Under the pieces are notes generated by a model that had not been told where the DNA came from, searched no databases, and saw only the letters and a program-made list of their open reading frames with translations. Positions 1 to 64,000 of a stretch of 64,000 nucleotides of DNA are shown here, piece after piece (position 1 is the first letter of the stretch; each line of letters starts with the position of its first letter). Made by a program: the position numbers and the translations under genes. The stretch is from an uncultured Pirellula sp. Its GTDB lineage: Bacteria > Planctomycetota > Planctomycetia > Pirellulales > Pirellulaceae. The stretch spans positions 1 to 64,000 of the forward strand of contig CAIYZV010000285.1 in NCBI GenBank assembly GCA_903930765.1. The letters run 5' to 3'.

Positions 1-1314
1 CGGATCGGAAGCGACCAGTCCGACGAGGGTGCTGTTCGTCAGGGACGCTATCAAGTCCTTGCACTGCTCTGTGCTTCAGCGGCGATCGCGTACATCCAAC
101 GTGCCGGACTCAGTGTGCCCGCGGTAGAAATCGCAAACGGCTTGGATTTTACAGACTTGGCGAGTGGCATGGGGGCGATTCAATCTGCATGGTATTTCGC
201 ATATGCGTTGATGCAGATTCCGGCAGGATGGTTGGCGGATCGGTTGGGGAGTCGAACTGCACTAGCCATTTTTTCGGTGGCGTGGTCGTTGGCTACTTTT
301 CTGAGCGCGTTTGCGACCGGTTTTTATTCGTTGTTGGTTTTATGGAGTTTGATGGGAGCCGCCCAAGCCGGTGCGTTTCCGTGTGCCGCAAAAGCGCTGG
401 GGCGAATTTTTCCGAATACCGAAAGGGCCCGTGCGACCGGATTGTTGGCCGCCGGAATGACCATTGGTGGAGCGATCGCGCCGGTGCTGGCGGCTGTTGT
501 TCTGGAGTGGCTTTCCCCATGGGCGGAGTTGTCGTTAGGGATTGCTCGATGGCGATTGTTGTTGGCTGCGTATGCAATCCCAGGCATTCTTTGGACCATG
601 CTTTTCTTATTCGTGATCCCATCGTTCAAGCTTCCATCGTATGACGCCGGAGAGAGTGGCAACTCGAGAAGTCGAGCGAATCATGCGGTGGACTGGTCGC
701 GAATGCTCCGCGACGTGCCGATGGTTTTGCTTTGTGCCCAGCAATTCTTTCGAGCGGCCGGGATGGTCTTTTTCATGACATGGTTTCCAGCATTTTTACA
801 AAAGACACGCGACGTGTCGCTTTTGGGTTCTGGTGTGCTGACAACTGTCGCGGGGATCGGTGCCGTCGTCGGCAGTCTAACAGGTGGCTTTTTCTCCGAT
901 TGGTTGCTCAAGAGGACGGGGAATTCACGGTTGAGCCGACAAGGGATCGCCGTGTTGGGGATGGGAAGTTGTTCGGTATTGATCGTACTTTCGTTCTTTG
1001 TGCAGGACGTCAATCAAAGCATTGCATTGATTACCTTGGGAGCGTTTTGTGCAACATTTGGTGGGGTGAGTGGGTATACGGTGGCGATCAGTTACGGTGG
1101 ACGGAATGTCGCGACGGTTTTTAGCACCATGAACATGTTCGGGAATATCGGGGCCGCATTATTCCCATTGACTGCGGGGTGGTTGGTAGCCGTTACGGGC
1201 AATTGGAATTTGATCCTCTTCTTTTTCGCCGGCGTCATGGCGATCGACGCCGTCTGCTGGGCATTTCTCAATCCGCAAGGAACCCTTTTTGGAGATGACG
1301 ATGGACGTAGTTAG
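1..1314 (+). CDS. MFS transporter, 5' end truncated by window edge
   Basis: Frame is open from base 1 (RIGSDQSDEGAVRQGRYQVLALLCASAAIAYIQRAGLSVPAVE...), continuous with the 399-aa ORF; hydrophobic helices and MFS-like ADRLGSR loop. Confidence 0.9.
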   Translation, partial: RIGSDQSDEGAVRQGRYQVLALLCASAAIAYIQRAGLSVPAVEIANGLDFTDLASGMGAIQSAWYFAYALMQIPAGWLADRLGSRTALAIFSVAWSLATFLSAFATGFYSLLVLWSLMGAAQAGAFPCAAKALGRIFPNTERARATGLLAAGMTIGGAIAPVLAAVVLEWLSPWAELSLGIARWRLLLAAYAIPGILWTMLFLFVIPSFKLPSYDAGESGNSRSRANHAVDWSRMLRDVPMVLLCAQQFFRAAGMVFFMTWFPAFLQKTRDVSLLGSGVLTTVAGIGAVVGSLTGGFFSDWLLKRTGNSRLSRQGIAVLGMGSCSVLIVLSFFVQDVNQSIALITLGAFCATFGGVSGYTVAISYGGRNVATVFSTMNMFGNIGAALFPLTAGWLVAVTGNWNLILFFFAGVMAIDAVCWAFLNPQGTLFGDDDGRS

Positions 1315-2746
1315 AACGCCCCAGGCTCGTTGCAGGGTTGCGGTTGCCAGGGGCGATATCACACCGCCGGTCGGTATTTATCATCGCATGTGGGGCGCAG
1401 CGCTTCATGACCGTGCGACCGGTGTGCATAGGCCACTTGAGGCGACGCTGCTGTGGATGGAGCCGGTGTCCGAGTCCCTCGGTAGTCCGCAATTGCTGTT
1501 GAGCCTGGATCATTGCATTCTGGATCGCCAGGAACTGCAGGCGATTCGAAAGTTGATTCATCAGAAGACAGGCGTTCAGTATGAAAGTATTTCGATAGCG
1601 CTCTCGCATACCCATGGCGCAGGTTGGATGTCGCGAACGCGCAGCGAATTGCCAGGGGGTGAGTTGCTCGGCCCGTATCTCGATGGATTGGCCGTGCAGA
1701 TGGGGGAACTTGCGGCGGAGGCCCAGCAGCGTGTTGGTCCAGCGTCGATCGTGTATGGAAGCGGGCGATGCGATTTGGCACGGCATCGTGACTACATGGA
1801 CGAGCAACGCCAGCAGTTCGTTTGCGGTTTTAATCCCAGCGGTAAATCGGACGATACCGTGATGCTGGCACGAATCCTCGACTCGAAAGGGAGCCCGCTC
1901 GCGACGGTAATTAATTATGCGTGCCACCCAACCACGTTGGCCTGGGACAATACCTTGATCAGTCCTGATTGGATTGGAGCTATGCGCGAGGTTATCCAGC
2001 GAGAGGAGGGGGGCCCTTGTTTGTTTTTGCAAGGAGCGTCCGGGGACCTGGGTCCGCGAGAGGGATTTGTCGGCGATACGGCAGTCGCCGATCGGAATGG
2101 TCGGCAAGTCGGCTACGCGGCGCTTTCGGCACTAGCAGCCATGCCACCTCCGGGTACGGAATATCGGTATGCAGGCCCGGTGATTTCGGGGACTGCGATC
2201 GGCACTTGGCGCCACGAATCGATACCCGAGGATGCCAAGGGAGCTTTGAATAAATGGCATTGGGAGACGCTGATGGTAGAGCTTCCTTACCGCCACGATC
2301 TACCAACGATCGAGCAGACGGTGGCAGAGCGAGAGCATTGGCTCGCGGAGGAGGGAAAGGCGCGCGAGGCTGGAGATGAGCAACGCCTTCGAGATTGCCG
2401 AGCGCAGGTGGAGCAGCGAACGAGGCAGTGGAACCGCTTGAACAACCTCGTCCCTGGAAGATCGTATCCCCTGGAAGTCCAATTGGGGATTGTGGGCGAG
2501 GCTGCCTGGGTCTTTGTCCCAGGCGAGCTCTATCAAGTCTTTCAAACAATGCTTCGCGAACGGTTTGCACCGACCCCAATCTTTGTGACAACACTCACCA
2601 ATGATTGGCAACCTGGATACATTCCGCCGGCGAATGGCTTTGGATATGGTATCTACCAAGAAGTCATCGCAGCTACATCGCCGGGCTGCCTGGAGTCACT
2701 CATGGAGTCAGTTTCTAGAAGATTAAGGGAGCTATTGCAACGTTAG
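1289..2746 (+). CDS. Neutral/alkaline ceramidase-like protein
   Basis: VAVARGDITPPVGIYHRMWG N-terminus, ALSHTHGAG, QGASGDLGPREGFVGD motifs; overlaps the MFS 3' end. Confidence 0.8.
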   Translation: MEMTMDVVRTPQARCRVAVARGDITPPVGIYHRMWGAALHDRATGVHRPLEATLLWMEPVSESLGSPQLLLSLDHCILDRQELQAIRKLIHQKTGVQYESISIALSHTHGAGWMSRTRSELPGGELLGPYLDGLAVQMGELAAEAQQRVGPASIVYGSGRCDLARHRDYMDEQRQQFVCGFNPSGKSDDTVMLARILDSKGSPLATVINYACHPTTLAWDNTLISPDWIGAMREVIQREEGGPCLFLQGASGDLGPREGFVGDTAVADRNGRQVGYAALSALAAMPPPGTEYRYAGPVISGTAIGTWRHESIPEDAKGALNKWHWETLMVELPYRHDLPTIEQTVAEREHWLAEEGKAREAGDEQRLRDCRAQVEQRTRQWNRLNNLVPGRSYPLEVQLGIVGEAAWVFVPGELYQVFQTMLRERFAPTPIFVTTLTNDWQPGYIPPANGFGYGIYQEVIAATSPGCLESLMESVSRRLRELLQR

Positions 2747-2757
2747 CGGCTCAACGT

Positions 2758-4170
2758 TTAAAGGGTGCTGATGGGGCGATCGAAACTGGGAGCGAAGCGT
2801 TTGCGGAGGATGTACACGATCAGACCTGAGCCCACGACCCCGAGGCTCCACAGGAGGGATTGTCGGTCCGCGGTCGCCAAGACAAAGATCCAACCGACGG
2901 CTGCGATGAGGCTGGGTATTGGGTAAAGCCACATTCGAAATGGAAAGTGAATGTCCGGTCGGGTGGTGCGTGCGATGTGCAAGGCTAGTATTTGCCCTAA
3001 GAACTGGACAACGATTCGTACGCACACGGCGGCGCTGATGACAGTTCCCAAGTCTAGGAAGCAGAAGACGGAAGTAAGTCCCGCCAATGCAAACAGAGAA
3101 GCCCATGGGTACCGACCGCTAGGATGCAATTTGCCAAACACCGGAAAGAAGTCTCCTTGCTTGGCTGCGGCATAGGGGATCCGTGAATAGCCCAGAGTGA
3201 TTGCAAACATGCATGCCAACGCGGTCCATAGGATTAACCACGTAAAGAGTACCGCCCAGCTTCGTCCGTAAAGCGTTTCCATAAAATCCGCCGCGATGTT
3301 TTTGGACTCCATAGCGATTTGCCAAGGTACTACAGCGATGATGCAAATATTCATCGTCAGGTAAATCAAGGCGATGATTATTACGGATCCCATCACGGCC
3401 CTAGGTATGGTTTTCGCGGGCTCGCGGACCTCGTCACCTAAATGGCAAACGTTGTAGTAACCAAGGTAGTCATAGATCGCGATCAGCATGGCTGCGCCTA
3501 GGCCGGTCGCGAATTTCTGATCAAGTTGAAATGCGTTTGGCGGAAATATGATTTTGCTGAGTTCTAGATTGAAAAGACCGCTGACGATGACGATAGCGAC
3601 GGTGAGCAAGGTTCCCGCCGTCATCACGACCGAGATCCAACCGATGCTATGGATCTTTCTGCATAGGAGTAATGTGATCAAGCAAACGGCGATGACACCG
3701 ATCCAGCGAGTCCCACCGGGAATGTTCTCAAAGTTGCTGGCCAGCCCAGGCATCGCGTACTCCAGGTAACTGAGAGCTCCGATGTAGCCGGATGCCATCT
3801 CCATCGCGCCGCTGACCATGAATTGCCAGATGAAAAGAAAGGGCAGGACTCTCCCCCAAGGATAAACGCTGTAGATTCGTTTTAGGAAATGGTACGTTCC
3901 ACCGCTGCCGGGGATGGCGGCTCCGAGTTCACTCCAGATCAATCCATCGCAAAGGACTAAGATCGCAGCTAATACCCACGCAATCATCGCTTGCGGGCCT
4001 GACATAGCAGCGATGAAGCTTGGGATCGTAATGAAAGGACCGATGCCAACCATGTTGGCGATATTCAATCCAGTGGCTTGGACCAAGCCTAACCCACGAT
4101 CCATCTCCTGAGGCTGGACCGCATGCGATTGATCGGAAGGAACCGATTGAGGCAAAGGTTGAACGTCCAT
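2758..4170 (-). CDS. APC-family amino acid permease
   Basis: 470 aa, about 12 hydrophobic segments, GLVQATGLNIANMVGIGPFITIPSFI N-terminal APC signature. Confidence 0.9.
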   Translation of the reverse strand: MDVQPLPQSVPSDQSHAVQPQEMDRGLGLVQATGLNIANMVGIGPFITIPSFIAAMSGPQAMIAWVLAAILVLCDGLIWSELGAAIPGSGGTYHFLKRIYSVYPWGRVLPFLFIWQFMVSGAMEMASGYIGALSYLEYAMPGLASNFENIPGGTRWIGVIAVCLITLLLCRKIHSIGWISVVMTAGTLLTVAIVIVSGLFNLELSKIIFPPNAFQLDQKFATGLGAAMLIAIYDYLGYYNVCHLGDEVREPAKTIPRAVMGSVIIIALIYLTMNICIIAVVPWQIAMESKNIAADFMETLYGRSWAVLFTWLILWTALACMFAITLGYSRIPYAAAKQGDFFPVFGKLHPSGRYPWASLFALAGLTSVFCFLDLGTVISAAVCVRIVVQFLGQILALHIARTTRPDIHFPFRMWLYPIPSLIAAVGWIFVLATADRQSLLWSLGVVGSGLIVYILRKRFAPSFDRPISTL

Positions 4171-4297
4171 CGATTAGCGGTACCTTTCAGTAAACTCAAT
4201 CAGCCTATCGTGGATGCTCTTAAGAGTTCCACCTAACTTGCAATGGGACTTCGCGAATTCCCCACCTAAAAGCCCGTTGAACAACGATCGAAATTGA

Positions 4298-4369
4298 AGC
4301 GGTTTAGCGCGAGCTACCCGGTTTCTCCTAAACCAACGAAACTTACCGGACGGCTCGCGCCGTTCCGCT
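4298..4369. repeat. Imperfect inverted repeat (about 24-nt arms) followed by T-rich tract
   Basis: AGCGGTTTAGCGCGAGCTACCCGG ... CCGGACGGCTCGCGCCGTTCCGCT; arms share AGCGG, GCGCGAGC and CGG blocks. Confidence 0.55.
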
Positions 4370-4400
4370 TCGGTTTTTCAACATGCTGCTAGCTTGTCGT

Positions 4401-4418
4401 GGATCTTGCTGAAGATCC
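4401..4418. other. Perfect 7-bp stem, 4-nt loop hairpin
   Basis: GGATCTT-GCTG-AAGATCC. Confidence 0.6.
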
Positions 4419-5522
4419 TAACCGGCTTGTTGCGGCTTCTGCAAGATTTCCTGCACGAACTGCCTTGGATCTCGTCATGAAAAATCGTGGTTATCACTGC
4501 GGCGACTGGGTGAAGCCATTCCTAGTGTCACCGATTGAAATCATGCAAGGATAGGTTTAACAACATTGCCGGCTATATCGGTCAAACGATAATCGCGACC
4601 GCCGTGTCGGTAGGTCAGTTTGGTGTGATCCAAACCCATTAGGTGCAGAATGGTTGCGTGCAAATCATGGATATGAACTTTGTCTTGCATCGCCCGGAAA
4701 CCGAAATCGTCTGTTGCACCATACGCCATACCGCCGCGGGCTTGTTGATACGTTGCCGATAAAAGGATTTCCCGATGAAGCCACTTTAGTGACCAGTCGT
4801 GCTCCATGAAGCGATACGCTAGATCGTCCAAAAGTTCGGGGTGGGTTGGCCGTTCGCCTTGTCGCCCGAAGTCGCTTGGTGTCTCGACCAATCCACGACC
4901 GAAGTGATGCCTCCAAACACGATTGACGATGACGCGAGCGACGAGGTCTTTGGAATCCGAAGTGATCGAAAGAGCCAAATCCAACCGGCCGCTCCCGGAG
5001 TCCCATGCCTTGGTCGCTCCTTCCGAGCGTGCCAGGACAGATACGAAGCGTCGCGGAACTGGCGGACCCAACTTATTCGGGTTGCCTCGGATCTCGAGCG
5101 AGGCATCTCGCATGTCAGACTCATAGACAATTTTGCTGCCGTGGGTTCCATCAGCCTGTCGGACTTCGAGGCGACAGTCTCGTACGCCTGGACGGCTGCA
5201 GTTTGAGATTCGCTGGGCATGGGGGCGCCGCGTTGTATCCACTGCTCGAGCTTGGCGATGAAAGCATCCGGCAATTTTCCTTTCGGTGGCATTGCAGAGT
5301 TTGGGTCTTTGTAACGGACCACTTGGATGAGCATGCTTTCATCGGGCTTTGAGGAAACCAAAGCCGGTCCGCTGTCTCCTCCGGTGCGAATGTGGCCAGG
5401 GGTGTCTAGCCGAAGGCCGCCTTGCAGAGGTTTTGAGCTTGCCGAGTGGCATTCGTAGCAGTGTTCTGCGAGCAAGGGGCGTATCTGCTGTTCAAAGAAT
5501 GCGATTCCTTCTGCAGGGTCGC

Positions 5523-5563
5523 TGGGAGGAACATAGTCGCTGGCAGGAACATAGTCGCTGGCG
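5523..5563. repeat. 18-bp tandem repeat (about 2.3 copies)
   Basis: GGAACATAGTCGCTGGC(A/G) repeated at 5528 and 5546; encodes PASDYV PASDYV. Confidence 0.85.
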
Positions 5564-5644
5564 GGAATCTGCGTGGTTTCGCTGCCGTTGCTTGCGATGA
5601 CAGCTTGGCTTGATGTTTGCTGGGTGTCTTGTGCTGGCGTTTGG

Positions 5645-5668
5645 CTGAACAGGCAACTGAACAGGCAA
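5645..5668. repeat. 12-bp perfect tandem duplication
   Basis: CTGAACAGGCAA x2; CLFS CLFS in the signal-peptide region. Confidence 0.8.
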
Positions 5669-6033
5669 AGTGGGAGCCAAAACGCCGACAGCCGAAAATA
5701 CAGGTAGGGCCGCATGCGATTGTCCTGATGGGGTGGGAGCGTTCGAATGTAGCCCTTAAACATGTCGAAAGCAACTGGCATTGTGAGAAAGCTCAAGCTT
5801 TGCGCGGATTGTTTACTTTGGGGAGGAACGGGCTAGGTATGGGTTCGGGATCGTTACAGTTACCGTACCTACCGTTACCCACATGGGTGCGGAACACACC
5901 GACGCGGAGACCGTGTCGAGCAACGAATATTTTGATCTGTGCAAAAGGTCCCGTGATTTACGCGTCGCGATCGGTTAGGATATCAGCGGGTGCTTTTCGA
6001 TACTTGCATCGGTACCACATGTGCAGGAAATAA

Positions 6034-6669
6034 ATGTCCAACGCCAATATTTCTTCCAGCACTTCTGCGAACCATTCGGTCGGGAGTTCCAAGCCTGTTA
6101 CGGACATGCTTTGGAACCGGGACTCCGATGCGCTTGAAAAATTGATCGAGTGGTATCGCCCGCTCCTGCGTGAGATCGCGGAGGGGATGTTGGGGAAGAT
6201 GCTCGCGGCGAAAGTGGATGCGTCGGATATTGTTCAAGATACCCTCGATGGTATTTCGAGTGGCTTCAAGAATCATAACCTGCAAAACCGAAGCGAGTGG
6301 AAAGGGTATTTGCGCCGCGTATTAGCTCGTCGCGTGGCCGATGTTCGGCAGCATTTCCTCAGAACTCGGAAACGCGATATCCGTCGTGAGCAAATCGATG
6401 TCCAGCATGAAGCGATCATACAATCCGTTGTGGATCCCCGAGCGGAATCTCCCTTGGACAAGTTGATCAGCGACGAGTTTGCCCATAAGGCTATCCATGC
6501 ATTTAAGCGACTACCGAAAGAATTGCGCAAGGTTTTGCGCTGGCGATTCCGGAAGGAGATGACGTATGAGGAAATCGGCAATCGTGTCGGGCGCACCCCT
6601 GATGCCGTGCGAATGTTAGTCAATCGCTGTGTCCTCGCGATTCGAAAGGAAATCGAACGAAATGAGTAG
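6034..6669 (+). CDS. ECF-subfamily RNA polymerase sigma factor
   Basis: 211 aa; region 2 (DASDIVQDTLDGISSGF) and region 4 HTH (LRWRFRKEMTYEEIGNRVGRTPDAVRMLVNRCV). Confidence 0.92.
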   Translation: MSNANISSSTSANHSVGSSKPVTDMLWNRDSDALEKLIEWYRPLLREIAEGMLGKMLAAKVDASDIVQDTLDGISSGFKNHNLQNRSEWKGYLRRVLARRVADVRQHFLRTRKRDIRREQIDVQHEAIIQSVVDPRAESPLDKLISDEFAHKAIHAFKRLPKELRKVLRWRFRKEMTYEEIGNRVGRTPDAVRMLVNRCVLAIRKEIERNE

Positions 6670-9058
6670 TTCCTCGAACGCCAACGTGGACGAGATCCAA
6701 CGCATCTGTGAGTGGATGGACCATTCCGACTGGAATGTGCTGGACCGAGGGTTGGATTCCAAGCGAGATATTGAGTTTTGCACCAAGCTATTGCAGCAGA
6801 CATCGCTCATCGAGATCACAAGCTTTGGTGTGAATGCATCTTCGACAAGCCCTCCTGACTGGACGGGTGGCGATCAAGAAGGGTTCATCGAAGATACGCA
6901 AAGGACCGTTGTGCCGGAGACGACGTCGATCGCGCAACGCTTTACCAATCCGAAGTTGATTGGGACAGGTGCTTACGGCATTATCTTTTCTGCGCTCGAC
7001 ACGAAGTTTCAGATGCCCGTGGCGCTGAAGTTTCTGCGTCCTTCCAAGTCGGATTCGGCGGACACCCGGAACCGTTTTTTTGGTGAGGCTCAAACGACAG
7101 CCCGACTTTCCCATCCGGGCATCATCCGTATTTACGATACCGGAAAATTGGAGGGCCTTCCCTTCATCACCTCGGAGCTTGCGGATTCGGGGCCGCTGAC
7201 CAAATGGCTGAAAGCGAGGAACCAGTTGCTGTCAATGCGCGAAGCGGCCAGCATGGTGGCGCAGGTTGCCGAAGCGATCCAGTACGCGCATTCGCGTCTG
7301 ACTCTCCATCGAGATATTAAGCCGAGCAATATTTTGTTGGTGAAGGGTGCTTCGAAGGATACGGAGGGTTTGGGAGTCCGGCCGGTCGTCACGGATTTCG
7401 GTCTGTCGAAGCGATTGGAACCGATCCTCGGGCGCGACCACACGCACGATGGATTGGTGATCGGGACGGTGCGTTATATGTCCCCCGAACAAGCCCGCGG
7501 GGATATTCGTTCCATCGGTACCACTTCTGATATCTATTCATTAGGAGTTGTCCTCTACGAACTGTTGGCGGGAGTCGTCCCATTCGATAACGCTCAGGAT
7601 CGTGTGGTGCAATCGATGGTCATCCATGCTGAGGTGCCGTCGCCATGGATCCACAGGCCGAGTGTTCCTCGAGACCTCGAAGCGATCACAATGAAGTGTC
7701 TGCGGAAAAATCCAGCGGATCGTTACCAAACGGCGCAGGAGCTAGCGACCGATTTGCGCAGGTTTTTGAATGGTGAGTCGGTGGCGGCACGCAAGTCGAC
7801 GCCGCTTCGGAATCTTGTGCGCACGGTGAGAAAATACCCTTTGGTTGCTGGTCTGATGGTCTTGTTGTTTGGGATAAGTACCATGGCGGCGTTGGTTATC
7901 CAACGTTCACGGAAACTGGAGAGAGAGACCTCGGATTGGGCACTTGAAAACATAGCTCGTGTGGGAAGTACCTTTGGTGACCGTATTCTTGAAGGGAATC
8001 GTGTAACGGCAACGAACCTTTTGGAAATCCTGGAGCCGGAGATCCAATTCCTCGGCAATCAAGTGGAACGAGGGGAGCAAACCCCTAGGATCCTCCAAAC
8101 GCTATCTGTTTTACGGCATTATGCGTCGATCAGCTACTCGTCCACCGGAGAGTTCCGACAAGCGTATGAGCAGCGGTTGAAAGTCATCGAAATCCAGGAG
8201 CGTCTGCTGTCGCTTCGGCCCAACAACTCCGCCCGACTCCGGTTTCAGATGGCCCACTCGTACTATTGGTTGGCCAGTCTTAGCCTGAAAATGTTAGTCG
8301 ACAGTGGGCTTAAAACCCAGCCGCCTGACGCTCTCCTCGAACAAGGGCTTGCGATCACCGGGGAGCTATTGAAGGCGAAACCGGACGATGTCGATGTGGC
8401 GGATTTGGAAAATGCCATGAGATATGAAATGGGGACCTATTTTCAACAGGTGCGTCGGTATGAAGAAGCCTGCAATACCTACGACCGGGTCATTCGCGAT
8501 TCGACGACTCTCGCCAAACACCATCGGGATCGGCCGTTGCTCGCGGCGTATGCCATGAGGTGTTATAACCACAGCGCGGATATCTGCGAATTGCAAGGGG
8601 AGTATTCGACTGCCAAGGAGTGCTATCGTTCGGCCAAGGCGTTCGTAAAAGACATATACCAAGACGCTTGGGACCAGAGGTGGACCGTCCGTGATATCGC
8701 AGACCTGTATGCCCAATCGGTACGATTTCTCGCGCGTCGCGAGGAGTTCAAGGAATTGCTGGACGAAACGAGGGAGTGCGAAGACTGGTTTTCCGGAAAT
8801 AGAGGATATTTGTTGGGTGAAAAAGAAGGTTGCCTTCAGTCACCTGAGGCCTTTGACTATTGGGTGTTGGCATATCGCAGGTTAGCCGCCCAGCGTCTAA
8901 GTGACGACGTTGAAGTCCAGCGGATTACGCATCGAATGGAGTACTTGGCACGGATTGTCCGAGGACAATCGATTGATCTGACGAGCATCCGGGAATGTCT
9001 CGCTGAAGATAGTATCGCAACGCCTGAATTGGATGCCGATGATCGTCGTGGAAATTAA
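6662..9058 (+). CDS. Ser/Thr protein kinase with TM segment and C-terminal helical/TPR-like region
   Basis: VALKFLRP, LHRDIKPSNILL, VTDFGLSKR motifs; TM helix YPLVAGLMVLLFGISTMAALVI; ATG overlaps sigma gene stop (ATGAGTAG). Confidence 0.93.
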   Translation: MSSSSNANVDEIQRICEWMDHSDWNVLDRGLDSKRDIEFCTKLLQQTSLIEITSFGVNASSTSPPDWTGGDQEGFIEDTQRTVVPETTSIAQRFTNPKLIGTGAYGIIFSALDTKFQMPVALKFLRPSKSDSADTRNRFFGEAQTTARLSHPGIIRIYDTGKLEGLPFITSELADSGPLTKWLKARNQLLSMREAASMVAQVAEAIQYAHSRLTLHRDIKPSNILLVKGASKDTEGLGVRPVVTDFGLSKRLEPILGRDHTHDGLVIGTVRYMSPEQARGDIRSIGTTSDIYSLGVVLYELLAGVVPFDNAQDRVVQSMVIHAEVPSPWIHRPSVPRDLEAITMKCLRKNPADRYQTAQELATDLRRFLNGESVAARKSTPLRNLVRTVRKYPLVAGLMVLLFGISTMAALVIQRSRKLERETSDWALENIARVGSTFGDRILEGNRVTATNLLEILEPEIQFLGNQVERGEQTPRILQTLSVLRHYASISYSSTGEFRQAYEQRLKVIEIQERLLSLRPNNSARLRFQMAHSYYWLASLSLKMLVDSGLKTQPPDALLEQGLAITGELLKAKPDDVDVADLENAMRYEMGTYFQQVRRYEEACNTYDRVIRDSTTLAKHHRDRPLLAAYAMRCYNHSADICELQGEYSTAKECYRSAKAFVKDIYQDAWDQRWTVRDIADLYAQSVRFLARREEFKELLDETRECEDWFSGNRGYLLGEKEGCLQSPEAFDYWVLAYRRLAAQRLSDDVEVQRITHRMEYLARIVRGQSIDLTSIRECLAEDSIATPELDADDRRGN

Positions 9059-9290
9059 TGGATGGCGTTCAGGATGCCTTAGAAACAATGGCCCTGGGCG
9101 ACGATGACCCGAGGTTGAATAAGATCACTTCGGAAACAGAACGCCAGCTCGATGATGCCGTTTCGAATCTTGGTGCCTGTATGTCTTGTAATTGGACACC
9201 GGACACAGTATTCTCGGACATTCGGACTCTTAAATCGAGCCCCCCTCCCAGCAAGGTTAACTTTGCTCCCGCCTTCCCAACCAATGGTCT

Positions 9291-11678
9291 GTGTACGTGG
9301 CTGTTCCGGTCTTTGTAACACCCTTGATGGCTTTCCTATGGCTCAGTTGCTGCGCATTTGCGGCGTCGGATTTTGAATCGGAAGTACTTCCGATTTTGAA
9401 ACGGAGCTGTGGCAAGTGCCATGGCCCAGACCTTCAGGAATCCGGGGTGCGGGTCGATAATCTCTCGACCGATTTGGTGAATGACCGGGCGGCAGCGGAA
9501 CGATGGCATGAAGTTCTCAATGTGCTTCATTCGGGCGAGATGCCACCGCAGGAGGAACCGCAGTTGACCGAGGTGGAGCATGAGACGTTGGTCCGTTGGA
9601 TTTCGGGAAAGATCCGAGAGGCCGTGGAAGCGACTCGCGACACCAGCGGACGAGCAGTGTTACGCCGATTGAATCGTGTTGAGTACCAAAACACCATGCT
9701 CGATTTGCTGGGGTTGGACATGGATTACACCCGTGATCTGCCTCCGGATAGCGTTTCCGCGGATGGATTCACGAACGATGGCCGCGCCTTGGGCATGTCG
9801 GCGATGCAGCTCGAATACTACCTCGATACAGCGCGACGCGCTCTCGATCGCGTTATCGTCAGTGCCGTTGCTCCCCAGGTTTTTCATCACGAGTTCACCG
9901 AGAGCAAGATCGATAACTGGCTTGGTAATGCCCAACGCTCGCAACGACTCGGCCGTCAGCAGGAATTTTTAGCCAAGATGAAAGATGATTACCCAGAGGT
10001 TGGGGATTTCGTAGTCCGGGTCAAGCTCAACGCCGAGTTAAAGCCCGATAAAGGGTTCCCTCTGCTGGAAGTCTCGGTGGGGTATCAGCCGGATACGGAA
10101 ATCCTGATGCGTGAGTTCGAGCTTGTGGAAATCACCACCGAAGGATCTCAGACTCATGAGTTTCGAGGCCGTTTGGAAAACTTTCCCTTACCCGTGCGAG
10201 GTCAAGGCAAATTCCCTGGCTTGGTAGTGCGAGTCCGCAATCGCTACGACGATGGCTCACCGCTACCTAAGGAGCTAACCGACAAAAAGCAAGAATATCC
10301 GGACGAACCAGACTCGCCAGTTATCGTTGTCCAATCCGTTGAGTTTCACGGTCCGTTTTTTGACCAGTGGCCACCTCTTAGTCATCGCCGAATTCTTTTT
10401 GAGTCGGGTCAAAGGGAAACGGATGAACGAGGTTATGTGCTCCAGGTTTTGCAAAGGTTCATGGCGCGGGCATTTCGCAGGCCTGTCAGCGATTTGGAAA
10501 TCTCTCGCATGATGGAGTTTCATGATTCGATTCGAGCAGATTTTCCGACACTCGAAGAGGCGATGCGCGAGACGCTGGCTATGGTCCTGATCCAACCGGA
10601 TTTCCTGTACCATTTTGAACCTTCGGGTGATTCCAAGCGGCCGATTCAAAGCCATGAATTGGCATCGCGTTTGTCGTACTTTTTATGGAGTTCCATGCCC
10701 GACGAGCGATTGGAAAAGTTGTGTATAGATGGGCGCTTGATGGACCCAAAGGTGATGGCGTCAGAAGTCGATCGGATGCTCGCTGATCCTCGTTCGATGT
10801 CCTTCGTTCGTCAATTCACCGATCAATGGCTACACCTGGAGTACATGGACCGAGTCGCGGTGAATCGGGAGTTTTACCCCCAGTTCGACGACTCGCTCAA
10901 GGAGCAGATGCGGGCCGAGACGCATGCGTTTTTTGCGGAGTTGATGCATCAGGAACTGAGTGCGCTGAATCTGCTGTCATCGGACTTTGCGATGTTGAAT
11001 GAGCCGATGGCGAAGCATTATGGCATTTCCAGAATCTATGGACGTACGTTCCGCCGTGTGGAACTGGGGGCAGGTTCCCATCGTGGAGGATTGCTCGGAC
11101 AAGCGGGTATACTGCTAGGGAATTCTACCGGTGCCGATTCGCATGTGGTCCGACGTGCGGTCTGGATTCGAGACCGATTGCTCAACGACCCACCATCCCC
11201 ACCGCCACCCGATACGCCGCCGCTCGAAAAAGCGGACCCCGAATTTTTAAAGCTTTCTGTGCGCGAGCAATTGGAAATCCATCGCAGCCGCGAAGCCTGT
11301 GCGCGTTGCCATCGCGGAATCGACCCTTGGGGGATCGCCCTGGAAAACTATGATGCGATCGGGCTCTGGCGGGACGAAGTTCGCCGTAAAGTGAATGGGA
11401 AATTCGAAACAGTACCGGTAAAATCTGCCGATAATCTCCCCAATGGTGTTCCGCTCGATGGGGTAGAATCGCTCAAAGCCTACTTGGTTAATCAACGTAA
11501 AGAGGATTTCGCCAGATCGTTGGTGACCAAGCTAGCGACTTATGCCTTGGGGAGGCGATTGGAACTCACCGATCAAGCTACCATCGATCAATTGACCACA
11601 CAGTTTGCAGCGAATGATTATCGTATACGAGGACTCATCCAAAGCATTGTCGCCAGCGAGCTCTTTTTGACCAAGTAG
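9291..11678 (+). CDS. DUF1587/DUF1592/DUF1588/DUF1585-type planctomycete cytochrome protein
   Basis: N-terminal CGKCH and C-terminal CARCHRGIDPWGIALENYDAIG; RAFRRPVSDLE; RLSYFLWSSMPD. Confidence 0.92.
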   Translation: MYVAVPVFVTPLMAFLWLSCCAFAASDFESEVLPILKRSCGKCHGPDLQESGVRVDNLSTDLVNDRAAAERWHEVLNVLHSGEMPPQEEPQLTEVEHETLVRWISGKIREAVEATRDTSGRAVLRRLNRVEYQNTMLDLLGLDMDYTRDLPPDSVSADGFTNDGRALGMSAMQLEYYLDTARRALDRVIVSAVAPQVFHHEFTESKIDNWLGNAQRSQRLGRQQEFLAKMKDDYPEVGDFVVRVKLNAELKPDKGFPLLEVSVGYQPDTEILMREFELVEITTEGSQTHEFRGRLENFPLPVRGQGKFPGLVVRVRNRYDDGSPLPKELTDKKQEYPDEPDSPVIVVQSVEFHGPFFDQWPPLSHRRILFESGQRETDERGYVLQVLQRFMARAFRRPVSDLEISRMMEFHDSIRADFPTLEEAMRETLAMVLIQPDFLYHFEPSGDSKRPIQSHELASRLSYFLWSSMPDERLEKLCIDGRLMDPKVMASEVDRMLADPRSMSFVRQFTDQWLHLEYMDRVAVNREFYPQFDDSLKEQMRAETHAFFAELMHQELSALNLLSSDFAMLNEPMAKHYGISRIYGRTFRRVELGAGSHRGGLLGQAGILLGNSTGADSHVVRRAVWIRDRLLNDPPSPPPPDTPPLEKADPEFLKLSVREQLEIHRSREACARCHRGIDPWGIALENYDAIGLWRDEVRRKVNGKFETVPVKSADNLPNGVPLDGVESLKAYLVNQRKEDFARSLVTKLATYALGRRLELTDQATIDQLTTQFAANDYRIRGLIQSIVASELFLTK

Positions 11679-11711
11679 ATTTTTGACAGAGTAGCGTTTT
11701 GGCCAAGCAGA
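11664..11711. repeat. 16-bp tandem repeat x3 spanning a stop codon
   Basis: TTTTTGACCAAGTAGA / TTTTTGACAGAGTAGC / GTTTTGGCCAAGCAGA; contains TAG of the DUF1592-type gene at 11676-11678. Confidence 0.8.
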
Positions 11712-11805
11712 GCTCGTGCAACGTTTTGGCAGCCACAGATCCTGTTCCCAGTTCCCAACCTCACCCTCCAGTCAACGAAACCATCGTCCCAAGAAGCGAG
11801 AACCC

Positions 11806-13134
11806 ATGATGCATCTCGATCGACGTTCCTTTCTGCTAGGTACTGGTGTTTCACTCGGGTTGCCGTGGCTTGAGTGCATGGGCGAGGCTGCAGAGCCCCA
11901 CGACACGGCCAAGCGAATGTGCGCGTTGTACTTTGGGTTCGGGGTGGGATTGCCTAGCGAGGATAGCGAAGAGGGAAAGTGGCGTTGGTTTCCTCGGGGG
12001 GAAGGAAAAGACTTTCAATTCACCGATGTCCTCAATCCGCTTGAGCCCCATCGCGACAATGTGACGGTGCTCGGTGGCCTATCCCATCCCAATGGGCGCC
12101 GCATGGGTGGTCATGACACTGCAGACACATTTTTGACGGCTTCGTATTTGAACAATAAATTCTTGCGCAACACTGTGTCGATTGACCAGCTTGCGGCACG
12201 CGCGTTCGGCGATAAAACACGGTTCGCATCTCTGGTCCTTTCGACCGATGGTGGTGTTGGTGAACCGACTCGCTCGAGCACCTTGTCCTACGACGATCAA
12301 GGCCGCCCCATTCCAGCCATGCACCAACCGCAACAGATCTTCGACCGTTTCTTTGGAGCGGGCGATGCGGATTTGGTGGCGAGCCATCGTCGGCTCAAAA
12401 GCACTTCAGGAATGCTCGATCGTGTCCTCGAGGACTCGCGTTCCTTGCGAGGGAAACTCGGGAACCAAGATCGCGACAAACTCGACGAGTATTTGGAATC
12501 GGTTCGTCAAATCGAAGAACGTGTTGCAAGATCTCAGCGTTGGTTGAATATTCCTCGGCCTGAGTTGAGTGACGAAGATCGCAAGATGCTAAAGCTCAAC
12601 GCGGACGATCAGGCTCCTAAAGACTTTATTCGAACCATGTACGACTTGATTTATTTGGCCTTTCGAACCGATTCCACTCGTATTGCGACGTACCAGATCA
12701 CGAATATGGCGGATTGTTCATCGAAGGCGGCCAAGTTCCCGCAGCTGGAAGGCTTTAAGAAGACATTGCATTCATTGGCGCACGACTGGAACAAACAAGG
12801 TGGCGCGGAGGAACTAGGCCGGTGGGATCAGTTTATGGCGCAGCAGCTTGCCTACTTCCTCGATCGCCTTTCCGGGGCACGGGAAGGGGATGCCTCGGTG
12901 CTCGACAGAACGATTGTTCTTTATGGTAGCAGCAACAGCAACACCCACGAAAACAAAAATTACCCGCTGGTTCTCGCAGGTGGACGATCGTTGGGGTTCC
13001 AGCACGGTAGGTACATGAAATTCAACGAAGATGTACCATTGTCCAATTTGTTCGTTACGATGCTGAATCGAGTGGGTGTCGAAACCGGTTCGTTTGTGGA
13101 CAGCAATGGCGAGATAACCGACCTGACGGTTTGA
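11806..13134 (+). CDS. DUF1552 domain-containing protein
   Basis: MMHLDRRSFLLGTGVSLGLPWLE N-terminus; NRVGVETGSFVDSNGEITDL C-terminus; directly downstream of the DUF1592-type partner; start chosen inside the 11716 ORF. Confidence 0.88.
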   Translation: MMHLDRRSFLLGTGVSLGLPWLECMGEAAEPHDTAKRMCALYFGFGVGLPSEDSEEGKWRWFPRGEGKDFQFTDVLNPLEPHRDNVTVLGGLSHPNGRRMGGHDTADTFLTASYLNNKFLRNTVSIDQLAARAFGDKTRFASLVLSTDGGVGEPTRSSTLSYDDQGRPIPAMHQPQQIFDRFFGAGDADLVASHRRLKSTSGMLDRVLEDSRSLRGKLGNQDRDKLDEYLESVRQIEERVARSQRWLNIPRPELSDEDRKMLKLNADDQAPKDFIRTMYDLIYLAFRTDSTRIATYQITNMADCSSKAAKFPQLEGFKKTLHSLAHDWNKQGGAEELGRWDQFMAQQLAYFLDRLSGAREGDASVLDRTIVLYGSSNSNTHENKNYPLVLAGGRSLGFQHGRYMKFNEDVPLSNLFVTMLNRVGVETGSFVDSNGEITDLTV

Positions 13135-13147
13135 TTTTGAAGAGACC

Positions 13148-14080
13148 TCAATTCGCGGCAACTAGCGGATCGAGAAATTTGAAAAACTCTTGGGTCGCCG
13201 GATCACCCGGTTTGCCGAGGTCGTCGTTGAGGCGACTATGGTTGCTGTCACTCTTCCCAAAAGCCAAAGCGGGAATGCCCGCTGCTTTTAGAACGTTCTC
13301 AAGCCGCATTGCTTGGGCCCGAGTGTCTGGATTTCCGGGGAAGTACAAGATCAGGAACGGCGGTATATTTTTCCCTTTGGCGACGTGCGTGACGGCCGAA
13401 AAGTCGACATGCTTCTTTGGGTCGTTACCAAATTTCTGTCGATGCCCAAAGGTGAACATTTCACCGCCGTACAACGCTTGTCGATGTTCAGCGGTCATGA
13501 TTATTTTTGGGATGTCGTACGTGTCTCCGTCGACGGGTATACATCCTTTGAGAACGTTGAACGACACTCCTTCGTCTTTCAAGTAACGATCGTCGATACA
13601 TACGAGCGCTGCTAGCTGAGCACCCGCTGAATGACCGCCGACGAAAATGCGATTCGGATCGCCACCGTATTTTGAAATGTTCTTATGGACCCAACCGATT
13701 GATTTGGCGATGTCGCCGATCAGTTCCTCCATGCTGACTTCCGGCAGAAGTCGGTAATTTGTTGAGACGATAACGAATCCTCGTTCGGTCAAGACTTTTG
13801 GTTTGAGTGCCACATCACTTTTGTCACCCGTCTGCCAACCGCCGCCGTGAATCCAAAACATCACTGGCAATTTCACGTCGGTGGGTGAAGTAGGTGTGTA
13901 GATGTCGAGCACGTGCCGTGCATGCCCGTTCTCTATGTAAGGAAGGTTCGATGTCAGTTTCTGTGCGTTTGCGATATCGCAAACGCATAGAAGCGGAAAA
14001 AAGAACGCAATGATTAGGGATACGCGGATCATGGCAATTGGCCTTTGCAGGAGCTGTTCCAGGGGCTGTGAGGATGGCAC
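13148..14080 (-). CDS. Alpha/beta hydrolase (BD-FAE/esterase type)
   Basis: signal peptide; [28 protein letters not shown]. Confidence 0.88.
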
Positions 14081-14087
14081 GTCATCG

Positions 14088-15032
14088 TTACTTGCCAGCC
14101 TTCAGAGCTGCCTGGGCTTCGTCGATGAGTTTCTCGAGTTGTTCTTTATCGACGTTGTCACCTGCAACGCCTTTTTGTGGGATTTCTAGGTTGGCTATCC
14201 ATGCGACGCCGTTGAGTAGGATCTGTCTGAAATTGTCGTTGCCCAAGTTTTCGTGCAGATGCAATCCGGTGAAGCCAAAGCCCCGCCCTTTGTCTTGCCG
14301 TTGATATGCCCATGCCATATGTTGGATTTTGGCATCGGAAACTTCTTTGAAGACCGCTGGGTTTCCTCCCCGCTCGCTGGTTTTTTCAGAAACGGTACTG
14401 ATGGGTGGAACTGCGGAAAGAATCGGTGTTACTTCATCCATGTCATTCACAAACCGCATGTGATAATACCATTCGTCGCGGACGCTGAAGGGTTTTACAC
14501 CGCGCGTCGTCGGATGTTCTGGGATTTCCTTGAAATCCGGTTGCCACCACGGATTGACCGACCATTCCGTTTCGAAGTACCCACCCATCCAGCGCAAGTA
14601 GTTGTCACCTGCTTCACCCTTGTTCACCTCGACGCCAAAATGCATCGCCATGAAGCCGGCTCCTCTTCGTACAGCGGCGGCAATCTCGCTGTCAGTTGCG
14701 GCGCGTTGCCCATGGTTCAAGCTCACCGCAATCGCATCGGCGTGAGTTAATTTTTTGGGCCAGTTGTTCGTGGAATAAACCACCGCATGGACGTTTGGAT
14801 ACGCCGCATTCAATTGCTTGGCCAACAGGATTGAGCCCGCCATGAACTCGTGATTGCCTCGGCCGCCGTGGGTCCCGGCGTCTGCGATGAATACGATTTT
14901 CTTGACGTCTTTGCCAGCGTCAATTTGTTGCTGGTAGTCGAAGATACCTTTCTCTTGAGCCAATACACCGCGAAGGCAAAGAACCAACATGAAGACGGCT
15001 AAGCCTATTGACGTTACTGAAGTCCTAAACAC
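14088..15032 (-). CDS. ThuA domain-containing protein
   Basis: signal peptide; [27 protein letters not shown]...; [31 protein letters not shown]. Confidence 0.82.
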
Positions 15033-15098
15033 GTAATGGTTCCAAGCGTGAGTTGAATGTTTTCGTTGTGCAGCTGCGGTAAGAATCGCATCGACGGA

Positions 15099-18044
15099 CT
15101 AGTTCTTGAAATTAGGATGCTTGGAATCGCCAAACGATTCCATGTACGCAAGTAGATCCAGGATTTCGTCTTGGGTGAATGTGTTTAGCAAACCTGCTGG
15201 CATCGGCGAAACCTTTGAAAGTTTTCGTGACTCAATCTCCGACTTTTGGATCTTGACCGTCTCTTCCTCTAACGGATTTGGGCGAAGGACGAGATGGTCC
15301 TCAGTCTCTTCCGTAATGCGACCGGAAAAAATCCGACCGTCGTCGGTTTCGATGGCCGTGTTCATGTACTGTTCCGAAAGAACTTTTGATGGCTCGGTGG
15401 ATGCCTCCAGAATGTCCTGGCGTTTGAATCGGGTTGAGACGGCCGTCAAATCAGGCCCAATCGCCCCTCCTTGATCGCCATAGCGGTGACAAGCGATGCA
15501 TTGGGCATCGTTGAAGATCTGTTTTCCGCGAGAAAAATTCCGGCCTTTGCTCACTTGATCCAACAAGGGTTGTAAATCGGCAGTCGACCATTCCTTGACC
15601 AAATTGCGTGGGGGACCTGGTTTGGGCTTTTGCTTGCCAGAGTGCAGAGCATCGTAGGCCGTCAGTACATCGCTAAGCGCGAGGATCTCGTCAGGCGACA
15701 TCGTGAATTTTGCCTCTTCGTGTGCATGGGACATGAAATTGGCAAAGCTCGCGCCGTTATTGAAGCCTATCCCCGCTTCTTGAAACCATTGATTGACCTG
15801 CGCCGGATGCTCCTTGGAGCGTCCTTGGTTCCACCACTCGAGATAGGCTCTGCGAAGACCGACGTCCCATCCTTTTTTGACATTTCGTAGGTGCACCGCA
15901 TAAGCAACCTGTTCTTCTTGCGTTGACGCTGCCTGCATCAACGAAACCGTCTTGGCAACAACACCAGGAGCCTGTAGTGCGATCAAAATTTGGCATAGTT
16001 CGCGATTGACCGGTTCGCTCTTAGCAGGATACATCGGATCGATGTCTGCGATCAATTGCGTAGCAACAATCCCTGTCGGTACTCCTTGCCGTGCGATGGA
16101 GACTTCGATCACCCGTAATTTGTTGAGAACCTGTTCCTCTGTCAGTTTTTCTGATGGGATTGACGTCAACGCTTTGAGGAGGGCTGGTTGGGTATCGGGA
16201 GATCCGAACCGGGCGAGTGCCAGCAAAGCAGTGAGTGCAGCTTGTGGGCGTTTTTCAGCGAGGGCTTTGGATTGCCACTGCGATACCGGATTGCGTTCGA
16301 TGGCTAATCGGGCAGCATAGCGAATGGTGCGGTCGGGGCTGTCCAAATGAGTCCAAGCGAACTCGATCGCCGCTGGATCTTCCTTAACATTGAACGCCTC
16401 TAGTTTACGGCGCAAGTCTCGTGCCTCAGCACCTACTTTATTTCGCAACTCCGCAGAAGCCAGTGGCGTTGCAGGTTCGTTTCCGGTGTAGGTGACGCGG
16501 AACAGACTCGCTTGTGTACCACGACCACCGATCGTGAAGTACAACGATCCGTCGTTGCCGATGACCACATCGGTGAGATTCAGAGGTACTCGTCCACCTT
16601 TTCCACGTAGCGATTTGGGGGCAACAAAGTTTTCAAAGGAACCTTTGTAGCTCGCTCCATCTGGGGTCAAGTGGACCGCCATCAGGCGACCGTAGGTCCA
16701 GTCGCAGATGTAAAATGCCTTTTGGTATTTTGCTGGGAACTTAGCATCCGTACCGAAAACGACACCTGTGGGACACCCGATCCCGATGGTGGTCGTGTGA
16801 GGCAATCCGTCCGCGTAATGTTCTGGCCATTTTGCACTCCCTTCGCGGAAGCCGTTATCGCCGCCGCGTACGCTGTGGAAGACGTGGGTTGGTCGGTACC
16901 AGGGGTTCCCCCAGTCCCATTCCATATCGCTGTCAAAACCAAAAAGTTCGCCGTCGGCATTAAAGCCAATGTCGTAGGTATTTCGTTCGCCTGCGGAAAA
17001 CAATTCGATGTTCTTACCATCCAAATCCATCCTCGCCACGTAGCCTCCAGGTGGTTTGGCACCGGCTCCGAAACCGTTTCCATCCTCCATTCGAGGCAAC
17101 GCCAGGTCGTCACCATAGCTGCGATGTGGCGAACTGGTCGCGAGATCGTTAGGGACTCCAGTGAAATTTCCGCAGACCGCGTAGAGCATTTTGTCCGGAC
17201 CGAGGACCAGGCCGTGCGAGCCGTGTTCACCAGATCCACCTTGCCACTCTCTCAAAAATTCAACATCGTCGTAGCTGTCGTTCCCTTTCGTGTCCTTGCA
17301 ACGGTAGAGCGCAAAGCCTTTGTTACCACTACCGCTGATGTACAGAACATTGTCGATGAAAAGCATGCCCATCGTTTCGCTTACGGGGATATTCAAGATC
17401 TCCTGTTGGACGACTTTGCCGTTATCGAGCGTCACACGCGTGATGGGCTGGCCACCTTGACCGCCGAGCAACAGTCGACCTTTCGGATCTTTCGCCATAC
17501 AGATCCAGGAACCGTTTTTCGCCGCGTCGGCGCTGAGAACATGCTCGATGGTAAATCCGGGTAGCGTATCGAGAACTTCTGCGGGGTCGTCGAGGTTGAC
17601 TGGTTTCGAGCCATCCGCGGGTCCATACACAGCTTTGATGATCACCAGCTTCTGCCCAGCGGTCGCAGCGATTTCGATTTGACCGTTCTCTCCAATTTCC
17701 TTCATCAGTTCCTGATCGCCGACACGGTACTCGATCGTCAGTTTTTTCGGAATTCCTGGAGCTGTATCGCCGAACGTTTCATTGCTCGCTTGGATGACAA
17801 GCTTGTTTTCCTTGACCGCCGATGCAACTTTTGAGGTCACATCCGTTGCATCTGCTGCCATAACAGGAACTGCACCGAGTGCGATGGAAAGGCCCGGATG
17901 CAGGATGATTGCATACAGAGCGAATGCATACAGAGCGATAGCATGCCGTGTGATTGCATGCCGTGAAAACACTCCAAGTGCTGAACGTGTGTGTGCTACA
18001 AGGGGGAGTTGTGCGAGCTTCCAATGAAAAATCATGTCGAGCAC
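15099..18044 (-). CDS. PVC-type heme-binding CxxCH protein / membrane-bound dehydrogenase-like propeller
   Basis: 981 aa; propeller segments, HEAT-like region, C-terminal QCIACHRYGDQGGAIGPDLTAVSTRF cytochrome. Confidence 0.9.
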   Translation of the reverse strand: MLDMIFHWKLAQLPLVAHTRSALGVFSRHAITRHAIALYAFALYAIILHPGLSIALGAVPVMAADATDVTSKVASAVKENKLVIQASNETFGDTAPGIPKKLTIEYRVGDQELMKEIGENGQIEIAATAGQKLVIIKAVYGPADGSKPVNLDDPAEVLDTLPGFTIEHVLSADAAKNGSWICMAKDPKGRLLLGGQGGQPITRVTLDNGKVVQQEILNIPVSETMGMLFIDNVLYISGSGNKGFALYRCKDTKGNDSYDDVEFLREWQGGSGEHGSHGLVLGPDKMLYAVCGNFTGVPNDLATSSPHRSYGDDLALPRMEDGNGFGAGAKPPGGYVARMDLDGKNIELFSAGERNTYDIGFNADGELFGFDSDMEWDWGNPWYRPTHVFHSVRGGDNGFREGSAKWPEHYADGLPHTTTIGIGCPTGVVFGTDAKFPAKYQKAFYICDWTYGRLMAVHLTPDGASYKGSFENFVAPKSLRGKGGRVPLNLTDVVIGNDGSLYFTIGGRGTQASLFRVTYTGNEPATPLASAELRNKVGAEARDLRRKLEAFNVKEDPAAIEFAWTHLDSPDRTIRYAARLAIERNPVSQWQSKALAEKRPQAALTALLALARFGSPDTQPALLKALTSIPSEKLTEEQVLNKLRVIEVSIARQGVPTGIVATQLIADIDPMYPAKSEPVNRELCQILIALQAPGVVAKTVSLMQAASTQEEQVAYAVHLRNVKKGWDVGLRRAYLEWWNQGRSKEHPAQVNQWFQEAGIGFNNGASFANFMSHAHEEAKFTMSPDEILALSDVLTAYDALHSGKQKPKPGPPRNLVKEWSTADLQPLLDQVSKGRNFSRGKQIFNDAQCIACHRYGDQGGAIGPDLTAVSTRFKRQDILEASTEPSKVLSEQYMNTAIETDDGRIFSGRITEETEDHLVLRPNPLEEETVKIQKSEIESRKLSKVSPMPAGLLNTFTQDEILDLLAYMESFGDSKHPNFKN
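17907..17966. repeat. 15-bp tandem repeat x4
   Basis: GATTGCATACAGAGC / GAATGCATACAGAGC / GATAGCATGCCGTGT / GATTGCATGCCGTGA; encodes RHAIT RHAIA LYAFA LYAII. Confidence 0.9.
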
Positions 18045-18656
18045 TTTCTAGAGGAACAAGGGTGATCTGGCGTGGATGAAATCACCGTTATTTGGAATCA
18101 TTGTGAGTTGAGGTAGATAGGTTGATCGATCGGAACAACATTGTATCTCACCGGAACGTCGGGGTCGACGGTCTAGCCGCCGCCTCCGCGGTTATCCTTT
18201 CAACCATGAAGTACTGGCTGCTCGTTTCGCCGGACCACGAGACGCTATAGTTCGACGTGGGACCATCGATGTTTAGCGCATTGTAATCTGTTGTCAGGCT
18301 GCTGGATTTCTAAGGGAACGGAAGCGACGCGCACGGTGCGTTCGAGCGTTGGGCCTACGAACGAGGAAATCGAGGAGCGCGTTTGAAAAAGATCACACTC
18401 GCCATGGCTAGCTGATGGTTATGCGAGGATGGTTCGCAACACATCCAATGTACTTTGAGATTCGTTATCTTTGTTGGGCAGCTCTGACGGAAGCACAAAG
18501 CAAAACGTACCGCTGGGAGAGGCTGGGATGCGGATCCTATCCTATGCTTTGAAGTCGCGATCTATGATTTTGGCAACCATTTGCATCGCGTTTTTGGGAA
18601 GATTGTGACTTGTGGTAGACTGGGGCCGATTCGTTTTACGCATGGCTTTCGGACGT

Positions 18657-18720
18657 GACCATATCGATCAGACCATATCTCGGCGGTTCCGTTGTGGGTA
18701 AAGAAGTTGTGGGTCAAGAA
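18657..18720. repeat. Two adjacent tandem duplications (14 bp x2, 15 bp x2)
   Basis: GACCATATCGATCA/GACCATATCTCGGC and GTTGTGGGTAAAGAA/GTTGTGGGTCAAGAA, just upstream of the BNR gene. Confidence 0.8.
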
Positions 18721-18740
18721 TAGGAGAAGCCAACAAGAAG

Positions 18741-19835
18741 ATGAGGATTGCAATACACGTTTTAATTCTGTTGACCATGCTCGAACTTGTTGTCGTTGCG
18801 GAGCCTCCCACGTTCGTCCCTGGTGTTTGGAAGCGGTTGACGCCATCCACCGTGACCACAAGTTTCGAGGATCATGTCTTTTGTCAGGGGGTTGCCATCG
18901 ACCCCCAGCAGCCGACAACACTTTATCTTTGCATCTGTGCGTACGACGTTGCGAAAGGGGGGTTGTTCAAAACGACCGATTCCGGAGGGACGTGGAAGAA
19001 GATCGGGGCGCTCGATGAGCCATTGCACGTGGCTGTTGACTCGAGCGATTCGAATCATCTCTATTGTGTTGATGGTGTGCGAGGTGCAACGCAGGGGTTT
19101 TGGGTTTCGCGTGACGGTGGAGAAAACTGGTCGATGCCGGAAGGATTCAAGAGAATTACCGAAAAACCTGTCGGGACCCGCGATCTGTATTCCCTTGCGG
19201 TCGATCCGACGGATTTTCAGCATATTTTAGTATCCTTTCATTCTCCCTGGTCGGATGGAAGGAATTGCGGCGTGCTGGAAAGCATCGATGGGGGCGAATC
19301 CTGGAGTGTTCATGCACCACCGCAGACGCTCAAGGGAGGCTACGGTATGGCGGTCTTCTTCCTTTACGACCCAGCAAAGAAAGTCGGCGATCGAAATACG
19401 TGGTTGTTCACTGCGCAAGAAGGTGGTTTCTTTAAAACAACTGATGGAGGGAGATCGTGGAAAAACGTCTATCCGTATCCGATGACGCATGGAGGTAATC
19501 AGCTCTATCGAGCCAAGGATGGAACGCTCTACTCCGGCGGTTATCAGTACCCAGCTCGTAGTGTCGACAACGGTTCCTCGTGGCAGCAGATCAAATCTGG
19601 TCTCGTGTACAGTTGGTACATGGGAATCTGCGGTGACGGAAGAAATATTTACACTGCTTGCACGAACAAAGGGGAACCGTTCTTCTTTTCGCCAGAAGGA
19701 GATGGATTGGATTGGAAGCCTTTGAATGAACAAACGTTCTCAGCAGCCCCCTTTTCCATGGTTTATGACCCAATCCATCACATCTTGTATGCTGCGAGTT
19801 GGGAGGAAGGACTGTTAGCGATTCAACTCGAATGA
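18741..19835 (+). CDS. BNR/Asp-box repeat (sialidase/VPS10-like) exported protein
   Basis: repeated TTDSGGTWKK, SRDGGENWS, SIDGGESWS, TTDGGRSWKN; signal peptide. Confidence 0.82.
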   Translation: MRIAIHVLILLTMLELVVVAEPPTFVPGVWKRLTPSTVTTSFEDHVFCQGVAIDPQQPTTLYLCICAYDVAKGGLFKTTDSGGTWKKIGALDEPLHVAVDSSDSNHLYCVDGVRGATQGFWVSRDGGENWSMPEGFKRITEKPVGTRDLYSLAVDPTDFQHILVSFHSPWSDGRNCGVLESIDGGESWSVHAPPQTLKGGYGMAVFFLYDPAKKVGDRNTWLFTAQEGGFFKTTDGGRSWKNVYPYPMTHGGNQLYRAKDGTLYSGGYQYPARSVDNGSSWQQIKSGLVYSWYMGICGDGRNIYTACTNKGEPFFFSPEGDGLDWKPLNEQTFSAAPFSMVYDPIHHILYAASWEEGLLAIQLE

Positions 19836-19980
19836 GCTCCCTTTTTTGCGGTGCTAATTCGATTGGTCCATGCTGTGCGGGCAATGTACGGTTTACACTG
19901 TTCACCGTGGCAGAGGGTGTCAAACTCTAAATGCAAGACGCGTTGCAACGTGAAGATAGGTCACGCGAGAACCAGAGAAC

Positions 19981-22926
19981 ATGAAACAGATAATCCTGAT
20001 CTTATTTGCTTTTGCCAACGCGATGGTGTACGCCCGTGCTGAGGACTTCGATGCCAGGTTGAAGCCATTGCTCGCGGATAAATGCGTGAAATGCCATGGG
20101 CATCAACAAGCCAACGGAGACGTGAACCTGCAAGCCATGGATGCGGTTTCGCGCTTTCTCGGTAATCCCGATTTGATCCAGCGAGTGCTCGAAGCGATCG
20201 ATGAGGGGGCGATGCCACCCGATGGTGAGCCAAGTCTCAATGCGCAAGACCGTATGGATGCAGTTGCCATTCTTAAACGGATGCTGCGTGAATCGAGCGA
20301 GCAAGCCCCTGCGGTGCGTATTCCCATTCAACGCCTCAATCGTTTCCAGTACAACTACGTCGTTCGCGATCTGTTCCAGATCCATCGGGACGTATTTGCA
20401 TTGCCTGAAAAGCTGATGACGCGATATGACGATTATCTACGCGAGGCGTTAGGTGATCCGAACTCGGGACGAATCCCCGATGTCGTCCATGTCGCCTCCG
20501 ATTCGTTGGCTCCCTTGGTTGGTTTGCAGGATGTGAAACCATTCCCGAAAGATCTTCGCGCCGAGCACGGGTTCGATAATCAGGCCAATCAGCTTAATCT
20601 CTCACCTCTATTGCTCGATTCTTTTCTCAGGTTGAGTGTATCTATCGTTGAGAGTCCCGATTTTAATGAGAAGACCGTGGGGGTCTGGAGAGAATTTTTC
20701 CAAGAGCCACTGCAAGGAGTTGATCGGCACTTCGAGGTTCGCGGGCGGTTGGAGAAATTCTTAAAGAGGGCGTTTCGCGGTTCCGTCGACGAGGATGTTC
20801 TGAGTCGATACACATCGTACGCCGAGAGCCAGATGGATCAAGGCGTTCCATTCACGGACAGCATGAAGAAAGTCGCTTCGGCCGTTTTGTCGTCGCCATT
20901 GTTTTTGTATCGATTACCAGCGAGCGATAGTGCTTTTGATCCTCATGTTCTGGCATCGCAATTATCCTTTTTCCTGTGGAGCAGCGGTCCGGATACCGAG
21001 CTGCTGGAATTGGCAGAGGACGGCACGTTGAGCGATCCAGCAGTGCTGAATCGAACCGTAGTGCGGATGTTGAAAGATCCAAAAATCGAACGGTTCTTGG
21101 ACTCGTTCCCGACCCAGTGGATGCAGTTGGAGAACCTGATGGCAGCCACCCCTGACCCTAGGATTAATAAGTACTTCAGCCTAGATCGGGAGCGTCCGGC
21201 GAGTGTGCAGATGGTGCTCGAACCTCTGTTGCTATTCGATACGGTGTTTGTGGAGGATCGTCCCCTGTCGGACTTGATAGCCCCAACCTTTTCTTACCAA
21301 AGCGACTTTTTGAAGACTTGGTACAGCGATCCATTGAAGCCGCCTGCCGTCGATGCCGAGCGGATCCGTATCCACAATCAAAATAGCGACCAGGAGCGGG
21401 TGAGACTTAAATCGGAGATTGTTGCATCTCAAGCAGAGTTGAATGAACTCATTGAGCCTGTTCGAGCGCGCCTGTTGGAGAAGCAACGCGAGGAAGAAAA
21501 AGCTGACTCCCGTGCGGATTTTAAAGCTTTCGCCGCGTGGGATTTTGATCACGATTTGTCGGATTCCGTGCGTGGGTTGAACTTGAAGGCTCACGGTTCA
21601 GTCGTGCTGCAGGACGGTTCCGTGATCCTAAATCAATCGTATCTCCAAAGTGATCGACTGCCGATCAGCTTAAAAGCAAAGACACTTGAGGTTTGGTTTC
21701 GCCTCAAGGACCTCGACCAGCGTGGTGGAGGTTTGATGGGCATTCAAGGACCAGGGGATTTATTCGACACGATTGTGATCGGCGAAAGAAAAAATCGACA
21801 TTGGATCTCAGGGAGCAACGGATTCAGTCGTACGGAAGATTTCCCTGAGTCTTTTGAAGAGACCGCTACTGGCGAGCTAGTGCATCTAGTGATGGTTTAT
21901 GCCCAAGACGGCACGACGGCACTTTATCGTAATGGCAAACCCTACGGCAAGCCGTATCGAAAAGGGGAAGTTGCTTTTCCTCACGATGAGTCATCGGTCC
22001 TCTTTGGACTGCGGCATCTACCACCGGGTGGCAATAAATTCTTGTCTGTTGCGATTGATCAAGCACGGCTCTACGATCGGGCACTTTCGATTTCGGAGAT
22101 AGAAATGTTGGCCGATGGTAATCCAGAGCACATGATCGAAAAAGAAATCACTGCGTCGCTTACCCCCGATCAGCGATTGCAACAACAGAGACTGATTGCA
22201 GAGATCCAGCGAGCGAAATCGGAACTGGATGCAGTTCCGGGAAATCTCGACTCGAGCAAGGTTGCCATGGAAGCCGAGCGAACGTTCGAGGAGGGATTGA
22301 AGAACCAGCTTCGATCCCGTGAATTTCGGAGAGTTGCCACGGAGGATCCTCGTTATGGTGGGATCATCACCAATGCCGCCATGTTGAGCATGACCTCTGG
22401 GCCGCAGCGCACGCACCCAGTTGCTCGGGGAGTTTGGATCATCGAAGTCATCTTCAATGATCCCCCGCCACCACCTCCCAACGATATCCCTCCCTTGGAT
22501 GAAGATTCGGGCGCTAAGGAATTAACCATTCGAGAACAGTTCGCAGCGCATCGCAAGAATCCATCGTGTGCTGGATGTCACACGAAAATCGATCCGCTGG
22601 GGTTTGCACTTGAGAATTTTGATATCACAGGTCGCTGGCGTGACCGATACGGCAACGGGCGTGCTATCGATTCGAGTGGAAAGTTACTGCAAATGCATGA
22701 GTTCGGAGATGTGGTTGCATTCAAGCAATTATTGATCGATGAGAAACGGCGTTTTGCGGAGGCGTTCACGGAGCATCTTCTTCGCTATGCGCTGGCTCGG
22801 GAACTCACCCCGCATGATTCTTTGACCGTCGAATCGATCTTGGAAAAGTGTGAGCAGGACGGTTTTCGGATCCAATCACTTATTCGAGAGATCGTGCTGA
22901 GCAAGTCATTTCGAGGAAGCAGATAG
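19981..22926 (+). CDS. DUF1592/DUF1588-family cytochrome protein with internal LamG-like domain
   Basis: KCVKCHGHQ and SCAGCHTKIDPLGFALENFD; central FAAWDFDHDLSDSVRGLNLKAHGSVVL...AIDQARLYDRALSISEIEMLA LamG signature. Confidence 0.9.
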   Translation: MKQIILILFAFANAMVYARAEDFDARLKPLLADKCVKCHGHQQANGDVNLQAMDAVSRFLGNPDLIQRVLEAIDEGAMPPDGEPSLNAQDRMDAVAILKRMLRESSEQAPAVRIPIQRLNRFQYNYVVRDLFQIHRDVFALPEKLMTRYDDYLREALGDPNSGRIPDVVHVASDSLAPLVGLQDVKPFPKDLRAEHGFDNQANQLNLSPLLLDSFLRLSVSIVESPDFNEKTVGVWREFFQEPLQGVDRHFEVRGRLEKFLKRAFRGSVDEDVLSRYTSYAESQMDQGVPFTDSMKKVASAVLSSPLFLYRLPASDSAFDPHVLASQLSFFLWSSGPDTELLELAEDGTLSDPAVLNRTVVRMLKDPKIERFLDSFPTQWMQLENLMAATPDPRINKYFSLDRERPASVQMVLEPLLLFDTVFVEDRPLSDLIAPTFSYQSDFLKTWYSDPLKPPAVDAERIRIHNQNSDQERVRLKSEIVASQAELNELIEPVRARLLEKQREEEKADSRADFKAFAAWDFDHDLSDSVRGLNLKAHGSVVLQDGSVILNQSYLQSDRLPISLKAKTLEVWFRLKDLDQRGGGLMGIQGPGDLFDTIVIGERKNRHWISGSNGFSRTEDFPESFEETATGELVHLVMVYAQDGTTALYRNGKPYGKPYRKGEVAFPHDESSVLFGLRHLPPGGNKFLSVAIDQARLYDRALSISEIEMLADGNPEHMIEKEITASLTPDQRLQQQRLIAEIQRAKSELDAVPGNLDSSKVAMEAERTFEEGLKNQLRSREFRRVATEDPRYGGIITNAAMLSMTSGPQRTHPVARGVWIIEVIFNDPPPPPPNDIPPLDEDSGAKELTIREQFAAHRKNPSCAGCHTKIDPLGFALENFDITGRWRDRYGNGRAIDSSGKLLQMHEFGDVVAFKQLLIDEKRRFAEAFTEHLLRYALARELTPHDSLTVESILEKCEQDGFRIQSLIREIVLSKSFRGSR

Positions 22927-23033
22927 AAATGCGAGTATGGCCGTCGGACCACGTTCGAAGATTCGACAAAGAGAGCAGAACTAGGCTATAATCGAATGCT
23001 AACCAACGTATTCTTTACTCAAAGATCACAGCT

Positions 23034-24416
23034 ATGAATCTATCGAGACGAACGTTTTTGAAGGCTAAAGGCTCGGTGCTAACGCTACCCTTTTTGCCGT
23101 CGTTGGTGAGCGCTGCCGAGGGTCCACAGGTTTCGCATGGCGGGCCTGCTGGAAATCGGCCTAGCAAGAAGTTGGTCCTTGTTTACATGCCCAATGGTAT
23201 TGTGCGGCGTTGTTTTTTTCCTGGCGAGGAGAATGCAGAGCTTCCCGATTTCATCGGAGGCTTCGACGCAGACAAGGTCAAGGAGCAGCGTCGACTCAAA
23301 AACAAGCCTGGCATTTATCCGCTTGAACTGACCTCGACCATGCAACCGTTGGGGACGCACAAGAACGACATAACGCTGATCACTGGGTTGGACAGGACCT
23401 ACAAAGACGGCCAAGACGTGCACGCCCAAGGAGCCTCGTGCTACTTGACCAGTTTGTCACCCGAGCAAGCCAAACGGCAGGGGATCGCTCATCCCAACGG
23501 ACGCAGTTTGGATCAAGTGATCGGTGATGCGGTGGGGCAGGCGTCGATCTTCAACACGCTTGAGATTAGTTGCAACGGGTTTACAGCCCCGAAGGAGCCG
23601 ATCGAATTTGACAATATCTCTTGGTATGGTCCCGGCAAGATTGCTCCTTCGATTCGTGAGCCTAAGAAACTCTATGACCGGTTGTTCCTGCGAGATAGTT
23701 ATCGTAAACATATCGCCGATGTTTCGGATCTGGTTCTCGCAGATGCGAACGCCTTGACGAAAAAGCTCGGGTATGACGATCGCGCGACGATGGACGAGTT
23801 CATGGAAATGATTCGAGGCATCGAATTGCGAATAGAGAGGATGGACAAACTCCTCTCGGATGTCGACATCAAGGTACCGAGCAATGAGGTGCTACCGCGA
23901 GGCGAGTACATCCGCCTCCAAATGGATTTGATGCTGTTGGCATTCCAAATGGGGATCACCAATGTATGCACCTTCATGCTCGGCCCTGAACGGTGGGATG
24001 CGACACTCATGTATGAAGGAGTGTTCGACATGCCGGTTCAGCATCACAACATGACCCACAATCAGAAGGGGGATGGATACAAGGATTTGCAAAAGATCGA
24101 TATTTTCCATATGCAGCAATACGCGTATCTGATTCGACGGATGAAGGAGATTCAGGAATCCGACGGCAGTACGATGCTCGATAATTCGCTGATTGCGTAC
24201 GGTGCTGGCCTGGGGGATGGCGCGACGCATCAGTTTTTTGATCTTCCGATGATCGTAGCTGGCAAGGCCCAAGGGCAGATTAAGCAAGGACGATTTATCA
24301 AGATGCCCAGTGGAACGCTGAACTCCAATCTATGGCTGACCATCGCTCAACTGATGGGGCTTGAAATCGACTCGTTCGCCGATAGCACCGGAGTTATCTC
24401 TGAACTTTGGGCGTGA
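23034..24416 (+). CDS. DUF1552 domain-containing protein
   Basis: MNLSRRTFLKAKGSVLTLPFLPSL; LVYMPNGIVRRCFFPG; AQLMGLEIDSFADSTGVISEL. Confidence 0.9.
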   Translation: MNLSRRTFLKAKGSVLTLPFLPSLVSAAEGPQVSHGGPAGNRPSKKLVLVYMPNGIVRRCFFPGEENAELPDFIGGFDADKVKEQRRLKNKPGIYPLELTSTMQPLGTHKNDITLITGLDRTYKDGQDVHAQGASCYLTSLSPEQAKRQGIAHPNGRSLDQVIGDAVGQASIFNTLEISCNGFTAPKEPIEFDNISWYGPGKIAPSIREPKKLYDRLFLRDSYRKHIADVSDLVLADANALTKKLGYDDRATMDEFMEMIRGIELRIERMDKLLSDVDIKVPSNEVLPRGEYIRLQMDLMLLAFQMGITNVCTFMLGPERWDATLMYEGVFDMPVQHHNMTHNQKGDGYKDLQKIDIFHMQQYAYLIRRMKEIQESDGSTMLDNSLIAYGAGLGDGATHQFFDLPMIVAGKAQGQIKQGRFIKMPSGTLNSNLWLTIAQLMGLEIDSFADSTGVISELWA

Positions 24417-24440
24417 TCGTGGATGGTTCCTAGCGCGAGG

Positions 24441-24496
24441 TTACTCTGCAGTTTATTTCTCTACAGTTTATTTCACTGCAGTTTGTTACCCTGCAG
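24441..24496. repeat. 15-bp tandem repeat, about 3.7 copies
   Basis: (..)TTACTCTGCAG / TTTATTTCTCTACAG / TTTATTTCACTGCAG / TTTGTTACCCTGCAG between convergent genes. Confidence 0.88.
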
Positions 24497-24569
24497 TCTT
24501 ATTACCCGTGTCGGGCAGAAATCATTCCAGCGCCTGCGATCGCGTGGTTACCGGATCTGCCGATCGAAA

Positions 24570-25445
24570 TTATCGGAGTTCCTTCAGCCATGCGAGCGAG
24601 CCTTCTTGCCAAGCGTCCCACATAGGACCTTTGTAACCGTTGAGTCCATGCCCACCCGAAGGAAGTTCAAGGTACTTTGACGGGATTCCATTGGCCTGGA
24701 GAGCTGCAAAGAGTGCTCTGCTGTTTTCGGGTGGTACAGGAGCGTCATCCAAGGCATGCGCTAAATATGCTGGCGGTGTGTCGGCCGTAACCTGCAGTTC
24801 GTTCGAATACAGCTTGACCAGCTCCGGCGATGGATCCTTGCCCAAAAGATTCTGTTTGGATCCTGAGTGTGTTTTTTCGCCAAAGGTCACCACAGGGTAA
24901 ACCAGGATTGCAAAGTCGGGGCGGCAACTGAGTTGGTCGGTCGGATTGCTTGCCGATGCATTGCCTCGATCAAAGTGAGTTAACGCGGTTGAGGCCAGAT
25001 GCCCACCGGCGGAAAATCCCATAATCCCGATTCGAGACGGATCGAGGTTCCACTCTTTCGAATGAGCACGCACGGTGCGAATAGCGCGTTGGGCGTCGAG
25101 CAGTGGGACGGCGTGTCGTCCGGCGGGAAGTCGGTATTCCAAGACCACTCCTGTGATGCCATGTTGGTTGAGCCACGATGCAATCCCATGTCCTTCGGGT
25201 CCAACGACGAGACCTCCATATCCACCTCCTGGACAAATCACGATTGCGGTACCGTTCCCACTCGACTTAGGTTGATGCACCGTAATCCAGGCATCGGCAT
25301 CTTCGGTCTTCCCATCGCCGATAGGTGCACGCCCTTCCCAAAGTGGGATGCGTTTTGCTGATGTTGGCGTTTCGGTGGAAGCCTTGTCTTGCGCATGCAA
25401 CAAGGCAGGGAAAAGCAACAGGAACGAAAGCAAGGTTGGTTTCAT
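24570..25445 (-). CDS. Alpha/beta hydrolase (acetyl-xylan-esterase-like)
   Basis: MKPTLLSFLLLFPALLHAQ signal peptide; IVICPGGGYGGLV; GIMGFSAGGHLAST; GGHGL. Start trimmed from the 25703 ORF. Confidence 0.87.
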   Translation of the reverse strand: MKPTLLSFLLLFPALLHAQDKASTETPTSAKRIPLWEGRAPIGDGKTEDADAWITVHQPKSSGNGTAIVICPGGGYGGLVVGPEGHGIASWLNQHGITGVVLEYRLPAGRHAVPLLDAQRAIRTVRAHSKEWNLDPSRIGIMGFSAGGHLASTALTHFDRGNASASNPTDQLSCRPDFAILVYPVVTFGEKTHSGSKQNLLGKDPSPELVKLYSNELQVTADTPPAYLAHALDDAPVPPENSRALFAALQANGIPSKYLELPSGGHGLNGYKGPMWDAWQEGSLAWLKELR

Positions 25446-25490
25446 GAGAGCTACTGAAAAAGGGTGGGTGGCGGGGATTTCGCAGGGAGT

Positions 25491-25554
25491 TGATAGCAGA
25501 GTTCGATGATAGCACGGGTCGATGATAGCACGGGTCGATGATACCAGAGTCCTC
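25491..25554. repeat. 16-bp tandem repeat x4
   Basis: TGATAGCAGAGTTCGA / TGATAGCACGGGTCGA x2 / TGATACCAGAGTCCTC upstream of the alpha/beta hydrolase start. Confidence 0.88.
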
Positions 25555-25660
25555 GGGAAGCTGATCCTTTGTTCCTTTTGCAAAAAACCACAAATCGCTG
25601 CTGTCGCTTCCCATGCACCTACCCAGCTTGATCCGTAGAAGATTAGGGTGTTTTTTCCCA

Positions 25661-25688
25661 CTGGCCCCTCCGATCTGGCCCCTCCGAT
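25661..25688. repeat. 14-bp perfect tandem duplication
   Basis: CTGGCCCCTCCGAT x2. Confidence 0.85.
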
Positions 25689-25759
25689 CGATACCTTTCC
25701 CACCTCATGGAGTGCCTGTTCCGCTCACAGCGATTCGAACTTTGTTAAGGCGAAGGTTG

Positions 25760-26871
25760 TGATCGGCGCGGGAGCGGTGGACCATCCAAAGGTTCATGGA
25801 CAGCCGACCGAGTTTTTCGTTGAAGCCGATGGGGGAAGACCATCCCATTGCGTGGACGAACCAGCCTAAAACTGGTGGGCGTTTCTTCTACACGGAGTTT
25901 GGTCATGACATGCGTTCCCTGAGTACTCCATTTGTTCGCCAGCATATTCTCGAAGCCCGATGCAAAGTACACGATGGTGCATCGGTTTTTTCAGGAGATA
26001 CGCGACGGGCTATTGCTCCAACAGGAATTGACCAAGATTGCAGAGCATCGCGCCTTGGAAGACGTGAAATCGCTTGCATCGAGGGCGTTTCGTCGGCCGG
26101 TGTTGGATTCCGAGTACTCAGCCCTTCTAACCCTCAACAAGAAGTTGAGAGAGGATGGGCAGTCGGTTGAGGCGGCGGTTCGGGGTTTGCTCATCGCAGT
26201 ATTGATGTCACCTAGCTTCAGTTATCACCAAACCAGCCTGGATGGGATGGATGGCGTTCAACCGCTCGATAACTACGATTTGGCGAGTCGCTTGAGTTTC
26301 TTCTTGTGGTCATCGATTCCTGACGCGGTGCTACTCGAGAGTGCGGCGTCTGGAAAGCTTCAGGACGATTCGGAACTGCGAGCACAGGTCCGACGCATGT
26401 TGAAGGATCCGATCCTTGCCGATGCGTTTCCCGGCTACAGCGACGAGCTTCGATCAGCCATTTTTGACGAACCAACACACTTAGCAACCTATTTTATTCA
26501 AAAAGATCTGCCGATAACGGAATTGCTCTCGAGCGATTTGACCTTTGTGAACGCAGCGTTGGCCAAGCACTACGGGGGTGAGTTGGAAACTGGTTCGCAA
26601 GTTGGATTCTATGAAGGAAGGGGACGGAACCGTCCTGGACCATTCGTGCATCATGTTGGCGAACGAGCAATGGACAGCTTACAATAGCCCGAAAATCCCG
26701 ATGGTCATGGCGGGGGGACTTGGTGACACACTTCCAACAGGACGAAGCTTGGACTATGAAAATGCCTCGAATCGCAAGATGTCGTCGCTGCTCTTGAGCA
26801 TCATGGATCGTATGGGGGTGGCATTGCCTGCCTTCGGCGACGCAACCGATCGACTTGATGGGATTGGATAA
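25760..26871 (+). pseudogene. Collapsed ThuA - DUF1592 - DUF1552 operon relic
   Basis: ThuA C-terminus in shifted frames (VDHPKVHGQPTEFF; EDHPIAWTNQPKTGGRFFYTEFGHDMRSLSTPFVRQHILEA), then DUF1592 piece (SRAFRRPVLDSEYSALL...RLSFFLWSSIPDAVLLESA...NAALAKHYGG), then DUF1552 C-terminus in another frame (LVRKLDSMKEGDGTVLDHSCIMLAN...IPMVMAGGLGDTLPTGRSLDY...SIMDRMGV). Confidence 0.88.
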
Positions 26872-26928
26872 GATGATTTTCCGAAGGATGTTTTTAGGTG
26901 ACTACTGAGAGTCATCGGCTACGTCACA

Positions 26929-27903
26929 TTGGATGAGAAAAGGGAGCTTGGAATGTTGCAGCGCGCAAACGTCGAGAAGATTCAGCCGAAAAGATTCCTT
27001 GATCGAGGTTGGGGCTTTCCTAGTGCTTCCTTTGCCGTTCTTGGTATAGCAACAATGCTGTTCCCGTCATTGGTTCCTGGGGTGGTCTCCGGGGCGGAAC
27101 CTGAGCGGATCGCGCTTTGGCCGAACGGTGCTGCGGGATCCGAAGCGAGAAAAAACGAGCCAGAGAAGGAGGACCGTGCGAATGGCGCGTGCAATGTGAC
27201 CAACATTCACGCACCCTCGATCACGCCGTATTTGCCCAAACCGGAGGTCGCAACGGGGACGGCGATCATCATCGCGCCAGGGGGTGGGCACAGGATGTTG
27301 TGTTTGGGGCACGAAGGGGACTCGCTGGCGGAGTGGTTCGCCGAGCATGGAATTGCTGCGTTTGTACTGCGTTATCGATTAGCGAGGGAGGAAGGCTCGC
27401 AGTACACGGTGGACGATCATGCCATGGCGGATACACGCCGCGCATTGCGGTTGGTGCGCAGCCGCGCGAGCGAATGGAAGATCGACCAAGACCGCATTGG
27501 GATCCTTGGTTTCTCGGCGGGTGGGGAACTCGCGGCGTTGGCAGCCATGGAGAACGACGCAGGCAAATCCGAGAGCGCGGATTCGGTGGAGCGGGTGAGT
27601 TGCAGGCCTGATTTTCAGGTGCTCATCTATCCGGGTAGTTCCCATCGGTTCACGGTTACCAAGGGGATGCCGCCGGCGTTTATCGCCTTAGGGGCTAAGG
27701 ATCGCGATGACATTTCGCTGGGCATGGCCAAGCTGTATCTACAGTACAAAGAAGTGGGAGTGCCGTGTGAGCTCCACATTTACTCCAATGCCGGGCATGG
27801 TTTTGGGTATCGGGCCGACGCAAAGCACGCAGCAGCCCAGTGGCCACTCCGTCTCCGCGAATGGCTGGTCGACAGCAAACTGCTTGTCGAGGCAAATCGA
27901 TAG
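26929..27903 (+). CDS. Alpha/beta hydrolase (BD-FAE type)
   Basis: AIIIAPGGGHRMLCLGHEG; GILGFSAGGELAALAAME; NAGHGFG. Confidence 0.88.
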   Translation: MDEKRELGMLQRANVEKIQPKRFLDRGWGFPSASFAVLGIATMLFPSLVPGVVSGAEPERIALWPNGAAGSEARKNEPEKEDRANGACNVTNIHAPSITPYLPKPEVATGTAIIIAPGGGHRMLCLGHEGDSLAEWFAEHGIAAFVLRYRLAREEGSQYTVDDHAMADTRRALRLVRSRASEWKIDQDRIGILGFSAGGELAALAAMENDAGKSESADSVERVSCRPDFQVLIYPGSSHRFTVTKGMPPAFIALGAKDRDDISLGMAKLYLQYKEVGVPCELHIYSNAGHGFGYRADAKHAAAQWPLRLREWLVDSKLLVEANR

Positions 27904-27947
27904 ATTCGTGAAAGTGTTTGCTTTGCACAAGTTCGTTAGGTTCCATT

Positions 27948-28176
27948 GTGCTCGTGCTCAGTCCGCTGTGACGGACGGTGCTCGTGCTCGCAATCGAAAA
28001 CCTTTCGTGCATGATTACTTTTTGATATCCGCTACGTTGTTGGTCACAATGCTCCAGCTTTATTCGCCCCACCATTGGCAATTCTCATCCAGTCAACGCG
28101 TTGAGGATCACGGAAAACGACAATCGTTCCATCCATCGAGCACGAGCACCGCTTCACTGAGCAGGAGGACGAGCAC
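27948..28176. repeat. GTGCTCGTGCTC x2 facing GAGCACGAGCAC / GAGGACGAGCAC (dispersed inverted repeat between convergent genes)
   Basis: Copies at 27948-27959, 27978-27989, and inverted at 28138-28149 and 28165-28176. Confidence 0.6.
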
Positions 28177-28271
28177 GAACAGCGGCGGGAACAGAACCGT
28201 TCACCGACGTAGCCGATCGGCGGCACGCATCAAGGAGACTTTTTGGGTGGCCACTCGATGATGGTCGTCGT

Positions 28272-31200
28272 TCAAGGAAGAACCTTGCTCACGGTTGCTC
28301 CGCCGTCGGCGGAATGGTAGAGCCCATCGGTGTGTAGGAAATACCATATCTTGCCTTCGGACATATCGCACGCCGCTGCGATCAATCCGTCCTTGGATGG
28401 TTTGGCGTCAGGTTGAGTTCCTTGCGGAGTTAGCCATGACCATTCAAACGCCCACCGTTCGCTGACCGAGTAGCGTCCAGGTCGCTCCGGAGCGAGGGGG
28501 CCAGCGATGAATCGACCGAACTTCTCGTCTCCCTTCGCTGCGGCAGCGACCGCGGTGTAGGGACGAAACCATTCCAGGTTCTTTTGGGGTGGGTACAACG
28601 CCATATGCCACCCTTCGAAGACTTGGGTTTGGTAACCATGGCTCGTTGCATAACGCATTTCGTTCGTCGATTGCATCGCCTTGTCAAACGCAACGTTGTA
28701 AAAACCGCAATCGTCGCGTTCCTCCGATAAAACAACCGTCTCCCCATCGTCCCGTGTGATGTAGGACTTGGAGGTACCAGCTGGCGTAAAGGTTCTCGGA
28801 CGCCCGCGTCCTAAATACTCCATCCACGGATCCGAGCAGGTGGTGACACACAGATGGGTCTTACCACGCGCCGGAGCGGGATAGTGCTTTTCCCATGGCC
28901 AAACCACCACCGCAGTGATGCGCTCGCCTTGGCATCCAAGCGATGAAAACGTTTTGCCTCCATCGGTGCTCCTAAAAAGGCCTTTGGATTCACATCCCAC
29001 GAAGATTCGATCCCTGTTTCGATAATCGATTCCGAGGATATCACCACACAATGCCGACGGTCCATCGCCATCGAAGTCACCGGAGAAGGGCAATTGTTCC
29101 CAATGCGCACCGCCATCGTATGTCTTCCAAAGCTTTCCATCCGTTAGCTTTCCATCCAGTCCTTTTCCACTCGCTCGATAGATGATGTTCGGGTCCATCG
29201 GGTCGATTGCGACACTCCGAACGCATAGATCCGTGCCTGCGAGTGCTCCATTGATTGGCTTCCAGGTCGTGCCACTGTCGCGACTCATGAGCAAGCCTTG
29301 ATGGTTGGAACGGACGACAACGATTCGAGGGTCCGATGGGGCGGTAACGACACCGGTCCAGCGGTCGCCTGAGGTGTTGGTCGCCGTCACGACGTGAGGT
29401 AGCTCGGGTAGAGATTCCCTACCACGACGGATGGAAAGGGAGGAAACCGATGCAAAGTAGTGCGCTCTCGCATCTTGAGGCAACGCGCTGAAAAACAATC
29501 CGACGTCGAGTTCGCTGGCCATCTTTTTGTATTGCAAAGCGCCAAGCTGCCATCGGTCACCGTTTTCGCTGGACCACGCCGTCCAGATGTTGCCTCGTCG
29601 TGCGATTCGGAGAAAGGCGTGATTTCGGGGCAACTCGTAGGACGAGATTCTGCCGGCGCCGAAATCGGTGAAGTCCGCGGAGCTTCGAAGTCCATCCGCT
29701 GCCGTTTGAACGAGATGAAAATCGCGTCCCCATTCCCAGTTCCTTTTTTCTCCATGTTCTCGCGCGGTGAGCCCGACCCAGGCGCGACGATTCACCGGTT
29801 CACCGTTAACGCCGTTGTAATGTTGCACTCGGCATTCGGCCACAAAATCACCGTTGACCCGTTGGGTAACGGTATGCATGCCGTTTCCAAAGAACTGGAA
29901 CTGATCGACTGCCGTCTGCCAGATACCGGAGGATGACTTGAGATCCCCAACATTGCGAACGGTCCATGGTCCATCAACCTCAGGCCCCTCGTTGAGAAGG
30001 GTTTGCGCCTTGGTATCGAAGGTTTGTCCATCTTCGAGGGTTGTGCGGGCCCATATGGATGAATTTCCACGCGGCAATGGACCTCGAAATAAAAGTTGGT
30101 TGGAGGTGCTGGACGCCAATTGCCATCGATCCAGGAATAGCTGTATTTGGCGGATCGGCAGCGTGCCTGCTTGAACGGCAACCGTGATAGACGCGGTGCC
30201 ATCGCCGTGCGACTGAGCCCCCAGTTCAACGCTGGGAAAGCTTTCAAGGGATGGGGTGCAAAGTTCATCCAAGGTGATCGGATGCTTTGGAATGTCAGGC
30301 CCTTCGAGGCATATCTGAAAGTTTGTAGCTGGCAGTTGATCGACGAGGTACTCCACGGAGATCGGGTGTACACCGGATGAGAGTGGAATTGCGACCGCTT
30401 TTTCTGTGGTACCGTGCTGCCCATCCCATTCGAGAGCTGAATGATTATCGAGTTCGATGCGATAGGCTCCATCGATCTGCGCGCTCAGGATGTAGGGACC
30501 ATCGCTGGGGATGCGGAGGAATCCCGAATAACGGATAGCAAACCCTTGGTCGCGATCTTCGCGAATGCTGGTATCGAAGCCTCTCGCAATTCCTTCGCGT
30601 CGTTTTTTACCGGTGTTCATTTCATCGAGAGTGATCCAAGCGTGCTGTTCATCGGGCTGTTGGGATGGCGGGTTGAAATAGTTCAATCTCCGTTTCTCGT
30701 CCTTGGTCCAGAGTTCATATCGGAGGCCTGGGACGGTTGGCTTTGCGAGTGGTTCCGTGGTACGGAGTTTGATCATGGCAATAGGAGCGATCGCCGATTC
30801 CGAGGTTTGGTCGAAAATGTCGGTGATACGCATCCGTACCGCGGCGGGCGAGCCTTTCGCGGGGACCAAGGCATGCCTTGCGGTGGGCATCATTACCGAG
30901 TGGGTCCCGATCGGCTCACCTTGGCAATCGGGATTGTCAAAGACCTCGACTTGGAAAGAAAGAGGTGGCGATGATCGCGGGGGGATATCCCACGATACTG
31001 CTATGGATCCCCCTGCAGCAATCGCTCGCACGTTATGGAATGCTGGAATATCAAGTTTGGGCCGAGCGGGTTGCCTCGCTGTAAAGGAATGAGATTGGTT
31101 CCCATCGAGAGGCTTCCCGGAAAGTTGGAGGGGCAGGTTGTCAGGCCGCTGAGCGTATTCGATGGCGGTGTACTCGTGGTCTCCTTCTGGAACCGCATTA

Positions 31201-31958
31201 ACCACCACGTACTCGGTCTTGTCGATCGAGATGGTATCCGACGAACGCCAGGAGCCTTGCTTGCGGTAATAACCGAATCGGCGATGCAGCGAGCGGACGG
31301 CTTTTTCGCTAGTGAGAGGTTCGAGGAAGCCACTGTTGCCGGTAAAGGATGTCGCGGGGATGGGGAGTTGAGCGATACCGATCAGATGCCATTCTCCGGC
31401 GCGTTGATCTTTGATCCATCGACCGATGAGGGCGTTCGATTCTGGGGCGGGTTGCCAAACGCGAGAAACCATGGTGTACCAAGCGTTCCGCTGCACAAAA
31501 GGCCAGACATGAGCCCCGGTAGTACCGCTGCTACCTTCTCCGCCGTAATCGTTTTTGATGAATAGGTTGGGGGCGACATCGACGAATCGCACAGGAGTCC
31601 CAATGGTGTCGCTCCCCCAAAACGTCCAAACGGAACCGGGGCGAAACGCGTCTTGCATCGAGGCGTCCGGATGAGGCGTTTGGTCTTTTCCATCGGCGAG
31701 ATAGCTGGTGAATCCGGCGTAGAAGGAGAGGTTGTTCGGCTTTGGGTTGAAGCTGGAGTTCCAGTTGGCAAAGTACGAGCCAGAAGGCCAGAAAGGCCAT
31801 CGCAGATCCATCATGATGATGTCTGCGCCATCCTCTATGTTTTCTCGGTACCAGGTCGCGTGAAGGGGTGTCAGCGAGAGTACGAAAAAAACGACCGCCA
31901 TGAAGGCGAGGTTCGTTGGATTTCGAAATAGAGAGAATCGGTGTCTGGGAAGAGCCAT
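28272..31958 (-). CDS. Large exported protein with PA14-like and BNR/sialidase-like repeats
   Basis: 1228 aa; PA14-like (YSGFLRIPSDGPYILSAQIDGAYRIELDNH); SRDSGTTWKP, TYDGGAHWEQ, STDGGKTFSS, SADGGATVSK repeats. Confidence 0.82.
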   Translation of the reverse strand: MALPRHRFSLFRNPTNLAFMAVVFFVLSLTPLHATWYRENIEDGADIIMMDLRWPFWPSGSYFANWNSSFNPKPNNLSFYAGFTSYLADGKDQTPHPDASMQDAFRPGSVWTFWGSDTIGTPVRFVDVAPNLFIKNDYGGEGSSGTTGAHVWPFVQRNAWYTMVSRVWQPAPESNALIGRWIKDQRAGEWHLIGIAQLPIPATSFTGNSGFLEPLTSEKAVRSLHRRFGYYRKQGSWRSSDTISIDKTEYVVVNAVPEGDHEYTAIEYAQRPDNLPLQLSGKPLDGNQSHSFTARQPARPKLDIPAFHNVRAIAAGGSIAVSWDIPPRSSPPLSFQVEVFDNPDCQGEPIGTHSVMMPTARHALVPAKGSPAAVRMRITDIFDQTSESAIAPIAMIKLRTTEPLAKPTVPGLRYELWTKDEKRRLNYFNPPSQQPDEQHAWITLDEMNTGKKRREGIARGFDTSIREDRDQGFAIRYSGFLRIPSDGPYILSAQIDGAYRIELDNHSALEWDGQHGTTEKAVAIPLSSGVHPISVEYLVDQLPATNFQICLEGPDIPKHPITLDELCTPSLESFPSVELGAQSHGDGTASITVAVQAGTLPIRQIQLFLDRWQLASSTSNQLLFRGPLPRGNSSIWARTTLEDGQTFDTKAQTLLNEGPEVDGPWTVRNVGDLKSSSGIWQTAVDQFQFFGNGMHTVTQRVNGDFVAECRVQHYNGVNGEPVNRRAWVGLTAREHGEKRNWEWGRDFHLVQTAADGLRSSADFTDFGAGRISSYELPRNHAFLRIARRGNIWTAWSSENGDRWQLGALQYKKMASELDVGLFFSALPQDARAHYFASVSSLSIRRGRESLPELPHVVTATNTSGDRWTGVVTAPSDPRIVVVRSNHQGLLMSRDSGTTWKPINGALAGTDLCVRSVAIDPMDPNIIYRASGKGLDGKLTDGKLWKTYDGGAHWEQLPFSGDFDGDGPSALCGDILGIDYRNRDRIFVGCESKGLFRSTDGGKTFSSLGCQGERITAVVVWPWEKHYPAPARGKTHLCVTTCSDPWMEYLGRGRPRTFTPAGTSKSYITRDDGETVVLSEERDDCGFYNVAFDKAMQSTNEMRYATSHGYQTQVFEGWHMALYPPQKNLEWFRPYTAVAAAAKGDEKFGRFIAGPLAPERPGRYSVSERWAFEWSWLTPQGTQPDAKPSKDGLIAAACDMSEGKIWYFLHTDGLYHSADGGATVSKVLP
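29131..29160. repeat. 15-bp tandem duplication in coding sequence
   Basis: AGCTTTCCATCCGTT/AGCTTTCCATCCAGT; DGKLT DGKLW. Confidence 0.75.
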
Positions 31959-32240
31959 AGGATAATGATTGGGCGATCGAGCTATCTTTGAGTTGGAAGG
32001 CGGTGCAGTACTTGCGCCTACCTTGTTTTGAAGCAGTGCATTTTAACCGCAATAGGGGTGATTGCTTGGATTTCAGAGGAAAGTCTATTGGCACTGCCAA
32101 AACCTTGGCGGAGTAATGTTTGATAATTGCTGCGCAGATCGGTGTCGGTTATCTTGGTCTTCTCTGGACCTTTCCACCCAAGAGGCGACGACCCTCTCCT
32201 ACCTATTTTTGCGGATGTACATTTCGGGATAGATCATCAA

Positions 32241-33176
32241 ATGAAACGATTTTTTTGCTGCGTAGCTGTACTGGTATCGAGTTCCTGGACCATGGCTCAG
32301 GATACGGTCGATCCGTGGATCAAGAAAAAGGCGGATAGCTTTCGACCATTATCCGCAGAGCAAAAGGCTGCTGTAGAGAATGCGGTTCCCGCGGAATCTA
32401 CGGCCAAGCCGAAGAAGGCACGCCGCATTCTCGTCTTTTATCGATGCGAAGGATTCATCCACGGTTCGATCCCATATGCCAATCTCGCGTTGGAGACCAT
32501 GGGGAAAAAGACAGGTGCCTTTACGGTGGATATGGCGGATACCTACGATGTTTTCAATGTTGAAAACTTGAAGAAGTACGATGGGATTCTGTTGAACAAT
32601 ACCACCGGAATGACCTTTGCAAAACCTGAGCAGCAAAACGCATTCCTCGATTTCATCATGAGCGGTAAAGGCCTCGCTGGAATCCATGCAGCCAGCGATA
32701 ACTTTGGACGGCATCCCGAGTGCCGTGCGATTGTCGGTGGTGAGTTTGGCGGTCATCCGTGGAATGCGGGTGGGACATGGGCATTCAAGTTGGACGATCC
32801 CGATCACGTCCTCAACAAGGCGTTTGGAGGGAAGGGTTTCTGGCATACCGATGAGATCTATCAGTACCAGCCGGCGACGTTTGTCGGAACGAAGACCTTG
32901 CGAGTCCTCGTCAGTTTGGACATGAAGCAAGATGAAGTTTCTAAGCTCATCAATGATGGTCCACGCGAAGTCCCCGTGTCGTGGTTGCGCAAGGCAGGAG
33001 ATGGCCGAGTTTTCTACACCAATTTTGGCCATCGCGAAGATACCTTCACCAAGCCGATGATTCTGAAGCACATGCTCGATGGGATTCAGTATTCGCTGGG
33101 AGATCTCGATGCCGATGCGACCCCGACCGACGCTGCTCCGAAGAAAGACCCAGCGTATTCGCCGGCAAAGCCTTAG
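32241..33176 (+). CDS. ThuA domain-containing protein
   Basis: MKRFFCCVAVLVSSSWTMAQ signal peptide; RRILVFYRCEGFIHGSIPYA; GLAGIHAASDNF; GDGRVFYTNFGHREDTF; start trimmed. Confidence 0.88.
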   Translation: MKRFFCCVAVLVSSSWTMAQDTVDPWIKKKADSFRPLSAEQKAAVENAVPAESTAKPKKARRILVFYRCEGFIHGSIPYANLALETMGKKTGAFTVDMADTYDVFNVENLKKYDGILLNNTTGMTFAKPEQQNAFLDFIMSGKGLAGIHAASDNFGRHPECRAIVGGEFGGHPWNAGGTWAFKLDDPDHVLNKAFGGKGFWHTDEIYQYQPATFVGTKTLRVLVSLDMKQDEVSKLINDGPREVPVSWLRKAGDGRVFYTNFGHREDTFTKPMILKHMLDGIQYSLGDLDADATPTDAAPKKDPAYSPAKP

Positions 33177-33413
33177 TGGGGTCCCCAGCCTAAAATCTGT
33201 GTTCAGGCGATGATATCCATATTAAACGGGAACAGTAACCGTAGAGCGATGTTAACTCAATCCGCTGCGGATATAGTGGTTCGTGGTGGCGGTTCGCTTG
33301 ACTTACTTGACTTATACGTGTCGTCACGACTCCAAATTCGTGACTCAGGGTCATCGTAAAGCGAACCTGTCACCACATCAAAGGCTTTCCATTCACAAGA
33401 GATCTTTAGCTCT

Positions 33414-34937
33414 ATGTTTATGCTTTCTAGAAAAACAATGGTCGTTTTGAAATTGTTTCGATCGGCATTTGCGCTCGGTTGCGTCTGTGTGCCGTTATCG
33501 ATTGCCAATGCTCAGTACGACGGTGCGGTACCGCCTCCAGACGCTCTCCAACCGGGATTTAATTCGATTTCGGCGAATCAATGCGAGGAGTGGCTGAATA
33601 TCTTGGCCGGGCCCGGTTTCGAAGGTCGCGGGACGGGGCAAGAGGGATACGTCAAAGCGGCGTCATGGGTTTCGGGCAAGCTGGCGGAGTTCGGGCTGAA
33701 GCCCATGGGGGATGCGGGCACCTATTTTCAAATGTTGCCGATGAGTCGACTCCATGTCGATGCGGCTCAATCCAAGATCACCGCAGGGAGCGGGTTCTCG
33801 CTCGGATTCGATAAAGCGATCGGCTTGGATCGATTTGCTAACCAGCCAGAGTACTCGGGGAAAGTCGTGTTTTTGCAAGTGGCGGGCGAAGGAGCAAAGC
33901 TGGCGGATGATTTGTCGCTCGAAGACAAAGTGGTGATTCTCGTCGCGGATGACAAAGGAGCAGGTTCTGTAGCGTTTCCCCTGAATCGCAAGCGACCTGC
34001 GGTGGTGCTGCGGGTGGTGGAAACCGTGACTGCGTCGACATCGCAATTGGAGCGGCCTGAAGGTCGGCAAAGGGCGAGCGGTATCAGCGGTAGCATTACC
34101 AAGGATGCTGCGAAACAGATCCTCGTTGCGGTGGGGGGTAATGAAGAGTGGCTAACCATCCCCGAGGAAAATGCGGTCGACTCGCATGCTACGGAGGTCG
34201 AGCTTAAGGTCGAATTAAGAGTTCGCAAAGAGCCGATGGCGGTTCCCAATGTGTTGGCTTGGATGGAAGGTTCCGATCCAGCGCTTCGGGATGAGTACGT
34301 CGTGATCGGAGCGCACTTGGACCACCTCGGCGTGCGAGGCAACGAATACTTTCCAGGCGCGGACGACAATGGATCTGGGTCAACGGCCCTATTGGGAATT
34401 GCCAGAGCAATCGCCGCGAATCCAACCAAGCCTAAGCGCAGCATCCTTTTTATGTGGTTTGCCGCAGAAGAGATGGGATTGATCGGATCTGCTCATTATG
34501 TGAACAATCCGCTTTTGCCCCTTGAGAAGATGGTTTGCATGCTCAACGTGGATATGGTTGGACGGAACGAGGAAAAGCAGAATGAACCCGCGAGTGAGAA
34601 TGTTCGTTCCTTGCACTTGGTCGGGAGCGAAAAAGGGGACAAATCCCTCCATGCGATGATTCTCGATGCCAACAAATCCGTGAACTTTGAGTTTGAGTTT
34701 GATGAGGAAGGTGTTTTTGGGAGAAGCGATCAGATCAATTTCTTCCGCAAAGGGACCTCGGTTGCGTTTCTGTTTGGTGGGTTTCATCCCGATTATCATC
34801 GAACAACAGACACACCGGCAAAGATCAACTATTTCAAAATTGCCTCGGCAGCGAAGCTCTATTTTCTTGCCGCACACATGGCCGCGGAGCACGGACCATT
34901 TCCTGCTCCTAAAGAGGAACCGGCTGCGGCGAAATAG
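33414..34937 (+). CDS. M28-family metallopeptidase
   Basis: VVIGAHLDHLG; GADDNGSGSTALLGIARA; FMWFAAEEMGLIGSAHYV; metal ligand pattern. Confidence 0.92.
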   Translation: MFMLSRKTMVVLKLFRSAFALGCVCVPLSIANAQYDGAVPPPDALQPGFNSISANQCEEWLNILAGPGFEGRGTGQEGYVKAASWVSGKLAEFGLKPMGDAGTYFQMLPMSRLHVDAAQSKITAGSGFSLGFDKAIGLDRFANQPEYSGKVVFLQVAGEGAKLADDLSLEDKVVILVADDKGAGSVAFPLNRKRPAVVLRVVETVTASTSQLERPEGRQRASGISGSITKDAAKQILVAVGGNEEWLTIPEENAVDSHATEVELKVELRVRKEPMAVPNVLAWMEGSDPALRDEYVVIGAHLDHLGVRGNEYFPGADDNGSGSTALLGIARAIAANPTKPKRSILFMWFAAEEMGLIGSAHYVNNPLLPLEKMVCMLNVDMVGRNEEKQNEPASENVRSLHLVGSEKGDKSLHAMILDANKSVNFEFEFDEEGVFGRSDQINFFRKGTSVAFLFGGFHPDYHRTTDTPAKINYFKIASAAKLYFLAAHMAAEHGPFPAPKEEPAAAK

Positions 34938-34952
34938 TTTTGCTATTTCGGG

Positions 34953-35246
34953 TTACGCGATCACTTCTTGGATCACCTGTGAGGGTTGGACTCCGGTCAG
35001 TTTTTGATCGAGTCCACCGTAGTAGTAGGTGAGCAGATTGTGGTCCAGCCCCATAAGCCGCAGGATCGTCGCGTGAAGATCACGGACATGGCGGCGGTTG
35101 ATAACGGCTTCGGCACCGAGGTCATCCGTCTCTCCGTAGCTGCAGCCACCCTTTGCACCGCCACCGGCTAGCCAATAGGTGAATCCTTTGGGATTGTGAT
35201 CTCGGCCCCCCTGGTCTCCTTGGGATACCGGTTGGCGACCAAACTG
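34953..35246 (-). pseudogene. 3'-terminal DUF1501 fragment, frame intact, no start; overlaps the nhaA 3' end in a different frame
   Basis: Minus-strand translation: [97 protein letters not shown]. Confidence 0.92.
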
Positions 35247-36580
35247 CGGTTGGGTTTGAGAAAGACCAGCAGCAGGATGGAACCGAGGATGGTGCTGACG
35301 AGGGATCCGAGCAATGTCCCGAATTTTCCTGCAGCTTCGAGTTCGGGGAACTCATCGGTGGGAAAGGATAATGCATTGAGGAAGAGAGACATCGTGAAAC
35401 CGATACCTCCCAAGGACGCCCCCCCAAAGAATACAGGCCAACTCACCCCGGCCGGGAGTCGCGTAAACCGCAGGGCAATCGCGATGTAACAAAAGAGGAG
35501 AATACCGAGGGGCTTTCCTACGAATAAGGCAACAGCGACGGCGATCGCGACGGAGTTTGAAAGAGACGACGTTTCCAGTTCGACTCCTGCGTTGGCCAAC
35601 GCGAAGATGGGCATTACCAAATAAGCGACCCAAGGATGCAAACCCATTTCTAATCGATGCAACGGAGAATGCGATTCGCGGGCAATAAATTGCAATTGCT
35701 CCAGGTTGACGGGGAGGTGTTCCGTTTCCGGATCTGCGCCACGCAGGTCATCCCAAGTGTCGGAAAGGATTTCCACAAAGGTGCGATTACCGATCCAAGG
35801 TCGGGAGGGAGTCATCAGGCCGAGCAGGACGCCAGCGATGGTGGGATGGATCCCCGCATGATGGAAGGCGATCCAAATCGCAATCCCGACCATGACGTAA
35901 ATAGCGATGGACCGAACACCGATCTTGTTCAGCAGATAGACCAACGCAAATCCTGCGAGTGCGGCGAGGATGTACCCCCAGGAAATGGTCTCCGTGAATA
36001 CGATTGCAATCACGAGGACTGCAATGATGTCATCGACGATGGCCAGGGTCAGCAAGAAGATCTTCAAGCCAAATGGGACGCGAGAACCGAACAACGCCAG
36101 AATTCCGACCACGAAGGCGATATCGGTCGCCATGGGAATAGCCCAGCCGCGCTGGCCCGGTTGGGCCCATTGCATCGCCGTGTAGATTGCTGCTGGGGTT
36201 ACAACACCACCGATCGCGCCAAAAACTGGAAGCAATGCCTTGCGGGGGTCCCGGAGTTCACCCGCTACGATTTCGCGTTTGACCTCGAGACCTACCACGA
36301 AAAAGAAGATGGTCATCAGAATGTCGTTGATAACCAAATGCCCTAAGTCCCCTTCGATTTTGAAGTGTCCGAATGCGATCGATATCGGGGTATGCCAAAA
36401 GGCTTCCATCGCATGGGACCAAGGAGAGTTGGCGATCAGCAGCGCCAAGATAGTACATGCGACGAGGACTAAGCCGCTGGTGGCTTCGATATGCAGGAAA
36501 TGCTTGACCGGTACCAACCATCTTTCAACCGGTGGGACGGGGATCTTTGCATTCTTTGGCGGGGATTCATGGTGCGACAT
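35168..36580 (-). CDS. nhaA: Na+/H+ antiporter NhaA
   Basis: 470 aa; [66 protein letters not shown]. Confidence 0.95.
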
Positions 36581-36711
36581 GCGAGCGGTTTTACAGGTTC
36601 GGGCGAGTTAGCTCCAGGGGGACTCGGCCTAGCAAATGAGGACGTGCTCTTTTGCATGAACGGCACCACCACTTGGGAGCTTGCTAAGTCTGGGGGACTT
36701 TTGCCGAAATT

Positions 36712-36755
36712 GTCGGTTATTCTGATTGCCGAAACCTTGATGGCCGATAACCGAC
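36712..36755. promoter_or_regulatory. 9-bp perfect inverted repeat in the nhaA/secretin intergenic region
   Basis: GTCGGTTAT (36712-36720) and ATAACCGAC (36747-36755). Confidence 0.45.
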
Positions 36756-36914
36756 GATACAAGGATGTCGATTGTGAAATGATAGCATTCGTCTAAAAAC
36801 AAAGTCTGAGTAATTTCCGTGAACAGAGTCCCCTTAGGAAGCTTGAATGCTGGCGCCACGCGGTGGTCATCAAGCCATTTCGGGGATGCTTTGTTGGAAC
36901 GCGAATCTGAAAAC

Positions 36915-38891
36915 ATGCAGCGATTTCGAGGAATTGCTTTGATTGCGGCATGGATGCTCCTGTTTGTGTTAGGGACCGTGACGAGAGTTGGTGCACAGCA
37001 GGCGGGATTCCTACCACCAGCGACCCTGCAGGGAGTGGGTGCGATGCCTGTCCCGCTGGAACTGGAGCGTGCAATTTCCTCGCAAATTCAGTCGACCGAT
37101 GCGGTGAATCTCGACTTGGGTGGCAATACCCTTTCGCAAGAAGCATGGGATGCTTTGCAACGGTCGAACGTGGCACCGTTGCCTGCTCCCAGGTCGACGG
37201 GTGGTCTATCGGGTGGCAATGTGATCCCTTTGGTGAATGCACCGCGTCCTGCGGGCCAAGCCCAACTTCAGGTTCAAAACAATCTTGTCCATTTGACCAG
37301 TCGCGGTGCAACGGTAGCGGACGTGTTGGCCTTAATCTCAGAGCAGATGGGTTTGAACGTGGTTACCGCCGAGGATCTCAATCAACGGGTCAACGTGACA
37401 CTCAACGGAGTGTTGCTCGAGGATGCACTCAACTCTATTTTGAACGTCAACGGATTGGTGTGGGCGCGTCAAAATAACATTGTCACGATTTCGACAGTAA
37501 ACCCCGAGAAGCTGCTGGCGCCGAATGTTCAAGGGAAAGCGATTCAGGTCTACTCGCTCAACTACGCATTGGGTGAAGACCTCAACCAAGTGATATTGGG
37601 GCTTCTTTCTCCGATCGGCAAATCGTATGTCATGAAAATCAATCAAGAGGAGCAGCGAGCCGCGCGAGAGCAACTGATCGTTGAGGACATGCCTCCTTAC
37701 ATTGAGAGGATTTCTCAATACATTGCCCAAGTCGACATACCGCCACGGCAAGTAATCGTCGAGGCGAATATCTTGCAAGTTGCTCTCAAGGATAGCAACA
37801 AGAATGGTGTCAATTTCAATCAGTTAGCCCGAATCAGCAATTCGACGGTAAACTTTCAAACGATGGGGTTTGCGACGCGAGGGAATCCAGTCGGTGCGAT
37901 GGAAATCAATGGCACCGACTTGACAGGCTGGATCGAATGCTTGAAATCGACGAGCGACACGAAGACGTTGGCCTCTCCGAAGGTGGCCGTGCTCAACGGA
38001 CAAGAGGCGAGGATCTCGGTCGGAGGCAAACTCGGTTATCTGATGACGACGGCAACTCAAACGAGCACGCTTCAGAGCGTCAACTTTCTCGACTATGGCG
38101 TGGTTCTGACCGTTCTCCCGATCATCACGGAGGATGGCCGAGTCTTGATGAAGGTTGCTCCGCAGGTATCGACCGCTCGCATCAATTCGACGTCGAAGTT
38201 GCCTGAAAGCGAGGCAACCGAGGTTTCCACCAACGTCATGCTCAACAATGGTCAAGCGATTGTGATCGGGGGACTCATCAAGGAAGAAAAGGATGATGGG
38301 CAGGCCAAGGTCCCATTTTTTGGAGACATTCCACTCCTGGGTCGTTTGTTCCAAAGTCGATCGCTGGTGAAAGAGCGGAGCGAGATCATCGTGACGCTGT
38401 TACCGCGCATCGCGATGCCGGGCGAGTGCGAATGCGTCGATTACGACAGTCAAATCGTCCAAGCGAGCACGCGCATCATGGATCGCAGCTTGAACCCAGT
38501 CGATCGTTCGGCATGGGAAGGCCAAGTGATTGGTGCGGCGGACAAACGGCATCAGTGGTGGCGATTTTGGGCAAAGAAAGAGCCGGTTCAACCGGCAGTC
38601 GCTCGAGGCTATGCGCAACCACCATCGATCCCGATGAGCGAACAGCAACCTGCGTACAATGTACCTTGGGGGAGTTCTCCAGCGAACTCGTTTCGGGGCG
38701 TCCCTACCATGATGCAAGAGTTGCCTATTTCAACCCATCGAATACAGCCTGCTATCCAGTTTGCCCCTCAGGTGAACAGCAATAGTTTGCAGGGAGGCGC
38801 TCCCGTAGTTCAACCAGTCCCTCAGCCATCCCTTTATGAGGTTCCGACGGGCATGGTACCCGCGCAGCCAACTGTGTTTCCGGATCCGTAA
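36915..38891 (+). CDS. Type II/IV secretion secretin (GspD/PilQ family)
   Basis: MQRFRGIALIAAWMLLFVLGTVTRVGAQ signal; VASPKVAVLNGQEARISVGGKLGY, PIITEDGRVLMKVAPQVS, NGQAIVIGGLIKEEKDDGQAKVPFFGDIPLLGRLF secretin signature. Confidence 0.95.
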   Translation: MQRFRGIALIAAWMLLFVLGTVTRVGAQQAGFLPPATLQGVGAMPVPLELERAISSQIQSTDAVNLDLGGNTLSQEAWDALQRSNVAPLPAPRSTGGLSGGNVIPLVNAPRPAGQAQLQVQNNLVHLTSRGATVADVLALISEQMGLNVVTAEDLNQRVNVTLNGVLLEDALNSILNVNGLVWARQNNIVTISTVNPEKLLAPNVQGKAIQVYSLNYALGEDLNQVILGLLSPIGKSYVMKINQEEQRAAREQLIVEDMPPYIERISQYIAQVDIPPRQVIVEANILQVALKDSNKNGVNFNQLARISNSTVNFQTMGFATRGNPVGAMEINGTDLTGWIECLKSTSDTKTLASPKVAVLNGQEARISVGGKLGYLMTTATQTSTLQSVNFLDYGVVLTVLPIITEDGRVLMKVAPQVSTARINSTSKLPESEATEVSTNVMLNNGQAIVIGGLIKEEKDDGQAKVPFFGDIPLLGRLFQSRSLVKERSEIIVTLLPRIAMPGECECVDYDSQIVQASTRIMDRSLNPVDRSAWEGQVIGAADKRHQWWRFWAKKEPVQPAVARGYAQPPSIPMSEQQPAYNVPWGSSPANSFRGVPTMMQELPISTHRIQPAIQFAPQVNSNSLQGGAPVVQPVPQPSLYEVPTGMVPAQPTVFPDP

Positions 38892-38907
38892 CGCTCAATC
38901 AAAGTGA

Positions 38908-40734
38908 TTACAGAGCGGTCGTCGTCGGACCCGGCGATGGGGCTTCATCGATCGAACTAGGGATCAACCGCATCGGCGTGAACGCCGGATAAAACCCCGG
39001 CGGCGGGTTTAAGATCATGTCCGAGGGAAAGTTGATATCTTTCGTGGTCGTGGTGATTGTGAGGCCGTTCTTCGACAGGATCGGCCCCGTAAGGGAGCGG
39101 ATGGTTCCCAAGCCTGCCGTCGCATTTCCCAATGTGATGCTGTCCGTCGACAGGATTGCACCTCCGATGGAGCACGGAAATACGTCGGCGAAATCATCGT
39201 CATCGACGCCGCCAAAGGGAGTGTGCGACGGGTTGTAATTGCGCCACGTATCGGATTCACGCAGGTTGTTGGTAGAGAGCGAGTCCAGGCGAGTTCTGTC
39301 GACTACGTTCCCTTCGACTATCATTGCCGGATAATTTCTTCCCACGGTTTCCCAACAGATGCCACTGAAAAGTTCCACCGATGGGCAATTCTTAAAAACC
39401 AGCGTAGATCGGATTCGGGAATTTCGAATCCGGATAGGCCTGTTACGGCAATCGACGATGTAGATGCCTGAACTCGCTGGTGCGCTGTTGTTGATAGAGA
39501 AAGGATTGTACGTGTCGCTCAGGACCGTATTCTCGATGTACGTGTACGCCCCGGATTGATCCGTGCGATAAAGTCTAAATGCGTCGAACTTGAACCCAAC
39601 CGTGGTGTCGCTGACGAGGGACAGCTCAATTTTAGAGGGTGGACTTGCTGGGCTTGGGAAAGCGAATGTAGGGATATTGATCCTGGTCCAATGACCTGCA
39701 TTTGGCTTGACGGACGGGGATTCAATCGTACTGACGATCGTGTCGTTTTTTCGGTAAACGGAAATGCGTAATTTAAAATTGGTTCCTCCGTTATCGGGCT
39801 TGATATAGCACTCTCCTGTATATGTCCCACCAACAACCATAAGGCGTGTGATGTCTTGTACCGGGGAATCGGTAACTGTCATCCGGTTGGAGATCTGGCC
39901 GGAGGAGGGTGCGGTGTACGAATCGGATGTAATTCGGGTAATTGTCGCTGATGGATTGTTGCTGTACCAAGCGGATAGATCCGAGGTGAAGTCCGGGTTC
40001 GCGAGTAATTGCTCGTTCCCGATCCACGGAAAGATCGTGACGGCGTTGGCGGCAGGGCTTTGGTAGTAAGTTCCAGGATAGGAAGTCTGATTCGAAGCGA
40101 AACTCGGCGTGTTGCTGAACCACGGGATCGGATTGATCGTCCGTTGGCGAAAGTTAGCGAGTGTCCCAGTGAATTCATTTCCTGTCATTGCATCCATCTG
40201 GATTGTCGACAGCGAAGCCATGGTGTCTTGGCGAGCGATCGACCAGTGATTGGCGTTTACCATCGAGGATGTAAACGAGATATTAGCAGTGTCGGAGTAA
40301 AGAGAGCAGCGGAAGTTTTCATAGAGGGTCGGGCGGGCCTCGTAGCGAGCGGTTAATCGCTGGACCGCATTTCCAAACCTCCCCACGGAGGTGACTCGTG
40401 CAGCCCCTTTCGGGTCGGCACCTGCCGATGAATAAGCAGCCGTGACCGAAAATGCCGATCGAGCGGAAATACTCTGTTGCAAGGTTGCAGTGGGATCGGC
40501 AATCGCACCGGCGTTGTACTGACGTTGCCAGTATTCGAGACCTGCTTGAGCCATCCGGCGCGCTTCGAGTTGCTCGCGAAGCTCCTGATTCGCTTTGCCA
40601 GCCACGCGCGACATCTCGAGTCCCGCAACGGCTAGGCATGCAATGACCGCGCTCATTCCCATCACCATGGGATAGAGACTTCCGGTGCGCCGTTTGGCAA
40701 GTGTCCGAGCTTGGTAGTGTTTGATTCGGCTCAT
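38908..40734 (-). CDS. PilX/GspK-like pilus-associated protein with CBM4/9-like domain
   Basis: N-terminal TM GSLYPMVMGMSAVIACLAVAGLEMSRVAG followed by charged helix; central NPDFTSDLSAWYSNNPSATITRITSDSYTAPSSGQISNRMTVTDSPVQDITRLMVVGGTYTGECYIKP. Confidence 0.7.
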   Translation of the reverse strand: MSRIKHYQARTLAKRRTGSLYPMVMGMSAVIACLAVAGLEMSRVAGKANQELREQLEARRMAQAGLEYWQRQYNAGAIADPTATLQQSISARSAFSVTAAYSSAGADPKGAARVTSVGRFGNAVQRLTARYEARPTLYENFRCSLYSDTANISFTSSMVNANHWSIARQDTMASLSTIQMDAMTGNEFTGTLANFRQRTINPIPWFSNTPSFASNQTSYPGTYYQSPAANAVTIFPWIGNEQLLANPDFTSDLSAWYSNNPSATITRITSDSYTAPSSGQISNRMTVTDSPVQDITRLMVVGGTYTGECYIKPDNGGTNFKLRISVYRKNDTIVSTIESPSVKPNAGHWTRINIPTFAFPSPASPPSKIELSLVSDTTVGFKFDAFRLYRTDQSGAYTYIENTVLSDTYNPFSINNSAPASSGIYIVDCRNRPIRIRNSRIRSTLVFKNCPSVELFSGICWETVGRNYPAMIVEGNVVDRTRLDSLSTNNLRESDTWRNYNPSHTPFGGVDDDDFADVFPCSIGGAILSTDSITLGNATAGLGTIRSLTGPILSKNGLTITTTTKDINFPSDMILNPPPGFYPAFTPMRLIPSSIDEAPSPGPTTTAL

Positions 40735-40774
40735 GGAAAGTGGAAATGGAACGTGTATATTTGGAGGAATGGTA

Positions 40775-41344
40775 TTAGGGGCCTTGTAGCGGCCCGTTGG
40801 TGGGTGTGTCGCCGTTTTTGTAGGCGGTCACAGTGGTGAGCAACTGGCTGTTGCGAGAGAGTGAAACCGTGATTCTGTAAATAGACCCATAGGTTGTATT
40901 GGTCTGGGTCCAGTCATTGCTTTTCATGCGTTCGATGACCGTGGTGCGGGTCCATGACGAGAAGCCTGAGATGTCGGTACCCGACCGATCTTTCGGTGGG
41001 GATTCCGTAAGGTTGTGGTAGTCGTCGACATCATCCCAATTGGTTCGGATATCGCCGTTGGTTTCACCTGATTCAGGGCCCAGAGTCGCAGGCGGTCCAG
41101 ATTGTGGATCGCAGGCGGGTAATGATTGGATTTCGGTAAGAAGCTCGGTTGCCAGCAATTGGCCTTGCAAGCGATTCATTTCGGCGGTCGCGCGTCTTCG
41201 CGACGCTGCGATCGAGGCCATGGTTGCAACCATGAGAACACTCAGCAGCGCGGTTGATGCAGCGACCTCGATTTGCGAAAAGCCACGTGCTGGGCGGACT
41301 CGCAATCGATTGGCCCGGTTTCCAGTTGCAGGCTTGGCAATCAT
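40775..41344 (-). CDS. Prepilin-like minor pseudopilin (PilV/GspI-like)
   Basis: RGFSQIEVAASTALLSVLMVATMASIAASRRRA prepilin-type N-terminus. Confidence 0.78.
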   Translation of the reverse strand: MIAKPATGNRANRLRVRPARGFSQIEVAASTALLSVLMVATMASIAASRRRATAEMNRLQGQLLATELLTEIQSLPACDPQSGPPATLGPESGETNGDIRTNWDDVDDYHNLTESPPKDRSGTDISGFSSWTRTTVIERMKSNDWTQTNTTYGSIYRITVSLSRNSQLLTTVTAYKNGDTPTNGPLQGP

Positions 41345-42435
41345 TACGGAACCTCTGGTTGAGCCAGCAACCTAGCGCTCGACATTATCGTCGGATCGAC
41401 ATCTGGAAGGTTGGAGATCAGAATGTCGACAGAGGCAAGATTTCTTCGGTTCGAAACGGTATTGCTGGTGCTATACACGTAGCCCATCGCTAAAAAGCGA
41501 GGAGATTTACTTGCAGTTGACAGCCAACTGCTACCCCCGTTGGAGCTTGTATGCATCCTCACGTTGGAAGGGAGGTTGGATAACGCCGAAAGGCCCTGTA
41601 CTCGGACATGCGGATTTTCACTGGTGGTCGAGAGGATGACTGCAACCCAAGGGTTCGTCGTCAACCGATCTACAGGTGCGAGAGGAAATTCGAGGTACTG
41701 ATATTTCGAGCTCAAGTCTTGATTGGCAATCTGAATATCTGCGTAGACGTTGGAGAGATTGGGTCTTTGGGATGCATCGACATCGGTCACTCGGAGGCGT
41801 AATGAGCCTGCCATCGTAGGATCTGCGCTTCGGAGCATGAACTCTATGGAACCCAAATCCCAAGTTTGAAGAGTGTCTGGGCGAAACACCACCGCGATTT
41901 GCTGGGTGGAGCTAATGCTGTACTCTTGATAAGTGACCGAGGGTACCGAGTCCACCTTTTGAATCAACACACTTTCAGAGCGGAACCGATTGGGGATAGA
42001 GGAGGCGCCAGCAAAGCCGTACTGCAATTGAAAGCTGGAGACATCGCGTAGAACGGCGACATCTGTTCCCCCATTGATACGTCGGTACAGGTGCTTGGAT
42101 GAAGTCGTTCCATCGGTTTTCCACTCGTATCGAATCTGCTCGGGTAGAAAATCTTCATTTCGATCCGGTACGCAAAACTCGATGGCAGATGATGTCGATT
42201 CAGCGATCGCATTTGCCATTTCAATCTCCATCGCCATTTGGATGGAGGCGTCTGCGACTTGCTGGACGTTGCGATAAAACCGTTCGTCCATGGACTTCGA
42301 TTTGAGCATGAGCATCATGCAGGCGGCAAGACCAGCGAAAATTAAGGCAGCGCTCGGGATCGAGACGAGCAAATCGAGGGAAGCGATCCCGCGTCGGGCT
42401 TTTGTGGGATAGAAGGGCTTCAGGTGGGGGCTCAT
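41344..42435 (-). CDS. PilW/GspJ-like pseudopilin with internal beta-sandwich-like insertion
   Basis: RRGIASLDLLVSIPSAALIFAGLAACMMLMLKSKSMDERFYRN; stop overlaps next start (TAATG); start trimmed from the 42606 ORF. Confidence 0.72.
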   Translation of the reverse strand: MSPHLKPFYPTKARRGIASLDLLVSIPSAALIFAGLAACMMLMLKSKSMDERFYRNVQQVADASIQMAMEIEMANAIAESTSSAIEFCVPDRNEDFLPEQIRYEWKTDGTTSSKHLYRRINGGTDVAVLRDVSSFQLQYGFAGASSIPNRFRSESVLIQKVDSVPSVTYQEYSISSTQQIAVVFRPDTLQTWDLGSIEFMLRSADPTMAGSLRLRVTDVDASQRPNLSNVYADIQIANQDLSSKYQYLEFPLAPVDRLTTNPWVAVILSTTSENPHVRVQGLSALSNLPSNVRMHTSSNGGSSWLSTASKSPRFLAMGYVYSTSNTVSNRRNLASVDILISNLPDVDPTIMSSARLLAQPEVP

Positions 42436-42935
42436 TGCCGTGAAACCTGCCCTTCCTGCGAAAGCTGAACCGTACCCGAGGATTCGCCACAAGCGATTCC
42501 AATCGATGCCGCGGAATTGGGCACACCATACCGGTCGAAAGTGATCGTAAGGTCGGTTTGGGTGCTCCTGGAAGCTGGGCTGAGCAACCCATCGATGATT
42601 GGGCACAGAAAAGCTCCCTCGAAAACCACTTGATAGGTGCTCGAAGGGCGTAGAGGAGAATCGAGAGGATCGATGCTGTAGAAGTTCTTGTTGAACGAAA
42701 CGAAAAACTTCACGTCTTGGGAGGTGTACCTCGCATGCCTGCGGGCTAGCTCAATATCCTGAACCAATCGCTGGGCTGCGACTTGGGCGCGATACCGATT
42801 GAGGCTGGCCGTGTATTTAGGAATCGCAACCGCGGCGATGATGCCCAGTACGAATACCGTGACGACCACTTCTTGCAGGAAGTACCCCGCCGAAGCTGGC
42901 TTGCGGTATTTTTTCCGATCAACGAATCCTCGCAT
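42432..42935 (-). CDS. GspH/PilE-like pseudopilin
   Basis: AGYFLQEVVVTVFVLGIIAAVAIPKYTASLNRYRAQVAAQRLVQDIELARRHARY; ATGA overlap with following gene. Confidence 0.82.
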   Translation of the reverse strand: MRGFVDRKKYRKPASAGYFLQEVVVTVFVLGIIAAVAIPKYTASLNRYRAQVAAQRLVQDIELARRHARYTSQDVKFFVSFNKNFYSIDPLDSPLRPSSTYQVVFEGAFLCPIIDGLLSPASRSTQTDLTITFDRYGVPNSAASIGIACGESSGTVQLSQEGQVSRQ

Positions 42936-42937
42936 GA

Positions 42938-44683
42938 TCAAATGCTGCTTCCCAAACAAGTGGACGCGTCGGTTGGGAAGCTGAGTTGTGGGGTTGCAAT
43001 TGCGGAAGGTTTTAGGGGGCATGAGATCAAATCCGGAACATCGACTGGATCGGAAATCGGTTCCCGATCGAGCATATTCGCCCATGCGACCTTGCCTGGA
43101 GTGATGACGCCAGCTCGAATGCATTCGAAAAGGACCTCGACGATTTCACCGTCCCATGTTTTGTCCGAGTCGGAACGCAGGATGAAGGCCGCTTTTTCCA
43201 GAGGCAAAGCTTGTCGATAAGGACGCGTGCTGGTCATCGCATCAAACGCATCACAGACGGCGAGAATTCGCGCCATCAATGGAATGTCGCGTCCTTTTAG
43301 CCCTTGAGGGTAACCGGTCCCGTCGAACGCCTCGTGGTGAAGCAAAACTCCTGGCAGGACGTAGTCGATGTTGGTCAGGTGTCTGAGGATCGAGTATCCA
43401 ATGAATGGGTGCGATTTGATGATTTCGAACTCTTCGTTGGTGAGTTTGTCTGGCTTTTTCAGCACAGAGTCCGGGATACCGATCTTGCCAACGTCATGGA
43501 GGAGGCCTGCCATGTGGATACGATCGCATTCCTTGGCCGACATACCCATCCTTTTGGCGATGCATTGAGCGAAGGAAGCGACCCGCTCGCTGTGACCAGC
43601 CGTGTAGCAGTCTTTAGCGTCAATCGAATTGATGACGGCTAGTACCAGCCCTTTCGTGAGGGCTTCTTGAGCGGCGAAAAGCTCGGAGTTGCTAGCTTGG
43701 GATGCCAACATGTTTGCAGCCGTGGTTAGCAAGCCCGCTTCGAACGTACCGAATCTGACTCGATTCCAGTCTTCGATGGGTTCCTTCGATTGGTTTGGAT
43801 TACCTGTTGGCGAGTACTTGTTGATCGCGATCAACCATCCAAAAACGCGTTCCCCCTTGGCAACAACGGTCAGCATGCAGTTTTGGATGAAAGGGAAGCG
43901 ATCGAGGATAAGTTTGTCTCGAGAGCGATCGAGCAAGATTGGGCTTGTTCGGCCTTGGTCTACCAAATTCTGAGTCAATTGATCCAGTTGCCACGCCGAG
44001 AACTCGACTTCCGGTCCTGCGAGCAGATGCAATCGGGTAGGCTCAAGCGTATTCTGTGCGTTGGCTCCGAAAACCTCTAAGAATAAAAGGCTTTCCGCTT
44101 GGATGACTTGTGCCATCGGTGCGACGCAGGTGTGGGCTACCTCGACGGAGGATGCATTGACGGTGTACAGGTCTGCGAATTGATGGGACTGTCGAAACCA
44201 AGTTAGTTCTTCGAAATCCTGGGTGACTTGTTCGATGAATGATTCCGCATACTCTTCGTGCGGTGGAGCGACTGGCGAAGCCACTTCGCGATTGGCTTTC
44301 CACTCTGCTTCTTGCTGGCTATGCACGGACGTAATGAGGGTTCGGAGAAGACCACTAGATACGTCCGGTTTGAATGCGAACAGTGCCACCGAGGCGTCTT
44401 GGCGTTCGGACGCATCGATTACAAGGACTGTTAGGTTGGGCGATTGAGTAATCTCCGCAATTCCGTCGACGAGCTGATCTGGACGAAATTCGATGTTCGC
44501 GAGTTCCGTCTGTAGCGATTGCGCCTTGGATTCCTCTGAACTCACCATGCTGAGGATGTCGAGACCTGGCCGTCCCAACACGATTGGAAACGATGCAATC
44601 GCGATCGCCGACTCGAGTGCAGGTGCAAGCTTTAAAGCGAATTGCTTCGCGAAATCAATGGATTTGTTGGTTGTGGACAGCAT
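42938..44683 (-). CDS. HD-GYP domain phosphodiesterase
   Basis: AGHSERVASFAQ; LLHDVGKIGIPDSVL; LLHHEAFDGTGYPQGLKG; DAFDAMTSTRPYR. Start at MLSTTNKS chosen; ORF extends to 44803. Confidence 0.92.
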   Translation of the reverse strand: MLSTTNKSIDFAKQFALKLAPALESAIAIASFPIVLGRPGLDILSMVSSEESKAQSLQTELANIEFRPDQLVDGIAEITQSPNLTVLVIDASERQDASVALFAFKPDVSSGLLRTLITSVHSQQEAEWKANREVASPVAPPHEEYAESFIEQVTQDFEELTWFRQSHQFADLYTVNASSVEVAHTCVAPMAQVIQAESLLFLEVFGANAQNTLEPTRLHLLAGPEVEFSAWQLDQLTQNLVDQGRTSPILLDRSRDKLILDRFPFIQNCMLTVVAKGERVFGWLIAINKYSPTGNPNQSKEPIEDWNRVRFGTFEAGLLTTAANMLASQASNSELFAAQEALTKGLVLAVINSIDAKDCYTAGHSERVASFAQCIAKRMGMSAKECDRIHMAGLLHDVGKIGIPDSVLKKPDKLTNEEFEIIKSHPFIGYSILRHLTNIDYVLPGVLLHHEAFDGTGYPQGLKGRDIPLMARILAVCDAFDAMTSTRPYRQALPLEKAAFILRSDSDKTWDGEIVEVLFECIRAGVITPGKVAWANMLDREPISDPVDVPDLISCPLKPSAIATPQLSFPTDASTCLGSSI

Positions 44684-44892
44684 TGTCGGCTCCCATGGAG
44701 CGGGGTGTGCAACTGGTAACGTCGGCCAAAAGGCCACTGGTATGTAGCACAGGAAAAGTCTACGGGAGCGGAATATTTTCTCCAAACCGATTTGCATAGC
44801 CACTTTCTGAGTCCTACGTTTTCACGCCGCGAAGGTTAACGCTGGACTGAGTGTTTGGTCCGGGGCGAGCGGCGAAGAGTCTTAATGTATGA

Positions 44893-45312
44893 ATGGGAGA
44901 CATCCGAATGTCCGGAATGAAATCGAGCACTTCAAAGTTGCGTCGTGCGTTTAGCTTGGTCGAATTGGTTGTTGTTGTTTTGATCGTCGGAATCTTGGCA
45001 GCGGTCGCAGCTCCAAAGATGTTCGATACCAGCACCAAAGCACGTGAATCGGCGACCAAGGCATCGCTCAGTGTCGTACGAAACGCGATTGAGCTCTATT
45101 ACTCGGAGAATGCAGCCTATCCAACAAGCGGAGCTGCTTTGGCTACCGATCTTCAAAAGTATCTCAAAGGCCCATTCCCAGTAAGCGCGTACGGCAAGAA
45201 GGACGCAAGTGTTCTTGACGGTACCGCAGCTAATGGGACAACCGGTTGGGTCTACGATAAAGCGACCGGCAACTTCTGGGTGAACGACACTACAAATTTC
45301 AATGCTTGGTAG
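44893..45312 (+). CDS. Type II secretion/type IV pilin-like major pseudopilin
   Basis: RRAFSLVELVVVVLIVGILAAVAAPKMFDTSTKARESATKASLSVVRNAIELYYSENAAYPTS. Confidence 0.92.
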   Translation: MGDIRMSGMKSSTSKLRRAFSLVELVVVVLIVGILAAVAAPKMFDTSTKARESATKASLSVVRNAIELYYSENAAYPTSGAALATDLQKYLKGPFPVSAYGKKDASVLDGTAANGTTGWVYDKATGNFWVNDTTNFNAW

Positions 45313-45367
45313 TCGTCGGTCGACATCTGTTTTGAATCTCGCTCATCCTACTTGCTGACCAACCATC

Positions 45368-45796
45368 ATGACCACGCGTTTGAATGGACGAATCCTCGTT
45401 GCTGAAGACAATAAGGTGCTCGGCGACGTTCTCCGGTTCAATTTGGAACGGAGTGGTTTCGAGGTGACGTTGGCTCGGAGTGGCGACGCTGCGGCGAAGC
45501 TGGTCGCGGATGAGACGTACGATCTCTTGATCACGGATGTCGAGATGCCCGGCATGAACGGGGTGGATTTATGTCGGTTCGTTCGAGATGACATCGGCAA
45601 CTCGGATTTACCTATCGTTATCTGTTCCGCGCGGGGACTCGAGCTCGATGAACAAGTGTTAAAAGCGAAGTACGGTGTGGCTGAAATCATTTTCAAGCCT
45701 TTCAGCGTACGTGACTTGGTTGCCTTGGCGAGCCGTTTGTTATCTCCCGCAGACGCTCCCAAGACGCAACCCTTCCCTTTCCCGATTGGAAAGTAA
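45368..45796 (+). CDS. Single-domain response regulator (CheY-like)
   Basis: RILVAEDNKVLGDVL; YDLLITDVEMPGMNGVDLCRF; ICSARG; FKPFS. Confidence 0.93.
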   Translation: MTTRLNGRILVAEDNKVLGDVLRFNLERSGFEVTLARSGDAAAKLVADETYDLLITDVEMPGMNGVDLCRFVRDDIGNSDLPIVICSARGLELDEQVLKAKYGVAEIIFKPFSVRDLVALASRLLSPADAPKTQPFPFPIGK

Positions 45797-45805
45797 ACCA
45801 AGGCG

Positions 45806-47245
45806 ATGTCCAAAGTAACCACGTCCAATCCTTTGGCACGCCGACTGTGCAATCAGTACCTCCTTTTTTCGATGGTGGGACTGCTGGCATTCTTTGCGAT
45901 TGTTGTTTATATCTGCGTTCAATTGCCACGTATGGATTTGGTCGCAGCCTCGATGATGATTCCTTGCTTAGTCTTTTTCGTTGGTTCGGTCGTCTTCAAA
46001 CGGTCGGTTTACTGGCTGAGCGAACTGGAATCCCAGTTGACTCGCTTTGCCGATCCGACGGTTGGTGTTGAGGAGTTAAAGCCAATTCCATCAACATCGA
46101 ATTTGGCCAATGGCTGGAACCAGTTGCTGGCGAAAGTGCAACAGCAGGAAGTCTGGAATGGTGTCGAACGACGGCTTTCCGAGTCGTTTAACGCGCAGCA
46201 AGTAAGACGTTGGGAAGCGATTTTCCAACAATTGTCGGACGGTGTCGTCCTTTGCGACGAATCGGGAGTGATTGTTGAGAGCAACCGAGCCTTTTCCAAT
46301 CTGGTCGGTGCAACGGACTCGACGCGTTTGGTTGGTCAGCCCTTGGTGGATTCGATCAAGCCGTTGATTCATGACCCCGAATCGATCGATGTCGTAGAGC
46401 AAATGGTCGTTGGCCCTGCGAGTCAAGTTGGCGAGGTACGAATGAGCGACCGCGTCGAGGATGGGGTATGGCGCATCAGCATGCGGCGTTCCAATCAGGA
46501 ATCCTTAGGCCATGGCGCTATGGTATGGACGGTCCGAGACATCACACAACCGCGTCTCGCTGAGCGTGCTCGAGAGCAGTTCGTGATGACAGCAACTCAT
46601 GAGTTGAGGACCCCACTTGCGAATATCCGCGCTTACGCTGAAACGCTGAGCACCGCGAAGGATATCGATGTCGAGCAGCAGCAAGACTTTTTCAATGTGA
46701 TCAATAACGAAGCAACGCGATTAGCGCGATTTGTGGATGAATTGCTCAATGTCAGCCAAATGGAAGCTGGCGCTATCACTGTCCAAAAGCATGAGATTTA
46801 TTTGGAGCGTCTCATGTCGGAACTGATCGAACAGCAACGTCCTTTGAGCGTTGACAAATCGCAACGGCTAGAATACCTGGCGCCGCCGAAGATGCCTCGA
46901 ATTCGAGGTGATAAAGATAAATTGGCAGGAGCGATTAGCAACTTGATCGGAAACGCGATCAAGTACACTCCGGACGGCGGGGCGGTCAAGATTCGAGTCG
47001 AAAACGACCCGCATCATGTATACGTCCATGTGGAAGATACCGGATTCGGTATTTCCAAAGAGGATATTGTGAAACTGGGTAGCAAGTTCTACCGAAGTAG
47101 CGATGAACGTGTTCAGAATCTGGCTGGAAATGGACTTGGTTTGGCCTTTGTACAAGAGGTTGCGAGATTGCATGGAGGCCGATTGAATATTCGCTCGGAA
47201 ATCAATGCCGGTTCCTGTTTCACACTCGAAATCCCGATTGAATAG
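45806..47245 (+). CDS. PAS-containing sensor histidine kinase
   Basis: two N-terminal TM helices; PAS-like VVLCDESGVIVESNRAFSNLVG; H-box FVMTATHELRTPLANIRAY; N/G boxes LIGNAIKYTPDGG, EDTGFGIS, GNGLGLAFVQEV. Confidence 0.94.
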   Translation: MSKVTTSNPLARRLCNQYLLFSMVGLLAFFAIVVYICVQLPRMDLVAASMMIPCLVFFVGSVVFKRSVYWLSELESQLTRFADPTVGVEELKPIPSTSNLANGWNQLLAKVQQQEVWNGVERRLSESFNAQQVRRWEAIFQQLSDGVVLCDESGVIVESNRAFSNLVGATDSTRLVGQPLVDSIKPLIHDPESIDVVEQMVVGPASQVGEVRMSDRVEDGVWRISMRRSNQESLGHGAMVWTVRDITQPRLAERAREQFVMTATHELRTPLANIRAYAETLSTAKDIDVEQQQDFFNVINNEATRLARFVDELLNVSQMEAGAITVQKHEIYLERLMSELIEQQRPLSVDKSQRLEYLAPPKMPRIRGDKDKLAGAISNLIGNAIKYTPDGGAVKIRVENDPHHVYVHVEDTGFGISKEDIVKLGSKFYRSSDERVQNLAGNGLGLAFVQEVARLHGGRLNIRSEINAGSCFTLEIPIE

Positions 47246-47263
47246 CGGACTGGAAGGGTTTCC

Positions 47264-47599
47264 ATGATCGAAGCGAAGCGAACGGGTGCGGTCGATATCC
47301 TTGAGTGCGGTGTTCCTCTAATACGGGAATACACGTCGGTTTTTTGCGCATGTTGGGAACGGCTTTTCGCCTCCGGTATGCCCAAGATCGTTGTCGACAT
47401 GAGGGGTACTACTCTGATCGATAGCGCAGGATTGGAAGCTCTTTTGGATCTTAAGGATCGTTGTGAAGAGGTTGGTGGTTCGGCGGTTCTGGCGCGACCA
47501 ACACCGCTTTGCCAAGACATCTTGCGAGTCAACGGACTGAATCGGGAATTTCAAATCTATAGCGATTACGTGCAAGCGTTAGGGAGCTTCTCGAAATGA
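47264..47599 (+). CDS. STAS-domain protein (anti-sigma-factor antagonist type)
   Basis: KIVVDMRGTTLIDSAGLEALLDLKDRCEEVGGSAVLARP. Confidence 0.88.
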   Translation: MIEAKRTGAVDILECGVPLIREYTSVFCACWERLFASGMPKIVVDMRGTTLIDSAGLEALLDLKDRCEEVGGSAVLARPTPLCQDILRVNGLNREFQIYSDYVQALGSFSK

Positions 47600-49395
47600 C
47601 CACAGACGCTTCCAATCTCGCGGACCGGCCGCTTGACAATTCCTTGGGTCGAAAGAATGCTCGCAACACGCTGAGCCCTATCCGAAGCGGTAAGAATCTC
47701 GTACGAAAGCCTGCTAAGCTGGGGGAATCGTTGGTCGGCGCTGGGATCATCAGCAGCGAGGATCTCGAGACCGCATTGCGAACCCATGCGCAGAACAGGA
47801 ACCAACTCGGCGAGACATTGCTGGAGATGGGGATTATCGATGAAGATTCCCTGCTTCTGTTTCTCGGTCAACAATCTGGTATTCCTGCGATTCGCTTGCG
47901 AAGCGGACTGGTGGATCCCGTTGCGGTCAAGCTGATTCCGCGTTCGAAAGCGGAGAGTATGTGTGTACTGGGAATGTTCCAAGTGCGGGACACGCTCACG
48001 GTCGCGATGGCGGAACCAGCGAATCTACGGCATATCGACGAATTGAGTCGCATAACGGGATTGACCATCAGGCCGGTCTTGTCGATGCGTGGGTCGATCG
48101 AACGGATGTTGAAGAACTGCTACGAAGACAATTTCTCAGTCGACGAAGTGACTGCGGATTTGGACGAAGATGCGGTATCTATCGAGAGCGATGCGATCGA
48201 CGTGTCCCTTGCGGATGTTGAATCGTTGACGGAAGGGAGTCCCGTCATTAATTTGGTCAATTACATCATCGTTCAAGCGATCCGCCAAAAAGCCAGCGAC
48301 ATTCACTTTGAGCCATCGCAAACATCGTCCATCGTCCGTTATCGTGTCGATGGGTACCTGCGCGAGATCCTTCGTCCACGGCGCGAATTTCACGCCGCCA
48401 TGGTGTCGCGTTTGAAGGTCCTCGCAAAACTTGATATTTCCGAGCATCGGATGCCGCAGGACGGCCGTATCCATTTGCGTGTCGACGGTCGAGAGATCGA
48501 CCTGCGTATTTCTACACTCCCTACCATCTTAGGTGAGAAGGTGGTTATGCGGGTTTTGGACAAAAAGAATGTGACGTTCTACCTCGATAAGCTCGGTATG
48601 AGAAATGAGGTATTGGGGTCCATCAAGGAACTCTTGAATCGACCTTATGGGCTATTGTTGACAACCGGGCCTACGGGTAGTGGAAAAACGACGACTCTCT
48701 ATTCAGCCGTGGAGTTGATCAAATCGGTCCAGCGAAACATTGTTACGGTCGAGGATCCGGTCGAGTATCAACTTGACCAGATCAATCAAGTTCAGGTCAG
48801 CAGTGCCAAGTCGATGCAGTTCAGTGATGCATTGCGATCGATTTTGCGCCAGGATCCAGACGTAATCATGGTCGGTGAAATCCGTGATGCGGAAACTGCT
48901 TCGATCGCTATCCAAGCTGCATTGACCGGGCACTTGGTCTTGAGCACCCTACACACCAACGATAGTTTCGGTGCCGTCACGCGATTGCGAGATATGGGGA
49001 TTGAGCCGTTCAAGATTGCGGCATCCCTCCTTGGGGTCATCGCCCAGCGGTTGGTCCGCACGATATGTCCCGCCTGCGACATCGCTTACTACCCAGAGTC
49101 GGAACAGTTGGACGCGATTCGATATCAAGGCGACCGCCGACGTCAGTTCCACCGCGGTCAAGGTTGCCGGGAATGCTTTGATACCGGGTATCGAGGTCGG
49201 ACAGGTATTTATGAAATATTCTCGCTTGATCGAACAGCGAGAGAAATCATCACAAGGAATGGGACCACCGACGAACTCCGCATCAATCACCGAAAGTTAG
49301 GCCGAAGCTTGCTCCTCGACGAAGGTGTCCACCTCGCGGAGCAAGGAAGGACCACCGTCGAAGAGGTCCTCGAAGTGGCTTACTGCGACGAGTAA
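47596..49395 (+). CDS. GspE/PilB-family secretion ATPase with MshEN-like N-terminus
   Basis: Walker A GPTGSGKTTTLYS; ILRQDPDVIMVGEIRDAETASIAIQAALTGHLVLSTLHTND; tetracysteine CPAC...CREC; KLGESL...QLGETL repeats; ATGA overlap with STAS gene. Confidence 0.95.
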   Translation: MTTDASNLADRPLDNSLGRKNARNTLSPIRSGKNLVRKPAKLGESLVGAGIISSEDLETALRTHAQNRNQLGETLLEMGIIDEDSLLLFLGQQSGIPAIRLRSGLVDPVAVKLIPRSKAESMCVLGMFQVRDTLTVAMAEPANLRHIDELSRITGLTIRPVLSMRGSIERMLKNCYEDNFSVDEVTADLDEDAVSIESDAIDVSLADVESLTEGSPVINLVNYIIVQAIRQKASDIHFEPSQTSSIVRYRVDGYLREILRPRREFHAAMVSRLKVLAKLDISEHRMPQDGRIHLRVDGREIDLRISTLPTILGEKVVMRVLDKKNVTFYLDKLGMRNEVLGSIKELLNRPYGLLLTTGPTGSGKTTTLYSAVELIKSVQRNIVTVEDPVEYQLDQINQVQVSSAKSMQFSDALRSILRQDPDVIMVGEIRDAETASIAIQAALTGHLVLSTLHTNDSFGAVTRLRDMGIEPFKIAASLLGVIAQRLVRTICPACDIAYYPESEQLDAIRYQGDRRRQFHRGQGCRECFDTGYRGRTGIYEIFSLDRTAREIITRNGTTDELRINHRKLGRSLLLDEGVHLAEQGRTTVEEVLEVAYCDE

Positions 49396-49416
49396 ATAAG
49401 GCTTCTGATTTCTATT

Positions 49417-50688
49417 ATGAAATTCCAATATCATGCGACGAACAAGCAGGGAGCGGCGGTCCAGGGGACCGTCGATGGGGGCACGGCCATGGCTGCCCGC
49501 AGTTCGCTGCGTTTTGCCGGATTGAACATTCAAAGCATCGAACCCGTTGCAAAGGGTTCATCCGATGCATCCGTTTCCGTTTCCCGGAATCCATTGATCA
49601 AACCCTTGACCTCGAAGTCAACGGGACTGCTTGGAAAGGGATTTTTGGGAGGCAAGCGGGTCAAATACAATGATCTCGTGGTTGCGCTCTCGCAATTATC
49701 GATCATGATTCAGTCGGGAGATGACTTGGCCGCGGCCATCCGCGTGGTAGCCGATCAATGCACCCATCCGACGCTCCGAAATGTTTTGCAGTCGGTGAAG
49801 CGGGATGTGGAAGAAGGGCAAAAGTTTTCGGTCGCTATGTCGAAGCATCCTCGGGTCTTTGACGTCGCCATGGTCGCTGCTGTCGACGCCGGGGAACATT
49901 CCGGAAAATTGATCGATGTTTTGGAACGGATGACGACGCTACTGCAACGGGACCAGCAGCTCAAGAGCAGTGTGCTGTCGATGCTAACCTACCCTGCCGT
50001 GCTGCTATTTATCACCTGTTCCGTTGTGTCGTCCATGTTCTTTTTCGTGTTGCCACAGTTTTCGAAGGTGTTCAAGGAGATGGAGCGACCCGTTCCTCCG
50101 TTGACTTCGTTCCTTCTTTCAGTCGGTACAACACTTCAGAACTACTGGTTTGTCATCCTTGGTTTGCTGGGAGTGATGGTAGCTGCGGCGTTGTATGCTC
50201 GACGATTGCCGCAGTGGCGTTATTCGATCGACTACATCATCCTCAATGGTTTTTTTGTTCGGGAAGCGAGTCGGCCGCTCATGGCAGGTCGCATCTTTCG
50301 CCTGATGGGAACCATGATTCAAAACGGAGTTCCGTTGTTGGACACGGTCAAGCTAAGTCAACGCGCGACGAAAAATGTTTACTACCGCGATATGTTTCGG
50401 CGGATGGAGAAGGATATTCTCGAAGGGAGAGGGATCGGTCCGACGGTTGCGGCCGTGACGTTTTTCCCAACTGGAGCTGGTCATATGCTCGAGACCGGAG
50501 AACGCTCCGCGAAACTAGCGTTCGTCCTTCAAACCATCGGTGAATACTACGAAAAAGAGGGTGAGCAGAAGCTTCGTTGGTTCGTAAAGCTACTGGAACC
50601 TGTGATGATTATGGGTTTGGGTGGGGTCGTGGGTACGGTCGTGATGTCGATTGTGCTGCCTATGCTGGATATAACGACAGCCACCTAA
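49417..50688 (+). CDS. GspF/PilC-family inner membrane platform protein
   Basis: two T2SSF repeats; LSQLSIMIQSGDDLAAAIRVV; LETGERSAKLAFVLQTIGEYYEKEGEQKL. Confidence 0.94.
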   Translation: MKFQYHATNKQGAAVQGTVDGGTAMAARSSLRFAGLNIQSIEPVAKGSSDASVSVSRNPLIKPLTSKSTGLLGKGFLGGKRVKYNDLVVALSQLSIMIQSGDDLAAAIRVVADQCTHPTLRNVLQSVKRDVEEGQKFSVAMSKHPRVFDVAMVAAVDAGEHSGKLIDVLERMTTLLQRDQQLKSSVLSMLTYPAVLLFITCSVVSSMFFFVLPQFSKVFKEMERPVPPLTSFLLSVGTTLQNYWFVILGLLGVMVAAALYARRLPQWRYSIDYIILNGFFVREASRPLMAGRIFRLMGTMIQNGVPLLDTVKLSQRATKNVYYRDMFRRMEKDILEGRGIGPTVAAVTFFPTGAGHMLETGERSAKLAFVLQTIGEYYEKEGEQKLRWFVKLLEPVMIMGLGGVVGTVVMSIVLPMLDITTAT

Positions 50689-50755
50689 GCGGCATCGATG
50701 CTTTGTCGCGCTTAGGCTCCTACTGTGACCGAATCGAGAACTACGGTTTTCTACT

Positions 50756-51871
50756 ATGCTCACAGCACCGATCCGACGCATGAAAAACCTGTTCCTGAAC
50801 TCCAGTCGGGGTTGGGTGGGGATGGATATCAACCAAAGCGCCATCCACATGGCTCAAGTGGAACGTACCGGGACGGAGTACGCGATCGGCGCGATATGGA
50901 CAGCCCTTCAGCCCGCGCCGAGGATAGATGTCTCTGAGAAGCGTGCTCCTGCGGCAGATAATCCACAACTCGCTCTTGAGAGCATGATCGAGCAAGCGAA
51001 ACGGGCCAGGTCTCTCTTCAGTAGTAATTCAGCTGGAATCGCTGTCGGCGGAGGGGTGGTCGAGTATCGGGAATTTGAGCTTGAGATTGAAAAACCATCG
51101 GAATTGGATGGAGCAGTACGTAGCGAACTAGAGAAGGAACAGGGATACGATTCTGACCAGTCGGTGGTCAAAGCCTGGGAATTGCCAACAGGACGCAAGT
51201 TGCGGAATCGCCAACAAAGCGCTGCGGTCGTAACCGCGAATTACGATTTTTCGATGTGGTTGGGAAATATGATTTCTCAGGCAGGTTATGCCCCGGAGGC
51301 GCTCGATGCTCTTCCATGCGCGCTCGCGCGAGCCTCGGAAATGTTTCTAAGGGGAGCAGACCATCCGTGCCTCATGGTACATATCAGCGATGCTTGCACA
51401 ACGTTGACTCTCGTGCACCAAGGGTTGCCGATACTAACCCGTGTCTTGAATCATCACGGTTTCGAAAAAATGCTGGTACCACTCGCCAGCGAGTTTGCTA
51501 TCACTCCTGCCGAGGTAAATCTGTTGCTGATGAAGGCAGCGACGGAAGGTAGTCGGCAGATGGAGAGCCCGAACGAGTTGATGGAGATCGTTTCGGAGTT
51601 CCAGCTTCGCTTTGTGCAGTCGCTCGCAGGCGAGGTCTATCGAACACTCGAGTACATTCGCGCCGAGCATGGCAACAGTGAACCCGGCGGCATTCTCCTG
51701 TGCGGGAATGGTTCCATCATGCCAATGCTGTCGCTTCAATTTGAGCAATTGCTCGAGATCCCGACCGAAACATGGTCACTTGCGGGTAGCGAACAAGTCG
51801 AACGCGGGATGCCTGTAAGTCTTTATGCTGTTGCGGCTGGACTATCAGCGATCGCTTGGGAGGAGAACTAG
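50756..51871 (+). CDS. PilM-like actin-fold pilus assembly protein
   Basis: WVGMDINQSAIHMAQVERTG; LEKEQGYDSDQSVVKAWEL; GGILLCGNGSIMPMLSLQFEQLL. Confidence 0.82.
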   Translation: MLTAPIRRMKNLFLNSSRGWVGMDINQSAIHMAQVERTGTEYAIGAIWTALQPAPRIDVSEKRAPAADNPQLALESMIEQAKRARSLFSSNSAGIAVGGGVVEYREFELEIEKPSELDGAVRSELEKEQGYDSDQSVVKAWELPTGRKLRNRQQSAAVVTANYDFSMWLGNMISQAGYAPEALDALPCALARASEMFLRGADHPCLMVHISDACTTLTLVHQGLPILTRVLNHHGFEKMLVPLASEFAITPAEVNLLLMKAATEGSRQMESPNELMEIVSEFQLRFVQSLAGEVYRTLEYIRAEHGNSEPGGILLCGNGSIMPMLSLQFEQLLEIPTETWSLAGSEQVERGMPVSLYAVAAGLSAIAWEEN

Positions 51872-52486
51872 ATGCACGTCAACTTACTCCCCCCGGAATT
51901 GGTAGCCCAAAGCAAATTGAAAGGTGCGATACAGAGCTGGACGGCACTGATCACGCTATGCATCATCACCTTGGCTGCTATCGGCGCACCTTTTGGTTGG
52001 AAAGCATGGAATCTGTATGGTCATCTTCAGCATTTACAAACCGAGGTTGGGCCGGTTCGATTGAAAGAGAACAAGATACAGCAGTTGCGGAATATTACCG
52101 TGGATCTGAAGAAACGGACCCAGCGCATCGAATCGATTCTGGCTCCGAACCGAATTCCTTCCTTGTTGGGCATTTTAGGAAAAACCTTCCAATCCAAAGA
52201 TGGTCCGATCGCTCTCCAAGATTTGCAGATCAACGTGCAGGCGGTTGCGAAACAACCCGAGTCACCTCAACGGATGGGGGGCGCAGTCAGCAAATCCACG
52301 GGAGCACATGCGACCCAAGTGGTAGTGCGAGGATTTACTGGTTTGCAGCCGACGGTCGCAGAAGTCATCCAGCGTCTCGAAGGTTACGGAGTTTTTCAAA
52401 ACGTCCTTTTGCGGTCCACTCGCGATTCGGTGATGGCAGAGCAATTGGTGGACGAGTTTGAATTGGAGTGCAGCTATGCTGAGTAG
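51872..52486 (+). CDS. PilN-like protein
   Basis: MHVNLLPPELVAQSKLKGAIQSW then TM helix; immediately follows the pilM-like stop. Confidence 0.8.
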   Translation: MHVNLLPPELVAQSKLKGAIQSWTALITLCIITLAAIGAPFGWKAWNLYGHLQHLQTEVGPVRLKENKIQQLRNITVDLKKRTQRIESILAPNRIPSLLGILGKTFQSKDGPIALQDLQINVQAVAKQPESPQRMGGAVSKSTGAHATQVVVRGFTGLQPTVAEVIQRLEGYGVFQNVLLRSTRDSVMAEQLVDEFELECSYAE

Positions 52487-53090
52487 TAACCGCCTTTCGT
52501 GCTCAACCTTAAAAAAGCTTCGATGGTCTGTCCATCTCGCCGGGTCTCTGATCATGGTGGGGACGATGCTCGCCGGTTGGAAAACCCAGTCGCTGGTGCA
52601 AGACTGGTATTCCAGCGTCGAAGAAGAAATTCAGGGGCACGCCCAAGCTCTACGAGACGTTGATAAAATTGATACACAGCTCCGAGAGTCCTTGCGGTCT
52701 AGAGATACCGTGGCCTCCTCATTTCGATCGATGCGAGATCGAGTTCCTGTGCGATTGATCGACTCTGACATTCTGGGTGAGTTGGAAAAGGTCGTCGATG
52801 CATGCAATTGCAAATTAAATGACTTTCGACCAGCCGGGAACGAGGTGATTAACACCCCAGACTTGAAGTGCAAAGTCCGTTCCTTCCAATTGAGTATGAA
52901 TGGCACTTACGCAAGCCTTTTCGAGTTTGCGTCGAAGCTGGATGCGTTTCCTTTTCTTCTCGAAGTGAAAAAATTGCACGTGTTGGCCCCGAGTGATGGA
53001 AAACGAGATAGTCGAATCGAGTTGGAGATCGGGATCCTCTATTCGCCGGAGTGGGCAGAGAGTGGTGCCGGTGCAGAAGATCGAGCGTGA
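52476..53090 (+). CDS. PilO-like protein
   Basis: N-terminal TM, coiled region, FRPAGNEVINTPDLKCKVRSFQLSMNGTYASLFEFASKLDAFPFLLEVKKLHVL; 11-bp overlap with upstream gene. Confidence 0.75.
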   Translation: MLSSNRLSCSTLKKLRWSVHLAGSLIMVGTMLAGWKTQSLVQDWYSSVEEEIQGHAQALRDVDKIDTQLRESLRSRDTVASSFRSMRDRVPVRLIDSDILGELEKVVDACNCKLNDFRPAGNEVINTPDLKCKVRSFQLSMNGTYASLFEFASKLDAFPFLLEVKKLHVLAPSDGKRDSRIELEIGILYSPEWAESGAGAEDRA

Positions 53091-53183
53091 TGGCCTCGAG
53101 GGTCCGTGAAACACAAGGACTACGCAGGTTTCATCGTCCTGATCCTCCCAGGCGTATGAGCACTTTATAAAGGGAAATCCCTA

Positions 53184-53636
53184 ATGATGATCATGAAATC
53201 ACCTAAGCTTAAGTACGCTCTCATTCCTGCTCTGGCTGCGATTCTCGGTTACGTTTTGATCCGCGAGGATGGCGATTACGCGGAATCGACTTCCTTGAGC
53301 AACAACCAGAAGCTGAACGTCGCAGCAAAGATTGCTCCCGTTGAGTGGCCCGACTTTTCGGTCGAGGAAATCGCATTGCTTCAGCCGTTTCAAACGCTGA
53401 AGCAACTGGATGATTTGGGAGCGGGCGGAAACGCAATCGGCAATGACTCGTTCCCGCTTGAGGCTTCGGGCAGTGATGTGGCAAGCGGCTCCGTGGAAGT
53501 TCGTGCCATTTTTCAAACCCCCAACGGTGCGGTGGCACTTCTCGGGAACCGCGTGGTCCGCGTCGGTGATGTTCTCGACGATGGACGACGAATTACCGCG
53601 ATTCATGCGCAGGGTGTCGAAGTCTCGGACGAATAA
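53184..53636 (+). CDS. PilP/GspC-like periplasmic protein
   Basis: N-terminal TM; VRAIFQTPNGAVALLGNRVVRVGDVLDDGRRITAIHAQGVEVSDE resembles the PilP/GspC homology region. Confidence 0.6.
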   Translation: MMIMKSPKLKYALIPALAAILGYVLIREDGDYAESTSLSNNQKLNVAAKIAPVEWPDFSVEEIALLQPFQTLKQLDDLGAGGNAIGNDSFPLEASGSDVASGSVEVRAIFQTPNGAVALLGNRVVRVGDVLDDGRRITAIHAQGVEVSDE

Positions 53637-53871
53637 TCGGTCCTGCATGCGATCGCCGACCGGATATGGAATTACTACCCGATATGCTAGCATCATCGGC
53701 GAATGTCTAGGTGGGCAGCCTTCTCAGTTGGTAGCTGTCGTTGATACGGGCACCGTATCCGGCTAGAATGCTATCGCTTTAGGCTTCCGGTAGATCCGAT
53801 TTTCGCTGCGTGGAGTGACGGTGATTTCAGTCGGAAGCATTTGATCGACCCAAACGGATTTGAGTTCGGAC

Positions 53872-55314
53872 ATGACCCGAAATACCTTGAGCGAAGCCAG
53901 GACCAAGATTGTCGCAACGGTGGGACCAGCGTGTGAGGACGAGGCGATCCTGGCCGAGTTGATCAATCATGGTGTCGATATCTTTCGAATCAATGCGGCG
54001 CATGGCACCCAAGAGGATTTCGCTCGGGTCTTGCAGAAGATCAAGAATGTCCGTGAGAGAAGTGGTTTTCCGGTTGGTGTTCTTCTCGATTTGGCCGGTC
54101 CCAAGATTCGTCTCGGAAAACTCTTGCAGGATCCGTTGGAGGTCGATGTCGGGCAGGAATTGTTTTTTGTTCGAGGGAATGAGCCCGGGGCCTCCAACGA
54201 GCTGACCAGCAATTACTCAAAGTTGATTGATGAGATTGCAGTGGGCGATCGTGTGATGCTCGCCGACGGAACGATTTCGATGCAAGTCGTCGATAAATCG
54301 CGGGATCGCATTCGCTGTGCGGTGACGGTGCGAGGCACGATTCGATCGCGTCAAGGAATCAATTTACCGGGCGTCTCGTTATCGGTTTCGTCGATGCGGC
54401 CGGAGGATATCGATAACGCATTGTGGGCAGCTCGAAACGAAGTTGATTTTATTAGTCTCTCATTTGTTCGCAGCGCCCAAGACGTCTCGTCGCTGAAGAA
54501 TCTATTAGCCTCCATGGATGCTAATGCCTTGGTGATCGCGAAGATCGAGAAGCGAGAGGCTTTGGATTGCCTCGAAGAGATCGTCGATGCGGCGGATGGC
54601 GTTATGGTTGCTCGTGGGGATCTCGGTGTCGAGATCGACGTTGCCGAAACTCCCGTTGCACAAAAACGAATTATCCAAGTCTGTCGAGAGAAACTGAAGC
54701 CGGTGATCGTTGCGACGCAGATGCTCGAGAGCATGCATCACAATCGCCGTCCAACGCGGGCCGAGGCGAGCGACGTCGCGAATGCGATCCTGGATGGTGC
54801 CGATGCATGCATGCTCAGCGGTGAGACGGCCATCGGTGAGTTCCCGGTCATCGCTGTCGAGACGATGAACCGAATCATGCTCAGCACCGAGCGGATGCTG
54901 AAGGATCAACCGCAGGAGCCAAAGACCCGATTTTCTTCGCGTGTCCATCCGGTGACCTCGGCCGTGACTCACAACGCAGCGAATATCGCCGAAGCCATCA
55001 ACGCAAAGATGGTGGTGGTCGCATCGCGGACAGGTGGGACCGCGTGGGTCAAGGCGAAGCAGCGGAACTATATCCCGACACTTGGCGTCAGCGACTCGGA
55101 CCAAACACTGCGGCGGATGTGCTTGTTTTGGGGAATCATGCCCCATAAAGTCCAAAACATGGACAATCCTGAGATGCTGTTTGATGAAGTGACCCGTTGG
55201 GGTAGGGATTCCGGCATCCTCGCCGCAGGGGATCGAGTCGTTTACGTGACCGGAACCGGATTGCTCAACAATACCCATAATTTGTTGGTGGTCCATGAAG
55301 TCCCGCAAGCCTGA
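53872..55314 (+). CDS. pyk: Pyruvate kinase
   Basis: RTKIVATVGPACEDEAIL; VMVARGDLGVEI; VATQMLESMHHNRRPTRAEASDVANAILDGADACMLSGETA. Confidence 0.96.
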   Translation: MTRNTLSEARTKIVATVGPACEDEAILAELINHGVDIFRINAAHGTQEDFARVLQKIKNVRERSGFPVGVLLDLAGPKIRLGKLLQDPLEVDVGQELFFVRGNEPGASNELTSNYSKLIDEIAVGDRVMLADGTISMQVVDKSRDRIRCAVTVRGTIRSRQGINLPGVSLSVSSMRPEDIDNALWAARNEVDFISLSFVRSAQDVSSLKNLLASMDANALVIAKIEKREALDCLEEIVDAADGVMVARGDLGVEIDVAETPVAQKRIIQVCREKLKPVIVATQMLESMHHNRRPTRAEASDVANAILDGADACMLSGETAIGEFPVIAVETMNRIMLSTERMLKDQPQEPKTRFSSRVHPVTSAVTHNAANIAEAINAKMVVVASRTGGTAWVKAKQRNYIPTLGVSDSDQTLRRMCLFWGIMPHKVQNMDNPEMLFDEVTRWGRDSGILAAGDRVVYVTGTGLLNNTHNLLVVHEVPQA

Positions 55315-55388
55315 CACCTTGAATTTGCCCCTTCTTAGTTGCTAATGCGCCTTTCGAGGTGATCGTTTCGGCCAAGAAATGGCGTATC

Positions 55389-57731
55389 ATGAAACGTCTG
55401 GCGTTGGTGCGTGGCGTGGTTCGTCAAAGGCTTCCAAGTCAGCAAATCCAGATACGCTCCATTCATGCGTGGGACTTACGAATTGTGAATATGCCGATGG
55501 TTACGAGGATTCTCCTCATCTGGTCGCTGGTCGTGACAGGGGGACTGTTTCTCGCGACTGGGCCCTTCGACGTCATGCGTGTCGATGTCATGCGTGTCGG
55601 TTTGGGGGCGGTGCACGGTCAGGATGCCATCGAGGGATCCGGTAAACCGGCGGATGCACTCAAGCAGGCTCGTCTTATCCGGGTGCCGGTACCCACTACG
55701 GTGGAAGTGGAAAGCCGAGTCATCAACACCCTTGAGAGTTTGACTGCTCGCCAGCAAGGAAATGATCGCCCGATGGCGATTCTCGAATTTGTAGCCGCCG
55801 ATGAGCTGCGTAACGGCGATGGGAGTATAACGGCGATTGGACAAGGCACCTCCTTCGAGCGAGCGTTGGCGATTGCACGATTTCTAAGCGGTCCGAAAGG
55901 GGCTCGGATTCGTACCGTCGCTTACATTCCCGAATCGATTCGTGGGCATGCGGTGCTGATCGCGCTCGGATGCGAAGAGATCGCTATGAGTCCTGCTGCG
56001 GAGATCGGTCAAGCGGGGATCGATGAGTCGCCGGTAGAGGCGACGGTTTTGCAGGCCTATCTCGATATTGCATCGCGGCGTGGCGTCTTTCCATCCGCTG
56101 CGGTCCGGTCCATGTTGGACCCGGGTGAAGGCTTGGTCCGCTTCCAACTCGATGATGGCAGTTTTGTTTACAAGACATCTGCCGAATTGCAGAACGCATT
56201 GCGTCCTGAGAACGTCGCCTTGGAATCCTCGCTAGTGCCAGTCAACCAAATGGCAACTTTTTCAGGGCATGAATTGCGTTCGTGGCGGTGGATTACTCAT
56301 ACGGTACCCACCCGAGAGCAATTAGCGCCCATCTTGAAATTGGAGATGGATGCCCGTGAGAAACCGACTTTTGATTTGCCTCGAAAAGCGATGCGCACTC
56401 ACCTTCGAGGAATCATCGGTCATCGACAGGTTAACCGGGTCATTCGGGCAATCGAAGACTCCATCACCAACGATCAATCGAACCTAATCCTGATCGATCT
56501 CGATTCCCCAGGCGGGAATTTCGAGGAAAGCTTGCGACTCGCCTTTTATCTGAGCAGCATCCCTCCCGATCAAGCGGAGGTGGTGGTCTATATCAGCGGG
56601 CAAGCGAGATCCGATGCCTCGTTGATCGCGATGGCAGCCGATACCATCAGCATGGGGGAACGGGCGATACTTGGGGGTTTCGGAGAAGCTAGTATCGCAC
56701 CGGCAGATGTTGAGAGTCGTAAAGAAAGCTTGATGAAGTTCGCGAGCGTCGCCGGCCGCATGAACGGCGACATCGCAGGGTGCCTATGTCCTGATGTTGC
56801 CGTTCACGAGTTTCGCAGCGCGGACGGGCGGCGTTCTCGTCAAGTCGTTGGGTGGCAGGAGGGCGATGGTGGCAAACTTCCCTTGTGGGTTCAAGGCCCC
56901 GCGGAGAATTACAGTGACGGACTGAGTGCGGAAAAGGCGATGGCGCTGGGAATCGCGTCCGATCGAAGCCCTTCTTTGGAAGCCGTCGGTCGCGGTTTCG
57001 GGCTGAATGCCCTTCCCATCGAAAAGCAGACCAATCGGGTCGAGCAAGCCGTCGAGTGGATAGCTTCGCAGCGCTGGTTAACCTTTCTTCTTTTCATGGT
57101 GGGGATTATTTGCTTGAGCACCGAGCTCAGCACGCCCGGGGTCGGCGTTCCAGGTGCGATCGCTCTCGTCTGCTTCCTCCTTTTCTTTTGGATCAATATG
57201 TTCCAAGGCACCGTCGAGTGGCTTGAGATCCTTTTGATCGGCGGTGGGGTCTTGTGTTTGGCGAGCGAGATTTTTCTACTGCCCGGTTTCGGCATCTTTG
57301 GCATTGTTGGTCTAGGAATGTTGGCATTAGGCTTGGTACTCGCTGGGCAAACGTTCGTGATACCGACCAATGCCTATCAGCGAGAGCAACTGATCCACGG
57401 TTTTGGGCAGCTAGGGTTCGGAGTACTGGTGTTGTTTGGGACTGCAATTGCCTTCCGCAAGCAGCTGGCGAACCTACCAATGGTACGATGGTTTGCGCTC
57501 CAGCCACCATCGCAGGATCGTGTTGAATCACAAGACGAACAAATGCAAGAAGAACGCCGCGCGCTTTTGGGGCGTCGGGGAACCACCATGACGCGATGCA
57601 ATCCCTACGGTAAAGCCATCGTTCTCGATCGGGTGGTGGAAGTAACTTCGGGTAGTCAATGGATTGATGAAGGGGTCGAGGTCGAAGTGGTCGATGTTCA
57701 TGAAAATCATTTTGTGATCAAGGCTCTCTGA
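55389..57731 (+). CDS. NfeD-like/ClpP-class membrane serine protease with duplicated ClpP-like domain
   Basis: LILIDLDSPGGNFEESLRLAFYLS; ISGQARSDASLIAMAADTISM; C-terminal TM block and NfeD OB-like domain; start uncertain. Confidence 0.82.
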   Translation: MKRLALVRGVVRQRLPSQQIQIRSIHAWDLRIVNMPMVTRILLIWSLVVTGGLFLATGPFDVMRVDVMRVGLGAVHGQDAIEGSGKPADALKQARLIRVPVPTTVEVESRVINTLESLTARQQGNDRPMAILEFVAADELRNGDGSITAIGQGTSFERALAIARFLSGPKGARIRTVAYIPESIRGHAVLIALGCEEIAMSPAAEIGQAGIDESPVEATVLQAYLDIASRRGVFPSAAVRSMLDPGEGLVRFQLDDGSFVYKTSAELQNALRPENVALESSLVPVNQMATFSGHELRSWRWITHTVPTREQLAPILKLEMDAREKPTFDLPRKAMRTHLRGIIGHRQVNRVIRAIEDSITNDQSNLILIDLDSPGGNFEESLRLAFYLSSIPPDQAEVVVYISGQARSDASLIAMAADTISMGERAILGGFGEASIAPADVESRKESLMKFASVAGRMNGDIAGCLCPDVAVHEFRSADGRRSRQVVGWQEGDGGKLPLWVQGPAENYSDGLSAEKAMALGIASDRSPSLEAVGRGFGLNALPIEKQTNRVEQAVEWIASQRWLTFLLFMVGIICLSTELSTPGVGVPGAIALVCFLLFFWINMFQGTVEWLEILLIGGGVLCLASEIFLLPGFGIFGIVGLGMLALGLVLAGQTFVIPTNAYQREQLIHGFGQLGFGVLVLFGTAIAFRKQLANLPMVRWFALQPPSQDRVESQDEQMQEERRALLGRRGTTMTRCNPYGKAIVLDRVVEVTSGSQWIDEGVEVEVVDVHENHFVIKAL
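55568..55597. repeat. 15-bp tandem duplication in N-terminal region
   Basis: CGACGTCATGCGTGT/CGATGTCATGCGTGT; DVMRV DVMRV. Confidence 0.8.
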
Positions 57732-58903
57732 TGGTTTCGCGTACATCGATGGGTTGCGTATCAAGGACGACGAAGTTGAAGAAATTATTTCGAAGAACGC
57801 TGGCGTTGCTTTTCGCTGCAACGAGTTGGATGTCTATTTTCCAAGCTACTGTGCTGAGCCAGGCACCTGGGGAATCGGTAGAAGATCCGCTATCGGCCGC
57901 AAGGGTGTCAGAGAGTGTCATCGAAGGATCAAGCGACGAGGATGTCATGGATAGTCGTTGGAATCTGCCCCTTCCTACTTTAGGAGGCAAGCAGTTTTGG
58001 ACGGATCATCGATGGTGGTATGGCTGGAGGGTCCAGTACAACAAGATGGCGGATTCATGGCGGTTATTGGATCCCTCGTCGGTGCGCCGTGCGTGGGGGA
58101 CCAAGGAGGCGATGCTTGCCGAGTTGGCGAAGATCCAAGCGGATAATGAAAAGTCCCATACGGAACCAAGCGATGTGGTGGTGTTGCTGCATGGACTAAT
58201 GCGAAGCGCATCGAGCATGAAACCGATTCAGACGGCGATCGATGAACGTTACGCATCGAGGGATTCTGACCGCAAGGAACCCAGGTCAAATAAGGTTCCT
58301 GCGGTGGTATTGTTTACGTATTCCAGTACCCGCGAGTCGATAACCTCGCATGCAGAGGCGTTGCGAGAGGTTGTTGAGCATCTTCCCGGACGGCCACGTT
58401 TGCGATTCGTCGGCCATAGCTTGGGAAATATCGTGCTTCGAACCGCGATATCCCAGTGGCGCAGCCAAGGGGACCCGACCTTTGCATTGGATCGCATGGA
58501 GCGGGTGGTGATGCTCGGTCCTCCGAACCAAGGCTCCTCGTTTGCGAAGACGCTTGGTCAGTTGGGATTGTTTGAAACAATCACCGGCCATTCTGGGATG
58601 CAATTGGGACCGTCGTGGAATGAGTTCGCAGAAAGCTTAGACAGGCCTCCGTGTCCATTCGCGGTGATTGCTGGGGATCTGTCCCCGCTCAGGATTCGGA
58701 ATCCCTTTCTCAAGGGACCCAGCGATGGAGTGGTAACCATCGAAGAAGCAAAACTCGAGGGGATGGACGAGTTCATTACGGTTCCGGTCCTGCATTCCTT
58801 TCTGATGCGAGATTCAACGTGCGTGCAGACGACGGTGGATTATCTCTTCGAGGACGATGCGGGAGACGGTCACGCTGCCACAGAGCCGGATACGAAACCG
58901 TAG
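57731..58903 (+). CDS. Alpha/beta hydrolase (lipase-like)
   Basis: VVLLHGLMRSASSMKPI; LRFVGHSLGNIVLRTAI; TGATG overlap with upstream stop. Confidence 0.85.
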   Translation: MVSRTSMGCVSRTTKLKKLFRRTLALLFAATSWMSIFQATVLSQAPGESVEDPLSAARVSESVIEGSSDEDVMDSRWNLPLPTLGGKQFWTDHRWWYGWRVQYNKMADSWRLLDPSSVRRAWGTKEAMLAELAKIQADNEKSHTEPSDVVVLLHGLMRSASSMKPIQTAIDERYASRDSDRKEPRSNKVPAVVLFTYSSTRESITSHAEALREVVEHLPGRPRLRFVGHSLGNIVLRTAISQWRSQGDPTFALDRMERVVMLGPPNQGSSFAKTLGQLGLFETITGHSGMQLGPSWNEFAESLDRPPCPFAVIAGDLSPLRIRNPFLKGPSDGVVTIEEAKLEGMDEFITVPVLHSFLMRDSTCVQTTVDYLFEDDAGDGHAATEPDTKP

Positions 58904-58951
58904 TCCGTGATGCCCGCTAGAATGGACCTGTCCATGGATGCTCAACCGATG

Positions 58952-60529
58952 CTATTCGTTTGACGTCGCACTCAGGCAATACAAACTGGTGCGAGTTCTG
59001 ACGATCAAGTCTTTACCGACGGCGACAGGGGAGGCCAAGCAGCCCGCATCGAGGGTGTTCTCGTTAAGCACATTTCCTTCTCGGTCGACGACATGCGATT
59101 TGCCTTGCTCGTCGAAGCAGTAGATACGGCCCCCTGCAACGATGGGTGAGCTGCTGAAGTCACCTCCCAAGCGTTTCTGCCAAACCAATTCACCCGTTTC
59201 CGGATTCATGGCGGACAGAACACCGCGATCTTCGAGCGAGCAAAGAAGATTGCCCAAGAAAACCGGTGAAGGTTTGCAGCCGATGGCGCGTGTTGATTGC
59301 CAACGGACGTGTGTTTGTGTGATATCACCATTGCCGGTTGGATCGATCGCCAGCAATTTGGCTTTGCTGAATCCCGAGCTGAGGTAAAGGTGCCGTCCAT
59401 CGAATAGTGGACGGATAGCGCTGGAGTGCTCTTCGTAACGGACTCGCCACAGTTCTTTGCCAGTGCTGGGCTCGTACGCGATGACCGCTTTCGCTGCAGG
59501 GCTGATCAATTGGAGTTTATCTCCGACCTGGATCACGTGCGGCGTGCTATATGCTTTTTTCCAGTCGCCATCGTCGGTTCCATATTCGATAGCTCGGTCC
59601 GTTTTCCAAACCGTTTCCCCCGTATGCTTGTTGAGCGCGACGATGTACTGATAGTCGAATCCATCCATGCTGAAGATCAGCAAGTCGTTGAAGAGAATGG
59701 GACTCGATCCCGCTCCTCGGTAGTGATTGCAGGGCAAATCGCGCCGTTGCCATACGATCGATCCATCGTTCGGATTCAATGCCGCGGTACCGTAGGCACC
59801 GAAGGTGACATAGACATGTTGGCTATCGCAAATCGGGGTTGGGGATCCGTAGGAATTGAACTCGTGATAGTCTTTCTGGGTTTTCTCGTTGGTGAATAAA
59901 GGGCGATCGATCAAGATCTTGCCGTTCTCGCGATCGACTGCGAGGACGGACATAGTCAGTCCGTCATTGGTAGCGTTAGTGATCCAAATCTTGTTTCCCC
60001 AAACAATGGGCGAGGACCATGCTTTTCCGGGGACGTTGAGCCGCCATCGGACATTCTCACTCTCGCTCCAACGGATGGGTGGGTCGGCATCCTGGGCGGC
60101 AACTCCGTCTCCATGAGGACCCCGGTACTGAGGCCAAAGGCCTTGGCCCGCTTGTTGAATCTCTTGCTTCGTCCAAGCCCACTCGACGAGTTGGTTGTCG
60201 GGAGTGGTGCTAATGGTAACAGGTCGTACGGTTGCAATCGATTGCTGAGCCATGGCGTCGGGTGACGCGATGCATGAAATCGAAGCCGACAGAGCCATGA
60301 AGCCCCAGCGAGCTATGCCCCCCCAGCGAGCCGTAGTACTGTCGCGGTTCAGGACCGAGGAATGCAGGAAATGCGGCAGCGCGAGAGAGGGGGATCGCAT
60401 GGTGGGAGTTACTCGTGTTTGGGGGGAAGGTGCTCGTGTGGAGCCAATCATGACCGTCCCCATTATAGAAGAAAACGGCCGATCACAAGTTGTCGATCCA
60501 CTTCCTAGTTCAAGTTCCCCGCGGGACAC
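58952..60529 (-). CDS. PQQ-binding-like beta-propeller repeat protein
   Basis: WPQYRGPHGDGVAAQDADPPIRWSESENVRWRLNVPGKAWSSPIVWGNKIWITNA; repeated blade motifs. Confidence 0.9.
   Translation of the reverse strand: MSRGELELGSGSTTCDRPFSSIMGTVMIGSTRAPSPQTRVTPTMRSPSLALPHFLHSSVLNRDSTTARWGGIARWGFMALSASISCIASPDAMAQQSIATVRPVTISTTPDNQLVEWAWTKQEIQQAGQGLWPQYRGPHGDGVAAQDADPPIRWSESENVRWRLNVPGKAWSSPIVWGNKIWITNATNDGLTMSVLAVDRENGKILIDRPLFTNEKTQKDYHEFNSYGSPTPICDSQHVYVTFGAYGTAALNPNDGSIVWQRRDLPCNHYRGAGSSPILFNDLLIFSMDGFDYQYIVALNKHTGETVWKTDRAIEYGTDDGDWKKAYSTPHVIQVGDKLQLISPAAKAVIAYEPSTGKELWRVRYEEHSSAIRPLFDGRHLYLSSGFSKAKLLAIDPTGNGDITQTHVRWQSTRAIGCKPSPVFLGNLLCSLEDRGVLSAMNPETGELVWQKRLGGDFSSSPIVAGGRIYCFDEQGKSHVVDREGNVLNENTLDAGCLASPVAVGKDLIVRTRTSLYCLSATSNE
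60293..60328. repeat. 18-bp imperfect tandem duplication in N-terminal region
   Basis: AGCCATGAAGCCCCAGCG/AGCTATGCCCCCCCAGCG. Confidence 0.65.
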
Positions 60530-60531
60530 TA

Positions 60532-61536
60532 TCAGCGAGAAAGAATTGCGATTCGGTAGCGATCGGCCAAGGCGAGGGTCCGTGTTCGATCGATAACGAT
60601 CGTTTTGCCTGCTTCGATCGCGATTGCCCGACCTCCGGCTTTCGCCATACGTTCGATTGTTTGAGGGCCGATCGTGGGCAGATCAAAACGCATGTCTTGC
60701 TGAGGCTTGGCGACCTTAACGAGCGACCAATGCCCCATGGGGCATAACATACCTGTCCGTTCGATGCATGCATCGGTACCTTCGACGGCTTCGACCGAGA
60801 GCACGGTTCGGTTCTTGACCGTGATCGATTGTCCGATGTCTAGCCCTCCCATGTGCTTTGCGATATCCCAGCCGAAATCGATATCGGACATTACGGAACG
60901 GCTCGGGCGACATTGCGTGAGGAGTCCGGTTTGTGCAATCAAGTCGGTTGCGTAGTCGGTACCCGGGACAACTTTCATTGCTCGTCGCTCAAACGAAGCG
61001 ACGACGGCACCGAGCAGCGTGTCGTCGGTCGTGGATCCATGCTTGGAAAACAGCGGGCGAATCATGGTCCGCATGCATTCCAGGTCGGGTGCATGCTGAA
61101 CCCAACCGAGTCCATGAAATAGGATCCGGTCTTTAAAAAGTTTTCCTGCCAAACAGACTCGCTCCACATCGTGTTCGGCGAAAAATCGTTGCATTGCTCC
61201 GAGTTTGCAAACACCAAACCATTTCATGTGATCGGCGAGCGTGTTGAGTTCCTCGGACGCATGATCGCGGATGGCAGCGATCGTGACAGAGCCTCCGAGT
61301 GCTCGCACGGCGTTAGCGACCTTGCCAGGGTATTCTCCCCAACCTGCGACGATACCGACGCGAAGGTTTGCGACGTTTGACACGGTGCCGTCTGACACGG
61401 TGCCGTCTGACACGGTGCCGTCTGACACGGTGCCGTTTGAGTCGGTGCCGTCTGACTGAGGGGCGGGTCGAAAAATGGCCAGGCTAGGACGGGTTTTGGA
61501 TGTTTGCTCGCGAGATGGTTGGGGAACCGATGCCAT
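60532..61536 (-). CDS. lpxI: UDP-2,3-diacylglucosamine pyrophosphatase LpxI family
   Basis: VGIVAGWGEYPGKVANAVRALG; LAGKLFKDRILF; STTDDTLLGAVVASFE; GPQTIERMAKAGGRAIAIEAGKTIVID. Confidence 0.9.
   Translation of the reverse strand: MASVPQPSREQTSKTRPSLAIFRPAPQSDGTDSNGTVSDGTVSDGTVSDGTVSNVANLRVGIVAGWGEYPGKVANAVRALGGSVTIAAIRDHASEELNTLADHMKWFGVCKLGAMQRFFAEHDVERVCLAGKLFKDRILFHGLGWVQHAPDLECMRTMIRPLFSKHGSTTDDTLLGAVVASFERRAMKVVPGTDYATDLIAQTGLLTQCRPSRSVMSDIDFGWDIAKHMGGLDIGQSITVKNRTVLSVEAVEGTDACIERTGMLCPMGHWSLVKVAKPQQDMRFDLPTIGPQTIERMAKAGGRAIAIEAGKTIVIDRTRTLALADRYRIAILSR
61381..61455. repeat. 15-bp tandem repeat x5 within the lpxI N-terminal extension
   Basis: CACGGTGCCGTCTGA x3, CACGGTGCCGTTTGA, GTCGGTGCCGTCTGA; protein SNGTVSDGTVSDGTVSDGTVSN. 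Confidence 0.95.
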
Positions 61537-61547
61537 GGTGGGTAGGG

Positions 61548-62600
61548 TTAATGGGATTCGTTGGTTTTGGATTGAAGCAACTGCTGCAATTCTTTCTCGA
61601 GTCGTTTGACGGTGCGTCTCATTTCAGGGAGTTTATTGATGGCCGCATAGATGGAGGCTTGTTCAAACCGAGGGATCGCGGGGCTTCCCAGGACGATCAG
61701 GTCGTCGGCGATGTCCGAGGCAACTCCAGACTGCGCACCAACCATCGTACGGTTGCCGATTTGGGTATGATCCCGCATACCTACCTGTCCGGCCAGGACT
61801 ACATAATCTCCGGTGCTGCAACTGCCAGCGATGCCGACTTGGGAGCAGATCAAGTTGTGCTGGCCGATGTTGCAGTTGTGCGCGATTTGAACAAGATTGT
61901 CGATTTTGGTCCCTCGGCCGATGCGTGTTGCGCCGTAGGTCCCTCGGTCCACGGTGCTATTAGCACCGATTTCTACATCGTCTTCGATTTCGACCCAGCC
62001 GAGTTGCGATGTAGGTTGATGATGACCTTCGACCATTCTGTAGCCGAAACCGTGGGCACCCAAAACGACACCAGCGTGCAGTGTCACACGATCTCCCAGA
62101 ATGGTACCTGGGTACAAAACGACTCCTGGATACAGCTGACAATCGCGTCCGACATGACAGCCTGGCATCAATGTTACGCCTCGGTGGAGATGCGTTCCGG
62201 CCCCCACTGTGCAACCGTCATCTACAGACACGAATGCATCGATGAAGCAATCGGAATGGATGTCTGTTGTCGGGTGAATGCATGCGGAGGGATGGACTCC
62301 AAAAGAACGCTGCAGCACATGGGTTGGTCGAAAAATTTGACAGATTTTGGCAAATGCGTCGTGGGGGTTCGTAACCACGATTTGTGGGAGTTCCAAGGAG
62401 TCGAACGATTTCGGAGTGACAACGGCCGACGCAGGAGAGGACTGAAGTTTCGGGATGTGCTTCTCATCATCGATGAGGGTGATGTACCCTGGCTTGGCAT
62501 CCGACAGAGGCGCGGCACCAGTTACCACGGCGTTGTGATGACCTGCGAATAATTCACCGTGGACTCGCGCGGCGAGGCTGGCCAGATCCATTGCTGTCAT
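61548..62600 (-). CDS. lpxD: UDP-3-O-acylglucosamine N-acyltransferase
   Basis: hexapeptide repeats; [68 protein letters not shown]. Confidence 0.95.
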
Positions 62601-62631
62601 TTGCAGATTCCTTCCTTCGATTGTTCTTCTG

Positions 62632-62645
62632 GGGCACCGGTGCCC
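62632..62645. promoter_or_regulatory. Perfect 14-bp palindrome upstream of lpxD
   Basis: GGGCACCGGTGCCC, about 32 bp upstream of the lpxD start on the minus strand. Confidence 0.4.
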
Positions 62646-62854
62646 TGTGCCAGAGTTTAGCTAAGTTATCTCCGTTAAATCAACGTCGATTGGCGTGGCA
62701 ATTTCGCTAAGGATTCGCTACCGTACCGTCAAACTTCGAGCGATAGGTTCGGAAATTCCGGAGCAAAAAAACTCCAAACTTGGGTTAACTCCCGAGTCAG
62801 TTCCGGTTGGACGGTAGACAATGCTGTCCATGCGGCCTCGCTGAAATGGATTTT

Positions 62855-62886
62855 TAGTGGCAGTATTTCTTAGTGGAAGTATTTCA
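62855..62886. repeat. 16-bp tandem duplication upstream of the FtsQ-like gene
   Basis: TAGTGGCAGTATTTCT/TAGTGGAAGTATTTCA. Confidence 0.8.
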
Positions 62887-62907
62887 AGGAGGGAGAGCGG
62901 ATCGCGA

Positions 62908-63849
62908 ATGGCAACAGCGGATACCAACGCAACCAATTCGACTCAACCTATGTTTTGGAAGCACCTTTGGAATGTATTCAATTCAATACCGAGAGCGGCT
63001 TTGCTCAGTTTTATCGGCCCTTCGGTGCTCTTGCTGAGTGGGTATCTGGGTTGGCGGTATTACGGTGCGAAGGCGTTGGATAGCACTTATTACGCGATCA
63101 AGCCCGAGAACATTCATTTGACCAACACCCCGGCGTGGCTCAAGACCGACATTGTCCAAGAGGTTTATGACGGCAGTGGGTTATCCCGCATGTCGCTTTT
63201 AGACGACCAATCCGCGGCGGTGATCGCGAGATCGTTCGATGCCCATCCGTGGATCCGCAAGACGCATCGCGTTCAGAAGATGGCAGGTGGTCAAATCATG
63301 GTGAACGTCGAGTATCGGACGCCGATAGCGATGGTTCATTGTGAGGCGTCGATCGACGAAACGAGCGGCGGGCGGGCTTCTGAGAGTTTTCTGCCGGTGG
63401 ATACCGATGGGATCCTTTTACCTACGCGAGATTTTTCTCAGAGCGATATCTCTGAATACTTGCTAATTTACGCGAAGAATATCCGCGCATCCGAGTATCG
63501 ACGGGTAGGAACACCGCTCGGCGATTCTCAAATCGAGGATGCGGTGCTGCTGTGCCGTTTGCTCTCGCCGATTCGGAGCGATGCGAAGCTGGCGAGCGTT
63601 TACGTCTATCCATCACGAGAGAATGGAGTCGCCAAATGGAAGCTCGAGATTGCCACGCGCGGTGGACCTCGAATCCTTTGGGGAAGTGCGCCGGGACGCG
63701 AGAATTTCGGCGAACCCAGCGCGAACTCTAAATTGAAACGGCTGCTCGAAATTGCTGCGACCAAAGATCTATGGTCGAAGTCCGAGATCGATTTATCTCA
63801 AGGGGTATCGTTGACCCCGAAAACTAATCCTTTGCCCAGTAATCGATGA
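62908..63849 (+). CDS. FtsQ/POTRA-like single-pass membrane protein
   Basis: N-terminal TM then IHLTNTPAWLKTDIVQEVYDGSGLSRMSLLDDQSAAVIARSFDAHPWIRKTHRVQKMAGGQIMVNVEYRTPIAMV; AAGGAGGG upstream of ATG. Confidence 0.6.
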   Translation: MATADTNATNSTQPMFWKHLWNVFNSIPRAALLSFIGPSVLLLSGYLGWRYYGAKALDSTYYAIKPENIHLTNTPAWLKTDIVQEVYDGSGLSRMSLLDDQSAAVIARSFDAHPWIRKTHRVQKMAGGQIMVNVEYRTPIAMVHCEASIDETSGGRASESFLPVDTDGILLPTRDFSQSDISEYLLIYAKNIRASEYRRVGTPLGDSQIEDAVLLCRLLSPIRSDAKLASVYVYPSRENGVAKWKLEIATRGGPRILWGSAPGRENFGEPSANSKLKRLLEIAATKDLWSKSEIDLSQGVSLTPKTNPLPSNR

Positions 63850-64000
63850 CTTGGACTTTGTCCAAGTGCGGTTTGAGTACGTCGACGAACGCCTTGTGCG
63901 CGGGATGCGGCAGATAAGCAGCGCGGTCGGCTTCCGTTTTGAAGGTAATCAAAAAGCAGTGGGTGAATCCGTTGGCCAGTCCTTCTGGGCTGTTATCGGT
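63824..64000 (-). CDS. Dabb (stress-responsive A/B barrel) family protein, 5' truncated by window edge
   Basis: Minus-strand translation TDNSPEGLANGFTHCFLITFKTEADRAAYLPHPAHKAFVDVLKPHLDKVQVIDYWAKD*; overlaps FtsQ-like 3' end by 26 bp. Confidence 0.82.
   Translation of the reverse strand, partial: TDNSPEGLANGFTHCFLITFKTEADRAAYLPHPAHKAFVDVLKPHLDKVQVIDYWAKD

Follow-up and report, generated by a model that had tools for sequence, protein, structure and literature searches.

Probable deletional decay of ThuA and of DUF1592-DUF1552 operon genes, shared by two Pirellula genomes

In the draft genome of an uncultured Pirellula species (5.74 Mb in 527 contigs), fragments of several protein-coding genes are packed into little more than one kilobase, raising the question of what these fragments once encoded, how they were brought together and whether any of them still functions. 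They lie at 25729-26871 of the window, the 64,000-nucleotide stretch of contig C285 analysed here, between a BD-FAE-type hydrolase gene on the reverse strand (24570-25703) and a second BD-FAE-type hydrolase gene on the forward strand (26929-27903). The original prediction placed the start of the relic at 25760 and read it as a collapsed ThuA-DUF1592-DUF1552 operon, possibly a decayed third copy of operons nearby, with the same layout as another relic at 4541-5796. Pfam and tblastn matches for each piece support three gene remnants in successive shifted frames, namely ThuA, DUF1595/DUF1592 and DUF1552 fragments, with a start near 25729 instead. The idea of a collapsed, dead cluster also stands, as does that of DUF1592-DUF1552 as a real operon, which it is in relatives, but the third copy, the operon membership of ThuA and the parallel with 4541-5796 are not supported.

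The central and last pieces derive from two genes that are adjacent and intact in other genera. The DUF1592-protein remnant (25956-26588, forward strand) contains DUF1595 and DUF1592 domains and corresponds to approximately residues 667-901 of a protein of about 1122 amino acids, its frame (25923-26687) matching PF07631 (DUF1592) at 1.8e-29 and PF07637 (DUF1595) at 1.7e-13. This piece had been described correctly, except that it has also lost 72 bp in frame at 26403-26412, which was overlooked. It is followed on the same strand by approximately the last 92 residues of a DUF1552 protein (26589-26871), recognized by comparison with intact DUF1552 proteins encoded beside the DUF1592 orthologs and terminating where these naturally stop. 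Because this tail lies beyond the Pfam domain it gives no Pfam match; its frame (26551-26871) aligns with the final fifth of the intact proteins at 54-67% identity over 89-92 amino acids. Intact operons are carried by four genomes (G041, G038, G039 and G045) that belong to other genera of this family; in these operons, a DUF1592 protein of 1122-1170 amino acids is directly followed by a DUF1552 protein of 438-486 amino acids. Both relic fragments are collinear with these operons, and the DUF1592 piece is 44-51% identical to the intact orthologs across its whole length. About 1.66 kb is missing between the two pieces, and roughly one-fifth of each protein is left. The pieces are orthologous to the planctomycete-specific PSCyt/PSD (DUF1592/1595/1588/1585) gene and the DUF1552 gene of those operons, but they are an intact pair no more, lacking a full-length DUF1592 protein with its cytochrome and DUF1588/1585 parts ahead of DUF1552. 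Conserved neighbours of PSCyt genes have been described, their function being unknown (PMC5615132), and we found almost nothing in the literature on DUF1552 or DUF1592 in planctomycetes.

The first piece had been given as one ThuA remnant; ThuA is indeed present, but is itself split over two frames, both on the forward strand. Remnant A (25729-25831) is a mid-protein segment, SDSNFVKAKVVIGAGAVDHP...FFVEAD, that has lost the 5' half of the gene; it was delimited from a tblastn piece at 25729-25851, in the frame 25639-25869, and from an alignment by eye to the intact ThuA protein of G033. Remnant B (25826-25957) is the C-terminal part, EDHPIAWTN...FVRQHILEA, with the final residues missing; it is 84% identical to the intact G033 protein, and its frame (25763-26170) matches ThuA (PF06283) with E = 2e-9. 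By tblastn, identity between the ThuA piece and the ThuA proteins of G033, G035 and G025 is 77-84%. Where the remnants meet (25823-25831, forward strand), the frame shifts and approximately 37 codons are missing between what were probably two copies of AAGCCGAT(G). The kept AAGCCGAT(G) agrees with both sides of the junction in relatives, which are represented by ...VEADW (GTCGAAGCCGATTGG) in G033 and GKPMG (GGAAAGCCGATGGGA) in G041.

That ThuA, DUF1592 and DUF1552 lie on one strand and in this order in the window favors an ancestral operon of all three genes. We consider such an operon unlikely, however, given that no ThuA-like motif was found at the four intact operon loci, that no DUF1592/DUF1552 pair adjoins ThuA at any of six loci in relatives read by eye, and that G041 encodes an intact ThuA and an intact DUF1592-DUF1552 operon on different contigs. 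Because of these six loci and the separate contigs of G041, ThuA, whose orthologs are solitary elsewhere, is more likely to have been a neighbour of the operon than a member of it.

Only 2 of the 27 genomes of the genus contain the relic, the second being Pirellula sp. isolate Loclat_bin-07289 (G018), in which it lies on contig C64 in a syntenic stretch of approximately 96-97% identity. The ThuA/ThuA, ThuA/DUF1592 and DUF1592/DUF1552 junctions are identical in the two genomes. Their copies of the relic differ by 25 substitutions and one indel, and the DUF1552 part in G018 has acquired an extra TAA stop. Total divergence is 2.2%, not above that of neighbouring intact genes, which counts against a dead cluster but could be due to chance or residual constraint.

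With two copies available, the proposal that the DUF1592 remnant is still translated, in a residual or new role, can be weighed. Its frame (25932-26687) is open in both genomes (254 amino acids in the window, 278 in G018), the 72-bp deletion is in frame, and the remnant frames at 25729-26868 show 12 nonsynonymous and 13 synonymous changes between the genomes, when about 17-18 nonsynonymous changes of 25 are expected under neutrality. The deficit, which likewise counts against a dead remnant, has a P of 0.005-0.024 depending on transition bias. It could reflect chance in so small a sample or residual constraint; given that the changes number only 25 and that several regions were inspected, we regard it as unexplained but weak. 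Set against continued translation are the absence of the N-terminal ~60% of the protein (including the cytochrome part) and of the C-terminal domains, replacements at positions invariant in four genera, which occurred in each lineage separately after the split, and the loss within the 72-bp deletion of the block FAREF-GQWLRYRDYL, conserved in all four intact orthologs. We therefore regard a translated remnant as quite improbable, and we give very little credence to the idea that a planctomycete-specific protein survives here as a domesticated fragment under residual purifying selection. All function in the relic has, we infer, been lost. The retained pieces are about as distant from their orthologs in other genera as those orthologs are from one another, and such distances point to a fairly recent death of the genes.

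An origin of the junctions in assembly chimerism, or of the frameshifts in sequencing errors, might be suspected given a draft assembly in 527 contigs, but is extremely improbable, since the sister genome has the same junctions while differing by substitutions and the 72-bp indel, and since hundreds of codons are gone from the missing pieces, a loss that no correction of bases can turn back into intact frames. There is hardly any case for a decayed third copy of the window operons at 9291-13134 or 19981-24416, which belong to the same families and include one 1.5 kb away, as the relic is not closest to them (32-35% identity for the DUF1592 piece and 26-30% for the DUF1552 piece, versus 44-51% and 54-67% for the operons of the four other genera) and must therefore represent an orthologous operon that died rather than a copy of its neighbours.

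The two genomes also differ elsewhere along the syntenic stretch. At 25503-25543, a short tandem unit, TCGATGATAGCACGGG, has one extra 16-bp copy in the window. A BNR/sortilin-like gene (18654-19932; open reading frame 18741-19835) is present in the window but not in G018, whose corresponding flanks are only 81 bp apart. At the position corresponding to 35245-35247, C64 of G018 has approximately 5.1 kb with a DUF1553-like gene (1284 amino acids) and a DUF1501-like gene (503 amino acids) that the window genome lacks, a difference that may stem from loss or from gain.

We conclude that 25729-26871 is very probably a shared, non-functional pseudogene cluster, in which ThuA and a DUF1592-DUF1552 operon have been cut by separate deletions. 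Its pieces are homologous to intact, functional genes and are both truncated and frameshifted; the 3' end of DUF1552 is the only natural gene end among them, the 5' ends of all three genes being gone. The 72-bp deletion, seen in the window genome but not in its sister, can be read directly: G018 has two copies of the 10-bp repeat AAGGATCCGA, 72 bp apart, and the window has a sole remaining copy (26403-26412, forward strand). The 72-bp block is found in intact orthologs, and G018 therefore represents the undeleted state. All junctions with a readable parent fall on short direct repeats, of 10 bp for the 72-bp loss and of 5 and 7 bp for losses of 937 and 1732 bp at 4541-5796, while the probability of a shared repeat at random breakpoints is approximately 0.006 for 5 bp, 0.0007 for 7 bp and 0.0001 for 10 bp. 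For the older junctions, no close undeleted parent was found among the 27 genomes of the genus and their breakpoints are therefore approximate; these junctions, too, presumably arose from microhomology.

The relic at 4541-5796 is a collapsed DUF1553-DUF1501 operon whose G018 counterpart is intact (DUF1553, 819 amino acids; DUF1501, 455 amino acids), the 937 bp having been lost between CTGGA repeats and the 1732 bp between GCCGCGG repeats. Like the relic at 25729-26871, it is a collapsed PSD-type operon of planctomycete-specific families with deletions at short repeats. It differs in its families, in being younger and in what it retains: DUF1553 still has its true 5' end, and a piece from the middle and the 3' end of DUF1501 also survive, whereas no gene start is left at 25729-26871; the proposed repetition of layout and retained ends is thus not borne out. 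A survey of the genome by domain for further relics, a step that had also been suggested, gave 14 matches to PF07631 (DUF1592) and 62 to PF07587 (DUF1553). This domain search, to which remnants devoid of a domain, such as the DUF1552 tail, are invisible, found no relic besides the two in the window; short frames on contigs C148, C17 and C172 run to contig ends, and those on C34 and C330 start close to the beginning of their contigs. No truncated match to PF07586 was seen in the genome, C-terminal remnants being invisible to this model.

RecA-independent slipped mispairing and illegitimate recombination are both established ways of losing DNA between short direct repeats, and one or the other is the likely cause here. 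A solitary ThuA would have adjoined a DUF1592-DUF1552 operon in the common ancestor of the two Pirellula species. At least four older deletions would then have removed the 5' half of ThuA, approximately 37 codons inside ThuA, the end of ThuA together with the 5' ~60% of the DUF1592 gene, and the 3' end of the DUF1592 gene with four-fifths of DUF1552 (~1.66 kb). After the split, the copies would have decayed separately, by the 72-bp deletion in the window lineage and the stop codon in its sister.

The relic is a case of ordinary deletional pseudogene decay as it occurs in bacteria, likewise with fragments of adjacent genes, frameshifts, stops, common descent and losses at 5-10 bp repeats, and adds no new mechanism or function. 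The deletional bias of bacterial pseudogenes (PMC3091646) and short direct repeats as one source of pseudogene frameshifts (PMC3046158) have been described in host-associated bacteria, whereas the organism here is a freshwater planctomycete, and the window provides clean planctomycete examples of deletions at repeats of this length. Within 74 kb, PSD-type operons range from intact in the two species, through collapsed or missing in only one of them, to collapsed in both, making this a small documented case of operon turnover in Pirellula.
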